64,000 bases of DNA from Acidobacteria bacterium RIFCSPLOWO2_12_FULL_66_21 (GTDB taxonomy: Bacteria > Acidobacteriota > Vicinamibacteria > Vicinamibacterales > 2-12-FULL-66-21). Positions 1-64,000 of this stretch are shown here, piece by piece. Every line of letters begins with the position of its first letter. Position 1 is the stretch's first letter. The position numbers were made by a program, and so were the translations under genes. The notes under the pieces are model-generated. The model did no database searches. It had not been told where the DNA came from and worked only from the letters and a program-made list of their open reading frames with translations. The stretch lies in contig MELC01000038.1 in assembly GCA_001767455.1 (NCBI GenBank), forward strand, positions 174,753-238,752, read 5' to 3'.

Positions 1-620
1 GATCGTGGCGGCCGGACGCTATATCAAGGGACTGGCAACGACCTCGAGCTTCGCGCAACCGGCGCGGACGCCATCGTCCATCAAGGCGTGCGAGTGCCCG
101 GTGCGCTATTCAGTCGCGCCAAGGGCGACCTCGTCGACGTTCGGCTGGATTATTCGTTCACGCTGTTCCGGGCCGGCGCGACCTACGCCCTGCCTGCCCG
201 GGGCGGCGATCAACGGATGCCAGGGATTGGATGGTGCGTCACGAAAGTGGACGATGCGGGGACCCGTGTGCGGTTTCAGTGTCTTCAGCCTGGCGAGCGG
301 CCATCATGCCTCGCCGTGTGCTGGAGCACGCCCCAACAGGACAACGTAATCCGGAAGTCTCGCTCTGCGCTCCCGACTATACGCCGTATCCAGGGCACAC
401 GTTGCCGGACGCGCTCAGTCGATTTGGCGGCCGACTGCCTTTCTACGATCCCTCGGGGCTGGTCCGCTACCCGGTCGGCGGGCCCCAGTTGTCCGAGGCG
501 CACGTGCTCGTAACCGCCTTTCAACCGACGGAACATTTCGTCAGGCGCGTGGTGATCCCGGGCGTTCGCCTCGAGGACTGGGAACCGCAACCGCCGGCAG
601 GCACAGTTGCGTCCCGTTAA
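1..620 (+). pseudogene. 3' part of an unknown gene with an apparent frameshift
   Basis: Frame 1 is open from the left edge and reads as ordinary protein (beta-rich, with motifs such as VHQGVRVPGALFSRAKGD) up to roughly base 305. From there the protein-like reading moves to frame 3 (LCAPDYTPYPGHTLPDAL, then FQPTEHFVRRVVIPGVRLED) and ends at a TAA at 618-620. Neither frame alone looks natural throughout, so one indel near 300-325 is inferred, either a real mutation or an assembly error. The 5' end lies outside the window. I do not recognise the family. The stop overlaps the stop of the convergent remnant on the other strand. Confidence 0.45.
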
Positions 621-990
621 GCCGCGCGCTGGAGCGATGCGCCGCCGAGCGCGGGTACGGCGTTCACCGTGACATGGCCGCCGCGCGCCATCTTCGCGAA
701 GTCGAGCCGATCGATGGCGTCTGCCTCTACCGCGCGTCGACCACGATCGTCCGCCCCGCCGGCATCGCCAGAGTGAACTCCTTCAGCTTCCGGCCCGGTT
801 CGGCGTCGAACACATACTGCAGCCGATAGGGTGTTCCCGGCGCCAGCTCAGGGCCTGCGGATTTGCCCGTGGCACTGTCGATCACGTCGCTCTTCCAGCC
901 GATCTGTCTGCCGTCCACATAGGTTGTTGACGATCGCCAGTTGCAACAGGAGCGCAGTGTTGTCGCGTTCGTGAAGCTATAACGATCCAC
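617..990 (-). pseudogene. Broken 3' end of an unknown minus-strand gene
   Basis: Two minus-strand frames read as protein and join near base 730. The upstream part contains YVDGRQIGWKSDVIDSATGK and LQYVFDAEPGRKLKEFTLAM and ends in GRTIVVDAR followed by TAG. The next frame continues with DAIDRLDFAKMARGGHVTV and NAVPALGGASLQRAA before a TAA at 617-619. The simplest reading is one frameshifted gene whose 5' end was lost near 990, where plus-strand DUF2207-like coding sequence begins. No family was recognised. The stop codon shares bases with the stop of the plus-strand remnant. Confidence 0.4.
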
Positions 991-1422
991 TTCTGCGAGG
1001 TCGCCGGCGGCCCGAACAAGATCGCCCGGCGCCGAGAGCTCGTCGCCGCGCGGCGGTACTTCAAGCGGGAGCTCTCGCAGCCGAAGCCCCGGATGAGGGA
1101 CTCCTGGTTCCCGTGGATCGTGGCGTTCGGCCTCGGACGCGCGGTCGATCGCTGGTTCCACTCCTTCGGCGGCCTAGCGACATCGCCGGCGGTGAGCGGC
1201 GGTTTCTCCAGTTCATCCGGCTCGTCCCCTTCGACAGGCAGCTCCTTTTCCGGTGACGCCTTCACCGGCGGACGCTCCGGGGGCGGCGGCGCCTCGGGCT
1301 CGTGGACCGTCGCGGCCGGCGCACTGGCGTCGGGTGTGTCGGCGCCGAGCTCCTCGGGTGGCAGCGGCGGCGGTGGAGGCGGTGGCGGCAGCTCGGGCGG
1401 CGGCGGAGGAGGCGGCTGGTGA
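931..1422 (+). pseudogene. C-terminal fragment of a DUF2207-like membrane protein
   Basis: Frame 1 is open from just after a stop at 928. From about 985 it resembles the tail of DUF2207/YciQ-type membrane proteins: a basic stretch (ARRRELVAARRYFKREL), the conserved-looking SWFPWIVAFGLGRAVDRWF, then a Ser/Gly-rich tail ending in a long glycine run and a terminal Trp. The N-terminal signal peptide, the DUF2207 domain and the membrane helices expected upstream are absent, replaced by unrelated minus-strand sequence, so this is a 5'-deleted relic. The family call rests on remembered similarity of the segment before the Gly-rich tail. Confidence 0.45.
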
Positions 1423-1430
1423 AGAAACCG

Positions 1431-2063
1431 CTATTTCTTTCCGGACACGGCGGCGGCAATCGCCGTCGCGGCGCGTTCCACGAGCGGCGTCAATAGATCC
1501 TCACGATCGGCGTGCGCCTGTGCCTTGTCGGCCTTCGAGAGGAGCGCGGCACCGCCGCTGGGACCAGTGACGCTGTACTGCATCTGGATTTCGTCCTTGG
1601 CGTGCGTCGAGTCGGCGATGACCGAGACGGCCTGCGCCGCGCCGGCGGCCGTGCCGCGCACGACAGCGCCCGCAGCGCCGCCGCCCGGGATGTACCAGGC
1701 GGCCGTTCCGGCCGCCTGGCCCACCGCCTTGCCCAACACGCTGCGCCCGCGATGCTTCTCCGTCAGCTTGACGACGAGCAGGTGGCTGCACTGTTTCTGG
1801 CGCGCTTCCTCGGCCGCCTGCGACGGCAGCCGGGCGTCGAGTGCCACGGCGCGCATCGACGGGCCGCTCAGATAGCTCGCGAACAAATCGCGGACGGCCG
1901 TGGCCACCTGCATCGCATTACCCTCGGCGCCTGTAACGCTTGGCATCACGATCGCGATGCATGTTGCCGGCGCCGGCTGCGGGTCCTGCGCCGCCGCCAT
2001 GCCCGGCACGGAGAACCGCATCACCATCGCTGCGGCAGCGAACACTTTTCGCCACGTCATCAT
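1431..2063 (-). CDS. Secreted protein of unknown function
   Basis: This is a 210-residue protein with a signal peptide (MMTWRKVFAAAAMVM, cleavage probably after GMAAA). The mature part begins with short hydrophobic strands (CIAIVMPSV, HLLVVKLTEK). A Gly/Ala-rich hydrophobic segment, VLGKAVGQAAGTAAWYIPGG, follows; it could insert in a membrane or act as a glycine-zipper. The start was set at the ATG at 2063 because AAAGGA lies five bases upstream and the signal sequence begins there. A longer reading from 2105 adds 14 uncharged-to-basic residues and is less likely. No family was recognised; it stands alone with no close same-strand partner. Confidence 0.7.
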   Translation of the reverse strand: MMTWRKVFAAAAMVMRFSVPGMAAAQDPQPAPATCIAIVMPSVTGAEGNAMQVATAVRDLFASYLSGPSMRAVALDARLPSQAAEEARQKQCSHLLVVKLTEKHRGRSVLGKAVGQAAGTAAWYIPGGGAAGAVVRGTAAGAAQAVSVIADSTHAKDEIQMQYSVTGPSGGAALLSKADKAQAHADREDLLTPLVERAATAIAAAVSGKK

Positions 2064-2190
2064 GAGTCCTTTCGCGCGGATTGCCAGTTTGCCCTCCGCG
2101 GACACAAAGATCCCACACTCCTCCAGCAGCTCGTGAGGGCCGATCAGGTGCTCAGCGCGCCGTGAGGGTTGCGCCGCCGGGCGCGTGCCC

Positions 2191-2340
2191 CTATCGACAT
2201 GCCGGATGTTGGCAGCCGCAACGAAGCTCGGTCTGCCGGCTCGATTCCTTACAGTGCTCGCTGCAGTACTTTCCGTGAGGGGCGCCCTTTTGAACCATGC
2301 ACTGGCAGCTGGGGTGCGCGCATTTCTTTGCGTCGGCCAT
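2191..2340 (-). CDS. Small cysteine-rich metallothionein
   Basis: This 49-residue ORF has eight cysteines (positions 7, 12, 14, 26, 30, 41, 43, 48) and several histidines. The pattern is CAHPSCQC, then GKYCSEHC, then LRCGCQHPAC. It matches the prokaryotic metallothionein family (SmtA/BmtA-like), cytoplasmic proteins that bind Zn, Cd or Cu through Cys/His clusters. The start is the ATG at 2338-2340, with GAGG about ten bases upstream, and the stop is TAG at 2191-2193. No metal-responsive operator was recognised. It lies between a secreted protein and a gamma-glutamyltransferase, all on the minus strand. The Cys/His spacing makes the family call strong; metal specificity cannot be read from sequence. 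Confidence 0.85.
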   Translation of the reverse strand: MADAKKCAHPSCQCMVQKGAPHGKYCSEHCKESSRQTELRCGCQHPACR

Positions 2341-2417
2341 GTGCGAGTTACCTCGAGGTCACTCTACGCGCCTCGAACAGGAATCACAAGTTCGGGCGGA
2401 CCCGACAGCGGGCCCCC

Positions 2418-4301
2418 TCACCACGCGATGCCGTAGTCTTCGCCGTGATTGCTTGCGGCCCCCCACAGCGTCCCGTGCTTGCGATCGAACCAGATTGCCG
2501 TGATGGGACCGGACGTCCGCGCGGAAAACTGCAGCCGGTACCCCATCTTCTGCAGTTCCGCGCGTATCGCCTCAGAGGTCGACGACGCGACGAGCATGCG
2601 GCCGGGCTGCGACGTGTGGTCCTGGAACGAGTTCATCATCTGGAACGAGTTCATGTTCGGCGCTTCGACGGCCTGCTGCGGCGTCATGCCGAACTCGAGC
2701 ACGTCGAGGAAGTACTGCAGCAGGTTCTGATCCTGCGAATCGCCGCCCTGCACGGAGAACGCCATCCACGGGAGCGCGTCCTGCATCGCGAGGGTCGGCG
2801 TGAGCGTCACGCGCGGCCGTTTGCCGGGCTCGATGACGTTGAAGGGATTCTCCGCCGGGTCGGTCACGAACGACTGCGCGCGCTGGCTCAAGCCGATGCC
2901 CGTTCGTCCGGCGATCACCGCGGGAATCCATCCGCCGCTCGGCGTTACCGAGATCACCCAGCCCGACGCGTCGGCCGCCTGGATCGACGTCGTCCCGGCA
3001 TAGAAACCGTCCTTCCAGGCGCGCGCCTGGTCGCCGCCGGCAATGCGCACCGGCTTCGGCGGCGGCGGCCACGCCTCGAGGTACTTCGCGAATGGATTCG
3101 TGCCGCTCTGGTACGGGTACGGATCGCCGGGCTTCACCGCCGGGTCGTTGCGATCGGGATTGATCAGCCGCGCGCGCGCCTTGGCGTACTCCTTCGACAG
3201 CAGGCCGCGCATGGGCTCGTCCGGCGGAAACGCCGGGTCGCCGTAATAGAAGTCGCGGTCGGCAAACGCCAGGTTCATCGTCTGGTACAGCGTGTGGAGG
3301 TACTTCGGGCTGTTGTAGCCCATGGACTTGACGTCGACGTTCTCGAGGATGTTGAGCCCCTCGAGCAGCGCGGGCCCCTGCTGCCACTGCGCGAGCTTGT
3401 AGACCTCGACGCCCTTGTAGGTGGTCGAGAACGGCTCCTCGATCTTCACCTTCCAGCTCGCCAGATCCTCGACCGTGAAGAGGCCGCCCTGCTCGCGCGT
3501 GCCGCGCACGATTTCCTGCGCAATGTCGCCTCTGTAGAAGCGATCGTACGCGGCGCGAATGGCATCGGCACGCGAGCGGCCGGCCTTGAGCGCCTGCTGT
3601 TCGGCCTCGACGAGCTTGCGCAGCGTGGCGGCCAGGTCCGCCTGCCGGAAGATCTCGCCGGGCTCGGGCGCCTCACGCGCCTGGCCGAGATGCGGGAGCA
3701 TCACCGGCGCCGAGTACTTCCACTTCTTGATCTCGGCCTTGTCGCGCTCGATCGTGTTCGCCGCCTGGGCCTCGATGGCATAGCCGTCGGCCATCGAGAT
3801 GGCCGGCGCGAGCACCTGCGCCAGCGACATCGTCCCGTACTCCGCCAGCATCGTCATCAGCCCGCCGGGCGTGCCCGGCGTGACGGCGGCGAGCGGCCCG
3901 AACTCCGGCGGATAGTTGTAGCCCTGCGCCTTGTAATACGCGGCCGTTGCGCCGGTCGGCGCGACGCCGAGCGCGTTGATGCCGACGACTTTTTTCGTGT
4001 GCGGGTTGTAGATGAGCGCCTGCGTCTCGCCGCCCCAACTGAGCGTGTCCCACATCGTGCTCACGGCGGCCAGCATGGCGCACGCGGCGTCGATGGCGTT
4101 GCCGCCCTGCTGGAAGATCATCGCGCCGGCGGCGGCGCCGAGCGGCTTGCCCGTGACCGCCATCCAGTGCGTCCCGTGGAGCGGCGGCTTTTGAGTCGTG
4201 CGCGGCGGCAGTGTGTCTTGATTGCGTGGTTGTTGCGCCGGCAGGCCTGCATTGGAGCCGACCAGCAACACAGCGGTCGCGAGCAGAGCGAGCAGTCTCA
4301 T
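2418..4301 (-). CDS. ggt: Gamma-glutamyltransferase family Ntn hydrolase
   Basis: This 627-residue exported protein has a signal peptide (MRLLALLATAVLLVGSNAG). The large-subunit part carries the family pattern MIFQQGGNAIDAACAM near the N-terminus. The autocatalytic processing site is AGTTSIQAAD around residues 435-444, where the first Thr after the Gly (about 437) should be the new N-terminal nucleophile. The small subunit has SGGWIPAVIAGRTGIGLSQR and a late PGKRPRVTLTPTLA. Family members hydrolyse gamma-glutamyl bonds (glutathione, gamma-glutamyl peptides) in the periplasm. The ATG at 4301 was chosen over the upstream ATG at 4364 because a GAGGA site precedes it and the signal peptide begins there. 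Tandem GATAGTC repeats lie just upstream. Confidence 0.9.
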   Translation of the reverse strand: MRLLALLATAVLLVGSNAGLPAQQPRNQDTLPPRTTQKPPLHGTHWMAVTGKPLGAAAGAMIFQQGGNAIDAACAMLAAVSTMWDTLSWGGETQALIYNPHTKKVVGINALGVAPTGATAAYYKAQGYNYPPEFGPLAAVTPGTPGGLMTMLAEYGTMSLAQVLAPAISMADGYAIEAQAANTIERDKAEIKKWKYSAPVMLPHLGQAREAPEPGEIFRQADLAATLRKLVEAEQQALKAGRSRADAIRAAYDRFYRGDIAQEIVRGTREQGGLFTVEDLASWKVKIEEPFSTTYKGVEVYKLAQWQQGPALLEGLNILENVDVKSMGYNSPKYLHTLYQTMNLAFADRDFYYGDPAFPPDEPMRGLLSKEYAKARARLINPDRNDPAVKPGDPYPYQSGTNPFAKYLEAWPPPPKPVRIAGGDQARAWKDGFYAGTTSIQAADASGWVISVTPSGGWIPAVIAGRTGIGLSQRAQSFVTDPAENPFNVIEPGKRPRVTLTPTLAMQDALPWMAFSVQGGDSQDQNLLQYFLDVLEFGMTPQQAVEAPNMNSFQMMNSFQDHTSQPGRMLVASSTSEAIRAELQKMGYRLQFSARTSGPITAIWFDRKHGTLWGAASNHGEDYGIAW

Positions 4302-4388
4302 GAGTGGTCCTCGCGCGGATAGATAGTCGATAGTCGATAGTCGCGAACAATCATATCCCCGCACGAGCCTGGCCGCCGGCGGCGTCCA

Positions 4389-7112
4389 TCAGTCAACGTT
4401 CCTGAGCGCTTCGATGGGTTCGATTCGCAGCGCGCGACGGACGGGCCCGCCGCAGGCGGCCAGGCCCACCAGCATCAGGACGATCGCAGTCACTACGAGC
4501 AGGCCGACTCGGTCTCGGCCCCCCAGCACGTGAACAATCACGTAGAACCAGGTCACGGCGCCGAGAACGATCCCGACGGCGATCTGGACCATCGCCCGGG
4601 AGAAGACGCCCGCGATGATGCGGCGCCGGTCGGCGCCCAGGGCGATGCGAATGCCGATTTCGCGGGTCTGGCGCGAAACGGTGAAGGACATCACGGAGTA
4701 GGTGCCCGCCACCGATATGAGGAGCGCGATCAACGCGACCAGCCCGGTGATCGAGGAGAAGAACCGGCCCATGCGCCTCTGATTCCGGCTGACGCGGTCC
4801 ACCGGCCCATCCATCCGAAGCACATCGTAGAGGCGCAGGCCTGGATCCACGTCGCGAGCGATCTCGCGAAGCTGCGGGGCAAACGCCGCGGCGTCGCCTC
4901 GCACGTGAAACGCGATCCGGACGGAGTACGACCCGCCGGACGCGGCGGCCTCCGGCGTCAGCGGATGATACACGCCCGGCCCCTGGCCGGAGGTGAACGC
5001 ATCCCGGGTCGTGTCCATCCCGATGTTCTTCACCACGCCGACGATCTGGTACCACTGTCCCCGCTCGCGCATGACGGACCGCGGCAGGCCTTGTGGTTGA
5101 CCGGTCGCCGCCTGTTGGGCGTAGCGGGTCGTGTACCGAATCCGACGCCCGATGGCGTTTCGCCCCTGCAGGATCTCGTTCACGAAATACTCGTTGGCGA
5201 CCACCACCCCCGCGTCCGTCCGCAGATCTCCGGAGTTGAACGCCCGACCCGCGACGATCTCCGCGCCAAACGCGTCGAAGTAATTCACGCCGACCGCGGT
5301 GGCCATCACCAGTTCGCCGGCAGCGCCGGGCGCGCTCCCGTCGCCGTCCACGTCGACCCAGGCCTCCGGATGTCCCATCCCGGGCAACCTGCTTGCGAAC
5401 GTCACCCGGGAGGCCCCCGGCTTCATCAGCAGCCGGCGCCGCAACTCGTCACACGTCGCTTGGAACTCCGGCCCCATGTCCATGTCGACGCGCGCGGAAA
5501 GATATTGCTCCGCCGCGAATCCCGGGTCCGTGTGATCGGCCTCGCCCAGTGCCGAGATCGACACGATCGCGGGCGGCAGGATCAGGACCGTGAAGACGAC
5601 CTGCACGACGATGACCGCGCTCCACAGGCCGCCGAACCGGAGAGCGGAATCGCCGGCCCCTGCGGAATGCCGAAGGCGCGCCCGCGCGCGGGAGCTGGTC
5701 GCCTTGAGCGCAGGCATGACGCCGGCGACCAGCGAGACCAGAACGGCGAGCACGAGGGCGTAGAGAACCGTCGTGACGTTCAAGCTGTCGTCCAGCCAGA
5801 ACGGGATCTGCCCCTGCGTGACGTCCCAGAGAAGGCGCGTGAACCACTGCGCTCCCAAAGCCACTGCCGCGAGCCCGAGGACCGTGGCTGCCAGGGCCAG
5901 CACGAGCGCCTCGGCGAAGAACTGCGCGAGGATCTGGCCGCGGCTCGCCCCGAGCGCGAAGCGCATCGCAATCTCGTGCTCGCGGGTCGCCGTGCGGGCG
6001 AACACCATCGTGGCGACGTTCGAACCCAGAACGAGCAGCAGCAGCACGAAGAACAACTGCACCAGGTACGCCTGCCAGTTGTCCTCATCGCCGACGAACA
6101 AGTCGGTGTATTTCATGACGCGCGGACGAAGGTGCTCGTGGGTCGCGGGAAGTTCCCTGGACGCGCGCAAGCCGAGAGCGCTCAGCTCCGCCTGGGCCTC
6201 CTCGAGCGAAACGCCCGGAGCCAGGCGACCGAAGATCCGGATCGGCGGTCCCTGACGAGGTTCGTAGGCCTGGGCATTCGAACCGGGCGGCACCCAGAAG
6301 TGGTGACTGACCGGAAAGGCGAACCCCTCGGGCATCACGCCGACGACCGTGCTCGTGGAATTCCCGACCTGGACGGCGCGTCCAACGACGCCGGGATCCC
6401 CGGCGAAGCGGTTCCGCCACAGTTGGTGGCCGAGGACGATGACCGGCGGCGCGCCTCTCTGCTCATCCGCGTCGATCAGGGTTCTGCCCAGCAGCGCGGG
6501 GACTCGCACCATCCGGAACGCCGAAGGGCTAATCTCCGCGCCCTGGGCAGGCTCGGCGGATCCGTCGGCGACTCCGAGGTTTCGCTCGATCGACCGGAAG
6601 GTCCCGAGGTTCTGGACCGATCCAAGCTCCTGACGCCAGCCGACGAAGTCGTGCATCGACCGGAGCTCGGGGTCGTTCTCCTCCAGGTCCCAGTTCTGGA
6701 GTCCCACGATCCGCTCACCCTCGTCGAGTGGAAGCGCCGGGTGGAGAAAGTCGTTGATCCCCTCGAGGTAGGCGGCGCCCAGGCCGATGCCGATCGCCAT
6801 GGCCAGTACGCCGGCCATGGTGACGCCCGGGTACCTGGCACACATCCGGACGCCGAGCTTCACGTTCAGCGACCAGCCGCGCAGCCACGCGAGGCCGCGG
6901 CCGTCGCGCAACGCTTCCTTGTGCTTCTCCACGCCCCCGAACGCGGCGAGCGCCTGACGCCGCGCTTCGTCGGGTGCGAGGCCCTTCGCGCGCATCAGCC
7001 GTTCGGTTTCCATCTCGATGTGAAACCGGAACTCGTCGTTCATCCGCGCCTCGGCGGCGCGGCCGGCGAACAACAGAGGCAGGCGGATGCGGGCGGCGTC
7101 AAACCATTTCAT
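4389..7112 (-). CDS. ADOP-type ABC transporter permease (MacB/FtsX-like)
   Basis: This 907-residue permease belongs to the acidobacterial duplicated orphan permease group. Residues 1-75 are a cytoplasmic prefix domain (FRFHIEMETERLMRAKGLAP, EARRQALAAFGG). A first membrane helix (VTMAGVLAMAIGIGLG) leads to a large periplasmic MacB core, then an FtsX block with the REHEIAMRFALGASRGQIL loop. A second periplasmic domain and a second FtsX block (TREIGIRIALGADRRR) follow, ending in ALRIEPIEALRNVD. Substrates of this group are unknown. It carries no ATPase domain and no ATPase gene is adjacent. A PadR repressor gene lies 46 bases upstream on the same strand, the usual pairing for this group. Confidence 0.9.
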   Translation of the reverse strand: MKWFDAARIRLPLLFAGRAAEARMNDEFRFHIEMETERLMRAKGLAPDEARRQALAAFGGVEKHKEALRDGRGLAWLRGWSLNVKLGVRMCARYPGVTMAGVLAMAIGIGLGAAYLEGINDFLHPALPLDEGERIVGLQNWDLEENDPELRSMHDFVGWRQELGSVQNLGTFRSIERNLGVADGSAEPAQGAEISPSAFRMVRVPALLGRTLIDADEQRGAPPVIVLGHQLWRNRFAGDPGVVGRAVQVGNSTSTVVGVMPEGFAFPVSHHFWVPPGSNAQAYEPRQGPPIRIFGRLAPGVSLEEAQAELSALGLRASRELPATHEHLRPRVMKYTDLFVGDEDNWQAYLVQLFFVLLLLVLGSNVATMVFARTATREHEIAMRFALGASRGQILAQFFAEALVLALAATVLGLAAVALGAQWFTRLLWDVTQGQIPFWLDDSLNVTTVLYALVLAVLVSLVAGVMPALKATSSRARARLRHSAGAGDSALRFGGLWSAVIVVQVVFTVLILPPAIVSISALGEADHTDPGFAAEQYLSARVDMDMGPEFQATCDELRRRLLMKPGASRVTFASRLPGMGHPEAWVDVDGDGSAPGAAGELVMATAVGVNYFDAFGAEIVAGRAFNSGDLRTDAGVVVANEYFVNEILQGRNAIGRRIRYTTRYAQQAATGQPQGLPRSVMRERGQWYQIVGVVKNIGMDTTRDAFTSGQGPGVYHPLTPEAAASGGSYSVRIAFHVRGDAAAFAPQLREIARDVDPGLRLYDVLRMDGPVDRVSRNQRRMGRFFSSITGLVALIALLISVAGTYSVMSFTVSRQTREIGIRIALGADRRRIIAGVFSRAMVQIAVGIVLGAVTWFYVIVHVLGGRDRVGLLVVTAIVLMLVGLAACGGPVRRALRIEPIEALRNVD

Positions 7113-7158
7113 CGGAGTCCTCCCGGGTCCCGCGGCGGGGACCCTCTCTCCGGACGTC

Positions 7159-7494
7159 TCAGGTGGTGCGCAGGACGGCGTCGAGCGCCGCGGCGAAGCG
7201 CTTCCAGCTCTCCAGTTCGTTGCCCAGCGCGCGCCGCCCGGCGGCCGTGAGGCGGTAGAAGCGCGCCTGCCGGTTGTTGTCGCTCACGCCCCAGTCGCTT
7301 GCGATCAGGCCGGCCTTCTCGAGGCGCTGCAGGGCCGGATAGAGCGAACCCTGGTTCATCTCGAGCTCGCCGTCCGAGATCTGCTGGACCCGCTGGCTGA
7401 TCCCCCACCCGTGCATGGGCGAGAGCGAGAGCGTCTTGAGCACGAGCAGATCGAGCGAGCCCCGGAGGGCGTCGACGGGCGGACGTGAGGGCAC
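7159..7494 (-). CDS. PadR family transcriptional regulator
   Basis: This 111-residue winged-helix protein has the classical PadR pattern: [45 protein letters not shown], then WGVSDNNRQARFYRLTAAG. The final helix (LGNELESWKRFAAALDAVL) is the dimerisation helix. Proteins of this short type repress neighbouring transport genes and respond to small hydrophobic ligands. It is encoded directly upstream of the ADOP permease on the same strand, so it probably controls itself and that permease from the promoter at 7542-7570. A second, damaged PadR gene lies further upstream. Confidence 0.92.
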   Translation of the reverse strand: MPSRPPVDALRGSLDLLVLKTLSLSPMHGWGISQRVQQISDGELEMNQGSLYPALQRLEKAGLIASDWGVSDNNRQARFYRLTAAGRRALGNELESWKRFAAALDAVLRTT

Positions 7495-7541
7495 GGGGGA
7501 CTCCAGTCGTGGGCCGCGGTTGTTCTGTCGCTGTCGAGGGG

Positions 7542-7570
7542 AGAATAGCGCCTTCTCTTGTAGCTGTCAA
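7542..7570 (-). promoter_or_regulatory. Sigma-70-type promoter of the padR-permease unit
   Basis: Reading the minus strand, a consensus TTGACA (7570-7565) is followed by a 17-base spacer and TATTCT (7547-7542). Transcription would start near 7535, about 40 bases before the PadR start codon. Immediately downstream is CGACAGCGACAG, a direct repeat that could be part of a PadR site; this is only a guess. Confidence 0.7.
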
Positions 7571-7576
7571 GAGGAG

Positions 7577-7642
7577 TGTACGGAGCGTGGCAATCGGATC
7601 GATGCGGGCGGCACGCAGTGCGGGAAGCGACGCGGCTACGCC
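7577..7642 (-). pseudogene. C-terminal scar of a deleted ADOP permease
   Basis: About 22 codons read GVAASLPALRAARIDPIATL on the minus strand. This matches the ending shared by ADOP permeases (compare ARRAVSIDPSIALRTD and ARRAARLDPLKVLKAG elsewhere in this window). It starts at the end of the frameshifted second PadR gene and nothing else of the permease is left. The natural interpretation is that a padR-permease pair once stood here and nearly all of the permease was deleted. Confidence 0.7.
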
Positions 7643-7970
7643 AGCTTCATCACGCGGCCGATGGCCGTGGCCATGCGCTCCCACTCACCGGCTTCGACGG
7701 CGAGCTGCCGGCGACCGACGGCGTGAGCTGGTAGTACTTCGCGCGCCGCCCCAGCTCCGACACGCCCCACTCGGCTTCGATCCAGCCGCGGTGCTCGAGC
7801 CGGTGAAGCGCCGGATAGAGCGAGCCCTGGTTGACCTGCAGGACGTCCTGCGAGATCTGCTGGATCCGCTCCGAGATGGCCCAGCCGTGCATCCGCTCCG
7901 CCTGCAGCGTCCGCAGGATCAGGAGGTCGAGCGTGCCCGCGAGGATGTCTGGTATCGGTCGTCTCGTCAT
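7636..7970 (-). pseudogene. Second PadR family regulator, frameshifted near its end
   Basis: The first 80 or so residues are a good PadR protein: [65 protein letters not shown]. After YYQLTP the frame runs to an odd Ser/Pro-rich ending that stops at 7650. In the adjacent frame the sequence reads [20 protein letters not shown] and GRVMKLA to a stop at 7636, the normal PadR helix. A one-base deletion near 7725 therefore explains the change. The DNA-binding half is intact and the dimerisation helix is lost in the current frame. An assembly error is the alternative. Confidence 0.75.
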
Positions 7971-7972
7971 TG

Positions 7973-8015
7973 GTGTCGACTGCCGACACTAACGCGTCTT
8001 GGCGTCGGCTGTCAA
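7973..8015 (-). promoter_or_regulatory. Promoter and palindrome upstream of the second padR
   Basis: On the minus strand TTGACA (8015-8010), a 17-base spacer and TTAGTG (7992-7987) form a plausible promoter that lies inside the end of the upstream gene. It is followed at once by the palindrome GTGTCG-GCAGT-CGACAC (7989-7973), just before the PadR start codon at 7970. The position fits an autorepression operator. Confidence 0.55.
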
Positions 8016-9965
8016 CACCAACCGGCCCGAGCCGTCCTGTCGCGCGGCCACGACGTCCTGCGACTTGCGCTCGCCTTCGGCCAGCGTCACCTTTACGCTT
8101 GAACTGGCGAGCGGATCGAGGAACTCCCGATCGAACCACTCACCGTCCTCCGCGTCCGCCACCACTCCGAGCAGGTATTCACCGGCGGGCAGGTTGCGGA
8201 ACCGGAACGTGCCGTCATTCGCCGACAGAATCGAGCGGATACGCCGGGCTCCGGGAAGCCACAGCGCCTGCTCGGACGGAAAGAGCACCACGGCGTAGCC
8301 GGACATCGCGCGGCCGGAACCGTCGCGGACGGTTCCGGAGATATCGCTGACCCGATTGGTGAACGTCAGGACCGCGCCATCGATGCTGGACCTGAGATCG
8401 ACTGGCACGTCGAGCGCGTCGCGCCCGTCCACGCTGGACGACTTCAGCATCCAGTCCGGGTGGCCCGACACGCTGGCCCGGAGCCGATAGCGCGCGGCGG
8501 TGATCCCGGCGATCGCAAACCGGCCGGCGGCGCTGACGTGCACCGGTGTCGTGGCCAGGCTCACCTGGGCACCGGCAAGCACCGGTTCGAGCGTCACCCG
8601 CACGCGGGTCGGTTCCGGCAACGTCCCGGTACCCTCGAACGCGACGCGGCCCGACAGCGTAAGAGCCGGCTGGAGCGCCAGCGTCAACTCCTGCTCGCTC
8701 TGCCCGTCGGCTATGACCTCCGTCGATGCCCACCACGCCGCTTCGCCCAACCCGGGCGCCCGCGTAGCCCTGGCGATGAGTGTGTATGGTCCGGGCGCGA
8801 CGTTCGAGAAGGCGAAGGTGCCGTCCCTGGCCACCGCCGCGGTGCGTCCATCGTGGCCGGTGCCCGCCAGAACCGCGGGGCCGTTCGCGATGAGATGGAC
8901 CGTCGTGGACCCGGAGTACACGCGGTCGCCCCCGAGCACCGTGCCGCGGATGGCCGACACCGGCACGTACTGCATCTGGAAATCGACCTCCCTGCGCTCC
9001 TCGCCCTGTGCGACTTTGATCATCGCAGCCTGTGACGGCGCCGTCGTGCCCGGATAGAAGACCGGCGCATACCCGACTCGTGGCGCGTCGGTGTCGGCCA
9101 CGGATGCGGCCGAGGTTTCGTCGGACGTCGACATCGACGGGCGGCCGGTCTGCTTCAGTTCGTCCAGACCGCGACGGATTGCGGCGTCGGTCATCATCAG
9201 TACGTCGCGGTTCCCTGAGCCCGACAACCGGGCCGGCGCCGCGATCGCGTAGTCACCCGCGGCCAGGCCATAGATCCGGTAGACGCCGCGATCGTCGGTG
9301 ACGTGGCTGGGCATGCCGGTGTAGACGGGCGTCAGGCGGCGCTCGCCGCTCGCGTAGGTGAACCGAAGGGCGCGCATGCTGACGCCGGGGAGCGGCTGCC
9401 CGCCGGGATCGAACAGGGTGCCCGTGATCACCGCGCCGCGAGGGAGTTTCAGCGTGAGGTCGGCGATTGTCTGCTTGTCGCGGAGGATGATTGGCGCGCC
9501 AGGGCTCCCCGGGCGCCTGGCTCCGTAGCTGACGGTGACGTAGCCCTCCTTCGTTCCGCCGACCGTGTAGCGGCCAGCCGGCAGCTCGGCGAAGACGAAG
9601 GCTCCGGAGTCATCGGCGATCGTCGTCCGTGCCACGTCGCTGTCAGGGCTGTCGAGAAACACACGTACGCGTCTCAACGGCCGGGACTCGTTGTCGTCGG
9701 TCAGCACCGTTCCGGACAACGATGCCGTACCGCCGGCTGCAGTTCGCGGAAGATCGCGCGGCTGCTGCTGCGAATCCTCAACTCCTGACGGCTGTGATCC
9801 GCTTGGGCGTCGGGCGTTCGGAGTTGCGAGTTGGGCGTTGGCAGTTGGGAGTTGAGCGGTTGCCGCGGCGATCGCAAGCGACGCCAGCGAGAGCGATACG
9901 AAGAGTGCGGCACCGACCGGCGTCGTGGCGATCGAGCACCGCCGCCGCAGCTCGCCGGTCGTCAC
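7989..9965 (-). CDS. Secreted multi-domain carboxypeptidase-regulatory-like protein
   Basis: This 658-residue protein begins with a hydrophobic export segment (ALFVSLSLASLAIAAATAQL). It contains at least four beta-sandwich modules of the carboxypeptidase regulatory/Cna-B type, marked by repeats such as DDSGAFVFAELPAGRYTV, DDRGVYRIYGLAAGDYAI and NDGTFRFRNLPAGEYLLGVV. No catalytic residues are visible; such proteins are thought to act at the envelope as binding or structural proteins. The GTG start at 9965 overlaps the TGA of the preceding gene (GTGA), implying translational coupling with a paralogous neighbour. Residues 36-52 are encoded by a degenerate GTTGGGAGTTGAG-type repeat, suggesting recent repeat insertion into the signal region. 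Confidence 0.8.
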   Translation of the reverse strand: MTTGELRRRCSIATTPVGAALFVSLSLASLAIAAATAQLPTANAQLATPNARRPSGSQPSGVEDSQQQPRDLPRTAAGGTASLSGTVLTDDNESRPLRRVRVFLDSPDSDVARTTIADDSGAFVFAELPAGRYTVGGTKEGYVTVSYGARRPGSPGAPIILRDKQTIADLTLKLPRGAVITGTLFDPGGQPLPGVSMRALRFTYASGERRLTPVYTGMPSHVTDDRGVYRIYGLAAGDYAIAAPARLSGSGNRDVLMMTDAAIRRGLDELKQTGRPSMSTSDETSAASVADTDAPRVGYAPVFYPGTTAPSQAAMIKVAQGEERREVDFQMQYVPVSAIRGTVLGGDRVYSGSTTVHLIANGPAVLAGTGHDGRTAAVARDGTFAFSNVAPGPYTLIARATRAPGLGEAAWWASTEVIADGQSEQELTLALQPALTLSGRVAFEGTGTLPEPTRVRVTLEPVLAGAQVSLATTPVHVSAAGRFAIAGITAARYRLRASVSGHPDWMLKSSSVDGRDALDVPVDLRSSIDGAVLTFTNRVSDISGTVRDGSGRAMSGYAVVLFPSEQALWLPGARRIRSILSANDGTFRFRNLPAGEYLLGVVADAEDGEWFDREFLDPLASSSVKVTLAEGERKSQDVVAARQDGSGRLVLTADAKTR

Positions 9966-11932
9966 CGTATCTCCCGCGTGCGAAGGTCCAGCGTCTTCTT
10001 GTCCCCCTCAGACAGCGTGAGCGGAGCGGCCACCCGGCTGATCGCGTCCAGCATCGACGCGTCCTGCCAGTCGGCCGACTGCTCCTCGGGCACAGCCACG
10101 ACGTAGTAATCGCCTGGCGGAATCGGACCGATCTGAAAGCCGCCGGCTGGCGTGACCCGTGCGCTGCGGAAGCGTTTGGAATTCATGTTCCATGTCGTCC
10201 ACGCCTGGGTGTCGGACGGGAACACGAGCACCGTCGCGTCGCCGTCGCCGCTGCCGGTGGCCTTGCGGACCGTGCCGCTGATTTCGGTGAGGCGGTCCGT
10301 GAACGTCACGATGACGCCCAGCGCATCCGCCTCCAGCTCCAATGGAGCGTCGGACACGTCGCGACCGTTGTACACGGCGGATTTCACATACCATCCCTGC
10401 GGCGGAGCTCCGATGCGGAGCACGTACTTCCCGGCCGGCAATCCGTACGCGGTGAGCTGGCCGGCCGAGTCGAATCGTCCGGGCGTGGCGGGCACGCGCG
10501 ACGTCTCGCTTGCGGGCTCGACGACCACCGGCACCTGCATCAGCCGGACGCCCGCGGGCTTCTGCCTGGTGCCTTCGAACTCCGCGCGCCCGGTCACCCG
10601 CAGCCCGGGCAGCAACCTGAGAGACAGATTGTCGATATCGTCGCGGCCCACCGCGAGCGGCACGCTCGCCCACCATATGCTCGTGAGGCCGTATCCGAAC
10701 GGCGTGCGCGTGCCGGGCGTCCCGATCGCCGAGAAGCTGCCGCCCGATCCGGTGTGGACCGTGGTGGTGGAGGCGACCGGCAGTCCCCGTATCGCCTGGA
10801 ACAGGTAATGTCCGACCGGAAGCGCCGGAAACGTGAACGTGCCCGTCCGGCTCGTGACGGTGGAGGCCACCTCGAGATCGATCGGGCTGTCTTCGACGTC
10901 CTCAGGCACGACGCGGATCGCGATCCCGCCGACCTGGCTGTCGGCGCCACCGAGGACACCCGACACGCGCCTCGTGGCGACCGGCCTGATGTGCAGGTCG
11001 ATGCCCTCCCGCTCGTCTCCGGAGCCGACCGTCAGCACGGCTGCACGCACGGGGTTGGACGTATTCGGGTGGAAGGTCGTGGGGTACACGTACACGTGCG
11101 CATCGCTCGACGGTGCCGGACCGATGGCGGAACGCCCGAGTGTCAGGATCGAATCGGCGACGCGAATCGACGAGGCGCCGCCGGCGGCCGACGCGCCGAT
11201 TTCTCCGATCGCCATCGACGATCCGCCGCCCTGCCGCATCTCCAGTGCTGTAGAAGCGGGCACCGAGACCTGGGTGGAGACCGCGGCCACCAAGTAGTCT
11301 CCGGGAGTCAATCCCGCGATCCGATACATGCCGCGATCGTCGGTCCATCCCGGCGCCCCCGTGTAGGCGAACCGCCGCTGTCCGGCGACGATCCCGCGGC
11401 GCATTGCCCGGATCTGAATGCCGACGACCGGCTCACCGGCTTCGTCGATGACCACGCCCGATATCGAGGCGGGGCGCCACATGAAGATCCGTACGGCTCC
11501 CGATTTCTGACCGTCACCGAGCAGCAGCACCTGTGACGCGCCGCCCGGCCGCCGCCGGCCGTACGCCCCGGCGAGGTAGCCGGGCTTGGCGGCGGTGATG
11601 GTGTAGCGCGCCGCCGGCAACCGGCGAATCACGAACCGTCCGTCGGACCCGGTCAGCATCGCGGGAAACCACTCCGCGTCGAACGGGCCGCGCGGGAGCA
11701 CGGACGGGAGGAACGCCGCCGGCAGGCTCGGCGTGGTCGCTGAACCGCCGGCACCGGAGGCAAACGGGGCGGCGACGATTTCGATGAGCGCGCCGCCAAC
11801 CGGTCTGCCGCTGCCCCCGTCCAGCACCTGACCGACGATCAGACCCGTTCGCGAGTCGGAGCCGGCCGGTCCAGGCTGCTGGCCGGCGGCAGCGCTGAGG
11901 CCGATCACGATCATCCAGACAGGTTTCAACAT
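9962..11932 (-). CDS. Secreted multi-domain carboxypeptidase-regulatory-like protein
   Basis: This 656-residue protein is a diverged paralogue of the downstream gene, which it overlaps by four bases. After the signal peptide (MLKPVWMIVIGLSAAAGQQ) there are several beta-sandwich modules with the same signature (GRFVIRRLPAARYTI, DDRGMYRIAGLTPGDYLVAA, GGFQIGPIPPGDYYVVAVPE). Both proteins end in a similar layout: a last module, then DW/EWFDRE-like sequence and a short tail. No enzyme motif is present. The ATG at 11932 was preferred to the one at 12085 because it begins a clear signal peptide; the ribosome binding site there is weak. The pair may encode subunits of one envelope structure. Confidence 0.78.
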   Translation of the reverse strand: MLKPVWMIVIGLSAAAGQQPGPAGSDSRTGLIVGQVLDGGSGRPVGGALIEIVAAPFASGAGGSATTPSLPAAFLPSVLPRGPFDAEWFPAMLTGSDGRFVIRRLPAARYTITAAKPGYLAGAYGRRRPGGASQVLLLGDGQKSGAVRIFMWRPASISGVVIDEAGEPVVGIQIRAMRRGIVAGQRRFAYTGAPGWTDDRGMYRIAGLTPGDYLVAAVSTQVSVPASTALEMRQGGGSSMAIGEIGASAAGGASSIRVADSILTLGRSAIGPAPSSDAHVYVYPTTFHPNTSNPVRAAVLTVGSGDEREGIDLHIRPVATRRVSGVLGGADSQVGGIAIRVVPEDVEDSPIDLEVASTVTSRTGTFTFPALPVGHYLFQAIRGLPVASTTTVHTGSGGSFSAIGTPGTRTPFGYGLTSIWWASVPLAVGRDDIDNLSLRLLPGLRVTGRAEFEGTRQKPAGVRLMQVPVVVEPASETSRVPATPGRFDSAGQLTAYGLPAGKYVLRIGAPPQGWYVKSAVYNGRDVSDAPLELEADALGVIVTFTDRLTEISGTVRKATGSGDGDATVLVFPSDTQAWTTWNMNSKRFRSARVTPAGGFQIGPIPPGDYYVVAVPEEQSADWQDASMLDAISRVAAPLTLSEGDKKTLDLRTREIR

Positions 11933-12188
11933 GGCGGCTTCCGCGCGGATCGAGGCGAGACAGAGGATGGCGCCCGCACCAGAGTCTAGGGCATTCGTGC
12001 GGCGACGATGAGAGAATCGGCGGTCGCCTCGGGACACTGGGACTCGATTCCCGCGACGCACACAGCACGCAGGCCGAGTCGTCAACGATGGAATTCACAG
12101 AAGGAGGAGAGGAGGGGTTGGAACAAGAAAGAAGCCTCCCCTGCTCCGCTTCTCCTGACGCTTGTGAGGGCACGCAGACGATAAGCCC

Positions 12189-13763
12189 TCACCGCTTCGA
12201 GTGCGCCATGAACGCCGCGAAGTGCGCCTTCTGCGCGGCGGTCGCGTCCGGCCGCATTGCAAGCGCCCACGCCTTCGCCGGATCGTCGCCACCCGCGAAC
12301 CGAAGCCCGAACCAGTCGAGCATCTCTGTGTAATCCACCTCCTCGGTCGTGCCGATGAGTTTGTGGAGCAGCGCGCCGACATCGACACCGGCGGCATCCG
12401 ACACGGTCTGATTGAACTCGGCGCCGGTGTAGCCGCGCGCGCCGGACCAACGCCGGTACGCCAGCCGCATCACGTCGTCCATGCTCTTCCTGCCGTTGGT
12501 GAGCCGACGAATGTGCGCGTCGAGCACGAGTCCGACGACGGGCCCTTTGACGTAGTAGTCCACTCGCCTGGCCGAGGGAAGCCGCTCGAACATCTGCGAT
12601 GACGCCTGCTCGAGCGTCTGCACCAGCCGGCCGGGCTGCTTCGTCTGGAGATCCGTAATGTGCTTCGATTCGAGATTGAGGTAATCGCCGGGCGTGCCGA
12701 GTCCCGATCGCTCCGACAGCAAGTCCCCGAAGTAGGACGTGAGGCCCTCGCCAACCCACAACCCGGTCGTCACGGGCGCGCGCTCGTAGTCGAAGGGGCC
12801 GAGCTCGATCGGCCGCAGCCGCTTGACGTTCATCGCATGGAAGTACTCGTGACTGAGAAACGCCGTCTGCCTGAATCGCGCCTCTGGTGTCGCCGGTACC
12901 CTGCCGCTCGTTGTGATCGCGACCGAGTTGAGGTGCTCGACCCCCGACCCTCCGCCCCCGCCGGTGACGATGTTGAGAAACGCGTACTTTTTGTACGGCA
13001 GCCCGCCCCAGAACCGGATGTGCTCCTCGATGAGCGGCGTCAGCATGGCCGCGACGCTGGCGCCGTCCCACTCGGCATGGCCCAGATACGTCCAGGAATG
13101 CGTGACGCCTCCGACCCGGAATTCGGTCGTCGCGAGATCCGCGCCCGCCAGGATCGGTGAGTCGGCGAGGATGTCGTAATCGGCCGCGACGTAGTGATTC
13201 GGCTTGCCGTCGGGCGCCGCATCGAGCGACGTCATGGACCCTTTCCAGCTTGCGGGCAACTCGAGCTGCACCTCGGCGCGACGATGGGTCCCGGGGGCCG
13301 GCTCGACCAGCGTGACGTAGGTCGCCGGTCCGATGATGACCGCCGAAGCCTCGGTAACGCCGTTGCCGAGGTTGCTGCCACGAGGCGCGGCAACGGTGTA
13401 CGTCACGGTGAAGGCCGGCCGGCCACCTGTCGCCACCGTCCAGCGGCTCGGCGACGGCCTCGTCACCTCGAGCGCCGTGCCGTCGCCTGTCTTCGCAGCG
13501 AAATCGCTGACGCGGCCGGCGTAGTTCTGCAGCCCGTAGAATCCTGGCGACCAGATGGGCATCATCAGGTCCACCGATGCTCGGTTCCCGGTCGGCACCG
13601 CGACATCAACGGTGAAGGTCTTCGTTGCGGGCTCGGGGAAACGGATCGTGTAGACCAGCGGCTCGAGCGCCCTCGCCGGCGCGACCGCGGACGGCGCGGG
13701 GGACGCGGCGCACAAGAGCGCCGCGGCAAGAGCGGCACAGGCGAAGCGGCGGGTGATGAGCAT
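12189..13763 (-). CDS. M61 family metallopeptidase (glycyl aminopeptidase type)
   Basis: This 524-residue exported protein has a signal peptide (CAALAAALLCAASPA), an N-terminal beta domain typical of peptidase family M61 (PIWSPGFYGLQNYAGRVSDF) and a gluzincin catalytic core. HEYFH is at residues 305-309 and the downstream GLWVGEGLTSYFGDL supplies the third zinc ligand. Family members are broad aminopeptidases preferring Gly or Ala. Many M61 proteins carry a C-terminal PDZ domain; here the protein ends soon after the helical domain, so the PDZ appears absent. The gene stands alone on the minus strand, about 130 bases from the divergent BlaI-controlled operon. Confidence 0.88.
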   Translation of the reverse strand: MLITRRFACAALAAALLCAASPAPSAVAPARALEPLVYTIRFPEPATKTFTVDVAVPTGNRASVDLMMPIWSPGFYGLQNYAGRVSDFAAKTGDGTALEVTRPSPSRWTVATGGRPAFTVTYTVAAPRGSNLGNGVTEASAVIIGPATYVTLVEPAPGTHRRAEVQLELPASWKGSMTSLDAAPDGKPNHYVAADYDILADSPILAGADLATTEFRVGGVTHSWTYLGHAEWDGASVAAMLTPLIEEHIRFWGGLPYKKYAFLNIVTGGGGGSGVEHLNSVAITTSGRVPATPEARFRQTAFLSHEYFHAMNVKRLRPIELGPFDYERAPVTTGLWVGEGLTSYFGDLLSERSGLGTPGDYLNLESKHITDLQTKQPGRLVQTLEQASSQMFERLPSARRVDYYVKGPVVGLVLDAHIRRLTNGRKSMDDVMRLAYRRWSGARGYTGAEFNQTVSDAAGVDVGALLHKLIGTTEEVDYTEMLDWFGLRFAGGDDPAKAWALAMRPDATAAQKAHFAAFMAHSKR

Positions 13764-13810
13764 GACGCACTATACACAGTCCGCGGCGTGCGCCAGAAGC
13801 GGGGCCCGGC

Positions 13811-13855
13811 TTGATCGTATTCTACGGTTGTAGTATTGTTATTCTACCGCTGTAG
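13811..13855 (+). promoter_or_regulatory. Promoter with two BlaI/MecI-type operators
   Basis: TTGATC (13811-13816), a 17-base spacer and TATTGT (13834-13839) form a promoter. The dyad CTACGGTTGTAG (13822-13833) fills the spacer and a second dyad CTACCGCTGTAG (13844-13855) follows the -10 box, their centres 22 bases apart. CTAC-N4-GTAG dyads are the typical sites of BlaI/MecI repressors, and such a repressor is encoded in this operon. Confidence 0.82.
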
Positions 13856-13893
13856 AACATGTCAGCGCCCACAGCGGTTGAAAGGGGTCTCCA

Positions 13894-15072
13894 ATGACGG
13901 CGCGCCGGACGTCTCTTGCGTGGGTGGTGTGTGGACTTTTCGCCTCTTCCGCTCCGGGGCAGACCGCGGAGGACGTCATCTCCAGATCTGTGACGGCGAT
14001 GGGGGGCGCCGATAAGTGGGCGGCCGTGCGGGCGCTCGCCGTCAGCAGCCGATCGCCGTACTTCTCGTCCGACGCCGTCTGGAAGAAGCCCAACCTGGTC
14101 CGGATCGACTCCTGGTCCGACGCCGTGGACCAGACCGACACGCGGTCGTATGACGGGACCTCCGGCTGGCGCCTCTTCTCGGCGGAAGGTTCATTGAAGC
14201 CGAGGTCGATGTCCGCCCAGGAAGTGTCCGAGCTGCGTGACGAATTCGACTCGATGTTGCCACTGATCGACTACAAGACCAAAGGCTACAAGGTCGTGCT
14301 TCTCGGTACGGCGCCTGTCGGCGGACAGTCTGCGTACAAGCTCGAGCTCACGCGCCCGGGCGGCGAGGTCATGCACATCTTCGTCGACGTCAAGACCGGA
14401 CTCGAGGTTCAGCGCGTGAGATGGGCGCGCTCGCCCGCAGGCGACGACCTCGAACTCGTGCTGCCCGTCGGCGACTATCGTGAGGTCGGCGGCCTCATGC
14501 TGCCCCACCGCGTCGGACCGGCCGCGCGCACGTACGACGTCAATGGCGCGGTGCCCGACTCGCGCTTTCAGCGGCCCGGCGGTCTGCCGGAGCGCGAGTT
14601 CGCCGCGGCGAAAGTGACAGGTGCGAGGGATCGGCTCCTGCCGGTCGGCTCGATGGCGCCTGAGTGGACGTTGAAAGATCCTCGAGGGCGCGCGCATCGC
14701 TCGTCGGACTTTCGGGACAAAGTCGTGGTCATGGATTTCTGGGCGACGTGGTGTGCACCGTGCCACCGGCTCATGCCGGCGCTCCAGCGCCTGCACGACG
14801 ACTACGCCTCTCGCGGAGTGGTCGTGCTCGGCATCAGCACGTCCGAGCGCGGCGGCGATCCCGCGCAGTTGATGAAAGACCGCGGCTACACGTACACCCT
14901 GCTCGTCAACGGCGAATCCATCATGGATGCGTACCACGTCGCCGGGATGCCGGTTGTCTACGTCGTCGGAGGGAACGGACGGATTCTGCACGCCGACGCC
15001 GGTGCCGACGAAGAGGCGAGCGCGGCGCGCCGCAAGGTCATCGACGACCTCCTGCACGGACGGGGACGATGA
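13894..15072 (+). CDS. Exported thioredoxin-like (TlpA/ResA) protein with lipoprotein-sorting-like N-domain
   Basis: This 392-residue protein has a signal peptide (WVVCGLFASSAPG). Residues 30-235 look like the outer-membrane lipoprotein sorting/LolA-like fold (AMGGADKWAAVRAL, YKTKGYKVVLLGTAPVGGQ). The C-terminal TlpA/AhpC-type thioredoxin domain has the redox motif WCAPC at residues 286-290 and the cis-Pro motif AGMPVVYVV. It probably reduces or exchanges disulfides in the periplasm. GAAAGGGG precedes the ATG. It is the first gene of an operon with the BlaI repressor and the M56 sensor protease, and its promoter carries two BlaI-type operators, so expression should rise when the M56 protein inactivates BlaI. 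Confidence 0.85.
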   Translation: MTARRTSLAWVVCGLFASSAPGQTAEDVISRSVTAMGGADKWAAVRALAVSSRSPYFSSDAVWKKPNLVRIDSWSDAVDQTDTRSYDGTSGWRLFSAEGSLKPRSMSAQEVSELRDEFDSMLPLIDYKTKGYKVVLLGTAPVGGQSAYKLELTRPGGEVMHIFVDVKTGLEVQRVRWARSPAGDDLELVLPVGDYREVGGLMLPHRVGPAARTYDVNGAVPDSRFQRPGGLPEREFAAAKVTGARDRLLPVGSMAPEWTLKDPRGRAHRSSDFRDKVVVMDFWATWCAPCHRLMPALQRLHDDYASRGVVVLGISTSERGGDPAQLMKDRGYTYTLLVNGESIMDAYHVAGMPVVYVVGGNGRILHADAGADEEASAARRKVIDDLLHGRGR

Positions 15073-15088
15073 GGGGTGCGACACGTCC

Positions 15089-15118
15089 TTGACGTCGTTT
15101 CTACGAACGTAGTATTGA
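15089..15118 (+). promoter_or_regulatory. Internal blaI promoter with operator in the spacer
   Basis: TTGACG (15089-15094), an 18-base spacer and TATTGA (15113-15118) form a promoter directly before blaI. The perfect dyad CTACGAACGTAG (15101-15112) ends at the -10 box, the same arrangement as at the operon's first promoter. Transcription would begin about five bases before the blaI ATG, leaving almost no leader. Confidence 0.78.
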
Positions 15119-15129
15119 AGAGGCGCGAC

Positions 15130-15513
15130 ATGTCGAAAAAGACCTCCCCGCATCTCGGCGATCTCCAGATTGCCGTGATGCAGATCCTCTGGGAGCGGCA
15201 GCGCGCAACGCTCGGGGAGATTCGCTCCGCCCTCCGGCGAGCGCGGCCGATCGCCACGACAACCGTCGCGACCGTCCTCTCGCGGCTCGAGCAGAGCGGC
15301 TTTGTCGAGCATCGCGAGGGAGAGCGATCGCGCATCTACGTGCCCAGGATTCGGCACGAGGACTTTCAGCGCAGTCAGGCGCAAGGCCTCGTCGATCGGC
15401 TCTTTGGCGGCCGGGCGTCGGAGCTGGTGGCGCATCTGGTCCGGGAGTCGGAAATCGACGACGAGGAGCTGGCGCATCTGAGGAGGTTGATACGGAAGCG
15501 CGAGTCGTCCTGA
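15130..15513 (+). CDS. blaI: BlaI/MecI/CopY family transcriptional repressor
   Basis: This 127-residue winged-helix repressor has the family sequence LGDLQIAVMQILWERQRATL followed by TTTVATVLSRLEQSGFVEHR, with a C-terminal dimerisation helix pair (HLVRESEIDDEELAHLRRLI). The ATG at 15130 was chosen over an earlier in-frame GTG/ATG because the conserved domain begins there and the earlier one would lie inside the promoter. The gene is followed by a membrane M56 peptidase whose reading frame overlaps its stop codon. Three CTAC-N4-GTAG dyads in the operon are its probable sites. Confidence 0.92.
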   Translation: MSKKTSPHLGDLQIAVMQILWERQRATLGEIRSALRRARPIATTTVATVLSRLEQSGFVEHREGERSRIYVPRIRHEDFQRSQAQGLVDRLFGGRASELVAHLVRESEIDDEELAHLRRLIRKRESS

Positions 15514-16712
15514 TCGCTGCGCTCTGGCTCGGGACCTACCTGCTCCACAGCACCGTGTTGTGCGGGACCGCCGTCCTGTGCCGCCGGGCGCTCGGCCGGA
15601 TCGAAGGCGCCGAGTTGATTTGGCGAGCGGTGGTGCTCCTGCCGGTGATGTCGGCGACGGCGACGCAATTCGCCGGCGGACTCTGGACGATCGGCATCAG
15701 TGAAGCGGCCGGCCTGGCGATGCCGTCCGCCGCCGCCCAATCGACATTGCGCCTCTCGAGCGGCATCGACATCCCGCCGGTACTGATTGCGGCATGGCTC
15801 CTCGTCGGCGCGACCCTGGTCATTCGAGACTGGCTGGCGCACCGGCTGTTCGTGCGGCGGCTCGGGACACGTCGGCCCGCCGATGCCAGGCTCGTCGCGG
15901 CCGTGTCCGACCTCCTGCAGCACGCGAGGGTCCGGCGGGCCATCCGGGTGACCTGTTCGGAAAGCGTGGTGAGTCCGATCGCACTCGGCCGCTCCGAGAT
16001 TTGTCTGCCGGTGCGAGCGATCCGCGTGCTCAGCCGCCGGCAGTTGCGCGCGCTCATCGCGCATGAAGTGGCGCACATCGTCCGCTGCGACGGCCGGTGG
16101 TTCGCCGCGCTGGCCTGCGTCGAGAGCGCGCTGTTCGTCCAGCCGCTCAACCGCATGGCGCGCCGCGAACTTCACCACCTGGCCGAGACGATGTGCGACC
16201 AGTGGGCCGCGCGCGAGCTGTCCGACCCCACGGCGATGGCGCACTGCCTCGTGGAAATCGCGGCCTGGTCGCGCACCGCGCGGCCGGCAACCGTGCTCGG
16301 CGTCGCCGGGATGTCTGGCCTCAGCGACCGCGTCAGGCGGCTGCTGGACGCTCCGCATCCGCCGCCGCGGGTGTCGCGCCCGCTCTCGCTGGCGGCCGTC
16401 GTGGCGTTGTCGCTGTCGCTTCCCTGCCTTGGGGTTTCACCGGCCAGGCCCGCCAGGGGCGCCAGCGTGAATGGAGTTCCGCAGTCGCCCGCGGCGGCGC
16501 CGGCGCTCGCGCAACCATCCGCCGAGTTCATCAGAGGCTTCGAGGCCGGCCGGCGGTTCGCCGAAGGGCAACCGGACGCCCGTGTGCAGGCGTCGCTGGA
16601 TCGAGGACGCGCCGCATCGCCGGCGCGTCAGGAGTGGCGCGCAGAAGTCGAGCGGCACCTGCAGGCGCGCGAGCGCGGCAGACACCGGCCCGCTACCAGC
16701 TTCGCTCGATGA
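15510..16712 (+). CDS. M56 family (BlaR1-type) membrane metallopeptidase, probable CTG start
   Basis: This membrane protease of about 400 residues starts with a transmembrane helix (IAALWLGTYLLHSTVL). It has the gluzincin motif HEVAH at residues 185-189 and DQWAARELSD downstream, and a last hydrophobic segment (LAAVVALSLSLPCLGV) before a charged tail. BlaR1-type proteases cleave BlaI on signal; this one has no penicillin-binding sensor domain, so the signal is unknown. The first ATG/GTG in frame is GTG 15555, which would cut off most of helix 1. The only credible earlier start is CTG at 15510, overlapping the blaI stop as CTGA and preceded by GAGGAGG at 15480-15486. The start is inferred. Confidence 0.82.
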   Translation: MIAALWLGTYLLHSTVLCGTAVLCRRALGRIEGAELIWRAVVLLPVMSATATQFAGGLWTIGISEAAGLAMPSAAAQSTLRLSSGIDIPPVLIAAWLLVGATLVIRDWLAHRLFVRRLGTRRPADARLVAAVSDLLQHARVRRAIRVTCSESVVSPIALGRSEICLPVRAIRVLSRRQLRALIAHEVAHIVRCDGRWFAALACVESALFVQPLNRMARRELHHLAETMCDQWAARELSDPTAMAHCLVEIAAWSRTARPATVLGVAGMSGLSDRVRRLLDAPHPPPRVSRPLSLAAVVALSLSLPCLGVSPARPARGASVNGVPQSPAAAPALAQPSAEFIRGFEAGRRFAEGQPDARVQASLDRGRAASPARQEWRAEVERHLQARERGRHRPATSFAR

Positions 16713-16900
16713 CGTTGCGCGGCCGGCGCCGGCGGCCGCGCGAACGGACGAATCGGGCGCGTGGCGGCGCTGCAGATCGGATCGTGCACGATTCAGAGCC
16801 CCATCCGCTGACGCCAAGGCGGCTCGTGTAAATCGCCTCATGGAGAAGTAGGCGTATCGGTCGCGAGCAACGCATCGCGCAACAATCCGTCTGCCCGGCA

Positions 16901-16929
16901 TTGACATTTTCGATGAACATGTTTACCGT
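16901..16929 (+). promoter_or_regulatory. Promoter of the DCC-family gene
   Basis: TTGACA (16901-16906), a 17-base spacer and TACCGT (16924-16929) precede the ATG at 16939 by about ten bases, so the transcript would have almost no leader. The rest of the 16713-16938 gap shows nothing recognisable. Confidence 0.6.
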
Positions 16930-16938
16930 AATTAAGGC

Positions 16939-17391
16939 ATGTTCGCGCCCACCCCGCAAGCGCCGTCCGACAGGGGAAACCAGCACCTGGTCCTGTACGA
17001 CGGCGTGTGCGGCCTCTGTAATCGACTGAACGGCTTCCTGCTGCCGAGGGACCGGGACGGCGTCTTCGCTTTTGCCTCGCTTCAGAGCGCGACCGGCCGA
17101 TCGCTGTTGAGCCAGTTTGGCAAGGACGCCGCCGGCCTCAGCACCTTCTACGTGGTCACCAACTACCGCTCCGACTCCACCGCGCTGTTGTCGAAGTCCC
17201 GGGCGGCGCTGTTCGTGCTCACGACGATTGGGGGCGTGTGGCGGGCGTTCGCCGTGCTCCGCGTCCTGCCGGCACGGCTGTTGGATTACGGCTACGACCT
17301 GATCGCGCGCAACCGCTATCGGTTGTTTGGCCGATACGAGACGTGTCTGCTGCCGGCGCCTGAGTACGAGCGCCGTTTCATCGACGTATGA
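16939..17391 (+). CDS. DCC1-like thiol-disulfide oxidoreductase family protein (DUF393)
   Basis: This 150-residue protein has the diagnostic LYDGVCGLCN near its N-terminus (the D-x-x-C-x-x-C of the DCC family) and the family body FAFASLQSATGRSLL, then a C-terminal RYRLFGRYETC. The family is thioredoxin-fold-like and includes B. subtilis YuxK; its physiological substrate is not established. The gene stands alone between the M56 peptidase and a convergent ABC permease. Confidence 0.88.
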   Translation: MFAPTPQAPSDRGNQHLVLYDGVCGLCNRLNGFLLPRDRDGVFAFASLQSATGRSLLSQFGKDAAGLSTFYVVTNYRSDSTALLSKSRAALFVLTTIGGVWRAFAVLRVLPARLLDYGYDLIARNRYRLFGRYETCLLPAPEYERRFIDV

Positions 17392-17419
17392 AGCCCGCGT
17401 GGAGCGGCTGTTCCGTCCC

Positions 17420-17525
17420 GCGCCTCAGCTTGCATGACGTCCCGACCGCGGCGCAGAATCTCCCTTAACGCTCTGCGTCCGTGCCTCCGTGTGATGCTCT
17501 CTCCGTGTCCTCCGTCTCTTCCGTA
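17420..17525. repeat. Dispersed CCGTGCCTCCGTG-type repeat
   Basis: This is a run of imperfect TCCGTGnCTCCGTG units (GCGTCCGTGCCTCCGTGTG, CTCCGTGTCCTCCGTCTC) between two convergent genes. The same family recurs near 33650, 33930, 53350, 59560 and 59750. Confidence 0.6.
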
Positions 17526-18374
17526 TCACAGCGCGCGGCGCTGGAACGAACGCACCGCCCACGCGAGCGTCAGGGCCATGAACCCGATGGCCCACCAGAG
17601 CATCAGCGCGTTCGGCACGGACGCGGAAACAAGGAACGGAGGGCCCTCGACGAAGCCGCGCATGATCGAGGGCTGCATGTGGTACGCCGCCATGCGCCAG
17701 AGGGCGTCCGGCGGGCTCACGAGGCTGACGGCAATCCCGATCGTCCGCGCCGACGGCACCCCGGCGAGTCCGCCAATCTGTTCGACGATCCCTCCGATGA
17801 AGGCCATCCCGTAGAAGCCCAGGCCGAGGATACCGTTGGCCACGGTGCTGAGCCGCGTCCCGCCCGCGATCGACACCGTCAGCAGCAGCGCGATCTCGAG
17901 CAGCATCAACGCCAGCCCCCGCGCCACGTACAACTGGACGTATCCCGCGGCCAGGCGTCCCGCCACCAGCACGCCGGCCGACAGCAGGCCGACATACGCC
18001 GCCATGATGATGAGGTAGCCAATCCACTTTCCCAGCACGATGTCCGCGCGTCGAATCGGCTTCGAGGCCACCGTCTGCATCACACCCGAGTCGATCTCGC
18101 CCGACAGCGCGTCGACCGGAAGCAGCACCGCCAGCAGGACCGAGAGGAAGTTGATCGCGTAGAACCCGGCTATGGTGAACAGCGTGAGAAAGGCCTGCCG
18201 CTCCACGAATGACGTGCCGCTCCGGACCATGTCGGCGTGCGCGAATCCGATCGCGACGCCGAACACCGCCAGGAACGCGCACCCGCCGAGGAGCCCCGCC
18301 GCCAGGACCCTGCGGCGGCGCGCCTCCTGAATCGTGAGGTGCACGATGGTGGGTATGGGAGACATCGCCATCAT
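17526..18374 (-). CDS. ABC-2 type transporter permease
   Basis: This 282-residue membrane protein has about six helices (VLAAGLLGGCAFLAVFGVAI, GFYAINFLSVLLAVLLPV, YLIIMAAYVGLLSAGVLVAG, MLLEIALLLTVSIAGG and others). It carries the ABC-2 type pattern LSGEIDSGVMQTVASKPIRR between helices 2 and 3. The ATG at 18374 overlaps the TGA of the ATPase gene (ATGA). It forms an exporter with the ATPase encoded immediately upstream. The operon begins with an ECF sigma factor, so export is probably induced by that sigma factor. Confidence 0.88.
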   Translation of the reverse strand: MMAMSPIPTIVHLTIQEARRRRVLAAGLLGGCAFLAVFGVAIGFAHADMVRSGTSFVERQAFLTLFTIAGFYAINFLSVLLAVLLPVDALSGEIDSGVMQTVASKPIRRADIVLGKWIGYLIIMAAYVGLLSAGVLVAGRLAAGYVQLYVARGLALMLLEIALLLTVSIAGGTRLSTVANGILGLGFYGMAFIGGIVEQIGGLAGVPSARTIGIAVSLVSPPDALWRMAAYHMQPSIMRGFVEGPPFLVSASVPNALMLWWAIGFMALTLAWAVRSFQRRAL

Positions 18375-19291
18375 CCCGGCCGCTGATCCGTACCCATCAC
18401 CTCGACGAACCACTCCTCCAGCGACTTGCGCCGGCCTTGCAGCGCGAACACGCTGACGCCGCGCTCGACCAGCCAGCGGGCGATGTCGGGAATGACGTGT
18501 TCGCCGCTCACCCGCATCCGCACGCAATTGTCGCCGACGACGGTGACCGACGTGCCGAACCGCCCGAGTCCCTCCACGACCTCCACGTCGACCGGGCGGA
18601 CGCGCATTTCGAGCTCCAGACCGGCGGGGGCGCCGGCCAGCGCAAGCTCGTGGATCACGCGACCCTGCTTGACGAAGGCGACGCGGTCGCAGGTGGCTTC
18701 CACTTCGCCGAGCAGGTGCGAGTTCACGAAGACCGTGGTGCCCCGCGCGCGCAGCTCCGAGACGATGTCGCGGACCAGCAGCCGGCCGAGCGGATCGAGA
18801 CCCGACGTCGGCTCGTCCAGGAAGACGAGCGCCGGATCGTTGATGAGCGCCTGGGCAAGCCCGGTGCGCTGCAGCATGCCCTTGCTGTAGCCGCGCAGCG
18901 GCCGGTCCGCGGCGTCGAGCATGTCGACGCGTACAAGCAGGTCCTCGATGCGCGCGTCGAGCGGCAGGCCGCGCAGCCCGTACAGGCGGCCATGGAACCG
19001 CAGGAGCTCGCGCGCGGTGAGATACTCGTGAAAACGGAAGTGTTCCGGCAGGAAGCCGATCCGCGCGCGGACGGCGCGATCGCCGAGCGGCGCGCCAAGC
19101 ACCGTGCCGGTGCCGCCGCTCGGTTCCACGAGCGCGAGCAGCATCTTGATCGACGTCGTCTTGCCCGCGCCGTTCGGCCCGAGGAAGCCGAACGCTTCAC
19201 CCGCGCGGACCGAGAGCGACAGGTCGGCGACGGCCAGGGTCGGGCCGAACCGCTTCTGCAGCCCGCGCGTGGCGATTGCCGTTTCGCTCAC
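18371..19291 (-). CDS. ABC transporter ATP-binding protein
   Basis: This 306-residue single nucleotide-binding domain protein has Walker A GPNGAGKTT (38-46), signature YSKGMLQRTGLAQAL, Walker B LVFLDEPTSGLDP and the H-loop FVNSHLLGEVE. A C-terminal extension (about 215-306) is typical of drug- or antibiotic-type ABC-2 ATPases. The GTG start at 19291 shares bases with the TGA of the anti-sigma-like gene (GTGA overlap), and its own stop overlaps the permease start, so three proteins are translationally coupled. Confidence 0.93.
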   Translation of the reverse strand: MSETAIATRGLQKRFGPTLAVADLSLSVRAGEAFGFLGPNGAGKTTSIKMLLALVEPSGGTGTVLGAPLGDRAVRARIGFLPEHFRFHEYLTARELLRFHGRLYGLRGLPLDARIEDLLVRVDMLDAADRPLRGYSKGMLQRTGLAQALINDPALVFLDEPTSGLDPLGRLLVRDIVSELRARGTTVFVNSHLLGEVEATCDRVAFVKQGRVIHELALAGAPAGLELEMRVRPVDVEVVEGLGRFGTSVTVVGDNCVRMRVSGEHVIPDIARWLVERGVSVFALQGRRKSLEEWFVEVMGTDQRPG

Positions 19292-20244
19292 TGGACGGAG
19301 TTGGCCATCTGCACGACGTCGGACATCCCCTGGACGCTCATGAGCGCGAACACCCGGCCGCCGCGCGACCAGAGCACGATGTTGGTCAGCGACGCGTTGG
19401 GCGGCTGGGCCTGGATGGCAATGCCACGGCTGCCCGCGATGTCCACTTCCTTGAACGAGCGCGCGGTCGGCGGAAGCGGCACGAGCAGCGTCGTCTGCCA
19501 GTCGATGACCCGCGAGAACGTGCGCGCGTCCTCGCGGGAGAGGCCGAAGATCCGCAGCCCGATTTCGCCGAGCGCAGCCAGGTCCACGCCGTCGGGCACG
19601 GCGACTTCCGGCGATCGCGCCTGGAAGAGCCGCGTGTGGCGGCTGCCGTGCTCGTACCGGACCATGGCGACCGGTGGCACGTGGATGGTGACGGCCTGGC
19701 CGTCCAGGCCGTCCGGCACGCGCAGATCGCGGATGCCAAGGGCGTCCATCACCTGTTGCAGCCGCGTCGCATCCGCGGTCACGCGGACCACGTGCTCCCC
19801 GGCGACCGCCATCTCGACGATCCGCGCCCCCTTCGGCAGCCAGGCCGGCACCTGCAGCGTGAATCCCGCGGCCGTCGCAGCCTGATCGAGCGACACCATC
19901 GGCGCCGGCGGCCCCGCGTCCTGCACGATCTGCACGTGTTCGCCGACCAGGCGTGGCAGGTCGAGCTGCTTCAACGTGTCCATCCGTCGCGAATCCACCG
20001 GGACCCCGACGAAATGGACGACGCGGAACAGCGCCAGGAACGACTGCGCGGATGCGCGCACGGCGGGCACGTAGAAGACGCCGGCAACGCCCGCCGCAAC
20101 GGCCGCCGACACCGCCAGCTTGGCAAGGGGCCACCGCCTGCGCTCCGGCGCCGCGATTTCCCGCCTCCGCAGGGACGCGCGCAGCCGCGCCGCGAACTCC
20201 GGGGACGGATCCTGCCACAACCCGCGCAAGAGTACGTCGTCCAT
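19288..20244 (-). CDS. Single-pass membrane protein, probable anti-sigma factor
   Basis: This 318-residue protein has a short cytoplasmic N-domain (MDDVLLRGLWQDPSPEFAAR), one membrane helix (LAVSAAVAAGVAGVFYVPAV) and a large extracytoplasmic domain with DUF4367-like sequence (AATAAGFTLQVPAWLPKGA). Its position directly after an ECF sigma gene and its topology suggest it is the cognate anti-sigma factor, although no zinc-binding HxxxCxxC motif is present. The ATG at 20244 was chosen because AAGAGAGG lies nine bases before it; the alternative is 20262. Its stop overlaps the ATPase start. Confidence 0.7.
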   Translation of the reverse strand: MDDVLLRGLWQDPSPEFAARLRASLRRREIAAPERRRWPLAKLAVSAAVAAGVAGVFYVPAVRASAQSFLALFRVVHFVGVPVDSRRMDTLKQLDLPRLVGEHVQIVQDAGPPAPMVSLDQAATAAGFTLQVPAWLPKGARIVEMAVAGEHVVRVTADATRLQQVMDALGIRDLRVPDGLDGQAVTIHVPPVAMVRYEHGSRHTRLFQARSPEVAVPDGVDLAALGEIGLRIFGLSREDARTFSRVIDWQTTLLVPLPPTARSFKEVDIAGSRGIAIQAQPPNASLTNIVLWSRGGRVFALMSVQGMSDVVQMANSVQ

Positions 20245-20281
20245 GCTCGTGCCTCTCTTCATATGTGTGTCCGTCCCTTTC

Positions 20282-20812
20282 TCACCACTGCGCGCGCAGA
20301 GCGTGCACCGCGCGATGCAGGATCGTGCCGACGTTCGACTCGCTGAGGCCCGTCACCTTCGCGATGGCCCGGTTGTTCATGCCGGCGCCGAACTTCAAGG
20401 CGATCAACTCGCGATCGCGATCCGGCAGCCGCGCGAGGAGCACGGCCAGGTGCTTGCCGTCGGATCGCCGGAGGGCCTGGTCTTCGGGTGTCGGGCCGGC
20501 CGCCATCACGGCCGCGTGCTCGATGGGGACGTGCGGCCGCGATCTCCGGTGATGATCCGCGGCGACATTGCGCGCGATGCTGAGGAGCCAGGTCGAGAAA
20601 CCGGCCAGGTCCCGGCGGTACCGGCTGCGCGCGTGCCAGGCCTTCTCGAAGGTGCGCCCCGTCAGGTCTTCGATGTCGGCGGTTTCCCCGAACCGGTAGC
20701 GGAAGAAGTTGTAGACGCGCGGAAGCTGTTCGCCGAAGACCGCGTCCCAGTCGGGCTCCGCCGCCGAGATCCATGCCGACAACCGGCCGGGCAGCACGTC
20801 GTCCAGACCCAT
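20282..20812 (-). CDS. ECF-type RNA polymerase sigma factor
   Basis: This 176-residue sigma factor has region 2 (VYNFFRYRFGETADIEDLTG, RTFEKAWHAR, FSTWLLSIARNVAADHHRR) and region 4 (LPDRDRELIALKFGAGMNNR, then AIAKVTGLSESNVGTILHRA). It is the first gene of a four-gene unit with a membrane anti-sigma-like protein and an ABC exporter. The ATG directly abuts TATATAGGAG, so the upstream TATATA may be a -10 element of a leaderless transcript. The signal sensed is unknown. Confidence 0.93.
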   Translation of the reverse strand: MGLDDVLPGRLSAWISAAEPDWDAVFGEQLPRVYNFFRYRFGETADIEDLTGRTFEKAWHARSRYRRDLAGFSTWLLSIARNVAADHHRRSRPHVPIEHAAVMAAGPTPEDQALRRSDGKHLAVLLARLPDRDRELIALKFGAGMNNRAIAKVTGLSESNVGTILHRAVHALRAQW

Positions 20813-20916
20813 CTCCTATATATACGGCGGACGGGGCGGAGTATCACAGCCCGGCGCTGCCGCGCCAGGAACAGTTGACATGGCGTTGGTGTTGTCGGTA
20901 ACCCAGCATCGAGGAC

Positions 20917-23052
20917 ATGGTGAACTGGCGCGACGGCGACGCGTCGCTCACGATCACGCCGCTCCTGGTCACGGCCAACTTCTTCGACGTGATGCGCATC
21001 CCCGCGTCGCGCGGCCGCGGCTTCACGGCCACCGAAGCGCAGGCCGAAGGCAATCGGCTGGTCGTGATCAGCGACGGGTTCTGGCGGCGGCATCTTGGCG
21101 GCGACCCCGCCGGCGTCGGCCGTCCGCTGACGATCAACGGCCAGCCGTACGCCGTCGCCGGCGTCCTCGCCCCCGGGATTCGTTCGCTGCCGGGCTACGG
21201 CGTCGTGCCCGACGTCTATCTGCCGATCTCTCCAGCCCTTCTCCCCGCGCTGGAGGCCCCCCGGCATTCGGCCGTGCAGCTCATCGGACGGCTGGCGCCC
21301 GGGCAGTCCGTTGCCGAGGGACGCGCGGCCGTGGCGGCAGTCGTCCAGAGCCTGGGCGACGAGTACGGCGACAGCGGATTCCGCGTCCTCACGGACTTTT
21401 CGGTGGTCGGTGGCCTCAGTCAAAGCGAAGACTTCCGGATCGTCGGAGCGTTCTTTCTCGTGCTGCTCGTGGTGGCCGGTCTCGTCCTGGCGATCGCGTG
21501 CGCCAACGTCGCCGGGCTGCTGCTCGCGCGCAGTACGACGCGGCGGCGCGAAATCGCGCTGCGCGTCGCGTTCGGCGCCAGCCGCGCGCGTCTCGTGCAG
21601 CAGCTCCTGACCGAGGGGCTGACGATCGCGCTCGTCGGCACGGTCGCCGGCTTTGCCCTCACGCTTGTCGCCGCGCAGTTGTTCGCGCATGTCTCGTTGC
21701 CCCTGCCCATCCCCCTCGAGCTGCATCTGGCCTTCGACGGACGCCTGGCCGCACTCGCAGCGGGCCTGGTGGCGGCAAGCGCGCTGCTGTGCGGCCTCAC
21801 CCCGGCGCTGCAGGCGACACGTCCGACACTCGTGCCTGCGCTGAAGCAGGAGGAGCCGCGCTACATGCACCGCCGTTTCACGCTGCGCGGCGTGCTGGTC
21901 GTCGGACAGGTGGCCGTGTCGCTCGTGCTGCTCGTGACCGCGGGCCTGTTCCTGCGGAACCTGTCCAAGACACAATCGCTGTCGCCCGGCTTCGACGTGG
22001 ACCGCCTGCTCGTCGCGCAAGTCACGTTCGTCGAAGGACGGCAGGGGACGACCTCGGCGCCGGCGATCGCGGCGATCGTCGATCGCGTGCGCGAGCTCCC
22101 GCCGGTGCAGGCGGCCGCCGTCGCCGACGGCGTCCCGTTGACGATCCGACCGGGATCGAAGGTCGGGACCGATATCCGAATCGAGGGGCGCGACGGACCG
22201 GTGCGCGTGGAGTACGACGACAACGCGGTCGGCCCGGGCTATTTCGCGACGATGGGCATCCGGGTCCTCCGTGGACGCGACTTCACGCAGGCCGATCGGC
22301 CCGGCGCGCCGCCCGTCCTCGTCGTGAATCAGGAATTCGCGCGCCGCTACTTTGACGGCGGCGATCCGATCGGCCGTCACGTCGGATTGAGCGACCCGCC
22401 TGGACCACTGGCGGAGGTCGTCGGGGTCGTCGCCAACGGCAAGTATCGGACGCTCGGAGAGAACCAGGACGCGGCGATCTACCAGCCGTACCTGCAGCGA
22501 GCGGCCATCGGCCGGCTGGGGCACGTACTCGTGCGCACCTCCACGGCCCCCGAGACGATCGTGCGCGATGTGGGGAAGGCGATCGGCCAGGTCGATCCGT
22601 CCGCCGCGGTCCGCGTGGAGCCCATGGCGACGGCGCTCAGGTTCGCCGTGCTGCCGAGCCAGATCGGCGCGCTGCTGCTCGGCGTCCTCGGATCGATGGG
22701 CCTGCTGCTGGCGATGGTGGGCCTCTACGGGGTGATCTCGTTTTCGGTCGGCCGGCGCACCGCGGAGATCGGAATTCGCATGGCGCTTGGCGCTTCGCGG
22801 CGCGCGGTGTGGCGCCTCGTCTTCATCGACGCCGCGGTGCTCGTCGGCACGGGAGTGACGATCGGCCTGATCGCGGCGTGGCTCGTGACCCGTCCGCTCG
22901 CGGCGTTTCTCGTCCCCGAACTGAGCGCGAGCGACCCGGTCAGCTTCGCGGGCACCGCGGCCGTCCTCGTCGCGGTCGGCATCGTCGCGACGTGGTTGCC
23001 CGCGCGGCGAGCCGTCTCAATCGACCCGTCGATTGCGCTCCGGACCGATTGA
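20917..23052 (+). pseudogene. ADOP-type ABC permease lacking its N-terminus
   Basis: This 711-residue reading frame matches the MacB/FtsX-type ADOP permeases from within the first periplasmic domain (LLVTANFFDVMRIPASRGRG) to the end (ARRAVSIDPSIALRTD). Both FtsX blocks are present (TTRRREIALRVAFGASRARL and RTAEIGIRMALGASRRAVW). Complete members have a prefix domain, a first membrane helix and about 100 more residues upstream. Here an in-frame TAA at 20899 closes the frame, so helix 1 is missing and the periplasmic domain would have no export signal. It is probably a 5'-truncated pseudogene, although the remaining frame is intact over 2.1 kb. No adjacent ATPase or PadR gene exists. Confidence 0.75.
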
Positions 23053-23211
23053 GCCATCGATGCGGTCGAATTCCCTCTTAGCTCTATCCGGAGCCTCGAG
23101 GCGCCGAGGCGCGTAGGCTCGGCACAGGGGAAGCGGATGTTTCATCGGAACACATTCGCGCGCGGCGTGTCGATCACGCCCGAACTGCTTCAACCAAGGA
23201 CGATACTGCGC

Positions 23212-23240
23212 TTGACCAGTATACGCAACTTGCGTAGTAT
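23212..23240 (+). promoter_or_regulatory. Toxin-antitoxin promoter with palindromic operator
   Basis: TTGACC (23212-23217), exactly 17 bases, and TAGTAT (23235-23240) form a strong promoter. The perfect palindrome TACGCAA-C-TTGCGTA (23222-23236) occupies the spacer and runs into the -10 box, so a bound repressor would block polymerase. The downstream gene starts with GTG only six bases after the -10 box, implying a leaderless transcript. Confidence 0.82.
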
Positions 23241-23246
23241 TGACAA

Positions 23247-23603
23247 GTGGAGTTTGTCGAAGCGCCGCTTTTCGCCGAGCTCCTCGCGGACTACCTGGAT
23301 GACGACGGGTACCGTGAGCTCCAGTTGCATTTGACGCGTGATCCCGAGGCAGGAGATGTCATCCCGGGGACGGGCGGCTTTCGGAAGATTCGCTGGGCGG
23401 ATCGGCGGAGGCACAAGGGAAAACGCGGCGGACTCAGGGTCATCTACTACTACCTGATGTCCGACATGCAGATTTGGCTGATGACGCTGTATGACAAGGA
23501 CACGGCGACGGACCTGAGCCCTGCCGACAGACGAGTTCTCAAAGCTGCGATTGAGAGGGAGACGCGTGAACGAGCAAGCCGCAGGGCACGAGGGAGGAAG
23601 TAG
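23247..23603 (+). CDS. RelE/HigB-type toxin
   Basis: This 118-residue protein has the RelE/HigB-family body: LQLHLTRDPEAGDVIPGTGG, FRKIRWADRRRHKGKRGGLR, VIYYYLMSDMQIWLMTLYDK, then a basic C-terminal helix. Family toxins cleave mRNA on the ribosome. The order toxin then antitoxin and the spacing of two bases to the next gene are those of HigBA/NadS systems. The GTG start lies at the expected transcription start, so translation is probably leaderless and weak. Confidence 0.9.
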   Translation: MEFVEAPLFAELLADYLDDDGYRELQLHLTRDPEAGDVIPGTGGFRKIRWADRRRHKGKRGGLRVIYYYLMSDMQIWLMTLYDKDTATDLSPADRRVLKAAIERETRERASRRARGRK

Positions 23604-23605
23604 CG

Positions 23606-23959
23606 ATGGCCAAGAGTAAGCGACCGAAGGCGACGAAGAAACGTAGCTTGTTTCACGAGCTCATGTCCGGTGTGCAGGCGATGCGCGAGCATCGCGAGGG
23701 ACGGCTCACGCTGAGGACCCATCAGGTGGAACCCATCACGGTTCCTTCCGTCGATCCAGAGTTCGTTCGAGAGACGCGCGAAGCACTCCACATGTCGCGG
23801 CAAGTGTTCGCGTTCAAGATTGGCGTCAATCCCAGGACACTGGAGCGGTGGGAGCAGGGTCGCAGCAAGCCCAATGAGCAAGCCTCGGCTTTGATCAGAC
23901 TGGTTCGAAAGTTTCCGGATACCCTCGATCGCCTCGAATCGTTGAGCGTTCCCGCTTGA
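23606..23959 (+). CDS. HigA/NadS-type antitoxin (helix-turn-helix)
   Basis: This 117-residue protein has a basic N-terminal segment (MAKSKRPKATKKRS) and a C-terminal Cro/C1-type helix-turn-helix: TREALHMSRQVFAFKIGVNP followed by RTLERWEQGRSKPNEQAS. It should neutralise the RelE-like toxin encoded just upstream and, with it, repress the operon through the palindrome at 23222-23236. The layout (DNA-binding domain at the C-terminal half) is typical of HigA antitoxins. Confidence 0.9.
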   Translation: MAKSKRPKATKKRSLFHELMSGVQAMREHREGRLTLRTHQVEPITVPSVDPEFVRETREALHMSRQVFAFKIGVNPRTLERWEQGRSKPNEQASALIRLVRKFPDTLDRLESLSVPA

Positions 23960-23987
23960 GAGCCATGGACAACCTCCCTACGCAATA

Positions 23988-27043
<3,056 letters not shown>

Positions 27044-27075
27044 TTAAGAATCACCAGAACGAGAATCCGACCCAT

Positions 27076-27663
27076 CTACAGTCGCCCCTTGCCATGGCGT
27101 TCGTCCACGTGCGCAGCGCTCGTGTTCTGCAGAATGCGTAGAGCGGCGTCCTCGCCGATAGCGGCAAAGGCAAACGCTGGTGCCGGCAGGTAGCCGTGCC
27201 GGCTCCTCCACTCGACGGCAAACCGCGTGATCGCTGTCGCGAATCCCGGCCGGCCTTTCGCCAGCGTGACGGTTGCACTCACCCATCCGCGATCGCGCCC
27301 GAGATCGCTTGCTTCGCTGACGCCAAGTTCATGCGCGACGAGATGGCGCAGGACTCCGTCGGACAGCTCGCGCACGCGGACCAGCGAGAAGCGCCACAAG
27401 ATCCGGCCGACCGCTCCCAGGTCATGTCTCGTCGCGGCACGCGCGGCACCCAGATACACGGTTCCCCGATCGAGCGCACGGCGGATTCCGGATGCCTGCT
27501 GCCGTGTAATGCGCTCGAACGGATCGATGACGACGACGCCGTTCAGGCTCACGACCGAGACGATCGCACTCTTGCCAATACCCTGGGGGCCGTACAACAG
27601 CACGCTCCGACCGGCAGTGAGATCCTCCACCACCTGTCTGATCAACGCATCCCGGCCGAGCAC
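27076..27663 (-). CDS. Small P-loop (AAA-like) ATPase
   Basis: This 195-residue protein has a short N-segment (VLGRDALIRQVVEDLTAGRS), Walker A GPQGIGKSA, a Walker B-like GVVVIDPFERI and an all-alpha C-terminal part with arginines (RILWRFSLVRVRELSDG). It resembles the ATPase core of ORC/STAND-type proteins but is much shorter. The start is uncertain: no ATG or TTG fits after the upstream dynamin stop, so GTG 27663 is chosen; a CTG at about 27720 preceded by GGAGGGG would add 19 residues. It lies between the large dynamin and enolase in the same fluoride-controlled operon, 44 bases before eno. Confidence 0.7.
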   Translation of the reverse strand: MLGRDALIRQVVEDLTAGRSVLLYGPQGIGKSAIVSVVSLNGVVVIDPFERITRQQASGIRRALDRGTVYLGAARAATRHDLGAVGRILWRFSLVRVRELSDGVLRHLVAHELGVSEASDLGRDRGWVSATVTLAKGRPGFATAITRFAVEWRSRHGYLPAPAFAFAAIGEDAALRILQNTSAAHVDERHGKGRL

Positions 27664-27748
27664 ATCAGTCGGACGTGTCCGGGTCGATGATCGCCGCGGT
27701 GAATCGTCGATGTCGCGCGCCAGACACCCCTCCGCCCTCGGATGACGT

Positions 27749-29773
27749 CTACGCTGCTGTCCTGGCGAGCGCCTCCAGATCCGCCTGGACCTCGGAGACG
27801 GCGGCGTCGGCGGCTCCTTCGATTTCACGCTCGATGAGCGCCCGGTACCCGTCCGCGTCGGCTTCGAACGCGGTCCGCAGCTCGCTCGAGGCTTTCCGGG
27901 CCCAGTGCGCCAGCACACGTGCGTAGTTGCTGAGCGCATCAGACACGGCGTCGCCCGCCGCCGACGTCAATTCATGCGCGATCTGGTGCATCGCGACACG
28001 CTTGCCAAGCAGGCGCCAGTACTTTGACAGCCGTATCTCGGCGAGCGCGGCAAGCTCCGGCCGCGGCAGCTCTCGAAACACGGCCGCGTCGGAGGGATCG
28101 TGGGACGGGGGCGGCAGATGCAGGCCGCCCGCCACGTCGCGTGTTACCTGCGTCAGGCGTTCGGCCAGTGACAGCAGCGTCTGGCGGATTTCCGTGGCGT
28201 GCTCGCCGGCGATCGCTTCGAGGGCCTCGCGCACGATGCCGACGGTGTCGGCGTCGGCCTGCTCCGCCAGTCGTGCCGCCGCTGTCCTGACGACGGTGTC
28301 GGCCGTCTTCTGCAAAAGCTCGGTCACCGCCTCGCAGCGCTGGCGAGCGTCCTCGAACGCGCCCGCAGCGGATCGCAACTCGCGCTCGAGCCGTTCCAGC
28401 GACTCGCGGCCCAGCATCGCCCCGTGCCGGGGCAATTTCGCGCGAAGCGCATATTCGAGCGATTCCCGCAGCGTGCCGATCTTGCGTTTGATCGACTTGC
28501 GGACCTCGGCCTGGTGATCGGCGAGTCGTGGCCACAACTCCCGATCGAGCCACCGATCGAGCAGGTGCCGGTGTGGCGCGGCGCTGCTGACGGCCGCAAC
28601 GGACGGCCGCCATCCGAGCTGGTGCTCCGCCTGGACGGTCACGTATTCGACCACACGATCCGCATCGGACTGGCTGAGCAGGTCGGCCTTGCTGACGACG
28701 ACGAGCGCCGGTATGGCCGCCTGGGTCAGCAGGCCGACGGTGGCGATATCCTCGGCGGAAAGACTCGACGTTCCATCCACCAGCACGACGCCGAGATCGC
28801 ATCTGGGCAAATACGCCAAAGTCTCCGCCGCCCCGCCGGTCGCCAGAGAGCCCAGTCCCGGCGTATCGACAAACGCGACCCCCGCCCGCAGCACCTGGGA
28901 AGAAAGCTCGACGACCAATCGCGTCACATGTTGGGCATTCGCCGGATTGTGTTCTTCCGTCGCGAACTCGGCCAGCCGCTCAACCGGTACTGTCTTTGTG
29001 GCCGCGTCCGCGAAGGACACCACCACCCGCGGCGCCGGACCGTAGACGATGCGCGTCGGCACGGCGGTGATCGGATTGACACCGATGGGCAGCACGGTGG
29101 TGTTCAGAATCTGATCCAGCAGCGAGGACTTGCCGGTGCTGACGCGTCCGAAGACCGCGATTTCGAAGCGGGGATCCTCGAGGCGCTCCAGGATCATGCC
29201 AAGCGGCCGCCTGAATTCGACGAGCGAGTACCGGTCGATGATGTCGTGTAAGACCTTCAGCGCCTCGCCCTCGGCGCCCACGTTGGCCAGCCGCTCCAAA
29301 CGCGCGCCGAAGTCGCGGGCCGCGCCTTTGACAAGCGACGCGCTGAGCTGCCGGACGATCGTCTGCAGCTCCTCGACGACGCCCGTGAGCACCTTGGCGG
29401 CGCCTGGAGCCACCGGCCCGTACCCCGTCATGTAGCGCGGCCTGAGCTCTTCGATCGACACGTCCACGAACTCGAGCGCGGTCCGGATGGCCCACAGCGC
29501 GTCGGCGCTGGGTGGTGGCACGGCGGCACGTTCCGACGCAAGCGCGCGGACCATCTGCTTGCGAATCCGGTCGATGTAGTCGGTAATCAGCTTCTTCTGG
29601 GCAGGCGTCATGTCGTCCACGTACTTGCCGAACGGCGAGCGCGACGCGGCCGCCGTCAGGATCGCCTCGACATTACCGAGCAACCCGTCGATGTGCCGAC
29701 ACGTGACAATCAGACGCCGTTGCTGGAACTCATTCAGCACGTCGTCGTCGCGCAGCGGACCGTCGTCAGACAT
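27749..29773 (-). CDS. Bacterial dynamin-like GTPase (first of the operon)
   Basis: This 674-residue large GTPase has a helical N-terminal 200-residue region (LNEFQQRRLIVTCRHIDGLL), then G1 GRVSTGKS (209-216), G2 Thr in PITAVPT (234-240), G3 DTPG (303-306) and a variant G4 SKAD (361-364). A long helical stalk follows with heavy charge (LERLERELRSAAGAFEDARQ). No membrane helix is seen. Together with the smaller GTPase at the operon end it forms a dynamin pair, a common arrangement in which two unequal dynamins act together on the membrane. It follows the CrcB-like tail by 18 bases. Confidence 0.86.
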   Translation of the reverse strand: MSDDGPLRDDDVLNEFQQRRLIVTCRHIDGLLGNVEAILTAAASRSPFGKYVDDMTPAQKKLITDYIDRIRKQMVRALASERAAVPPPSADALWAIRTALEFVDVSIEELRPRYMTGYGPVAPGAAKVLTGVVEELQTIVRQLSASLVKGAARDFGARLERLANVGAEGEALKVLHDIIDRYSLVEFRRPLGMILERLEDPRFEIAVFGRVSTGKSSLLDQILNTTVLPIGVNPITAVPTRIVYGPAPRVVVSFADAATKTVPVERLAEFATEEHNPANAQHVTRLVVELSSQVLRAGVAFVDTPGLGSLATGGAAETLAYLPRCDLGVVLVDGTSSLSAEDIATVGLLTQAAIPALVVVSKADLLSQSDADRVVEYVTVQAEHQLGWRPSVAAVSSAAPHRHLLDRWLDRELWPRLADHQAEVRKSIKRKIGTLRESLEYALRAKLPRHGAMLGRESLERLERELRSAAGAFEDARQRCEAVTELLQKTADTVVRTAAARLAEQADADTVGIVREALEAIAGEHATEIRQTLLSLAERLTQVTRDVAGGLHLPPPSHDPSDAAVFRELPRPELAALAEIRLSKYWRLLGKRVAMHQIAHELTSAAGDAVSDALSNYARVLAHWARKASSELRTAFEADADGYRALIEREIEGAADAAVSEVQADLEALARTAA

Positions 29774-29791
29774 GTGTTCAGTCGCCTGAGA

Positions 29792-29926
29792 CTAGAAGAG
29801 CATTCGCGGGGCCACGAGGCCGGCCCGCACGGCGACGTACCCTGCCACGAAGCTGCCGGCGACACTCGCGGCGGCGACGGGCCACGCGCCTTCCGACAGC
29901 GCCCTGAACGTCTCCAACCCCATCAT
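29792..29926 (-). CDS. Short CrcB/Fluc-like C-terminal ORF (possible remnant)
   Basis: This is a 44-codon reading frame. GLETFRALSEGAWPVAAASV and AGSFVAGYVAVRAGL resemble the last helix of CrcB fluoride channels, which follows a GGLTTFSTF motif. Just upstream in the same frame, directly after the antiporter stop, a 15-base tandem duplication encodes GGGLTGGGLT, suggestive of the damaged motif. Intact CrcB is about 125 residues with four helices; here only one helix is left, so either this is a relic or it encodes a one-helix peptide. The position in a fluoride-riboswitch operon supports CrcB ancestry, but the similarity is short. Confidence 0.45.
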   Translation of the reverse strand: MMGLETFRALSEGAWPVAAASVAGSFVAGYVAVRAGLVAPRMLF

Positions 29927-29968
29927 GACGGATCGAGTCAATCCGCCTCCTGTCAATCCCCCTCCTTG

Positions 29969-31159
29969 TCACCGGCCCCCACTCGCCACAGCTTCCTGCG
30001 GTGACGTTTCCGCCGGAAGCAGGTGCGTCGGCATGAAGAACGCGTTCGCAATCATCGTTGGAATGACGGCGCTGCCGATGACGGTCGCGACGAGATACGA
30101 ATACTGCGCCTGACTGATCACGTGGTGATTCAAACCGAACAACGCGGAGATGGTGCCGAAGGTCAGCCCCGTGGACATCATCAGCGTGTAGTACATGCGC
30201 TCGCGGCCCACGTACCTGTACCAGTGAACGGTCGGCCAGATTCCCAGCGACTTGCTCGCCGATTTGCCGAGGAACAACAACACGAACGTGAGCGGCGCCG
30301 CGACGAGCGCCGGAACCGAGACGAACGAGCCCGCGCGAATGAAGTAGAACGGCGTGAGCAGCCCGAACGTGACCGTGCGCAGTCGCCGGACGAGGACGTG
30401 ATCGTTCCCGACAGTCCCCGCGAGGACCATCCCGATCAGGTACGCCGGCAAGACGGCTTCGCTCCCGGCCCAGACCGCAAGTCCGCCCATCGCGAAGACC
30501 GCGAACAGAATGAACTTCGCTTCGAGTTCAGATACGCGTCCTCCGTACCGTCTGAAGAAACGCGGCGTGACGATCGGAAGAACGGCAAACACGATCACGC
30601 TGGCAATGACGAACAGCACGGTGCGAGACGTGAATGGAGAGAAGATCAAGCCGAGCGCAATGACCGTGCCGAGATCGTTGACGAAGCATGCGGCCAGGAC
30701 CGCCTTGCCGAACTCCGTGCGGTTGAATCCCAGTTCGAGCATGACCGAGTAGACGACCGCCACCGATGTGGTGGACAGGGCGACTCCGGCCAGCCAGCTT
30801 GCCGGCCATCCCCAATGGAGGAGAAAGCGCGCCACCATCGCGCATCCGATGAACGGCGCGAAAAACCCGGCGAGCCCGACAACCGTGGCTTCCTGCCACT
30901 TGCGCCGGAACACGGTCGGATCGATCTCGGCGCCTGCGAGAAACGTGAGGAGGATCGCCCCCGCGCCCGCGAGGAACGTGACCCACTCCGAGCGGCCGGC
31001 CAGCACTTCTGCTCCGACGAATGTGCCGAGGACCAGCTGCGCGACGGTGCCGACGACGATTTCGCTAAGCGCTGTCGAGAGCTTCAGCCAGATCGCGACC
31101 AGCGTCGCGACAAGCGCCAGGCCGACCCAGATCGCCGCACTGAACCACACGTTTTCCAT
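29969..31159 (-). CDS. Cation:proton antiporter (CPA2 type)
   Basis: This 396-residue inner-membrane protein has about 12 helices and the CPA2 family landmarks AGAILLTFLAGAEIDPTVFR and CFVNDLGTVIALGL in the ion-binding region, where the Asn-Asp pair is expected. The C-terminal half (LAGTVGNDHVLVRRLR, FGLLTPFYFIRAGSFVSVPA) is also typical. No C-terminal NAD-binding (TrkA-N) domain is present. Such antiporters exchange Na+ or K+ for H+. It is the first gene downstream of the minus-strand fluoride riboswitch; antiporters of this type are known members of fluoride-riboswitch regulons, presumably to restore pH or ion balance. AGGGGA precedes the ATG. Confidence 0.92.
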   Translation of the reverse strand: MENVWFSAAIWVGLALVATLVAIWLKLSTALSEIVVGTVAQLVLGTFVGAEVLAGRSEWVTFLAGAGAILLTFLAGAEIDPTVFRRKWQEATVVGLAGFFAPFIGCAMVARFLLHWGWPASWLAGVALSTTSVAVVYSVMLELGFNRTEFGKAVLAACFVNDLGTVIALGLIFSPFTSRTVLFVIASVIVFAVLPIVTPRFFRRYGGRVSELEAKFILFAVFAMGGLAVWAGSEAVLPAYLIGMVLAGTVGNDHVLVRRLRTVTFGLLTPFYFIRAGSFVSVPALVAAPLTFVLLFLGKSASKSLGIWPTVHWYRYVGRERMYYTLMMSTGLTFGTISALFGLNHHVISQAQYSYLVATVIGSAVIPTMIANAFFMPTHLLPAETSPQEAVASGGR

Positions 31160-31212
31160 ACGGGTCCCCTGGTTGTCGGGCTTGCTATCGGCACGGAGGC
31201 ACGCGGCGAGCG

Positions 31213-31242
31213 GACTCCTGCGAGCACAAGCCCGTAGGAGTC
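31213..31242 (-). promoter_or_regulatory. Expression-platform hairpin of the minus-strand fluoride riboswitch
   Basis: Minus-strand GACTCCTACG (31242-31233) can pair with CGCAGGAGTC (31222-31213), ten pairs with one A-C mismatch around a ten-base loop. The 5' arm is the same ACTCC segment that closes the aptamer pseudoknot, so the two structures exclude each other. No U-tract follows, so it is not a standard intrinsic terminator. Confidence 0.65.
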
Positions 31243-31290
31243 ATCTGCCCCGTCAAGAGGTAGGGCGGTTGAGGGTGAACTCCAACACCC
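31234..31290 (-). ncRNA. Fluoride riboswitch (crcB motif), minus strand
   Basis: Minus strand from 31290: stem GGGTG/CACCC enclosing TTGGAGTT, linker TCAACC, stem GCCC/GGGC with loop, then AGATGACTCCTAC. GGAGT in the first loop can pair with ACTCC at the 3' end, forming the fluoride-aptamer pseudoknot. The conserved strings TGGAGTTC and GATGACTCCTAC are identical in the opposite-strand riboswitch 80 bases away and agree with the known T. petrophila aptamer layout. It leads the antiporter-dynamin-enolase operon. Confidence 0.9.
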
Positions 31291-31357
31291 GTCGCACACA
31301 GCTTACCATCCACCCAGAGAACGCTCAAGCGGCGGCTCGACGATGCCCGGGTACACG

Positions 31358-31363
31358 TATAAT
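31358..31363 (+). promoter_or_regulatory. -10 box TATAAT before the plus-strand riboswitch
   Basis: A perfect TATAAT lies eight bases before the first base of the aptamer stem (31372), so the transcript would begin almost exactly with the aptamer. No convincing -35 hexamer was found at 16-18 bases. Confidence 0.7.
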
Positions 31364-31371
31364 GGGCCAAC

Positions 31372-31427
31372 GGCGGTGGAGTTCGCCGAAACCGTCCCCG
31401 CTCATTGGGGGGACTGATGACTCCTAC
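31372..31427 (+). ncRNA. Fluoride riboswitch (crcB motif), plus strand
   Basis: GGCG/CGCC encloses GTGGAGTT, followed by GAAACC, a GTCCCC/GGGGAC hairpin and TGATGACTCCTAC. GGAGT pairs with ACTCC to close the pseudoknot. The layout corresponds part by part to characterised fluoride aptamers (GGCGATGAGGCCCGCC, AAAC, hairpin, TGATGGCCTCTAC). It precedes DUF190 and USP-DUF190 genes, both classical companions of fluoride resistance genes. Fluoride binding should stabilise the pseudoknot and prevent the overlapping terminator, turning expression on. Confidence 0.93.
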
Positions 31428-31468
31428 TCGAGGATCCTGCGTACCTCGGTAGGAGTTTTTCTCTTTTT
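31420..31468 (+). terminator. Riboswitch-controlled intrinsic terminator
   Basis: ACTCCTAC (31420-31427) pairs with GTAGGAGT (31449-31456), extended inside by CGAGG/CCTCG, and is followed by TTTTTCTCTTTTT. The 5' arm is the pseudoknot strand of the aptamer, so aptamer and terminator are mutually exclusive, the standard design of a fluoride ON switch. Confidence 0.92.
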
Positions 31469-31481
31469 GGGAGACCACCCT

Positions 31482-31838
31482 ATGGCCGCAGTCCCCACGC
31501 TGCCGAGCCGAGCCAAGATGCTGCGGATCTACATCGGCCAGGACGACCGATGGGAAGGCAAGCCGCTCTATGAGCAGATCGTCCTGAAGATGCGCGAACA
31601 CCATGCGGCGGGCGCCACCGTCCATAAAGGCGCCATGGGCTATGGCGCCACCCAGCGGATGCATCCGAGTGGCCGCCTCGGTCTGTCGCGGGACCTCCCG
31701 GTCATGATCACCATCGTCGACGCTGACGAAAAGATCCAGGCGCTGTTGCCGTTGCTGGATTCGATGGTGACCGAGGGGCTCGTCGTGCTCTCCGACGTCG
31801 ACGTCGTCAAGTACCAGCATGGCGCGCCGGAGCCATGA
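31482..31838 (+). CDS. DUF190 protein
   Basis: This 118-residue PII-like-fold protein of the DUF190 family has MLRIYIGQDDRWEGKPLYEQ, HAAGATVHKGAMGYGA and a final LSDVDVVKYQHG. DUF190 genes are habitually found beside or fused to crcB and under fluoride riboswitches; the molecular role is not established, and a regulatory, nucleotide-binding-like function has been suggested by the fold. It is the first gene after the plus-strand riboswitch, with GGGAGA before the ATG. The next gene starts inside its stop codon (ATGA). Confidence 0.92.
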   Translation: MAAVPTLPSRAKMLRIYIGQDDRWEGKPLYEQIVLKMREHHAAGATVHKGAMGYGATQRMHPSGRLGLSRDLPVMITIVDADEKIQALLPLLDSMVTEGLVVLSDVDVVKYQHGAPEP

Positions 31839-32686
31839 GCATGTTCGAACGCCTTCTGATTCTGATCAACGGCTCGGCGGGCGATCGGTATGCGCTCGAG
31901 TACGGCGTCGGGCTGGCCCGCTCTGCCGCCGCGGAAGCGCACGTCGCGGGTGTGATCGAAATCCCGACGGCGTCCGCCAGCATCGATGAGGTCAAGGACA
32001 TCGAAGACGAAGGACGATATCGATTGGAGACCGCCCTTCGACACGCGAGAACAGTCGCCGAAGCTGCGGGTCAGCCCGTCACGACCGAAGTGCTGATTGG
32101 ACCGCTGGTCGATTCCGTGGTACGCGTGATCCGGAGCCGCGGCATCGATCTTCTCGTGACTGGGGAAGCGACTGATGCCTTCGATCGCGACCACCGCAGC
32201 CTCGCACGGAAGGCGCCGTGTCCGGTGTTTGTCGCGCGCGAAAGCGTCATCCAGGAATTCGTGGGCGCCCCTGAGCATCGTACGGAGCACTGGGAAATCC
32301 GTCGCGACAAGCGTGTACGCATTGAGGGTGCCGGCGGGATGCTGCAGATCTTTGTCGGTGAGCACGACAAGAGTCACGGACGGCCTGTCTACGAACTCAT
32401 CGTCGAGCGGCTTCGACAGCTGGACCTCGCTGGCGCCACGGTGTTTGCAGGGGAGCTTGGATTTGGCGCGACCGGGCACCTGCACGCGGCCTCACATCGG
32501 CCGTGGTCGCACGATCGTCCGATGGTCGTAACCGTGGTCGATACCGGCGAAGCGATCCGGCGGGCGATCGACGCCGTCACCGACCTGGTCACCAACGGGC
32601 TCATCGTGACGTCCGAGGTCGACATCATCAAGTACGCACACGGGCCGGCTGCGGGAATCCAGGCAGTCAGCCCGTCCGAGCCCTGA
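31835..32686 (+). CDS. Universal stress protein-DUF190 fusion
   Basis: This is a 283-residue two-domain protein. Residues 1-135 are a universal stress protein domain (FERLLILINGSAGDRYALEY at the start, RSRGIDLLVTGEAT). Residues 165-275 are a DUF190 domain (LQIFVGEHDKSHGRPVYELI, LAGATVFAGELGFGATG, VTSEVDIIKYAHG) paralogous to the preceding gene. The USP ATP-binding G-2x-G-9x-G(S/T) motif is not obvious, so ATP binding is uncertain. The start overlaps the DUF190 stop as ATGA. USP genes are known in fluoride-riboswitch regulons; a covalent USP-DUF190 fusion hints that the two act together. Confidence 0.88.
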   Translation: MSMFERLLILINGSAGDRYALEYGVGLARSAAAEAHVAGVIEIPTASASIDEVKDIEDEGRYRLETALRHARTVAEAAGQPVTTEVLIGPLVDSVVRVIRSRGIDLLVTGEATDAFDRDHRSLARKAPCPVFVARESVIQEFVGAPEHRTEHWEIRRDKRVRIEGAGGMLQIFVGEHDKSHGRPVYELIVERLRQLDLAGATVFAGELGFGATGHLHAASHRPWSHDRPMVVTVVDTGEAIRRAIDAVTDLVTNGLIVTSEVDIIKYAHGPAAGIQAVSPSEP

Positions 32687-32743
32687 CAAGTCGATCGTGC
32701 CTCACTCCGCGCCTCAACAGATCGAATCGCACGGGGGACACGC

Positions 32744-33631
32744 GTGTCGGCACGCTTCTTCAGTGGACGCGAATCGTGGGTGTTCCGTGCCGGCAACGTT
32801 GACCAGCTCTGCGGGTTCCACGCCGATCTCGTCGCACATGCGCTCCGTCCGAACGAACACCTCCAGTATCTGTTGTACTCGCCGATCCGCGAGGCCGACG
32901 GCGGTCCGTTCGGCATCGCAGGCGGCTCGGGCTCGCACGCGCTCGCGGTCACCGACGATCGCCTGATCGTCTCATGCGACCCGCATCGCCCCGGCTCCAG
33001 CCCCACGGTGCGCAGCATCCCCTTCAGTCACCTGTTCGAGATCGAGCTCGGTGAGGCGCTCACGCTCGGGTGGCTTGTCCTTCGTTTTGCCTCCGAGGAT
33101 CGAGTCGCGTCCGAGACGATCTTCTTCCAATCCTCAGGCATGGAGCTGTTTCGGACGGCGGTGCGGCTCGTGCGCCGAACTGCGGCGCCCGGGGGCCGCG
33201 TCGACTCGCAGGCAGCAGAATGGGAACGCCTGCTGGCGCCGAGTCCGCCGTACCTTCGGAACCAGTTGGCCCCCGTGCTTCTCGAGGACGAACGGGCACA
33301 AGGCGTCGTTCACTCTCCTGAACGATGGTCGGTCAGCGGTCGCTCCACCAGATGTGTCTCACCGCACGGCGTCTACGCGGTCACGGATTGTGGGATTCTC
33401 CTGACCGAGAGCGAACCGCCGCCCCGACCAGGCACCCTCGTCTTCGCGGTCAGGGTCGTGAGCATCCCTCGGCAGATGATTCGAGCGGCACGCATCATCA
33501 CGCGTGAATCACCGGGGCCGCGGGTCGCCACGGTCCTGGTGCAGTCCGAGGCGCACGGCATCCGCCACCAGACTCAGGTGACGATGGACGAACGAGGCGC
33601 GGACGAGTTCGTGCGGACGATCGCCTCATAG
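32744..33631 (+). CDS. PH-like-domain protein of unknown function
   Basis: This 295-residue soluble protein has two similar beta-rich halves. Each has a strand pattern resembling bacterial PH-like domains: HALAVTDDRLIVSCDP, then FSHLFEIELGEALTLGWLVL, and in the second half HGVYAVTDCGILLTES, then VRVVSIPRQMIRAARIITRE. No signal peptide or catalytic motif is seen. The GTG start has GGGGGA seven bases upstream. It lies 57 bases after the USP-DUF190 gene without an obvious terminator between, so it is probably co-transcribed and part of the fluoride regulon. The function is unknown. Confidence 0.7.
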   Translation: MSARFFSGRESWVFRAGNVDQLCGFHADLVAHALRPNEHLQYLLYSPIREADGGPFGIAGGSGSHALAVTDDRLIVSCDPHRPGSSPTVRSIPFSHLFEIELGEALTLGWLVLRFASEDRVASETIFFQSSGMELFRTAVRLVRRTAAPGGRVDSQAAEWERLLAPSPPYLRNQLAPVLLEDERAQGVVHSPERWSVSGRSTRCVSPHGVYAVTDCGILLTESEPPPRPGTLVFAVRVVSIPRQMIRAARIITRESPGPRVATVLVQSEAHGIRHQTQVTMDERGADEFVRTIAS

Positions 33632-33993
33632 GAGGACGACAGGCAAACGGAGGACGCGGAGACGATCACACGGAGGCACGGGGCACACGGAGACGCACGG
33701 AGGCGCCAGCTGGTCGCGCGCCGGCCCCGGCATCTGCGGCCGGCGTCCGGCGGTGGTTGAGCGCCACGATTGCAAGCGGCATTTGAGTGAGTGCCGTTTG
33801 CAATCGCGGCGCTCAATCACCGCCATCGCGCGAAGCGCGAGCGCGACCAGCCGCCCTGCCACGTGCCACAGCTCGGTACATCACCGTTCGATCTTCAGGA
33901 CCCGTTGTTGGGTTCTCCGCGCGCCTCCGCGTCCCCGTGTCTCCGTGTGAGCGCTGCGCCGCGAGCTCCGTCCCCTTCGTGTGCTCCACGCTT
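33632..33993. other. Intergenic region with dispersed repeats and a long hairpin
   Basis: No gene is supported here. 33645-33700 and 33925-33960 hold ACACGGAGGCACGG-type dispersed repeats in opposite orientations. Between them is the long palindrome at 33750-33823, annotated separately. The region separates two convergent genes, and the palindrome could end transcription from both sides. Confidence 0.7.
33750..33823. repeat. Long imperfect palindrome (about 32-bp arms)
   Basis: The left arm GCGGTGGTTGAGCGCC plus ATTGCAAGCGGCA is mirrored by TGCCGTTTGCAAT plus GGCGCTCAATCACCGC, with a loop of about ten bases (TTTGAGTGAG). Only a few mismatches interrupt it. It is a strong bidirectional hairpin, possibly a REP-like element or a terminator of the convergent genes; no U-tract is seen. 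Confidence 0.75.
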
Positions 33994-36900
33994 CTACATC
34001 CCCGAGATCACCTGGACCGACACGAGTCGCGTGTTGTTGGATTCGAGCGTCTCGGTCACCACGGCGTCGCCGTCCGCTACCGCTATCAGAAAGTAATAGC
34101 CGGGAGCGGTCCCCGCCGGGACCGTCACGGTCGTCGATCCGGACGCGCTCTGCCCGCTGTCCAGCGGCCCGACACCCGCGGTTCCCACGAGGAGGTCCGA
34201 AGCATCGAGTGTCGCATTCGTCGACAGATAGAGCCTGGTGGTGGACGCTGGTGACGCACCGCCACCCTGGTTGAGCACGGTGCTGTTCACTGACGTCGTG
34301 GAGCCCGCCGCCGTCGAAAACGGCGCGCTGAGCGCAGATACCGTGAGATCCGGTCCAATGCGCACGAGCGCGCCGAAGCCGGCGTTGTTCGTCTCCGAGG
34401 CTTCGGCGACCACGGCGTTCGCGTCCGCGGTTGCGATCACGTAGTAGGACCCGGTCGCGACAGTGGTGGGCACCCTCACCGATGCCGTGCCGGTGTCGGC
34501 CGCGCCTGCCCCCAGCGGTGGCACGGAACGGCTTCCCAGGAACACCGACGATGAACCGAGCGTGTAGCTCGGGGACAGATAGAAGCCGGTGCTCGATGCG
34601 CCGGCGGGTGCCGCCCCCTGGTTCTTCGTCGTGTCGCCGACGGCGATCGTGCTCCCCGCGCCGGCGACTCCCTGCGCGGTCGTCGCAGTGATGGTCAGAT
34701 CGGGGCCCACACGGACTTGCGAGCTGACGCGCAGGTTGTTGAACTCGTTCGCCTCCGCGACGAGAGTGCCGGCGTCCGCCTTCGCGATGACATAGTACGT
34801 CCCCGTCGCCGTCGTCAACGGCAGCGTCACCGATGTTGACGCCGGGCTGCTCGTGTTCCCTGCCAGGGCCGGCACCGTCCGATTGCCGAGAAGGACATCC
34901 GCCGCGTCGAGCGTGTAGTTTGCCGACAGAGAGAACGTCGTGGTCGATGAGGGCGCGGCGCCGGCGCCCTGATTGGCGGTGACCTCACCCAGTGTCATCG
35001 AGCCGCCCGCGGCCGAGGAAGCGGGCACGCCGAGGCTCGAGACGATCAGATCCGGGCCGACGTTGACGGGGTTGCTCCACTTGGTGTTGTTCGTTTCCTG
35101 CGACTCCGGAATGGCATTGGCGCCGTCCGCTTTCGCGACGATGTAGTAGGTGCCGGTGACGGTGTCCGCCGGAATCACGACGGACGTTGTCCCGTCCACC
35201 GAGGCTCCAGGCGCAAGCGGCGGAACCGATCGCGAGCCGAGAAGAACATCGGTGGTGTCCAGAAAGATGTTCTTCGAGAAGTACACGGCAGTGGTCGACG
35301 CGGCCGACGGACCGCCGCCCGGATTGGCGGTGGTGTCGGTGATGGAGATCGTGGAGCCCGCGGCGGCCGCTGCGGGGGCGCTCACCGCGCTGACGACGAG
35401 ATCCGGCGGGAGGTCGTCGCTGACGACCGTGATCAGCGCGGTGCCCGGCGAGCCGCTGTAGCTCTGATCGGGACCGATCGAGAGGACGACAGTCTCGTTC
35501 GATTCCACCTGCGAATCATCGAGCGGCACGACCGGGATTGCGGCCGTGGCGGAGCCGGCGTCGATCGTCAGAACGCCCGGCAGGGACAGGTAGTCGCTGC
35601 CGGCCGCGGCGGTCCCTCCCGTCGAATAATTGATCGTCAGCGGCGCCGACGTGTTGCCGGTGCGCGTAATCGTGAACGCGCCGCTCGCCGGTCCGGCCTC
35701 TGTGGCCGTCGGCGCCGTCGCCGCCACCGTCACCACGGGCAGGTCCGACGACGGAGGAACGCACGAAGGGAACTTGAAGGCGGCGATTCGCGTACGCCAT
35801 GCGGCGCTGCTTGTCCCCGCGTAATACTGCTGCGTGTACCAGAACGTGCAGTCGTCCGACGGATCCACCACCAGCATGCTGTAATCGCCCCAGCGTCCAC
35901 TCGAGTGCGTCTGCGATCCGCCGCCATCGACCAGGACCGCCTCTCCCTGGGCGAGCACGCCGGGCGGGTCGCTCGCGACGCGGGCGGCATAGCGGACGGA
36001 CGGGTACGTGGCGCCGCTGGAGACGCTGAACCCGACCGCAAGGTTGCCGGCGCTGTCCATCGCGGCGCTCCCCATCCACCGGTGGTCCGCGTCCGGCGCG
36101 TACGTGCCCTGCTGATGGATGAACGGCGTGTCCCGCGGATCGCGAAGCTCGTACCACCGGACCCCTGCGTGACCGCCGCCGTCGGCGTCGACGGTGTGGT
36201 TGACGACGAGCGACTCGTGGCCGCCGAAGTTCCTGTATTGCAGCCGGTACATCAACCGATCGGAGAGCGGATCCAGCGTCGCGCCCGTGCCGGGCTGGGG
36301 AATGCACGATCGAGAGCCGCCGCAAAGTTGTGAGTCGAACGGCGCCGTCGCGATGAATGCCGCGTGTGTGAACGTCGACGCGGACGGGACGGCCCAGTCC
36401 GCGTGGAATTGCCACACCTGCAACTGATCCGGGGAATAGCCCCAGAGATCGTCGTCGGCCTGCACGAAATAGTTCGGCGATCCGGCCGGCGGCGGCGGAC
36501 CGTCGACGTCGGACGGCAGCATGCCGCCGAGGTTCATGTCGACCGGCGCGAGATCGAAGTAGATCATGCCGGCGGGCTCCCCATTCAGCATCCGGGTGCG
36601 GTCGAACGCGGCCACTCCCTGGCCCGCCCACTGCAGCGAGCCCGACGTGAACTGGTTGATGCCCATGTAATACCCATCGGGCCACACGCCGAACTTCGGA
36701 TAGTCGTTCAGCTTTGCGAAGCTGTATTGATAGCGATAGTAGGGCCCGGTCGGATCGGGGGTCGCCGACACGGCGATGCACTGGTAGAAGGGACCGAAGA
36801 TCAGTCCGAAGATCGCGTTGGGCAGCGAAAGCTGGCTCATGACCCAGCGATCGGAAAGGTGGTCGTAGCGGACGACGGGGTCGCCGTTGTTCGTCGTCTC

Positions 36901-37383
36901 GCACGGGCCGCCGAACCCGGCCCACAGCGTGTTGCCGGCGGCAGGGCCGTAGAGCAGCACCGGCGGCTCCGTTACGGAGCCTTTACTGTAGACGGCAAAC
37001 GACAGGTTGACCCACTGAACGAAGTGGTTCGGCCCCACGTCGCCGTTCGTGTCGGGCGGAAGCACGTTGTTGGCGTTGCCGAGCCCGTCGACGCTCGTGG
37101 ACGGCGAGGGTGCCAGCGGCGCGACGGGCGAGGCCTGCACGATCGGATCGCGCGAGCGCTGGCCGCGCGCGCGCCTGAACGAGGGGGCCTCGAGCACGGC
37201 GCCCGCCTGCGGCGGCAGCGGCCGGATGTTGCGGAGCGCCGGAGAGACGTCGTGGCGATCGGCGTTGACAAACACCGGCGCATTTGGCTGCTGTCGACCG
37301 CGAGCGGGTGTCTGTCCGCGGACGCCGATCGTGGCAGCCGCAAGGGCCAGAAGCACAACGCCGGCGTGCACACGTATGCCCAT
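33994..37383 (-). CDS. Large secreted protein with Calx-beta and four CARDB domains
   Basis: This 1129-residue exported protein has a signal peptide (GVVLLALAAATIGVRGQ). An N-terminal domain of about 500 residues includes GNANNVLPPDTNGDVGPNHF, as in secreted proteins of soil bacteria. A Calx-beta module (ITRTGNTSAPLTINYSTGGT, ESNETVVLSIG) is followed by four CARDB repeats of about 115 residues, each with GPDL(T/I)V, GTYYIVAKAD or GSYYVIATAD and E(T/F)NN. Cys pairs occur in the N-domain. It ends without a sorting signal (VSVQVISGM). It is probably an adhesin or surface-binding protein; no enzymatic motif was recognised. It stands alone. Confidence 0.88.
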   Translation of the reverse strand: MGIRVHAGVVLLALAAATIGVRGQTPARGRQQPNAPVFVNADRHDVSPALRNIRPLPPQAGAVLEAPSFRRARGQRSRDPIVQASPVAPLAPSPSTSVDGLGNANNVLPPDTNGDVGPNHFVQWVNLSFAVYSKGSVTEPPVLLYGPAAGNTLWAGFGGPCETTNNGDPVVRYDHLSDRWVMSQLSLPNAIFGLIFGPFYQCIAVSATPDPTGPYYRYQYSFAKLNDYPKFGVWPDGYYMGINQFTSGSLQWAGQGVAAFDRTRMLNGEPAGMIYFDLAPVDMNLGGMLPSDVDGPPPPAGSPNYFVQADDDLWGYSPDQLQVWQFHADWAVPSASTFTHAAFIATAPFDSQLCGGSRSCIPQPGTGATLDPLSDRLMYRLQYRNFGGHESLVVNHTVDADGGGHAGVRWYELRDPRDTPFIHQQGTYAPDADHRWMGSAAMDSAGNLAVGFSVSSGATYPSVRYAARVASDPPGVLAQGEAVLVDGGGSQTHSSGRWGDYSMLVVDPSDDCTFWYTQQYYAGTSSAAWRTRIAAFKFPSCVPPSSDLPVVTVAATAPTATEAGPASGAFTITRTGNTSAPLTINYSTGGTAAAGSDYLSLPGVLTIDAGSATAAIPVVPLDDSQVESNETVVLSIGPDQSYSGSPGTALITVVSDDLPPDLVVSAVSAPAAAAAGSTISITDTTANPGGGPSAASTTAVYFSKNIFLDTTDVLLGSRSVPPLAPGASVDGTTSVVIPADTVTGTYYIVAKADGANAIPESQETNNTKWSNPVNVGPDLIVSSLGVPASSAAGGSMTLGEVTANQGAGAAPSSTTTFSLSANYTLDAADVLLGNRTVPALAGNTSSPASTSVTLPLTTATGTYYVIAKADAGTLVAEANEFNNLRVSSQVRVGPDLTITATTAQGVAGAGSTIAVGDTTKNQGAAPAGASSTGFYLSPSYTLGSSSVFLGSRSVPPLGAGAADTGTASVRVPTTVATGSYYVIATADANAVVAEASETNNAGFGALVRIGPDLTVSALSAPFSTAAGSTTSVNSTVLNQGGGASPASTTRLYLSTNATLDASDLLVGTAGVGPLDSGQSASGSTTVTVPAGTAPGYYFLIAVADGDAVVTETLESNNTRLVSVQVISGM

Positions 37384-37540
37384 GCGCCAGGCGGTGGCAA
37401 ACCGCGCACCAGCACGCGAATGCAGCCGGTAGGCGGCTTACGGCCGCTGTTACATTTCTGAGCCGACAGAATCGTTCCGCGCGTGTCGAAATCCGCAAAT
37501 CGGAACGGTGGAGCTGTCTCGGCCCGGCTGATCGGGTACC

Positions 37541-37924
37541 ATGAGGAAGAGCATGCCGGGACCCGGGACGTCGCTTCCTCCTAACATCATCACAGACAAG
37601 AAGACCGTGGCGGCGATGGTCCGCATCTACTGCCACGATCATCACGGCACATTCCGCCGCACGTTGTGCGAGGCCTGCGCGGGACTGCTCGAGTATGCGG
37701 ACGACCGGCTCGACAAGTGTCCCTTCGAGGAGGAGAAGACGACGTGCCGCGACTGCCCGATCCATTGCTACCGCGCGGCGGAACGCGCGACGATGAAGGA
37801 CGTGATGCGCTACGCGGGGCCGCGCATGCTGCTGAAGCACCCGCTGCTGGCGATCCGCCACTTGTGGATGGAGCGCAAGGGGGCGCCTCCGTGGCCGCCG
37901 GTCAGACGCAGACGTAGTCGATAG
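37541..37924 (+). CDS. YgbA-like nitrous oxide-stimulated promoter family protein
   Basis: This 127-residue Cys-rich cytoplasmic protein has ITDKKTVAAMVRIYCHDHHG and LCEACAGLLEYADDRLDKCP. A second cluster, TTCRDCPIHCY, and YAGPRMLLKHPLLAIRHL follow. It matches the family of E. coli YgbA, which is induced by nitrosative stress; the cysteines suggest metal or iron-sulfur binding. The start may be ATG 37541 or the ATG four codons later. It is followed by fhs in the same direction, with a GCAGCCCTTTAGGGCTGC palindrome in between. Confidence 0.88.
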   Translation: MRKSMPGPGTSLPPNIITDKKTVAAMVRIYCHDHHGTFRRTLCEACAGLLEYADDRLDKCPFEEEKTTCRDCPIHCYRAAERATMKDVMRYAGPRMLLKHPLLAIRHLWMERKGAPPWPPVRRRRSR

Positions 37925-37975
37925 TCGGCGACGTGTAGCGCAGCCCTTTAGGGCTGCCGAAAGGATTGATCCAGC

Positions 37976-39646
37976 GTGACTCCAGCGATTGACACCGCCT
38001 CGGATTCCACCCTGCGTCCGATCGCCGAAATTGCCGCTGCGGCGGGACTCCTCCCGGAGGAGGTCGATCAGTTCGGCACCTACCGGGCGAAGGTCCGGCT
38101 GTCCGCGCTGGCGCGCCTCGCCGAGCGGCCCAACGGCAAGCTGGTCATCGTGACCGCCATCACGCCCACGAAGGCGGGCGAAGGCAAGACGACGACCAGC
38201 ATCTCGCTCGCGCAAGGGCTCGGCCGGCTGGGGCAGCGCGTGGCGCTCTGCCTGCGCGAGCCGTCGATGGGGCCGGTGTTCGGCATCAAGGGGGGCGGCA
38301 CGGGCGGCGGCCAGGCGATGATCGAGCCGATGGAGGACATCAACCTCCACTTCAACGGCGACTTCCACGCGGTCAGCGCCGCGCACAACCTGCTCGCCGC
38401 CGCGCTCGACGCGTCGATCTTCAACGGCAACCCGCTCGACATCGACCCGCAGACGATCACCTGGCCGCGCGCGCTGGACGTGAACGACCGCGCGCTGCGC
38501 TACGTCGTGATTGGCCTGGGGGGAATGCCGCACGGCGTGCCGCGCGAGACGCAGTTCGTCATCACCGCCGCATCGGAAGTGATGGCCGTGTTCGCGCTCG
38601 GGAGCGATCTCCAGGATCTCCGCGCGCGGCTCGGCCGTATCGTCGTCGCCTCGACGCGCGACGGCAAGCCGGTGACCGCGGAGCACCTCAAGGCCGCCGG
38701 CGCCATGACGGTGATCATGAAGGACGCGATCAAGCCGAACCTCGTGCAGACGCGGGAGGGACAGCCGGTCCTGGTCCACGCCGGGCCCTTCGGCAACATC
38801 GCCCACGCGAACAACTCGATTATCTCGGATCGCATCGCGCTGAAGCTCGCCGACTACGTGATCACCGAAGCGGGCTTCGGCAGCGATCTCGGCCTGCAGA
38901 AGTTCTGCGACATCGTCTGCCGCGCCGGCGGGTTCGTGCCGAGCGCGGCGGTGCTCGTCACGACGGTTCGCGCGACGAAATCGCACGGCGGCGTACGGTT
39001 CACACAGCTCGGCGCGGAGCACCTCGACGCCGTGCGGACCGGCATCGACAATCTGATCGCGCACATCGCCATCGTGAAGCGCTACGGCCTGCCCTGCGTC
39101 GTCTCGATCAACCGCTTCCCCACCGACACGGCCGCGGAGCTGGCGCTCGTCGAGGAGCTCGCATCAGCCGGCGGCGCGGAGAAGGTGGTCGTCAACGAGG
39201 GCTATGCGCGCGGCGGACTTGGCGCAGTGGACCTGGCCGACGCCGTCGTCGCGGCGTGCGATCGGCCCAGCCAGTTCGCCTTCCTGACGCCGACCGGCGC
39301 GACGCTGACCGAGCAGATTGAGGCAATCGCGGTGAAGCTGTACGGCGCCGACGGCGTCGATTACCTGTCGCAGGCGTTGAAGGATCTCGAGCGAGTCCAG
39401 CAGCTCGGCATGGGCAGCGCGCCGGTGTGCATGGCCAAGACGCAGCTGTCGCTCTCGCACGATGCCCTGCTCCGCAACCGGCCGACAGGCTTCCGCGTGC
39501 CGATCCGCTCGCTCGTGCCAAACGCCGGGGCCGGCTTCGTCGTCGCCCTCTGCGGCGACATGCAGCGCATGCCCGGCTTCGGCCGCACGCCCGCGTTCAT
39601 GAATATCGATATCGATCGGGAGGGGAATACGGTGGGGTTGTTCTGA
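37976..39646 (+). CDS. fhs: Formate-tetrahydrofolate ligase
   Basis: This 556-residue enzyme makes 10-formyl-tetrahydrofolate from formate, THF and ATP. Signatures are the ATP loop ITPTKAGEGKTTTSISLAQG near residues 62-81, REPSMGPVFGIKGGGTGGG, MEDINLHFNGDFHAV, GFGSDLGLQKFCDIVCR and the C-terminal CGDMQRMPGFGRTPAF. Its length equals that of typical FTHFS. The GTG start is set by the conserved N-terminus. Low-complexity AGCTGGAAGCTGG-type repeats follow the stop, then the IS1595-type element. Confidence 0.96.
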   Translation: MTPAIDTASDSTLRPIAEIAAAAGLLPEEVDQFGTYRAKVRLSALARLAERPNGKLVIVTAITPTKAGEGKTTTSISLAQGLGRLGQRVALCLREPSMGPVFGIKGGGTGGGQAMIEPMEDINLHFNGDFHAVSAAHNLLAAALDASIFNGNPLDIDPQTITWPRALDVNDRALRYVVIGLGGMPHGVPRETQFVITAASEVMAVFALGSDLQDLRARLGRIVVASTRDGKPVTAEHLKAAGAMTVIMKDAIKPNLVQTREGQPVLVHAGPFGNIAHANNSIISDRIALKLADYVITEAGFGSDLGLQKFCDIVCRAGGFVPSAAVLVTTVRATKSHGGVRFTQLGAEHLDAVRTGIDNLIAHIAIVKRYGLPCVVSINRFPTDTAAELALVEELASAGGAEKVVVNEGYARGGLGAVDLADAVVAACDRPSQFAFLTPTGATLTEQIEAIAVKLYGADGVDYLSQALKDLERVQQLGMGSAPVCMAKTQLSLSHDALLRNRPTGFRVPIRSLVPNAGAGFVVALCGDMQRMPGFGRTPAFMNIDIDREGNTVGLF

Positions 39647-39654
39647 TGATTCTC

Positions 39655-39787
39655 AACAGGAGACCGAGAGAAAAGGGAAACAGGAGAAGGAGAGGTAGGG
39701 AGCTGATAGCTGGTAGCTCAAAACTGGAAGCTGGAGGCTGGAACCCGGAAGCTGGAAACCGGAAGCTGGAAACTGACAGCTGATAGC
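39655..39787. repeat. Degenerate AGCTGGAAGCTGG-type low-complexity tract
   Basis: This is a tract of imperfect seven-base units (GCTGGAA, GCTGATA, ACTGGAA) after fhs. The IS1595-type element is inserted at its end: the remaining unit GCTGATAGC is found on both sides of the element. A related tract in the opposite orientation lies at 55931-56090. Confidence 0.75.
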
Positions 39788-39813
39788 GGTAATAATATAC
39801 TTAATTGACCCCG
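39788..39813 (+). repeat. Left terminal inverted repeat of the IS1595-type element
   Basis: It reads GGTAATAATATACTT, then AATTGACCCCG, matching the reverse complement of 42557-42582 at 23 of 26 positions. Confidence 0.92.
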
Positions 39814-39842
39814 CGCGAGGGGGTTAGGCTCAGTATGTCATT

Positions 39843-39868
39843 ACCCGGAACCAAAGGAGGTTCCGGGT
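39843..39868 (+). promoter_or_regulatory. Hairpin sequestering the ribosome binding site of the passenger gene
   Basis: ACCCGGAACC (39843-39852) pairs perfectly with GGTTCCGGGT (39859-39868) around AAAGGA. The near-perfect Shine-Dalgarno AAAGGAGGT (39853-39861) lies in the loop and 3' arm, and the GTG start (39867-39869) begins inside the stem. In a long read-through transcript the hairpin would block translation; a transcript beginning inside would be translatable. Confidence 0.75.
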
Positions 39869-40985
39869 GTTACCGCAGGTTGCCGGCCTCACTAGGCCGA
39901 CTGTTAGCAGTCAGGACGCAGACATGGCACAGTGGGTCCAGCGACTCCATGCGAAAGGAGCGATTGATCGTGCCGGGGAAGTCCTCACGCGTTGGTGGAC
40001 AGGCGACGCAACACTGGAACAGGACGTTCTTCTTAACTCGATTGACGTTGTTCAGAATTGGCGTACGTCCCATGCCTTTCCGCTGAACACTTTCCAAGTG
40101 AACCTGCGAAACCGTGCTCGCCGCGTTGAAAGTGACGCTCTTGTTGCTCAGCGTCTTAAGCGATTCTCCTCCATGATGAATAAACTGGCCCGCGAGCCCC
40201 AAATGAAACTGTCCCAAATGCAAGACTTGGGCGGGTGTCGCGCGATCATGTCTGGTATAGAGGCCGTGGATAGGCTTTTTGCGCTGTATCGCGGGCACTC
40301 AGCGGAGACGCTGTTCGAGTCCGAAGGATTCCTGAAATGTTATGACTATATCCGTGAACCGAAAAGGGACGGGTATCGAGGCGTTCACGTCGTCGGGCGC
40401 TACTTCGCACGGCGCGAAGTAAGCCAGCCGTGGGACGGCTATCGAATCGAAGTACAGCTCCGCTCGCGCCTTCAACACGCGTTCGCAACGACCGTTGAGA
40501 CAGTTACAACATTCACGAGGGAGCCCCTGAAGTTCGGAGGTGGCCCAGATGAATGGAAACGCTTCTTCTCTTTGATGGGGTCGGCTCTGGCGATCCGGGA
40601 AGGGACAGCCATCGTTCCTGGCACGCCAAAGGACCAGGGCGAGCTCACGCGCGAGCTCAGAGAAATCACCAAACAACTCAAGGTTCGGCCCCGTCTAGCT
40701 GGCTGGGCGCGCGCACTCAAGCGGTTGCCTAGGAGGAACGTTAAGAGATTCAAGTACCTCCTGCTCGTGCTCAACGTCACCGACAACACGATCAAAGTCA
40801 CTGGCTTCATTGATCGGCGTCGAGCGGGGCAAGCACTGAACGAACTCGAAAAGACGAAACGTGAGGATTTGGATGCCGTTCTAGTGTGGGTGGATTCGGT
40901 TCGAGAACTAAAGGCGGCGTACCCGAACTATTACGCAGACACCGGGCAATTTATAAACGCCTTGAATCTCGCGCTTCGGGCTTAA
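39867..40985 (+). CDS. RelA/SpoT-domain protein carried by the insertion element
   Basis: This 372-residue protein has a RelA/SpoT nucleotidyltransferase-like core: MQDLGGCRAIMSGIEAVDRL, EPKRDGYRGVHVVGRYF and YRIEVQLRSRLQHAFATTVE. A C-terminal helical region follows, with no HD hydrolase domain and no TGS/ACT regulatory domains. Stand-alone proteins of this type make alarmones or act as toxins (toxSAS) that pyrophosphorylate ATP or tRNA. The GTG at 39867 is supported by AAAGGAGGT five bases upstream; ATG 39924 is an alternative. It is a passenger inside an IS1595-type element. Its stop overlaps the stop of a small convergent gene, which could encode a neutralising partner. Confidence 0.85.
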   Translation: MLPQVAGLTRPTVSSQDADMAQWVQRLHAKGAIDRAGEVLTRWWTGDATLEQDVLLNSIDVVQNWRTSHAFPLNTFQVNLRNRARRVESDALVAQRLKRFSSMMNKLAREPQMKLSQMQDLGGCRAIMSGIEAVDRLFALYRGHSAETLFESEGFLKCYDYIREPKRDGYRGVHVVGRYFARREVSQPWDGYRIEVQLRSRLQHAFATTVETVTTFTREPLKFGGGPDEWKRFFSLMGSALAIREGTAIVPGTPKDQGELTRELREITKQLKVRPRLAGWARALKRLPRRNVKRFKYLLLVLNVTDNTIKVTGFIDRRRAGQALNELEKTKREDLDAVLVWVDSVRELKAAYPNYYADTGQFINALNLALRA

Positions 40986-41146
40986 TCAGATCGCTTCCCT
41001 CGTACTGACTTAGTCGATGGTGAAATTCGTTTAGGTGTAGCGCAAATGACCCGCTTCAGTCCGGCAGTGAAGCGATCCATGGTGCCCTGCGGGTTATCGG
41101 CGGGCACGTCAGCCACGGCGGGTTTGCCGGGTTTTCTGATTTTCAC
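40982..41146 (-). CDS. 54-residue basic passenger protein
   Basis: This small ORF starts with GTG overlapping the stop of the preceding gene (GTGA) and stops with TAA overlapping the stop of the convergent RelA/SpoT gene. The protein is basic and Pro/Lys-rich at both ends, with a central helix GTMDRFTAGLKRVICATPKR. This recalls small proteins with a (F..)LKxVLxVPK-type helix found beside many toxin or mobile genes, but no firm family can be named. The double overlap indicates selection for linkage. It may be an antitoxin or an accessory of the 109-residue neighbour. Confidence 0.65.
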   Translation of the reverse strand: MKIRKPGKPAVADVPADNPQGTMDRFTAGLKRVICATPKRISPSTKSVRGKRSD

Positions 41147-41472
41147 GGCTCTGACTCCTTGAGTTCGAGGAATGTAATCGTATCGTCGAGTCGTTCGCTG
41201 GTGAACACTACCAGTCCGCGGACAATCACTTCGGCTTCGTCTGGGAAGGTGCGCGGGTCGGCGTACTCAAACACCTGTGCTGACGTCATTCGGAAAGACA
41301 ACTCGGATCGCGTATCGTCAGAGACAAGGTGCAGCGTGTCATCCATAAATGACCGCACGCGGCCACGGAGGCTCGAAGCGAATATGGCGAACCCCAAATC
41401 ACAACGGAGCAACACCGAATCAAGTGCCCAGACGCGGAAGAGGTCAGCGGCTTCAGCGCGGCCGATTCTCAT
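41143..41472 (-). CDS. 109-residue passenger protein of unknown function
   Basis: This soluble protein opens with LFRVWALDSVLLRCDLGFAI and a beta-rich body (FRMTSAQVFEYADPRTFPDE, RGLVVFTSERLDDTITFLEL). The ATG at 41472 is supported by GGAGA six bases upstream; the in-frame TTG at 41478 is less likely. It forms an overlapping pair with the 54-residue gene inside the IS1595-type element. No family was recognised; a toxin-antitoxin or immunity role is only a suggestion from the arrangement. Confidence 0.7.
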   Translation of the reverse strand: MRIGRAEAADLFRVWALDSVLLRCDLGFAIFASSLRGRVRSFMDDTLHLVSDDTRSELSFRMTSAQVFEYADPRTFPDEAEVIVRGLVVFTSERLDDTITFLELKESEP

Positions 41473-41571
41473 TCTCAATCTCCAGCCAAAATGCGTGCTC
41501 GCCGCGATCCGGCGCGCCCGTCGGCGTGCGAGGCGACCCGCCGTCCACGCGGGCGTTGGGGGTGCGACTTC

Positions 41572-42534
41572 TCAGCACGTTTGCGGCAACTCGGAGCCGA
41601 TGAGGGCCTTGTAGGTGAGGCGTTTGCGCAGGATACCGAACAGCGCGAGGATGAACCGGGATTGGTCGGTTCCGCCGCGCTCGTTGAACCGGAACGCCTG
41701 TTCATCGAGGTACCGGAACAGATGGAACGGTTCGACCGACACGTAGGTGCCCTTGATGGCGCGCTTCAGCAGCGACCAGAAGTTCTCGCAGCCGTTGGTG
41801 TGAACCTGATCATCTACGTACTTCTCCGCATGGTCAATGACGTGGTGAGTGTAATCGTCGCTCAGGCCCGAATACGAGCAGAACGAATCAGTGTGAATGG
41901 TCGCGCCGCGCTCGACGTGCTGTTCGATGTTCGGCCGCAGATGGCTCCGCTTACGGCCCGCGAGAATCGCCAGCCGCATGGTGCTGTGGCCCTTCTTGCT
42001 GTGTCGTTCCAGCAGCCCCATCACGGCGACTTTTCCAGCCATCGAAGTGCCCTGCGAAATGCCGCGCCGGTCGCGCACGTGCTTGTGCATGTTGCGGGAT
42101 TTGCCGCCGATGTAGGTTTCATCAACCTCAACGTCGCCGCCGATCTTCCCGCCGTGTTCGGACTGGAGCGCCAGCCGCAGCCGCGACAGCATGAACCACG
42201 CGGTCTTTTGGGTCACGGCGAGCGCGCGGGCCAGTTCGTAGCTGCTGATGCCGTTCTTGCAGTTGGTGAGCAGCCAGAGGGCCGGGAGCCACTTCTGAAG
42301 CGGCAAGGGCGAGTCCTCGAACACGGTGCCCACCTTCAGCGAGAACTTGGCGCGGGCGTGCCCTTCGTAGCACTTCCAGACGCGGGCGTTCGCCAAGTAG
42401 GTGACGCGCTCCGAGTCGCAGCGCGGACAGCGGACCACGCCATCGGGCCAGCGCACGGCGACGACCGCCGCATGGCAGTTGGTGTAATCCGAGAAGTAGA
42501 GAATCGCTTGCTGGAGAGTGCGTGGGGCGTCCAT
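41572..42534 (-). CDS. IS1595-family (ISXO2-like) transposase
   Basis: This 320-residue transposase has an N-terminal zinc ribbon (CPRCDSERVTYLANARVWKC), a helix-turn-helix region (NGISSYELARALAVTQKTAW) and an ISXO2-type DDE domain. The first Asp lies in GGDVEVDETYIGGKSRNMHK, the second in IHTDSFCSYSGL, and the third acidic or Asn residue around HTNGCENFWSLLKRAIKG. It cuts and joins the element ends during transposition. The frame is intact and both inverted repeats are present, so the element may still be active. It lies 100 bases from the upstream small genes, divided by a short non-coding segment. Confidence 0.95.
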   Translation of the reverse strand: MDAPRTLQQAILYFSDYTNCHAAVVAVRWPDGVVRCPRCDSERVTYLANARVWKCYEGHARAKFSLKVGTVFEDSPLPLQKWLPALWLLTNCKNGISSYELARALAVTQKTAWFMLSRLRLALQSEHGGKIGGDVEVDETYIGGKSRNMHKHVRDRRGISQGTSMAGKVAVMGLLERHSKKGHSTMRLAILAGRKRSHLRPNIEQHVERGATIHTDSFCSYSGLSDDYTHHVIDHAEKYVDDQVHTNGCENFWSLLKRAIKGTYVSVEPFHLFRYLDEQAFRFNERGGTDQSRFILALFGILRKRLTYKALIGSELPQTC

Positions 42535-42556
42535 GCGTGAATCGTCTCACAAACGC

Positions 42557-42582
42557 CGGGGTCAGTCAAGTATATTATTGCC
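42557..42582 (-). repeat. Right terminal inverted repeat of the IS1595-type element
   Basis: The reverse complement reads GGCAATAATATACTT, then GACTGACCCCG, pairing with 39788-39813 at 23 of 26 positions; it ends directly at the nine-base target duplicate GCTGATAGC. Confidence 0.92.
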
Positions 42583-42606
42583 GCTGATAGCTGATAGCTG
42601 AAAAGC

Positions 42607-42641
42607 GGGGTCAGGCCCGAAGGAGGAGGGGGCCTGACCCC
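42607..42641 (-). terminator. Hairpin terminator-like repeat after the PEGA gene
   Basis: GGGGTCAGGCCC and GGGCCTGACCCC form a perfect 12-bp stem. On the minus strand it lies six bases after the PEGA gene stop and is followed by GCTTTTC. GGGGTCAGGCCC hairpins of this sort are often REP-like dispersed repeats, so it may serve both roles. Confidence 0.65.
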
Positions 42642-42647
42642 GACGCC

Positions 42648-43613
42648 TCAATCGCCGCGCGGGAGCACGACGTTGAGTGGAATAGTCTCGCCGCGCCGCA
42701 CACGCAGTTCCGTCGTGTACGGCTTGTACCCTTCCTTCCGGATCTCGATGCGGTGCGTACCCTCCGCCAGGTCGAGCACGAACCGGGCCTCACCTGGCGT
42801 CGTGTCCCAGCGCTCGCCGTCGATCAGGATCTCCACGTCGGCCGGCTGCACGCGCAGCGACAGCGTCCCGAACATCCCGCGCTCGACGCGCTCGGGTTCG
42901 ACCGGAGGTCTGACCGGCTCGGCGCCGCGATCGCGCGGACGATCGGGCGGCGGCGCCTGACGGCCGTAGCCTTCCGGACCCTGGCGCGGATATCCTTCGG
43001 GCCCTCCCGCGCGCGGCGCCGGCCGCGGCTCCGGCGGCTGCCCGTTCAACGGCTGCATCGTCTGGCGGATGTGGTACGACTCGCCCGGACGAAACAGCAT
43101 CCGCTCGCGGATCGTGCGGAAGCCCTCGAGATAGATCTCGATCTCGTGCTCGCCGTACGGCACGCGCAGCCGCTGCAGCACCCCGTCGAAATCATCCACG
43201 GTCCCAACCAGGTATCCGTCGACGTAGACCTCGGCCTGGCGCGGCGTCACCTGAATCCGAAGATCGCTCGCTGCCTCGTAATAGCCGCGATACGGATAGC
43301 GCGGATACGGATACGGATACTGGTCGTAGTAGTAGTAGTACGGGGAACCCCAGTAATCGTAGTACCCACGACCGAGCCAGAACGACAGGTAGAACGACGA
43401 GGGGTAGTAGGGGCGGTAAGAGTAGTAGGGCCGCGTGTAGATGACCGGCCGATACACGGGTCGAACTGCCGTACGCCCGATGGTCACGGTCCGCGTCCCC
43501 GGTCGAGGGATCACGCGCCCGCGCTGGGCAGCCGCCTCGGCGGGCCAGAGCGTCACCATCGCGGCGGTCGCGCAGGCGATGGCGAAAACAAACAATCGCG
43601 GTTTCCGATTCAC
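42648..43613 (-). CDS. Secreted or envelope PEGA-domain protein
   Basis: This 321-residue protein has a signal peptide (FAIACATAAMVTLWPAEAAA), then a Tyr/Pro-rich region (about 45-110; YYSYRPYYPSSFYLSFWLGR, DYWGSPYYYYYDQYPYPY). A PEGA domain follows (RIQVTPRQAEVYVDGYLVGT), then a Pro/Arg-rich linker and a second PEGA domain (LSLRVQPADVEILIDGERWD). PEGA repeats are beta-sandwich envelope modules of unknown ligand. The Tyr-rich segment is unusual and may mediate self-assembly or surface interaction. No operon partner is seen; the stop is followed by a strong hairpin. Confidence 0.85.
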   Translation of the reverse strand: MNRKPRLFVFAIACATAAMVTLWPAEAAAQRGRVIPRPGTRTVTIGRTAVRPVYRPVIYTRPYYSYRPYYPSSFYLSFWLGRGYYDYWGSPYYYYYDQYPYPYPRYPYRGYYEAASDLRIQVTPRQAEVYVDGYLVGTVDDFDGVLQRLRVPYGEHEIEIYLEGFRTIRERMLFRPGESYHIRQTMQPLNGQPPEPRPAPRAGGPEGYPRQGPEGYGRQAPPPDRPRDRGAEPVRPPVEPERVERGMFGTLSLRVQPADVEILIDGERWDTTPGEARFVLDLAEGTHRIEIRKEGYKPYTTELRVRRGETIPLNVVLPRGD

Positions 43614-43834
43614 GGCAAACCTCCGGTAGCAGGCATCTTCCTGCTGAGCAAGCAGAATGCCAGCCAGTGTACACCTCGAGCACGCCGTAACTGGCTGCCG
43701 GCCATCATGTTGCCGCCGCCCGCCCGTTGCCGGTCATCCGTCGCCGTCATCGCGCGAGCACACTGTGACTGCACATCAGGACAGCGCCCCGCAGCTCGCA
43801 GCTAGCGGCTCGCGGGCCCCGACCGCCGAGTCGA

Positions 43835-45061
43835 TCACCGTCCCGGCCGTCGCGGAGGCGTCGGCACCAATGGACTCGAGGTGGGCGCAGTCGGCTTGGT
43901 GGCGGCACTGTCCGACAGTTGGACGCGCGTGACCACGCGCGTCCCTTCGGCGAACGGCGGGTCGAGCACCTCGACGAAGCTGCCGTCGCTGACGCCGGTG
44001 CGCGCGCGCACGGGCTGAATCGACTCGCCGTTCTGCAGCCAGATCGTGACCGTGTCCGCCGGGGCATTGCCCTGCGGCTGCGGCGCGTCGAGACGCTCGA
44101 GCAGGTCCATGCCGGGATGGAACCTTGTTGCCGCGCTCGGCACGCGGACGACGTTCTCGCGCCGCGCGACCTCGATGTGAACGGTCGCGGTCATGCCGGG
44201 CTTCAGCTTCAGCGCCAGGTTCGGCGCGCTGACGATCGCGGCGTAGGTCACCACGTTCGATTCGACGGTCGGGTTGAGGCGCACCTGCTCGACGCGGCCG
44301 GCGAAGGTCTCCTCCGGGTACGCCTCGACCGTGAAGCCCACCGGCTGGCCGGACTGGATCTGTCCGACGTCGGATTCGTCAATGCTCGTCTTTACTTGCA
44401 TCTCGGTCAGATCGGCCGCGATGCTGAAGAGCGTCGGCGCCTGAAGACTCGCAGCCACGGTCTGGCCGACGTCCACCGCGCGCGACACGACGATGCCGTC
44501 GATGGGCGAAGTGATGACGGTCTTGCTCAGGTTCACCTGCGCCTGGGTCAGCGAGGCCCGCGCCTGCGTCACCTGCGCCTGCGCAGACTTCACCTGCGCC
44601 TCGGCGGAGTTGCGCGCGGTGACGGCCGCGTCCAGATCCGCCGCGGGAATGAGCTGCCGGCCGGCGAGCTCGCGCGCGCGCTGGAGCTGTCGGTCCGACT
44701 CCGAGAGCGCCACGCCCAGCCGTTCGACCTCAGCCTCGGCGCGGACGAGATTGGCGCGCGCCTGATCGACGGCGCTGCTGAACAACGACGGCTCCAGGCG
44801 CGCGAGCACCTGCCCCTTCTTGACGAGGCTGTTGAAGTCCGCGGTCAGCGACTGCACGGTGCCGGAGACCTGGCTCCCGACCGCGACCGTCGTGACCGCC
44901 TCCAGCGTTCCGGTGGCGGAGACCACGCTCACGATCGGACCGCGCGTCGCCGCTTCGGTCACGATTTCCGGTGCGTCCTCGCTGCCCTTCCCATAGAAAG
45001 CGCGCACGGTCAGCGTCGTCAGTATGGCCAGCACCACGACAATTGCCCATATTCGCTTCAT
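43835..45061 (-). CDS. MacA-like periplasmic adaptor (membrane fusion protein)
   Basis: This 408-residue protein has an N-terminal membrane anchor (IWAIVVVLAILTTLTVRAFY), then lipoyl halves (GTLEAVTTVAVGSQVSGTVQ and VITSPIDGIVVSRAVDVGQT) flanking a coiled-coil hairpin (about 105-180, QVKSAQAQVTQARASLTQAQ). Beta-barrel and membrane-proximal domains follow (LKPGMTATVHIEVARRENVV). It links an inner-membrane ABC or RND exporter to an outer-membrane channel. No exporter gene is next to it. It is transcribed divergently from a two-component system about 110 bases away, the likely regulator. Confidence 0.9.
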   Translation of the reverse strand: MKRIWAIVVVLAILTTLTVRAFYGKGSEDAPEIVTEAATRGPIVSVVSATGTLEAVTTVAVGSQVSGTVQSLTADFNSLVKKGQVLARLEPSLFSSAVDQARANLVRAEAEVERLGVALSESDRQLQRARELAGRQLIPAADLDAAVTARNSAEAQVKSAQAQVTQARASLTQAQVNLSKTVITSPIDGIVVSRAVDVGQTVAASLQAPTLFSIAADLTEMQVKTSIDESDVGQIQSGQPVGFTVEAYPEETFAGRVEQVRLNPTVESNVVTYAAIVSAPNLALKLKPGMTATVHIEVARRENVVRVPSAATRFHPGMDLLERLDAPQPQGNAPADTVTIWLQNGESIQPVRARTGVSDGSFVEVLDPPFAEGTRVVTRVQLSDSAATKPTAPTSSPLVPTPPRRPGR

Positions 45062-45169
45062 GTACTAGAGGACGCTCGGGCGGTGGCGTTTCGTAGCCCA
45101 CGGTGTGAAAAATCGATGTCAGGACGGGACGTCGTGAACAGCCTCGGCCGTAGGCGGTAGACTGAATGC

Positions 45170-45910
45170 ATGACCCCGCTTGACGAGCCGGCCCTCGAGC
45201 GTCCGATCCAGGGCCGCGTGCTCGTCGTGGAAGACGATCCGAACATCCGCGACCTCGTGGTCCTGCACCTCGGGCTCGAAGGGTTGACCACGGTGGCGGT
45301 GGGCGACGGCAGCGAGGCGCTGCGTCTCGCGAAAGCGGAGCCGTTCGACCTGATCGTGCTCGACGTCATGCTGCCGGGCCTCGACGGCGTCACCGTCTGC
45401 CGCGCGATCCGCCGCGATTCGATGAACGGCGACGTCCCGATCCTGATGCTGACGGCGCGGCGCGACGAGTCCGACAAGGTGCTCGGCCTCGAGAGCGGCG
45501 CGGACGACTACGTCACGAAGCCGTTCGGCGTGCGCGAGTTCATTGCGCGCGTGCGCGCGCTGCTGCGGCGGCGCGCCTCGCGGCCCTCCGGCGCGCCGGG
45601 CCACGGCCACCCGGTCGTTGTCGGCACCCTGACGGTGGACCCGGCGCGGCGCATGGCGCGGATCGACACGCGCGACGTGGAGCTCACGGCGAACGAGTTC
45701 GAACTGCTCTACCTGCTGGCGAGCAACAAGGGCATCGTCTTCAGCCGCGAAGCGCTGATGGCGCGCGTCTGGGGCAACGAGACGCACATCACCGAGCGCA
45801 GCGTCGACACGCTCGTCAAGCGGGTGCGCAAGAAGATCGAGGTGGACGCCGCGGAGCCGCGGTTCATTCTCACGGTCTGGGGGACCGGGTACAAGTTCGC
45901 CGATGGCTAA
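45170..45910 (+). CDS. OmpR/PhoB-family response regulator
   Basis: This 246-residue protein has a receiver domain with acidic pocket VVEDDPNI, phospho-acceptor Asp65 in LIVLDVMLPG, conserved Thr (MLTARRDE) and Lys (YVTKPF). Its winged-helix DNA-binding domain has VELTANEFELLYLLASNKG and SVDTLVKRVRKKIEVDAAEP, then GTGYKF. Its gene overlaps the following histidine kinase by eight bases. Both are divergent from the MacA-like adaptor, which is the probable target. Confidence 0.95.
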   Translation: MTPLDEPALERPIQGRVLVVEDDPNIRDLVVLHLGLEGLTTVAVGDGSEALRLAKAEPFDLIVLDVMLPGLDGVTVCRAIRRDSMNGDVPILMLTARRDESDKVLGLESGADDYVTKPFGVREFIARVRALLRRRASRPSGAPGHGHPVVVGTLTVDPARRMARIDTRDVELTANEFELLYLLASNKGIVFSREALMARVWGNETHITERSVDTLVKRVRKKIEVDAAEPRFILTVWGTGYKFADG

Positions 45911-47378
45911 CCTCTGGTATCGGAGCCTGTACTGGCGCATCGCGTTCGGCTTCATCGCGCTGCTCGCCACGCTGCTGCTCGCCCAGGGACTGCTTTTTTT
46001 CTGGCTCACCGATCGGTTTGTCAGCTCGTCACCCGCGCGGACGCCCGCGCAGCTCGCCGAGATCATCGCCGACGACATCGCCGCCGAGCTGACGCAGCAT
46101 CCGCAGGGCTCGATCGAGACGTACGTCTCGACGAACTTCCGCCGCTACCAGCCGTTCGTCGTGGCGCTGACCGACGGCCGCCGCGCGTCGAACCGGCCGT
46201 CGATGCTCCCACCCGGGTTGGAGCGCGGCGTCCAGGAGCGGCTGCGCCGCAGCCTGATGGGCTATGGCACGGGCACCGAGTCGTTCGGCGGGCGGCGCGG
46301 CGGGCCGCGCGCCCCGGCGGAGTACGCCGCGGTCGTCGTCGGCGCCCAACAGCGGGGCCTCGTCGCCGTTCCTACCAACCCTCCGCCGGTGTTCGTGCTG
46401 CTGCGCGAGCTGGGTCCGACGCTTGCGTGGTTCGGGCTCGGGCTGCTCGGCGTCGGCGCCACGATCATGGCGCTCGTGATCTTCCGCCCCGCGCACAACC
46501 GGCTGCGCAGCCTCGAGCAGGCCGCGCGCGCGCTCGGCGAGGGGCGCACGGAGGTCAGGGCCAGCGAACGAGGGGGCGACGAGGTCAGCTCGCTCGCGCG
46601 GACGTTCAACCGGATGGCCGTGGATCTGGACAGCCGCGCGAAGGCGCTCTCGGCCTCGGATCGCGCGCGGCGGCAACTGCTGGCCGACGTGTCGCACGAG
46701 CTGATGACGCCGCTCTCGGCCATTCGCGGCTACGTCGAGACGCTGTCGATGCCGGAGCTGACGCTCGATCGGCCCACCCGGCGGCGCTACCTCGACATCG
46801 TCGAACAGGAAACGCACAAGCTCGAAGCGATCATCGGCGACCTCCTCGATCTCGCGCGGCTCGAGGGGGGCGGCGAGACACTCAACAGGGAGAGCGTGCC
46901 GGTCGCCGACCTGTTCACGCGCGTGGCGGACCGGCACGAACCGACGATCCGCGAGAACGGCATCACGCTCGAGACGGAGATCGCGCCCGGCACCCCGCCG
47001 GTGTGGGGCGATGCGGCGCGGCTGGAGCAAGCCGTGCAGAATGTCGCGGCCAATGCGATCCGCCACACGCCGCGCGGCGGCCGCGTCACGCTGCGCGCCG
47101 AAGGGGCTGAGGACCGCGTCCACATCACCGTGCACGACACGGGCCCCGGCATCCCGACCGAGCACCTGCCGCGGGTGTTCGATCGGTTCTACAAGGTGGA
47201 CGCCTCGCGCGCGGGCACCGCGGTCCCGTCCGGCAGCGGACTCGGTCTCTCGATTGTCCGAGCGATCGTGGAGAAACACGGCGGGACCGTGACCGCCGCC
47301 AACTCAGCCGACGGAGGAGCCGTCTTCGAGCTGCTGCTTCCCACGGATGGCCGCGGCACGTCCACAACTCCGGAATAG
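45903..47378 (+). CDS. Sensor histidine kinase
   Basis: This 491-residue kinase has a first helix (IAFGFIALLATLLLAQGLLF), a periplasmic sensor of about 125 residues and a second helix (WFGLGLLGVGATIMALVIF). HAMP follows, then phospho-acceptor His265 in DVSHELMTPLSAIRGY. The ATPase has N box QNVAANAIRHTPRGG, G1 DTGPGIPTEHL, F box RVFDRFYKVD and G2 GSGLGLSIV. The partner is the overlapping response regulator. The sensor domain gives no hint of the signal. Confidence 0.95.
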   Translation: MANLWYRSLYWRIAFGFIALLATLLLAQGLLFFWLTDRFVSSSPARTPAQLAEIIADDIAAELTQHPQGSIETYVSTNFRRYQPFVVALTDGRRASNRPSMLPPGLERGVQERLRRSLMGYGTGTESFGGRRGGPRAPAEYAAVVVGAQQRGLVAVPTNPPPVFVLLRELGPTLAWFGLGLLGVGATIMALVIFRPAHNRLRSLEQAARALGEGRTEVRASERGGDEVSSLARTFNRMAVDLDSRAKALSASDRARRQLLADVSHELMTPLSAIRGYVETLSMPELTLDRPTRRRYLDIVEQETHKLEAIIGDLLDLARLEGGGETLNRESVPVADLFTRVADRHEPTIRENGITLETEIAPGTPPVWGDAARLEQAVQNVAANAIRHTPRGGRVTLRAEGAEDRVHITVHDTGPGIPTEHLPRVFDRFYKVDASRAGTAVPSGSGLGLSIVRAIVEKHGGTVTAANSADGGAVFELLLPTDGRGTSTTPE

Positions 47379-47585
47379 CACGGAAGAACACCGATTCAAG
47401 GACGACCTGTTGCGCAGCCCTTCAGGGCTGCCTCTGTTTCAAGGACGACCTGTTGCGCAGCCCTTCAGGGGCTGCCTCTGTGGCATTTCCGTGAAAGTTG
47501 AGCCGGCTCAGGCGTTTGCATAAACAGGCCAGAGCCCGGCATCGTATCCGGTGATAGTCAACCCGGTGCAGGGTCGAGATGTCTC
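47379..47585. repeat. Intergenic tandem 43-bp duplication with internal palindrome
   Basis: Two tandem copies of about 43 bases (47395-47437 and 47438-47481) each contain GCGCAGCCCTTCAGGG, part of the palindrome GCAGCCCTTCAGGGCTGC. They differ by one extra G in the second copy. The same palindrome with TTTA in the centre stands before fhs (about 37938-37957). No gene is supported here. Confidence 0.7.
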
Positions 47586-50500
47586 ATGATGAATGTGAGA
47601 AGGCGGATGACAGGACGCGCGCGACTGGCCCGTGCGGCGGCAGTGCTCGGCGGAGGCGTCGCGTTTGCGTTCGCCGTGATGCTCCCGGTGGACGCGCAGC
47701 AGGCCGCCTCGGCCGGTGGTTGCCGCATCGGCGGCAAGGCCGCGAGCGGGACGACGCCGATTCCCGGTGTGTCGGTCGTCATCCAGTCTGGCGCCACCGT
47801 GACGGCGGTCACCTCGACTGACCCGGACGGCACGTACCACGTGTCCGTCCCGCCCGGCTCGTACAGTTTCATCGCGTCGCTGACCGGGTTCGATCCCATT
47901 CAGCGCGATCTCAGCCTCGGTCCCGCGCCGTGCGATCTAACGGTGGACCTGTCGCTGACGCTCGCGCCGCGTGTCGCGCGGTCGGCGGCGCCGGCCACGC
48001 CGGCCTCGGCGGGCGCGGCGCCGGCCGGGGCGGCCGCGCGGCCTGCGGAGCAGGGACGCGGCTCGCAGCCGCAGCGCGCGGCGCAGCCCCCCGGGCAGCG
48101 ATTCGAAACGCTCACCGCGGAAACCCAGGCGACGGCGGCGGGACTCGACGTGAACCCGCCCGACAATTCCGACGCGGCGGCGCGGCTGCTCCTGCCGCCG
48201 GGGTTCTCGATCGAGGGACCGACGCAGGCGGTCGCGATCAACGGCAACATGGCCAGCCTCGATCGCGGCATGATGAACGAGCGGATGGACGCGATCGGCC
48301 GCGGCGAATTCGATCCGATGACCGGCGAGTTCGCCCAGGGGTTCGGTGGACAGGGCGGGTTCGGCGGGCGCGGCGGGCCCGGCGGCGGGCGCGAGGGGAT
48401 GGGCGGACGCGGCGGGCCGGGCGGACGCGAGGGTGGTCCCGGCGGCTTCATGCTCGGCGGACGGGGGCGCGGACAGAACGCGTACCAGCTCCAGAGCAAT
48501 TACACCTTCGGCGGATCCGCGCTCGACAGCGCGCCGTACCAACTCCGGCCGGGTTCTTCCGCGCAGCAGCGCCCGTACACGCGTCAGAATTTCGGCGTCA
48601 CCGTCGGCGGCCCCGTGAAGATCCCCGGCATCTACGACGGGACGCGCACGACGCAGTTCAACGCCAGTTACACCGGAAGCCGCGGCGGGGACCTGTTCGA
48701 TCAATACGCAACGGTGCCGACCTCCGCCATGCGCGGCGGAGATTTCAGCGGTGCCGGCGTGCAGCTCGTCGACCCGGCCACCCGCCTTCCGTTCGGTGAC
48801 AATCAGATCCCGCTCTCGCGGATGAGCCCGAGCGCGCTCGCGCTGCTTCGCTTCATTCCGCTCCCGAATCTCGACGGCACGAGCCGCAATTTCCACTACG
48901 TCACGACGAACCAGTCGGTGTCCAACAGCCTCAGCGTCCGCGTCACGCACAGCTTCACGCCGAACGCGGCCGGCGGACGCGGCGGACCGGGCGGGCGGGG
49001 GGGCGCCGCCGGCCGGGGCGGCGGCGCGGCGGTCCGGGGCGGACGCGGCGGTCGCGGCGCGCTGGGCACGAGCGTCATGATGACCGCGCAGCTGCAGTAC
49101 CGGCGCAACAACACCGATCAGAACAACGTCTTCCCGACGCTCGGCGGCGAGACCACCGGGTCGAGCCTCGCCCTGCCGGTGTCGTTCAACATCCAGCACA
49201 AGCGGACGCTCCACAACGTCAACGTCAACTTCTCGCGGACCCAGTCCCGATCGCACAATCAGTACGCGTTTTCAGACGACGTGGCGGGGGCGGCGGGGAT
49301 CGGCGGCGTGTCCACGGATCCGTTCGACTGGGGCGTGCCGCAGCTCTCGTTCTCGAGCCTCACGAGCGTCCGCGACATGACGCCGACCCGGCGCACCGAT
49401 ACGCGCGTCAGCCTCGCGTACGGGTGGACGCGGCCGTTCACGAAGCACACGCTGCGTCTTGGCGGCGACGTCCGCCTCGACGAGTCCAACAACCGCACCG
49501 ACTCGAACGCCCGCGGCGCGTTCGTCTTCACCGGCCTGTATGCGTCGGGCGGCTCGCCGGTCGTGCGGGGCGGAGGACTCGACTTCGCGGATTTCCTGCT
49601 CGGCATGCCGCAGCAGGCGACGGTGCAGTACGGCCCCGGCGACGTGCGCATGTCGGGCAGGTCGATGAGCGCGTACTTGCAGGACGACTGGCGGAAGACC
49701 TCGACGCTGACGTTCAATCTGGGGCTTCGGTACGAGTTGATGTGGCCGTTCGTGGAGCGCGGCGGCCAGATGGTCAACCTCGACGTCGCGCCGGACTTCA
49801 CGGCGGCCGTGCCCGTCATCTCCGGCGGCACCGGCCCCTTCTCGGGCACGTTCCCGAAAGCGCTGCTGCGGCCCGACACGAACAACCTCGCGCCGCGCGT
49901 GGGATTCGCCTGGCGCGTCAAGCCGGGCACGATCCTGCGCGGCGGGTACGGCATCAGCTACAACGCGGGTTCGTATTCCACGATCGCACGGCAGATGGTC
50001 GGACAGCCGCCCTTCGCCGTCACCAACTACGCCGTCGGCACGGCCGGATACCCGCTGGTCCTCGTCGATCCGTTCGCCACCGCGTCGCCAACCGCGACGA
50101 CCAACACGTACGGCGTGCAAAGGGATTACGCGCTCGGCATGGTGCAGACGTGGAACGCCGATCTCTCGCGCGACATCCGCCGGGCGTGGAACCTCGGCGC
50201 CGGGTACACCGAGACCCGGGGATCGAGTCTCGACACCATTCGCGCGCCGAATCGCGGGCCCACCGGCCTGCGAATCCCCGGCGTCCAGCCGTTCCTGTGG
50301 CAGACCTCGGACGGATCCTCGGTGCTGCACGCGGCGACCTTCCGCGTGGCACGCCGTCCTGTGAAGGGCGTCGGCGGCGGCATGACGTATACGCTCGCCA
50401 GGTCCCGTGACAACGCGTCGTCGATGGGCGGCGGCGGCAGCACCGTCGCGCAGGACGACCGCAACCTCGCGGCGGAATGGGCGCGCTCGAGCTTCGACCG

Positions 50501-51041
50501 CCGTCACCAGCTCACCGCGAACCTGAATGTCGAGCTGCCGTTCGGGCCCAATCGCCCGTGGCTGAACCAGGGGGGAGCCCTGGCGGCCGCGCTTCGCGAC
50601 TGGCGGTTCACGACGACCTTCACGTGGCAATCGGGGACGCCGCTGACGGCACGGGTACAGGGGGCGGCGACGGAAGTCGCGCAGGGCACCAACGGCACGC
50701 TGCGCGCCGATTACAACGGCGGGCCAATCCAGCTCGCCAATCCGACGATCGACCGATTCTTCAACACGAGCGCGTTCTCGGCGCCGGCGCCGGGGCTGTT
50801 CGGGACGTCGTCGCGGAACATGATCGTCGGCCCGGGCAGCAGGCAGCTCAACGCGCAGGTCTCGCGCGATGTGCGCATGGGACGGACCCACGCCATCACC
50901 ATTCAGCTCAATGCCACGAACCTGCTGAACCTGGTGAACTACGCGGGCATCGACACGGTCGTCAACTCGCCGACCTTCGGACAGGTGCTGTCGGTGCGAG
51001 CGATGCGGTCCATGCAGATGAACCTGCGGTTCAGATTCTAG
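47586..51041 (+). CDS. TonB-dependent receptor with carboxypeptidase-regulatory-like N-domain (Oar-like)
   Basis: This 1151-residue outer-membrane protein has a signal peptide (GVAFAFAVMLPVDAQQ) and an N-terminal regulatory-like beta domain (GTTPIPGVSVVIQSGATVTA). A plug-like region carries a glycine-rich insertion (about residues 255-290). The beta barrel has a second Gly/Arg-rich insertion near 460-490 (PGGRGGAAGRGGGAAVRGGR), and the end is the aromatic-rich MQMNLRFRF required for barrel assembly. It is typical of Oar-type receptors in soil Acidobacteriota, probably importing large oligomers. It is followed by a 10-bp minisatellite and a VWA protein. Confidence 0.88.
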   Translation: MMNVRRRMTGRARLARAAAVLGGGVAFAFAVMLPVDAQQAASAGGCRIGGKAASGTTPIPGVSVVIQSGATVTAVTSTDPDGTYHVSVPPGSYSFIASLTGFDPIQRDLSLGPAPCDLTVDLSLTLAPRVARSAAPATPASAGAAPAGAAARPAEQGRGSQPQRAAQPPGQRFETLTAETQATAAGLDVNPPDNSDAAARLLLPPGFSIEGPTQAVAINGNMASLDRGMMNERMDAIGRGEFDPMTGEFAQGFGGQGGFGGRGGPGGGREGMGGRGGPGGREGGPGGFMLGGRGRGQNAYQLQSNYTFGGSALDSAPYQLRPGSSAQQRPYTRQNFGVTVGGPVKIPGIYDGTRTTQFNASYTGSRGGDLFDQYATVPTSAMRGGDFSGAGVQLVDPATRLPFGDNQIPLSRMSPSALALLRFIPLPNLDGTSRNFHYVTTNQSVSNSLSVRVTHSFTPNAAGGRGGPGGRGGAAGRGGGAAVRGGRGGRGALGTSVMMTAQLQYRRNNTDQNNVFPTLGGETTGSSLALPVSFNIQHKRTLHNVNVNFSRTQSRSHNQYAFSDDVAGAAGIGGVSTDPFDWGVPQLSFSSLTSVRDMTPTRRTDTRVSLAYGWTRPFTKHTLRLGGDVRLDESNNRTDSNARGAFVFTGLYASGGSPVVRGGGLDFADFLLGMPQQATVQYGPGDVRMSGRSMSAYLQDDWRKTSTLTFNLGLRYELMWPFVERGGQMVNLDVAPDFTAAVPVISGGTGPFSGTFPKALLRPDTNNLAPRVGFAWRVKPGTILRGGYGISYNAGSYSTIARQMVGQPPFAVTNYAVGTAGYPLVLVDPFATASPTATTNTYGVQRDYALGMVQTWNADLSRDIRRAWNLGAGYTETRGSSLDTIRAPNRGPTGLRIPGVQPFLWQTSDGSSVLHAATFRVARRPVKGVGGGMTYTLARSRDNASSMGGGGSTVAQDDRNLAAEWARSSFDRRHQLTANLNVELPFGPNRPWLNQGGALAAALRDWRFTTTFTWQSGTPLTARVQGAATEVAQGTNGTLRADYNGGPIQLANPTIDRFFNTSAFSAPAPGLFGTSSRNMIVGPGSRQLNAQVSRDVRMGRTHAITIQLNATNLLNLVNYAGIDTVVNSPTFGQVLSVRAMRSMQMNLRFRF

Positions 51042-51250
51042 GGTGCTGAAGGGTGCTGAGGGGTGCTGAAGGGTGCTGAGGGGTGCTGAGGGGTGCTGAG
51101 GGGTGCTGAAGGGTGCTGAGGGGTGCTGAAGGGTGCTGAGGGGTGCTGAAGGGTGCTGAGGGGTGCTGAGGGGTGCTGAGGGGTGCTGAAGGGTGCTGAG
51201 GGGTGCTGAAGGGTGCTGAGGGGTGCTGAGAGGTGCTGAAGGGTGCTGGT
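51042..51250. repeat. 10-bp minisatellite GGGTGCTGA(A/G), about 21 copies
   Basis: Starting directly at the TonB-receptor stop codon, a ten-base unit GGGTGCTGAA/G runs in near-perfect tandem array to 51250 and ends at the start region of the VWA gene. Copy variants alternate between A and G at the last base. It fills the whole gap, so no conventional promoter is visible for the VWA gene. It is too short and too uniform to be a CRISPR array. Confidence 0.93.
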
Positions 51251-51256
51251 GGTGAC

Positions 51257-53344
51257 GTGCTGAGACGGCTCGCGCTGGTCCTCGTGATTGCGGGGGCCAT
51301 GCTGGGCGGTTCTCCGGCGGCCCAGCAGGCGCAGCCGCGGCCGGTGTTCCGCTCGGCGCGTGACGTCGTCTCCGTTGACGTGATCGTGCGCGACAAGTCG
51401 GGCGCGGTGGTGCGCGGCCTGACCGCCGCGGATTTCGAGATCCGCGAGGACGGCCGGCCGCAGGAAATCTCCAGCTTCAGCTTCGAGGAGATCGCGAACA
51501 AGGCGGCGGCGCCGATCGAGACCGCGGAACTGCTCGGCGGCGTCGAGGCGAAGATGAAGGAAGAGGCGCGGGGCGCCGCTCCGGCGGCCGCGCCGAAAGC
51601 GGAGCCGGCGCCGGCGCCCATGACCTCGGACCAGCTCGCGGGCCGGCGTCTCATCACGCTCGTGTTCGATACGAGCTCGATGCAGCCGGAGGACGTGCAG
51701 CGCGCCGTCGATTCGGCGCAGAAGTACGTCAACGAGAAGATGACGTCCGCCGATCTCGTCGCCGTCGCGACGGTCGGCGCGACGCTGTCGGTCCTGACGG
51801 ACTTCACGGCCGATCGCGCCAGGGTCGGCCTGGCGCTGGCGACACTCGCCTACACGGACGGCACGTCGACCGAAGCGCCGGCGGCCGCCACGGTGGCCAC
51901 CGACGAGCAGACGACGGCAGCCGACGAGACCGCCGTCGCCGAGGCGGCCGAGCTCGACATGTTCAACAACGACGTCCGGCTGCGTGCCCTCAGGACGCTC
52001 GCCGAGGCGCTCGCGCCAATCGAGCAGAAGAAGGCCATCATCTACTTCAGCGCCGGCATGGAGCGCAGCGGACAGGACAACCAGGTCGAGTTGCGATCCG
52101 CGATCAACGCGGCGGTGCGCGCCAACGTGTCGTTCTATCCCATCGACACGCGCGGACTGCAGGCGGTCGTCCCGGGCGGCGATGCGCGCCAGGCGAGCGG
52201 GCGCGGCACGTCGCTCTTCTCGGGGCGGGGCATGCAGCAGCAATTCGCGCGGCTCGCCTCGTCGCAGGACACGCTGACGTCGCTGGCCGCAGACACCGGC
52301 GGCCGCGCCTTCACGGACTCCAATGACTTCGGCGAGGCGTTCGCGCGCGTGCAGCGCGACATGTCCGCGTACTACCTCCTCGGCTACAGCACGCAGAACC
52401 CGGCCAACGACGGGCGGTTCCGCCGCATACAAGTGCGGCTGAAGAAGGACAGCGGCTACCGTGTCGAGGCGCGGGCCGGCTATTACGCCGACCGCGACTT
52501 CACGCACACGGCGCGCACCGACCGCGAGATGCAGCTCCAGGAACAGATGTTCTCGGCCGTCTCGGCGACCGACCTGCCTGTCCTGGTGACCGCCGGGTGG
52601 TTCCGCCTGGCGCCGGACAAGTACTACGTGCCCGTCGCGGTGACCGTGCCGGGCTCCGCGATTCCGGTCGCCAACGACAAGACGCCCGTCTCGCTCGACG
52701 TGCTCGGCATGCTGCGCGACGAGCAGGGACGGCCGGTCGGCCGCTTCAGGGAAACGCTCAAACTGCCGGCCGGCGCCGGCGGCACGCTCGCGGGCAAACA
52801 GGTCCTCTATCAGTCAGGCGTGACGCTGCCGCCGGGACGCTTCTCCGTGAAGGTGGTCGCCCGCGAGAACACGACGGGCCGGATGGGCACGTTCGAAGCG
52901 CCCATCACCGTTCCGCAACTCAAACAGGCGTCGATGAAGGTCAGCTCGGTGGTGCTCAGCACCCAGTTGCAGGCGGCGCCGAAAGGGAAGACCGACAACC
53001 CGCTCGTGCGCGACGGCGTTCAGCTCCTGCCCAATCTCACGCATGTCGTGGGCAAGGATCAGAAGCTGTTCTTCTACTACGAGGTGTACGAGCCGGGCAC
53101 GGCCGACGGCGGCGCGCCGCAGCTGCGCACCAGCCTCGCCTTCTATCGCGGCAGGGTCAAAGTCCTCGAGACGCCCATCGTCGAGCGCACGCAAATCGAC
53201 GTGCCGGAGAGGAAGGCGGCGCTGTTCCAGTTCGAGCTGCCGGCTGGTTCGTTCCAGCCGGGGCTTTACACCTGCCAGATCAACATCATCGACACGGTCG
53301 CCTCGAAGTTCGACTTCCCGCGGCTGGTCTTCTTCGTCCGGTGA
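51257..53344 (+). CDS. Secreted VWA-domain protein
   Basis: This 695-residue exported protein has a signal peptide (VLRRLALVLVIAGAMLGGSP), an N-terminal beta module (VSVDVIVRDKSGAVVRGLTA) and a von Willebrand factor A domain. The VWA metal site is ITLVFDTSSMQ (degenerate DxSxM), with AIIYFSAGMERSGQDN and YYLLGYSTQNPANDG. A large C-terminal beta part ends in PRLVFFVR. This family is abundant in Vicinamibacteria and of unknown role. The GTG at 51257 was chosen because it begins the signal peptide; an in-frame GTG at 51233 lies within the minisatellite. The repeat array may influence its expression. Confidence 0.85.
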   Translation: MLRRLALVLVIAGAMLGGSPAAQQAQPRPVFRSARDVVSVDVIVRDKSGAVVRGLTAADFEIREDGRPQEISSFSFEEIANKAAAPIETAELLGGVEAKMKEEARGAAPAAAPKAEPAPAPMTSDQLAGRRLITLVFDTSSMQPEDVQRAVDSAQKYVNEKMTSADLVAVATVGATLSVLTDFTADRARVGLALATLAYTDGTSTEAPAAATVATDEQTTAADETAVAEAAELDMFNNDVRLRALRTLAEALAPIEQKKAIIYFSAGMERSGQDNQVELRSAINAAVRANVSFYPIDTRGLQAVVPGGDARQASGRGTSLFSGRGMQQQFARLASSQDTLTSLAADTGGRAFTDSNDFGEAFARVQRDMSAYYLLGYSTQNPANDGRFRRIQVRLKKDSGYRVEARAGYYADRDFTHTARTDREMQLQEQMFSAVSATDLPVLVTAGWFRLAPDKYYVPVAVTVPGSAIPVANDKTPVSLDVLGMLRDEQGRPVGRFRETLKLPAGAGGTLAGKQVLYQSGVTLPPGRFSVKVVARENTTGRMGTFEAPITVPQLKQASMKVSSVVLSTQLQAAPKGKTDNPLVRDGVQLLPNLTHVVGKDQKLFFYYEVYEPGTADGGAPQLRTSLAFYRGRVKVLETPIVERTQIDVPERKAALFQFELPAGSFQPGLYTCQINIIDTVASKFDFPRLVFFVR

Positions 53345-53467
53345 CACGGACGGACGCGGAACCACACGGAAGGATACGGAAACCACTTAGTTGTTTCTGT
53401 GGCCTTCCGTGTTCTTCAGTCCCCCCTCCTGTTGGTTAGAGGACAAGCCTCCCCTTCTCCTGTTCAA
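53345..53467. repeat. Short dispersed CACGGAAGGATACGGA repeats
   Basis: Two imperfect inverted copies of the CACGGA(A/G)G family (CACACGGAAGGATACGGAAA; GTGGCCTTCCGTGTTCTTCA) form a weak hairpin between convergent genes and may act as a terminator. Confidence 0.55.
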
Positions 53468-55930
53468 TCAACCGGCTTTGAGCACCTTGAGCGGATCGAG
53501 TCTGGCGGCGCGGCGCGCGGGGATGAAGCAGGCGACGGCGGCGACGACGAGCAGGATCAGCGGCACGACAACGAACGTGCGCGTGTCGTGCACCTGGACC
53601 CCGAACAGGAAGCTGCGGATCGCTCCTGTAAGGACGACGGACGCCGCCAGCCCCGCGATGAGCCCCGCAACGGTGACCGTGAGTCCCTGACCTACCACGA
53701 GGCGGACGATGTCGGACGGCCGCGCGCCGAGCGCACCGCGGACGGCGATCTCGCGCGAGCGCTGCGAGACGCTGTACGACAGCACCCCAAAGAGGCCGAC
53801 GGCCGCGATGATCAGCGCGAAGGCCGCGAACGCGCCGATGAGTACCGCGTAGAGTCGCGGACGCGCCAGGTTCCCCGTCAGCCGCTGCTCCATCGTCGAG
53901 ACGTTGTCGAGCGCGATACCGGGGTCCTCGGCACGGGCGGCGGCGCGCAGCGCGGGAATGAACGAGACGGGGTCGCCGGCAGTGCGGATGACGACGATCG
54001 GCTCGCTGGAGCGCAGGCCGCGGAGCTGGGTGAGCGGGATGAAGATCTCGGGCTGCACCGGATCGGTCATGCTGCCCATCCGGATGTCGTCGGCGACGCC
54101 AACCACTTCCCAATCGTGCTTGCCCTCCTCGAATGCCACGGGCAGCCGCCGGCCGACCGGAGAGGCCCCGATGTACCGCTGGGCGAACGTGCGGTTGACG
54201 ATGAGGACGGGAAGCGACGTCTGCGTGTCGGTGTCGGCGAATGCGCGCCCGTCGACCAGCCGGATGCCCATCGCCGCGAAGTACGCCGTACTGACGGTGC
54301 GGACGCTCGCGTGGACCTCTGTCGGCTCCCCTCCGCCGGGCGACGGCATCGTAAAAGCCATCAGGGCGTCGGAGGCCCCGAGCGGGAGAATGTCCGTCGA
54401 CGCCACGTGGGTGACACGTGGCACCTGTGCCATCCGACCGAGGACGGCCTTGACGATCTCGCTGCGCCGCGCCGGGGTGTACGCGCCGTTCGGAAGCGGC
54501 ACGTGCGCCGTCAGCACGTTGGCCACGTCGTAGCCGCGGTCCGCGTCGATCAGCTTCTCGAAGCTCTGGACGAGCAGCGATGCCCCCACGAGCAGCACGC
54601 AGGCCACGGCGACCTGTCCGGCCATGATGAGCATCCGCAGCCGCGCGGTCGCCGAGCGGCTCGATCCGCCGACGGGCGCCTGGCCGTCTTCCATCAGCGA
54701 CTGCACGAGGTTGACGCGGCGCGCGTACAGCGCCGGCAGCGCCCCGAAGGCGAGCGACACGATCATCGACACCGCGATCGCGAACGCGAGGACGGGCAGA
54801 TCGATGGTGATGCCGGCCGCCCGCGGAAAGTCCGGCGGCAGCAGCGAGGGGAGCGCGCGTTGAAACGCCAGCGCGGAGAGCACGCCCGCCACACCGGCGA
54901 TGGACCCGAGCAGGAGATTCTCGACCAGAAGCTGGCGGGCGAGACGCCCGCTGCCGGCGCCGATGGCGGCGCGGATGGCCATCTCGCGGCGCCTGGCCGC
55001 CGAGCGCGCGAGCTGCACGCTGGCCACGTTGGCCGTCGCGGTGGCGAGCAGCAGCCCGACCGCGACGAGGAACACGAGCAGCGGCGTGTGTACTTCGGCG
55101 GTCATCGCCTGGAGCATCGGCGTGGCCGTCACCTGGAGCGGGCCGCGCGTGCCGAATATGGCCATGGTGACGAGACCCGGATCGGGCGCCGCGCGCCCGC
55201 GCGCCGTGGCTTCGCTGGCCGCCTGCGCGGCGGTAACGCCTGGCTTGAGGCGCGCCATGGCGTAGAAAATCGAGATCCTCCGCCCCTGCGAGTTGGGAAC
55301 GACGACCGGCGGCACGTTCATCGGGACCCACGCCTGGGTCCCGGTGTCCGGAAATGCGAACGCGCGGGGCATCACCCCGAGGATCGTGCGAGCCTCGCCG
55401 TCGATCCGGACGACGCGCCCGAGCACGTCATGGCTGCCGCCATACTGCTGCTGCCAGAGCGCGTACGACAGCACAATCGAATCGGCGTTGGCGACCTCGT
55501 CGGTGAACACTGAACCGATTGCGGCGCGCGCGCCGAGCAGCGGAAAGAGACTGGCGGTCACCTCCGCGACGCGGACGCGCTGGGGATCGCCGCTGCCCGT
55601 GAGTGTGGCCGGCTGCGCGGTGTAGCCCGCGATGCCCTCGATCGTCGACGGCGCGTCCTTCCACGCGAGATAGGTGCCGTTGGTGAGCCGCTGGAACCGC
55701 CGCGTGCTGCCTTCTCGGGTTTCGGTGAGGCGCACGAGGCGATCGGCATCGGGCCACGGCAGCGGCTTGAAGAGCACGCCCCACGCCACGCTGAAGAGGA
55801 TCGTGGACGCGCCGATGCCGAGCGACATCGTGACGATCGAGACCAGCGTCGGCCCTGGCGCGCGCCGCAGCAGGCGCAGCGCGAACCGGAAGTCCTGCGA
55901 CACACCTGTGAGTCGTGCGTGAAAAGGCAT
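53468..55930 (-). CDS. ADOP-type ABC transporter permease (MacB/FtsX-like)
   Basis: This 820-residue permease has a first helix (TLVSIVTMSLGIGASTILF), the first periplasmic domain (VLSYALWQQQYGGSHDVLGR) and FtsX block 1 (ARRREMAIRAAIGAGSGRLA). The second periplasmic domain and FtsX block 2 (RSREIAVRGALGARPSDIVR) end in ARRAARLDPLKVLKAG. It lacks the cytoplasmic prefix domain seen in the copy at 4389. No ATPase or PadR gene is next to it. Substrates of the group are unknown; the complete frame suggests function. Confidence 0.9.
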   Translation of the reverse strand: MPFHARLTGVSQDFRFALRLLRRAPGPTLVSIVTMSLGIGASTILFSVAWGVLFKPLPWPDADRLVRLTETREGSTRRFQRLTNGTYLAWKDAPSTIEGIAGYTAQPATLTGSGDPQRVRVAEVTASLFPLLGARAAIGSVFTDEVANADSIVLSYALWQQQYGGSHDVLGRVVRIDGEARTILGVMPRAFAFPDTGTQAWVPMNVPPVVVPNSQGRRISIFYAMARLKPGVTAAQAASEATARGRAAPDPGLVTMAIFGTRGPLQVTATPMLQAMTAEVHTPLLVFLVAVGLLLATATANVASVQLARSAARRREMAIRAAIGAGSGRLARQLLVENLLLGSIAGVAGVLSALAFQRALPSLLPPDFPRAAGITIDLPVLAFAIAVSMIVSLAFGALPALYARRVNLVQSLMEDGQAPVGGSSRSATARLRMLIMAGQVAVACVLLVGASLLVQSFEKLIDADRGYDVANVLTAHVPLPNGAYTPARRSEIVKAVLGRMAQVPRVTHVASTDILPLGASDALMAFTMPSPGGGEPTEVHASVRTVSTAYFAAMGIRLVDGRAFADTDTQTSLPVLIVNRTFAQRYIGASPVGRRLPVAFEEGKHDWEVVGVADDIRMGSMTDPVQPEIFIPLTQLRGLRSSEPIVVIRTAGDPVSFIPALRAAARAEDPGIALDNVSTMEQRLTGNLARPRLYAVLIGAFAAFALIIAAVGLFGVLSYSVSQRSREIAVRGALGARPSDIVRLVVGQGLTVTVAGLIAGLAASVVLTGAIRSFLFGVQVHDTRTFVVVPLILLVVAAVACFIPARRAARLDPLKVLKAG

Positions 55931-56098
55931 AGCTCAGATTCCAGATTCCAGCTCTCAGCTCTCAGCCTTCAGCTCTCAGCTTTCAGCTCTCAGCTTCCAG
56001 CTCTCAGATTCCAGCCCCCAGAGTCCAGCGTCCAGGTTCCAGGTTCCAGTTCCACCGCTCTGGCTGGAAGCAGGAAGCTGGGAACTGGAAGCGGTTCT
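55931..56098. repeat. TTCCAGCTCTCAGC-type low-complexity tract
   Basis: Imperfect units TCTCAGC, TTCCAGC and GTTCCAG run through the gap between two minus-strand genes, ending with GGAAGCAGGAAGCTGGGAAC in the opposite orientation. It is the same family as the tract at 39655-39787. Confidence 0.75.
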
Positions 56099-57007
56099 TC
56101 ACCTTCTCCACCGGTCGAGCGACGCGGCGATGAGTAGGACGGCCCCTTTCACGATTAGTTGATCGTACGAGCTGACGCGGAACAGGTTGAGGCCATTGTT
56201 GAGGACGCCGATGAAGAACGCGCCGGCGAGCGTGCCCCAGAGCGAACCGCGGCCCCCGAAGAGGCTGGTCCCTCCGACGACAACGGCCGCGATGGCGTCG
56301 AGCTCGTAGAACTCCCCGGCGCGGGGATAGCCGGCGTTCAGCCGGGAGGCGACCAGCACGCCGGCAAGGCCGGCCGCAATCCCCGAGATCGCATAGACGC
56401 TGAACTCGACGCGATCGACGCGCACGCCGGAGAGCCACGCGGCATCGCGGTTGCCGCCCGTCGCATAGACGTGACGGCCGAACGGCGTCCGCATCAGCAG
56501 GATCCACGCCACCACGAACACGCCCGCCATGATGACGGCGGTGGACAGGCTGCTGCTCAGCACGCCGAACGACGGCGGCAGGCCGGAAATCGTCCGCGCG
56601 TCGGTGTACTTGTAAGCGGCGCCGCGCGCGACGAGCATCATCGCCAGCGTGACGATGAACGCCGGGATCCGCAGCCGCGTCACGGTGATCCCGTTGATCG
56701 TGCCGACGAGCAGCCCGACGAGCAGCCCCGCGGCGAGCGCCGCCGGCGTCCCGTAGCCGTGCACCAGCACGTCGGAGGCGACGACGCCGGTCAGTCCGAC
56801 CACCGACCCGACCGACAGATCGATGCCGGCCGTCAGGATCACGAACGTCATGCCGGCGGCGAGAATCGCGGTGAACGCGTTCTGGCGCAGGACGTTCGAC
56901 AGGTTGTCGACCGTGAAGAAGGCGTCGGTCGCGACGGCGAGCACCACGCACTCGGCCACGAGCGCGACGAAGATGGCGTAGTTCGAGAGCGCGTGCCGGA
57001 GTCTCAC
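56099..57007 (-). CDS. rbsC: Ribose-type ABC transporter permease
   Basis: This 302-residue membrane protein of the RbsC/AraH family has the signature GMTFVILTAGIDLSVGSVVG near residues 52-71, GNRDAAWLSGVRVDRVEFSV and SLFGGRGSLWGTLAGAFFIG, with about nine helices. It forms the sugar channel with the ATPase encoded upstream, whose stop overlaps this gene's GTG start (GTGA). It is slightly shorter than E. coli RbsC (321). Confidence 0.92.
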   Translation of the reverse strand: MRLRHALSNYAIFVALVAECVVLAVATDAFFTVDNLSNVLRQNAFTAILAAGMTFVILTAGIDLSVGSVVGLTGVVASDVLVHGYGTPAALAAGLLVGLLVGTINGITVTRLRIPAFIVTLAMMLVARGAAYKYTDARTISGLPPSFGVLSSSLSTAVIMAGVFVVAWILLMRTPFGRHVYATGGNRDAAWLSGVRVDRVEFSVYAISGIAAGLAGVLVASRLNAGYPRAGEFYELDAIAAVVVGGTSLFGGRGSLWGTLAGAFFIGVLNNGLNLFRVSSYDQLIVKGAVLLIAASLDRWRR

Positions 57008-58608
57008 GTGCGTGTCGCCAGTCCCATGACGCGCTCCGGCGTCGCCGCGGCGCGCGCGAGCTCCCCCATGGTGCGCCCTTCGCGGAGCACGACGATGCGG
57101 TCGGCCATGCCGAGGACCTCGGGCAGCTCCGAGGAGATCATGAGGATCGCGAGTCCCTCGGCCGTCAGCCTGTTCATGAGGCCGTAGATCTCGGCGCGGG
57201 CGCCCACGTCCACGCCGCGCGTCGGCTCGTCGAGAATCACGAGGTCGCGCCGCTTCAGGAGATACCGCGCGAGCAGCATCTTCTGCTGGTTGCCTCCCGA
57301 GAGCGTCGAGGCGGGCTGCGAGAGCCGCGCCGCGCGCACGTCGAACTCGCGCGCCTTGGCCGCGGCCGCCGCCCGCTCCGCCGGCGGGCGCAGGAGCCCG
57401 GCGCGCGCGTACGCACGCAGGTAGGCGATGGTGATGTTCTCGCCGGTGCCCATCACGGGGAAGATGCCCCGCCCCTTGCGGTCTTCCGTGACGTACGCAA
57501 TGCCGTGCTCGATCGCCTCGGCGGGTGACCGGAAGCGGACCGGACGGCCGTTGAGCCGTACCGCGCCACTCGCGTGGAGCGCGCCGGCGATGGCGAGCGC
57601 GGTCGACGTCCGCCCCGCGCCGACGAGGCCGGCAAGCCCGACGATCTCCCCTTGCCGGACGCTGAACGACACGTCTGAGAACCGCGGCGGCGCCGACAGG
57701 TGATCGACCTCGAGCACGACGGCGCCCGGCTGCGGATGCCGCGCCGGGAACTCCTCGGAGACGTCGCGTCCGACCATCGACCGGATCAGTTGCGCGCGCG
57801 TGAGGCCGGCCGCCGCGCCCGTCGATACCGTACGCCCGTCGCGGAGCACCGTGACCCGGTCCGCGAGATCGAAGATCTCCTCGAGGCGATGCGAAATATA
57901 GATGATGCCGAGGCCCCGAAGCCGCAGCTGCCGGAGCACGGTGAAGAGCCGCTCGACCTCCAACCCTGACAGGGTCGCCGACGGCTCGTCGAGGATGAGC
58001 ACCTTCGCGTCGATGGCGAGCGCCCGCGCGATTTCCACCATCTGCTGGCCCGCCACACTGAGATCGCCGACGCGCGCCGACGGCGGCACCTCCACACCGA
58101 GCGTGTCGAGGATCCGCTGCACGCCGGCGTTCATCTCGCCCCGGCGCAGGAACGGGCGGGCGAGCTCGCGGCCGAGGAAGATGTTGTCGGCGACCGAGAG
58201 GTCCTTCACCAGCGTGAACTCCTGGTGAACGGTGGCGATGCCGCGCTCGCGCACCGTGCGCGGATCGCCGGACGGAAGGGGGCGCTCCAGGAACGTGACC
58301 TCGCCGCCGTCGGGCACGACCGCGCCGCCCAGGATCTTGATGAGCGTGGACTTGCCGGCGCCGTTCTCGCCCACCAGTGCGTGAATCTCCCCCGCATCGA
58401 GCGTGAAGTCCACGCCGGCGAGCGCGTGCGCGCCGCCGTACGACTTCGCCAGGCCCGACGCGGACAGGAGCTTGCCGCGCCGAAGCTCGTTCGATCCATC
58501 GAGCGAAGGCAGGAGCTCGCCGCGCCGAAGCTCGTTCGAGTCAGCGAGCGAAGGCAGGGGCTCGCCGCGCCGAAGCTCGTTCGAGTCAGCGAGCGAAGGC
58601 GGGCTCAT
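57004..58608 (-). CDS. rbsA: Ribose-type ABC transporter ATPase with unusual N-terminal repeats
   Basis: This 534-residue double ATPase has, in domain 1, Walker A GENGAGKST (80-88), signature LSVAGQQMVEIARAL and Walker B VLILDEPSATLSG. Domain 2 has a degenerate Walker A GAGRTSTALAI, as usual for RbsA, with LSGGNQQKMLLARYL and VILDEPTRGVDVG. The N-terminal 48 residues are not family sequence but three tandem 15-residue repeats (consensus PSLADSNELRRGELL), encoded by a DNA repeat at about 58470-58606. The ATG at 58608 overlaps the TGA of the binding protein gene (ATGA). Normal RbsA sequence begins at about residue 49. Confidence 0.93.
   Translation of the reverse strand: MSPPSLADSNELRRGEPLPSLADSNELRRGELLPSLDGSNELRRGKLLSASGLAKSYGGAHALAGVDFTLDAGEIHALVGENGAGKSTLIKILGGAVVPDGGEVTFLERPLPSGDPRTVRERGIATVHQEFTLVKDLSVADNIFLGRELARPFLRRGEMNAGVQRILDTLGVEVPPSARVGDLSVAGQQMVEIARALAIDAKVLILDEPSATLSGLEVERLFTVLRQLRLRGLGIIYISHRLEEIFDLADRVTVLRDGRTVSTGAAAGLTRAQLIRSMVGRDVSEEFPARHPQPGAVVLEVDHLSAPPRFSDVSFSVRQGEIVGLAGLVGAGRTSTALAIAGALHASGAVRLNGRPVRFRSPAEAIEHGIAYVTEDRKGRGIFPVMGTGENITIAYLRAYARAGLLRPPAERAAAAAKAREFDVRAARLSQPASTLSGGNQQKMLLARYLLKRRDLVILDEPTRGVDVGARAEIYGLMNRLTAEGLAILMISSELPEVLGMADRIVVLREGRTMGELARAAATPERVMGLATRT
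58470..58606. repeat. Three tandem 45-bp repeats at the 5' end of rbsA
   Basis: The unit (plus strand core CGCCGAAGCTCGTTCGAGTC, then AGCGAGCGAAGGCAGG) occurs three times in tandem with few changes. It is in frame with rbsA and encodes its N-terminal extension. The A-T-G of rbsA lies just outside the first repeat. Confidence 0.88.
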
Positions 58609-59528
58609 TTTCCCGCGAGCGCCTTCGCGTCCACCGTGCCGACCTCGACCGAGACGATCGGCGGCACCTGTTCGCCCGCGAGGTGGCGCGCGATCATCTC
58701 GATGGCGGTGCGGCCGATCTTCTTTGGATACTGGACGACGTCCGCCTTCAGCGGGCCGCCCGTGCGGATCGCCGCCTGCGCTTCGGGCGTCGCGTCGTAG
58801 CCGACGACCGCGATGTCCGTGCGCCCGGCGGCGTCGAGCACCGCGGTCGCGCCGAGCGCCGAGTCGTCGTTGATGCCGAACACGCCCTTCAGGTCGCGGT
58901 TGGCCTGGAGCATGTCTTCCATGACCGCCATGGCGCGCGCGCGCTGGCCATCGGCCGAGGGTCTGCCGATGATCGTGATCCCGGGATACTTCTGCTGCAT
59001 CTCTTCCTGGAAGCCCCTGACGCGGTCCTGCACGGAAGCGACGGTCGGGTGATCGATGATGAGCACTTTTCCCTGTCCGCCGATGAACCGCGCCAGCGCG
59101 TCGGCCGCGAGCCGTCCGCCCTGCACGTTGTCGCTGGCGACGTGCGACACGACCTTGCCGCCGCGCGCCGCGATGTCCACGGTGAAGACGGGAATGCCGG
59201 CGCGCTCCGGGCCCGCCAGCTGCGGGACGATCGCGTTCGAATCGCAGGGGGCCGCCAGAATCGCGGACACGCGCTGGGCCACGAAATCCTCGATCTGCGC
59301 GGCCTGCTTTGCCGGATCCATCTCGCACGCGACGACGACCAGCTCCAGGTTGCGCGCCTTCGCTTCCTCGCGCAGGCCGTCCTCGAGCTCCTTGAAGAAC
59401 GCGTGCGTCTGGGTGAGCAGGGTCACGCCGACGACCTTGCGGCCGGCGCCCCCCGGGTCCGTCGCGCCGCGATGACAGCCGGTCGCGGCGACCGCCGCGA
59501 GGGCCACGAAGACGAGCAGCCGTTTCAA
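58605..59528 (-). CDS. rbsB: Ribose-type substrate-binding lipoprotein
   Basis: This 307-residue periplasmic binding protein of the RbsB family has a lipoprotein signal (VALAAVAATGC, Cys18), VTLLTQTHAFFKELEDGLRE, AQRVSAILAAPCDSNAIVP and FGINDDSALGATAVL. The start is a TTG at 59528, because AGGAGG lies six bases upstream and the signal peptide begins there; an ATG at 59645 would add unrelated residues encoded by a dispersed repeat. It delivers a sugar to the RbsA-RbsC transporter encoded immediately downstream. Substrate is inferred as a pentose or related sugar. Confidence 0.9.
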   Translation of the reverse strand: MKRLLVFVALAAVAATGCHRGATDPGGAGRKVVGVTLLTQTHAFFKELEDGLREEAKARNLELVVVACEMDPAKQAAQIEDFVAQRVSAILAAPCDSNAIVPQLAGPERAGIPVFTVDIAARGGKVVSHVASDNVQGGRLAADALARFIGGQGKVLIIDHPTVASVQDRVRGFQEEMQQKYPGITIIGRPSADGQRARAMAVMEDMLQANRDLKGVFGINDDSALGATAVLDAAGRTDIAVVGYDATPEAQAAIRTGGPLKADVVQYPKKIGRTAIEMIARHLAGEQVPPIVSVEVGTVDAKALAGK

Positions 59529-59872
59529 TCGGTGCCTCCTGTCAGAGTTCACGGAGATGGCGGAGAACACGCAGACGATCACACGGAGGCACGGAGACGT
59601 ACGGAGCTGAGGCCGGTCACGCGCCGGCCGTTGGCCGGCGTACAAGACGCTCTGAGATCCACAGATACAAGCACGCCAAACCGACCCGCGTGTTTGTATC
59701 TGTGGATCTCAGAACGCCTTCTGCGCGGAGCGCGGCGTGACCGGCCTCAGCTCCGTGCGTCTCCGTGTGCTCCGTGCCTCCGTGCCAGGCGTCCCCGCGC
59801 CCCTCCGTCACCTCCGGACCTCCAGGAGTATAAAGCAGTACAATACGCCCACTTTTTCCCGGAGCGCATCAC
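59529..59872. repeat. Nested large inverted repeat between rbsB and the alpha-mannosidase gene
   Basis: Outer arms of about 40 bases (59581-59622 and 59734-59786) carry ACGGAGCTGAGGCCGGTCAC and its complement plus CACGGAGGCACGGAG-type units. An inner palindrome has CTGAGATCCACAGATACAAG (59652-59671) facing CTTGTATCTGTGGATCTCAG-like sequence (59692-59712) with a 12-base loop. The whole could fold into one long cruciform. No gene is supported here; the ribosome binding site of rbsB is at 59535-59540. The divergent promoters must lie in or near the repeat. Confidence 0.85.
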
Positions 59873-62800
59873 ATGACCAGACGCGTCACGCTCTCGATGG
59901 CCTCCCTTGCTCTCACCCTGGGGCTCGCCCACGTCGCCACCCAGGAACAGATCACGAAAACCACCCTGTACCTCGTCGCGACGGCCCACCTCGACTCGCA
60001 GTGGAACTTGACCGTGCAGGACAGCATCCGGCAGTTCGTGCCGGACACCTTCCGGACCAACATCGCCTTCTTCAAGAAATACCCGCACTACCGGTTCACG
60101 TGGGAAGGCGCCATCCACTACATGTGGTTCAAGGAGTACTACCCGGACGAGTGGGCCGAAGTGCAGAAGTACGTCGCCGAGGATCGGTGGCGCCTGGCCG
60201 GCTCGTGGATCAACGCCGTCGACGTGAACATGCCGTCCCCCGAGTCGCTGTTCCGCCAGACGCTCTACGCGCAGCGCTTCTTCCAGCAGGAGTTCCAGAA
60301 GAAGCCGCGCGACATCTACCTGCCGGACTGCTTCGGCTTCCCGTTTTCGCTGCCGTCGATCGCCGCGCACTCCGGCCTCCTCTCCTTCTCGACGCAGAAA
60401 CTCACCTGGGGACGCCCCATTCCGTTTCCGATCGGCCGGTGGAAGGGGGTGGACGGGAGCGAGATCGTCGCGGAGCTGAACCCGGGCAGCTACGGCACGC
60501 GCATCACCCAGGACATCACGCCGCAGTCCACCAACGGCAGCACGAGCGCCGGGGCCCGCCCGTACTGGACGAGCGATCCCACGCCGGTCGGGAACGGCCG
60601 CGCCCTCGAGTTCAAGTACTTTGGCACGGGGGACGTCGGCGGCGGTCCGACCGAGCAGTCCGTGCAGATGGTCGAAAAGGCGCTCGCGAACCCGAATCCC
60701 TCGCTGGAGATTCGGGACACCTCGCCCGACCAGCTCGTGAAGGATCTGACGCCGCAGGAGCGCGCCGCGCTGCCCGTCTACAACGACGAGCTGATCCTGA
60801 AAACGCACGGCACCGGGTGCTACACGTCGCAGGCCGCGATGAAGACGTTCAACCGGCAGAACGAGCGGCTGGCCGACAACGCCGAACGCGCGTCGGTGGC
60901 GGCGCAGTATTTCGCGGGCCTGCCGTATCCGTCCGACCGCCTCCGCGAGGCGTGGGTACGGTTCCTGTGGCACCAGTTCCACGACGACCTGACGGGCACG
61001 TGCATTCCGCAGGCGTATCTGTTCTCCTGGAACGACGAGCTCGCGTCGCTGAACCAGTTCGCGGGCGTGCTCACGAGCGCGACGGGCGCCGTCTCGAGCC
61101 TGCTCGATACGACCGGCCGGGGCGTGCCGCTCGTGGTCTACAACCCGCTGTCGGTGCCGCGCCGCGAGCCGGTCGACGCGACCGTCCGCCTGCCCGCGGC
61201 CGGCGTCGTGCGCGTGACCGACGCGGTCACCGGTCGCGCGGTCCCCGCGCAGGTCGTGGGCAAGGGTCCCGACGGCACGCACATCGTCTTTCTCGCGGAC
61301 GTTCCGTCGGTCGGCTTCCGCGTGTTCCACGTGGGCCAGGGCGTCAGCCCGGCCCCACCTGTGACGGTCGAGGCCGAGAGGCCAGCCCCTCAGGTCAGGG
61401 CTGAAGCCCCGACCCACCTCAAGGTGACACCGAATTCCCTCGAGAACAACCGGATCTCCGTGAAGATCGACGCCAACGGCGACATCGCGTCGATGTACGA
61501 CAAGGACGCCAAGCGCGAGCTGCTGAAGGCGCCGATCATGTTGGAACTGCGCGACAACCCCTCGCCGCCGTGGCCCGCGTGGGAAGTGCTGTACGACACC
61601 GTGCAGGCGCCGGCCCGCGAGTACGTCGCCAACCCGACGGTGAAGGTGATCGAGCGCGGCCCGGTGCGCGTGGGCCTGGAGATCACGCGGCACGCGGCCG
61701 GTTCCACCTTCGTCCAGCGCGTCCGGCTGGCGGAAGGGGGCGATCGCGTGGACGTCGAGAACGTGGTGGACTGGCGGTCGCCGAACTCGCTGCTGAAGGT
61801 CTCGTTCCCGTTGACCGCGTCCAACCCGAAGGCCACCTACGACCTCGGCGTCGGGACGATCGACCGGACCAACAACGATCCCGACAAGTACGAAGTGCCG
61901 GCGCAGAAGTGGGCGGACCTCACGGATGCGGCCGGGTCGTTCGGCGTCGGGATCATCAACGACAGCAAATATGGGTGGGACAAGCCCGCAGACGACACGC
62001 TGCGCCTGACGCTGATCCACACGCCCCGCCCGCGCACGAGCTACACCTATCAGAGCAGCAACGACCTCGGCAGGCATTACTTCGTGTACGCGATCGCGGG
62101 GCACGCCGGCGACTGGCGCCGGGGACGCCTGCCGTCGCGCGCCGCGGCGCTCGACCAGCCGCTCGTCGCGTTCCAGGCCGACGCGCATCCGGGCGCGCTC
62201 GGCCGCGGCGTATCGCTGCTGACGCTCGACGACATGAGCGGCCAGGTCGCGGCGGTGGCGCTGAAGAAGGCGGAAGACTCCGACGAGATCGTCGTGCGGC
62301 TGCAGGAACGCTACGGCAGGCCGGCGCGCACCACGCTGCGCTTCGCGGGGGCCATCACCGCGGCGCGCGAGGTCAACGCGGCTGAGGAGCCGATCGCGGA
62401 CATCCGCCTCCCCTCCGGACGCGGCGGGGCGGCGGCGACCTCGGCGCAGACGCTCGCGATCGAGTTGAAGCCGTATCAGCCGCGCGCGATCGCCGTCCGC
62501 CTCGTCCCGGCGGTGGCAGGCGCGTCGGCGGATGTCGTCACCGGCGGCGGCGGACGCGGCGCGGCGCCCGTACCGCCCGCGGCGCCGTTGAAAGGACCCG
62601 AGCGCGCGTCAGCGGCGATCCCGCTCCCCTTCAATCTCGACGGCATGTCCACCGACGCCAATCGCGGGGACGGGGACTTCGACGGCGCGAAGCACACGCT
62701 CGCCGGCGAGCTCCTGCCGCAGCAGCTCACGCTCGACGGCGTCACGTTCACGCTTGGCAGTCACGAGCCGGGCGCGAAGAACGTCCTCGTCCCCAAAGGA

Positions 62801-63370
62801 GAGACGATCACGCTCCCCGAGGGGCACTTCAATCGCGTGTACGTGCTGGCAGCCGCGGTGGGCGGCGACGTGCCCGCGTCGTTCGGCGTGGGCGCCTCGG
62901 TCAGAAACGTCCTCGTTCGCGAGTGGCAGGGTCCGGTCGGGCAGTGGTGGAGCCGGTTGAAGGAGCCGTCCGCGCTGCGCGAGCCGTTCGTGCCGGCGCC
63001 CCGCGGCGCGTCCGCCGTCAGCACGACCCCCTCGCAGCAGGAAATCCAGGCCGGGCTCGTCGTCTCGTGGAACCCGTCAACCGGCGAGGTCACCGGGATC
63101 GAGAACATCCGGCCGGGGTTCGTGAAGCGCGACGAGATCGCGTGGATTGGGACGCATCGCCACGGCGCGACGAGCAACCAGATCTACGTCGCCAGCTACG
63201 TGTTCCTCTACCCGATTGACGTGCCGGCGGGCGCGCGGACCCTTCGGCTGCCGTCGAGCGACAAGCTGCGGATCCTGGCGGTGAGCGCGGTGCGCGAGCC
63301 GCCGCGCGTCACCCCGGCGTCGCTGCTCTACGCTCCCGACCTGCCGGACCCCGCGGTCCGCAAGAAATAA
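59873..63370 (+). CDS. Exported GH38 alpha-mannosidase
   Basis: This 1165-residue glycosidase has a signal peptide (LSMASLALTLGLAHVAT) and a GH38 catalytic domain. HLDSQWN (39-45) gives the zinc His and Asp. The nucleophile Asp152 lies in LPDCFGFPFSLP. The middle domain has WHQFHDDLTGTCIPQAY with further zinc ligands, then large beta domains with an Arg/Gly- and Ala-rich linker (about 885-905). A C-terminal galactose-binding-like part ends in SLLYAPDLPDPAVRKK. It should cleave alpha-mannosides in the periplasm or outside the cell. It is divergent from a pentose-type ABC transporter, which may import a product. Confidence 0.92.
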   Translation: MTRRVTLSMASLALTLGLAHVATQEQITKTTLYLVATAHLDSQWNLTVQDSIRQFVPDTFRTNIAFFKKYPHYRFTWEGAIHYMWFKEYYPDEWAEVQKYVAEDRWRLAGSWINAVDVNMPSPESLFRQTLYAQRFFQQEFQKKPRDIYLPDCFGFPFSLPSIAAHSGLLSFSTQKLTWGRPIPFPIGRWKGVDGSEIVAELNPGSYGTRITQDITPQSTNGSTSAGARPYWTSDPTPVGNGRALEFKYFGTGDVGGGPTEQSVQMVEKALANPNPSLEIRDTSPDQLVKDLTPQERAALPVYNDELILKTHGTGCYTSQAAMKTFNRQNERLADNAERASVAAQYFAGLPYPSDRLREAWVRFLWHQFHDDLTGTCIPQAYLFSWNDELASLNQFAGVLTSATGAVSSLLDTTGRGVPLVVYNPLSVPRREPVDATVRLPAAGVVRVTDAVTGRAVPAQVVGKGPDGTHIVFLADVPSVGFRVFHVGQGVSPAPPVTVEAERPAPQVRAEAPTHLKVTPNSLENNRISVKIDANGDIASMYDKDAKRELLKAPIMLELRDNPSPPWPAWEVLYDTVQAPAREYVANPTVKVIERGPVRVGLEITRHAAGSTFVQRVRLAEGGDRVDVENVVDWRSPNSLLKVSFPLTASNPKATYDLGVGTIDRTNNDPDKYEVPAQKWADLTDAAGSFGVGIINDSKYGWDKPADDTLRLTLIHTPRPRTSYTYQSSNDLGRHYFVYAIAGHAGDWRRGRLPSRAAALDQPLVAFQADAHPGALGRGVSLLTLDDMSGQVAAVALKKAEDSDEIVVRLQERYGRPARTTLRFAGAITAAREVNAAEEPIADIRLPSGRGGAAATSAQTLAIELKPYQPRAIAVRLVPAVAGASADVVTGGGGRGAAPVPPAAPLKGPERASAAIPLPFNLDGMSTDANRGDGDFDGAKHTLAGELLPQQLTLDGVTFTLGSHEPGAKNVLVPKGETITLPEGHFNRVYVLAAAVGGDVPASFGVGASVRNVLVREWQGPVGQWWSRLKEPSALREPFVPAPRGASAVSTTPSQQEIQAGLVVSWNPSTGEVTGIENIRPGFVKRDEIAWIGTHRHGATSNQIYVASYVFLYPIDVPAGARTLRLPSSDKLRILAVSAVREPPRVTPASLLYAPDLPDPAVRKK

Positions 63371-63473
63371 GGGGGCTGCCACACCTCCGCTGCAAAAGGG
63401 GGGCTGCCACACTTCTCCCGTCAGAAGTGTGGCTGTCCCCTTATTTCGCGAGAAGTGTGGCTGTCCCCCTTTT
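63371..63473. repeat. REP-like inverted repeats after the mannosidase gene
   Basis: Four copies of a GGGGCTGCCACAC unit occur: two direct at 63371-63384 and 63398-63416 and two inverted at 63423-63440 and 63450-63469 (GAAGTGTGGCTGTCCCC). The middle two form an 18-bp stem. This arrangement is typical of REP/BIME-type elements and can end transcription. Confidence 0.8.
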
Positions 63474-63487
63474 GATATCCTCACCGT

Positions 63488-64000
63488 GTGACCGAGTCCG
63501 ACCTGGATCGCCTGTTCCAGCTGCCGCCCGAGGAGTTCACGGCGGCCCGGAACGATCTGGTCAGGCGCGGCGGCGGCGACGCGGCCGCCCTCCGGCGGTT
63601 GCGCAAGCCGCCGGTGGCCGCCTGGGCGGTCAACCAGCTCTATTGGAAGCGCCGCGCGACGTACACGGCGCTCATCGACGCCGCTGCGGACCTGCGGCGG
63701 ACACACAAGGCGGTGCTTGGCGGCCGCCAGGGCGATCTGCGCGCGGCGACGAAAGCGCACGACGCGGCGCTCGACACGGCGATCAAGACCACGATGAAAC
63801 TGCTGCGCGAGGGAGGACATCCCGCCAGCGATGCCACGCGCCAGGCGATCGTCTCGACCCTGCGTGCGCTGCCGGCGGATGCGCCGCCTGGACGCCTGGA
63901 GCACGTGCTGCAGCCGGGCGGGTTCGAAATGCTGTCGGGGATGACGGTCCGAGGCCGGGCCTCCCCCGCCGCGCCGAAGCCGCCGGCACCGAAGGCGTCC
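63488..64000 (+). CDS. Helical protein of unknown function, 5' part
   Basis: The first 171 residues are visible before the right edge. The sequence (LFQLPPEEFTAARNDLVRR, ALRRLRKPPVAAWAVNQLYW, ALDTAIKTTMKLLREGG) matches a widespread family of helical proteins in Actinobacteria and Acidobacteriota that have no known function and often carry an Ala/Pro/Lys-rich C-terminal half. The GTG start at 63488 follows the REP-like hairpins by 14 bases. The gene continues beyond the window. Confidence 0.75.
   Translation, partial: MTESDLDRLFQLPPEEFTAARNDLVRRGGGDAAALRRLRKPPVAAWAVNQLYWKRRATYTALIDAAADLRRTHKAVLGGRQGDLRAATKAHDAALDTAIKTTMKLLREGGHPASDATRQAIVSTLRALPADAPPGRLEHVLQPGGFEMLSGMTVRGRASPAAPKPPAPKAS

Follow-up and report, generated by a model that had tools for sequence, protein, structure and literature searches.

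How does a fluoride riboswitch control its gene when the hairpin that competes with its aptamer is not followed by a U-tract? This question was raised by the minus strand of the window, the whole 64,000-nucleotide stretch of Acidobacteria bacterium RIFCSPLOWO2_12_FULL_66_21 DNA that was analyzed. A fluoride riboswitch aptamer (RF01734) lies on this strand at 31298-31228 (cmscan 42.1 bits, gathering score 34), on the side of an antiporter gene, and a second one lies on the plus strand at 31363-31433 (51 bits), ahead of DUF190 genes. Both score above the RF01734 gathering score. They are divergent and about 64 bp apart, and no further RF01734 match occurs in the genome. The structural features of the family can be read directly from the minus-strand aptamer: P1 (GGGUG 31290-31286 with CACCC 31277-31273), the pseudoknot (GGAGU 31283-31279 with ACUCC 31241-31237), P3 (3' strand GGGGC, 31251-31247) and a pairable long-range contact, U31285-A31246, which corresponds to A10-U38 in Bacillus cereus numbering and is here a U-A pair. 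The gene neighborhood (antiporter, DUF190, enolase) fits a predicted role in fluoride binding and fluoride resistance for the aptamer. By its sequence features, the minus-strand element is a genuine fluoride-sensing riboswitch ahead of an ion-antiporter operon.

Paired aptamers were also seen in a genome of the same family (G009 contig 182, L003/L005), where two divergent copies are separated by about 65 bp; the minus side has a different antiporter, and the platform on the plus side sequesters the Shine-Dalgarno sequence (SD). Contig 491 of that genome carries three fluoride aptamers within 5.3 kb (L004, L006, L007), two of them with U-tract terminators.

The ACUCC strand of the minus-strand aptamer is used again by an anti-aptamer hairpin. 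The core of this hairpin (31242-31213), made of strands 1 and 2, pairs GACUCCU (31242-31236) with AGGAGUC (31219-31213) and CGGGC (31234-31230) with GCUCG (31225-31221) around a UUGU loop. This gives 12 pairs (7 + 5) with a single A.C mismatch, not the ten pairs counted in the first-pass annotation. The energy of the core is -20 kcal/mol (z -4.19), and none of 200 shuffles was as good. An extended form that also takes the P3 3' strand is predicted at 31253-31201, with -32.0 kcal/mol. The hairpin is followed by CGCUCGCCGCG, which is rich in G+C and holds no U-tract, and at most 2 T occur in the 8 nt after the extended stem. No terminator-like sites were found on the minus strand between 30900 and 31700. 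The minus-strand platform therefore lacks the defining arrangement of an intrinsic terminator, a G+C hairpin with a U-tract immediately behind it, in agreement with the first-pass annotation, which had described an anti-aptamer hairpin on ACUCC without a U-tract and hence no ordinary intrinsic terminator. It had also described a textbook terminator for the plus-strand copy, and one was found: the hairpin of that copy is followed by GUUUUUCUCU, as in a normal U-tract terminator (GACUCCUAC...GUAGGAGUU then UUUCUCUUUUU, 31419-31471, plus strand).

The regulated gene encodes a CPA2-type cation/proton antiporter (31159-29969, minus strand; PF00999, 3.7e-30), which also matches TIGR00932, but under the cut-off of that model. 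Its ATG at 31159 is 54 bases downstream of the hairpin end at 31213, the distance and the gene type both being as first annotated, and an SD, AGGGG (31166-31170, minus strand), is found 6 nt ahead of the ATG. The antiporter is the first gene of an operon-like, same-strand run (31159-25742), followed by a dynamin-like GTPase (29773-27749; PF00350), a protein with a weak AAA match (27939-27076) and enolase (27031-25742; PF00113). A 44-codon frame between the antiporter and dynamin genes (29793-29924, minus strand) looks hydrophobic and has no Pfam match. Elsewhere in the phylum, fluoride aptamers also precede antiporter, dynamin or enolase genes, each separately.

To place this platform among its relatives, RF01734 was searched in the order (162 genomes), the class (193 genomes) and a phylum sample (396 genomes), sets that overlap, and about 160 aptamers were read together with their downstream DNA. 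Three kinds of platform were found in the Acidobacteriota: a hairpin with a U-tract (T type), a hairpin with an arm that serves as the SD (S type), and a U-less hairpin well upstream of the start (H type). The counts are reliable for the broad picture alone, in which the H type dominates the organism's own class (23/37) and the S type leads outside it (55/123); automatic start-codon choice misplaced some genes (L010, L032, L038, L066, L104, L115), so that the H count outside the class is inflated, and the wrong H calls are mostly there. Antiporters related to the one in the window were found with T, S and H platforms. U-tracts are used by the plus-strand copy and by about 15-25 other loci in the genome and phylum. 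The minus-strand platform is not of the S type, in which the arm serves as the SD and the start follows within about 16 nt, since its arm ends at 31213 and the gap to the start at 31159 is 53-54 nt. The predicted arrangement of a deep U-less hairpin is not a one-off; it recurs across the Acidobacteriota.

The aptamer itself also differs from most others. It reads GUUGGAG...CAGAUGA, compared to GAUGGAG...CUGAUGA in the consensus, and the positions concerned make up the A10-U38 pair of B. cereus, a long-range reversed Watson-Crick contact (PMC10687018). Among 160 Acidobacteriota aptamers, this pair is A-U in 126, G-C in 22, U-A in 11 and G-U in 1, with no mismatches, and these variants represent natural covariation for the reversed Watson-Crick pair. 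The sole G-U is the plus-strand copy of the window. All 11 U-A members of the survey are of the H type. When 84,980 species genomes were scanned for the U-A pattern, 88 stretches were obtained, 87 in records titled as Acidobacteriota lineages and 1 labelled Arcobacter; the U-A subtype is almost confined to the Acidobacteriota.

The hairpins of this subtype resemble the one in the window. In 97 subtype leaders, the hairpin often runs past ACUCC into the aptamer, with GGCAGAUGACUCC pairing with GGAGU-UGUCUGCC, so that the recurrent GUCUGC that follows the arm belongs to the stem and not to the tail. Just 3 of 93 subtype hairpins have at least 5 T in the 8-nt tail, and the U-tract is missing in the other 90. 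For 71 long-leader members, the mean hairpin energy is -20.3 kcal/mol vs -11.2 kcal/mol for shuffles, and in 31 of them 0 of 25 shuffles were as good. The case that the first-pass annotation had set against its own reading, a more distant terminator with a U-run and pairing to the aptamer strand, was looked for at the locus and in 59 subtype leaders and not found. In these 59 strong-hairpin, long-leader members, the strict scan gave no canonical terminator before the start, although its sensitivity is limited, as it flags 12 of 27 T loci. In about 22 subtype members the start lies no more than 40 nt away, and these are S-like in appearance. In 53 of about 95 loci (L165-L252), the assigned gene behind the U-A aptamer is a dynamin-like GTPase (PF00350). 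Together with the presence of such a gene in the antiporter-enolase run of the window, this suggests that the dynamin-like GTPase belongs to the fluoride response.

If no terminator follows the hairpin, a different partner may carry the signal, and the leader contains a candidate. An inverted repeat places a third strand, CAAGCCCG, at 31184-31177 (minus strand). Its complementarity to CGGGCUUG (31234-31227), which forms the 5' side of the upper stem in the hairpin, is perfect. The competing, fluoride-on hairpin is formed by CGGGCUUG:CAAGCCCG plus inner pairs between GGAG (31218-31215) and CUCC (31198-31195), and its MFE is -32.4 (z -2.8 vs leader shuffles). The anti-aptamer and third-strand hairpins share strands, and their formation is mutually exclusive.

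We dropped the idea that CGGGCUUG:CAAGCCCG is a chance repeat, since the subtype shows the same complementarity. Across the subtype, the rest of the real leader shows greater complementarity than shuffled leaders to the segment from ACUCC to the arm (z -1.58, p 2.4e-10), a value obtained with phylogenetically related sequences, 44 after dereplication, and one that supports the helix by complementarity. The control classes gave z -0.35 (U-tract, T; not significant) and 0.02 (SD, S), and the subtype leader by itself is unstructured (z +0.24). Examples are CGAGGGUU:AACCCUCG, with GGAAGGAG:CUCCUUCC inside it, in L176, GAGGGAUUU:AAAUCCCUC in L193 and CCAGGUUUUC:GAAAACCUGG in L175. A simple duplex search in fixed windows gave a weak third-strand signal (z -0.64). 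Subgroup consensus folding with MAFFT/RNAalifold recovered the hairpin, and the third strand in one group of four alone. One relative, L043, has a separate U7 terminator some tens of nt beyond its U-less anti-aptamer hairpin, and the freed arm is predicted to disrupt this terminator, which would be a relay too. Such a relay was rejected for L083, L130 and L106, which also have U-less hairpins and, some tens of nt on, separate terminators that fold equally in both states. A leader peptide starting from the GGAG arm was also rejected: 59 leaders show no enrichment of start codons 3-15 nt past the arm, and the peptide GUG CCU CCG UGC CGA UAG at the locus itself is unsupported. No description of a third strand in fluoride riboswitches was found in the open-access literature searched.

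To examine the output, the energy needed to open the SD was compared between two states, one in which the hairpin is formed and one in which ACUCC is blocked. The median difference was 16 kcal/mol for the S type, -0.8 for the T type and 0.3 for the H type. With a median of just 0.3 kcal/mol, the H class is unlike simple SD sequestration. A small effect remains for this class against leader shuffles (mean +0.89, p 0.005). At the locus itself, the calculated cost of opening the SD region is 0.5 kcal/mol in the ON state vs 5.2 in the OFF state, and its excess over leader shuffles (5.4) is the top of 46 members. The OFF-ON difference for the SD window is 3.66, which was reached by 0 of 60 shuffles. 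When strand 3 is free, the CCC within it (31180-31178) is the predicted partner of the SD (31169-31167), with a pair probability of 0.85-0.90 in the OFF ensemble, a contact of just three G-C pairs. In a fold ending at codon 4, the predicted OFF state includes a helix between GUAUGGA (31161-31155), which holds the start codon, and UCCGUGC (31197-31191); this AUG helix depends on fold length and changes once more coding sequence is included. The antiporter orthologues support SD masking unevenly. Two show it (L024, 2.56; L141, 1.68; each matched by 3% of shuffles), and three do not (L015, 0.0; L150, 0.1; L014, -1.4 kcal/mol). Rho, pausing or translation had been offered as outputs in the first-pass annotation. 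Of these, the structure calculations favor translational control at this locus, possibly followed by Rho.

These results point to the following mechanism. In the absence of fluoride, formation of the near hairpin is predicted to follow directly on its transcription. ACUCC (strand 1) and the P3 3' strand would be absorbed by this deep hairpin with its GGAGUC arm (strand 2), and CGGGC would be locked as well. Strand 3 (CAAGCCCG) would then be free to mask the SD and AUG of the antiporter, turning translation off, and the untranslated message may then be terminated by Rho. Fluoride locks ACUCC into the pseudoknot, as is established for this riboswitch class, and therefore the anti-aptamer hairpin would be blocked and its strands left free for strand 3. 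Strand 2 and CGGGCUUG would bind strand 3, and the ribosome site would open. The aptamer, the hairpin, the missing U-tract and the complementarity between leader and hairpin are established by sequence and statistics. The switch between hairpin and strand 3 is what complementarity and energies lead us to infer, and folding points to the masking of the ribosome site. We consider it an even call that this is a fluoride-ON riboswitch using a three-strand relay in place of a terminator. A step more tentative, and a little short of even, is the proposal of a distinct Acidobacteriota architecture, in which a U-A aptamer would be combined with a U-less hairpin that absorbs P3, and a recurrent third strand would relay the decision to a Rho entry site or a ribosome site as far as about 100 nt away.

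Another possible explanation, which we consider rather unlikely, is Rho-gated transcription. Without fluoride, the C-rich single-stranded leader would load Rho, and with fluoride the third-strand fold would prevent loading, ribosome-site masking being secondary. Relative to control upstream regions, the long-leader class has an excess of C over G (+0.076 vs -0.013, p 1.7e-10) and more YC (0.190 vs 0.137). Its leaders have modestly more unpaired C in the OFF than the ON state (9.9 vs 7.6 per leader; SD class 10.3 and 10.1), and its median SD accessibility is unchanged between states. Rho is present, with two full-length matches over the cut-off and one shorter match (G000 contigs C39 and C29; L253-L255), and Rho-coupled riboswitches are known (PMC12810186; PMC11647493). 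However, C-richness is also expected from complementarity to the GGAG and GAGGG strands. In the transcript of the locus itself, the C/G of the 78-nt stretch is ordinary (69th percentile), and stretches with regular C are rarer than in the background (15% vs 39%). The leader from hairpin to SD is just about 42-43 nt.

Termination or a hairpin-stabilized pause without a U-tract, in which the deep hairpin alone would release or stall RNA polymerase, is unlikely. The hairpin is very stable and is placed where terminators of the U-tract class sit, a general fluoride motif has its poly-U reduced to pyrimidines (PMC13273304), and phage phiC31 terminators without poly-U are reported in a reference of that paper. 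This explanation is disfavored because the same genome, and the phylum, use U-tracts and because a strand that recurs past the site of the supposed release would be pointless; the tail CGCUCGCCGCG is also rich in G+C. Direct SD sequestration, in which CUCCU (31240-31236) pairs with AGGGG (31170-31166), held by CGGGCUUG:CAAGCCCG, and the near hairpin is a mere folding intermediate, is very unlikely: the ACUCC:SD fold comes out as the MFE when 149 nt or 96 nt of the leader are folded, it has the same energy as the near hairpin (-42.1 for the near hairpin vs -42.8 for the long helix in the bare leader), and ACUCC:SD pairing is used directly by most relatives elsewhere in the phylum, but the near hairpin wins the unconstrained fold once the P3 3' strand is included and forms earlier in transcription, and the SD of any gene is complementary to ACUCC, which makes the match alone weak evidence.

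The three-strand relay can be compared with known systems. Described fluoride platforms exchange two strands, pseudoknot vs terminator stem, with poly-U, or are translational (PMC13273304). In the broadest motif poly-U is lost to pyrimidines and some variants reach into P3, and a terminator was predicted for just 536 of 1901 fluoride riboswitch sequences in a large survey (PMC13273304). The minus-strand switch shares with the transcriptional crcB riboswitches of B. cereus and Thermotoga petrophila the aptamer, the capture of ACUCC by a downstream GGAG arm and the fluoride-ON logic. Unlike these two-strand, poly-U systems (PMC13273304), it is U-less, takes up P3 and is followed by a third strand. 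The riboswitches of Pseudomonas syringae and Burkholderia pseudomallei are named as translational controls (PMC13273304), and like them and the S type, the switch has no terminator and a predicted output at the ribosome site. In the S type, the GGAG arm itself serves as the SD and precedes the start by a few nt, whereas here arm and SD are about 42-43 nt apart and masking would act via the third strand. The Rho-coupled Mycobacterium tuberculosis Mbox pe20 and Escherichia coli mntP (PMC12810186) similarly relay between alphaSD and anti-alphaSD strands without an intrinsic terminator, but they have other ligands, and here there is no conserved uORF and a role of Rho is putative.

The minus-strand switch is real and recurrent and would be a novel form of fluoride riboswitch, its output step being putative. 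It is more structured than the first-pass annotation had seen, which missed the extension of the hairpin into P3, the recurrent third strand and how common the arrangement is in the phylum. Fluoride platforms have so far been modelled as a single strand exchange onto a terminator or SD. If the three-strand relay is true, this would be a fluoride riboswitch that works otherwise than by two-strand exchange onto either of these. The U-less hairpin with its third strand offers a concrete, testable platform for part of the fluoride riboswitches for which the survey predicted no terminator, in a phylum whose RNA biology has been little studied by experiment.
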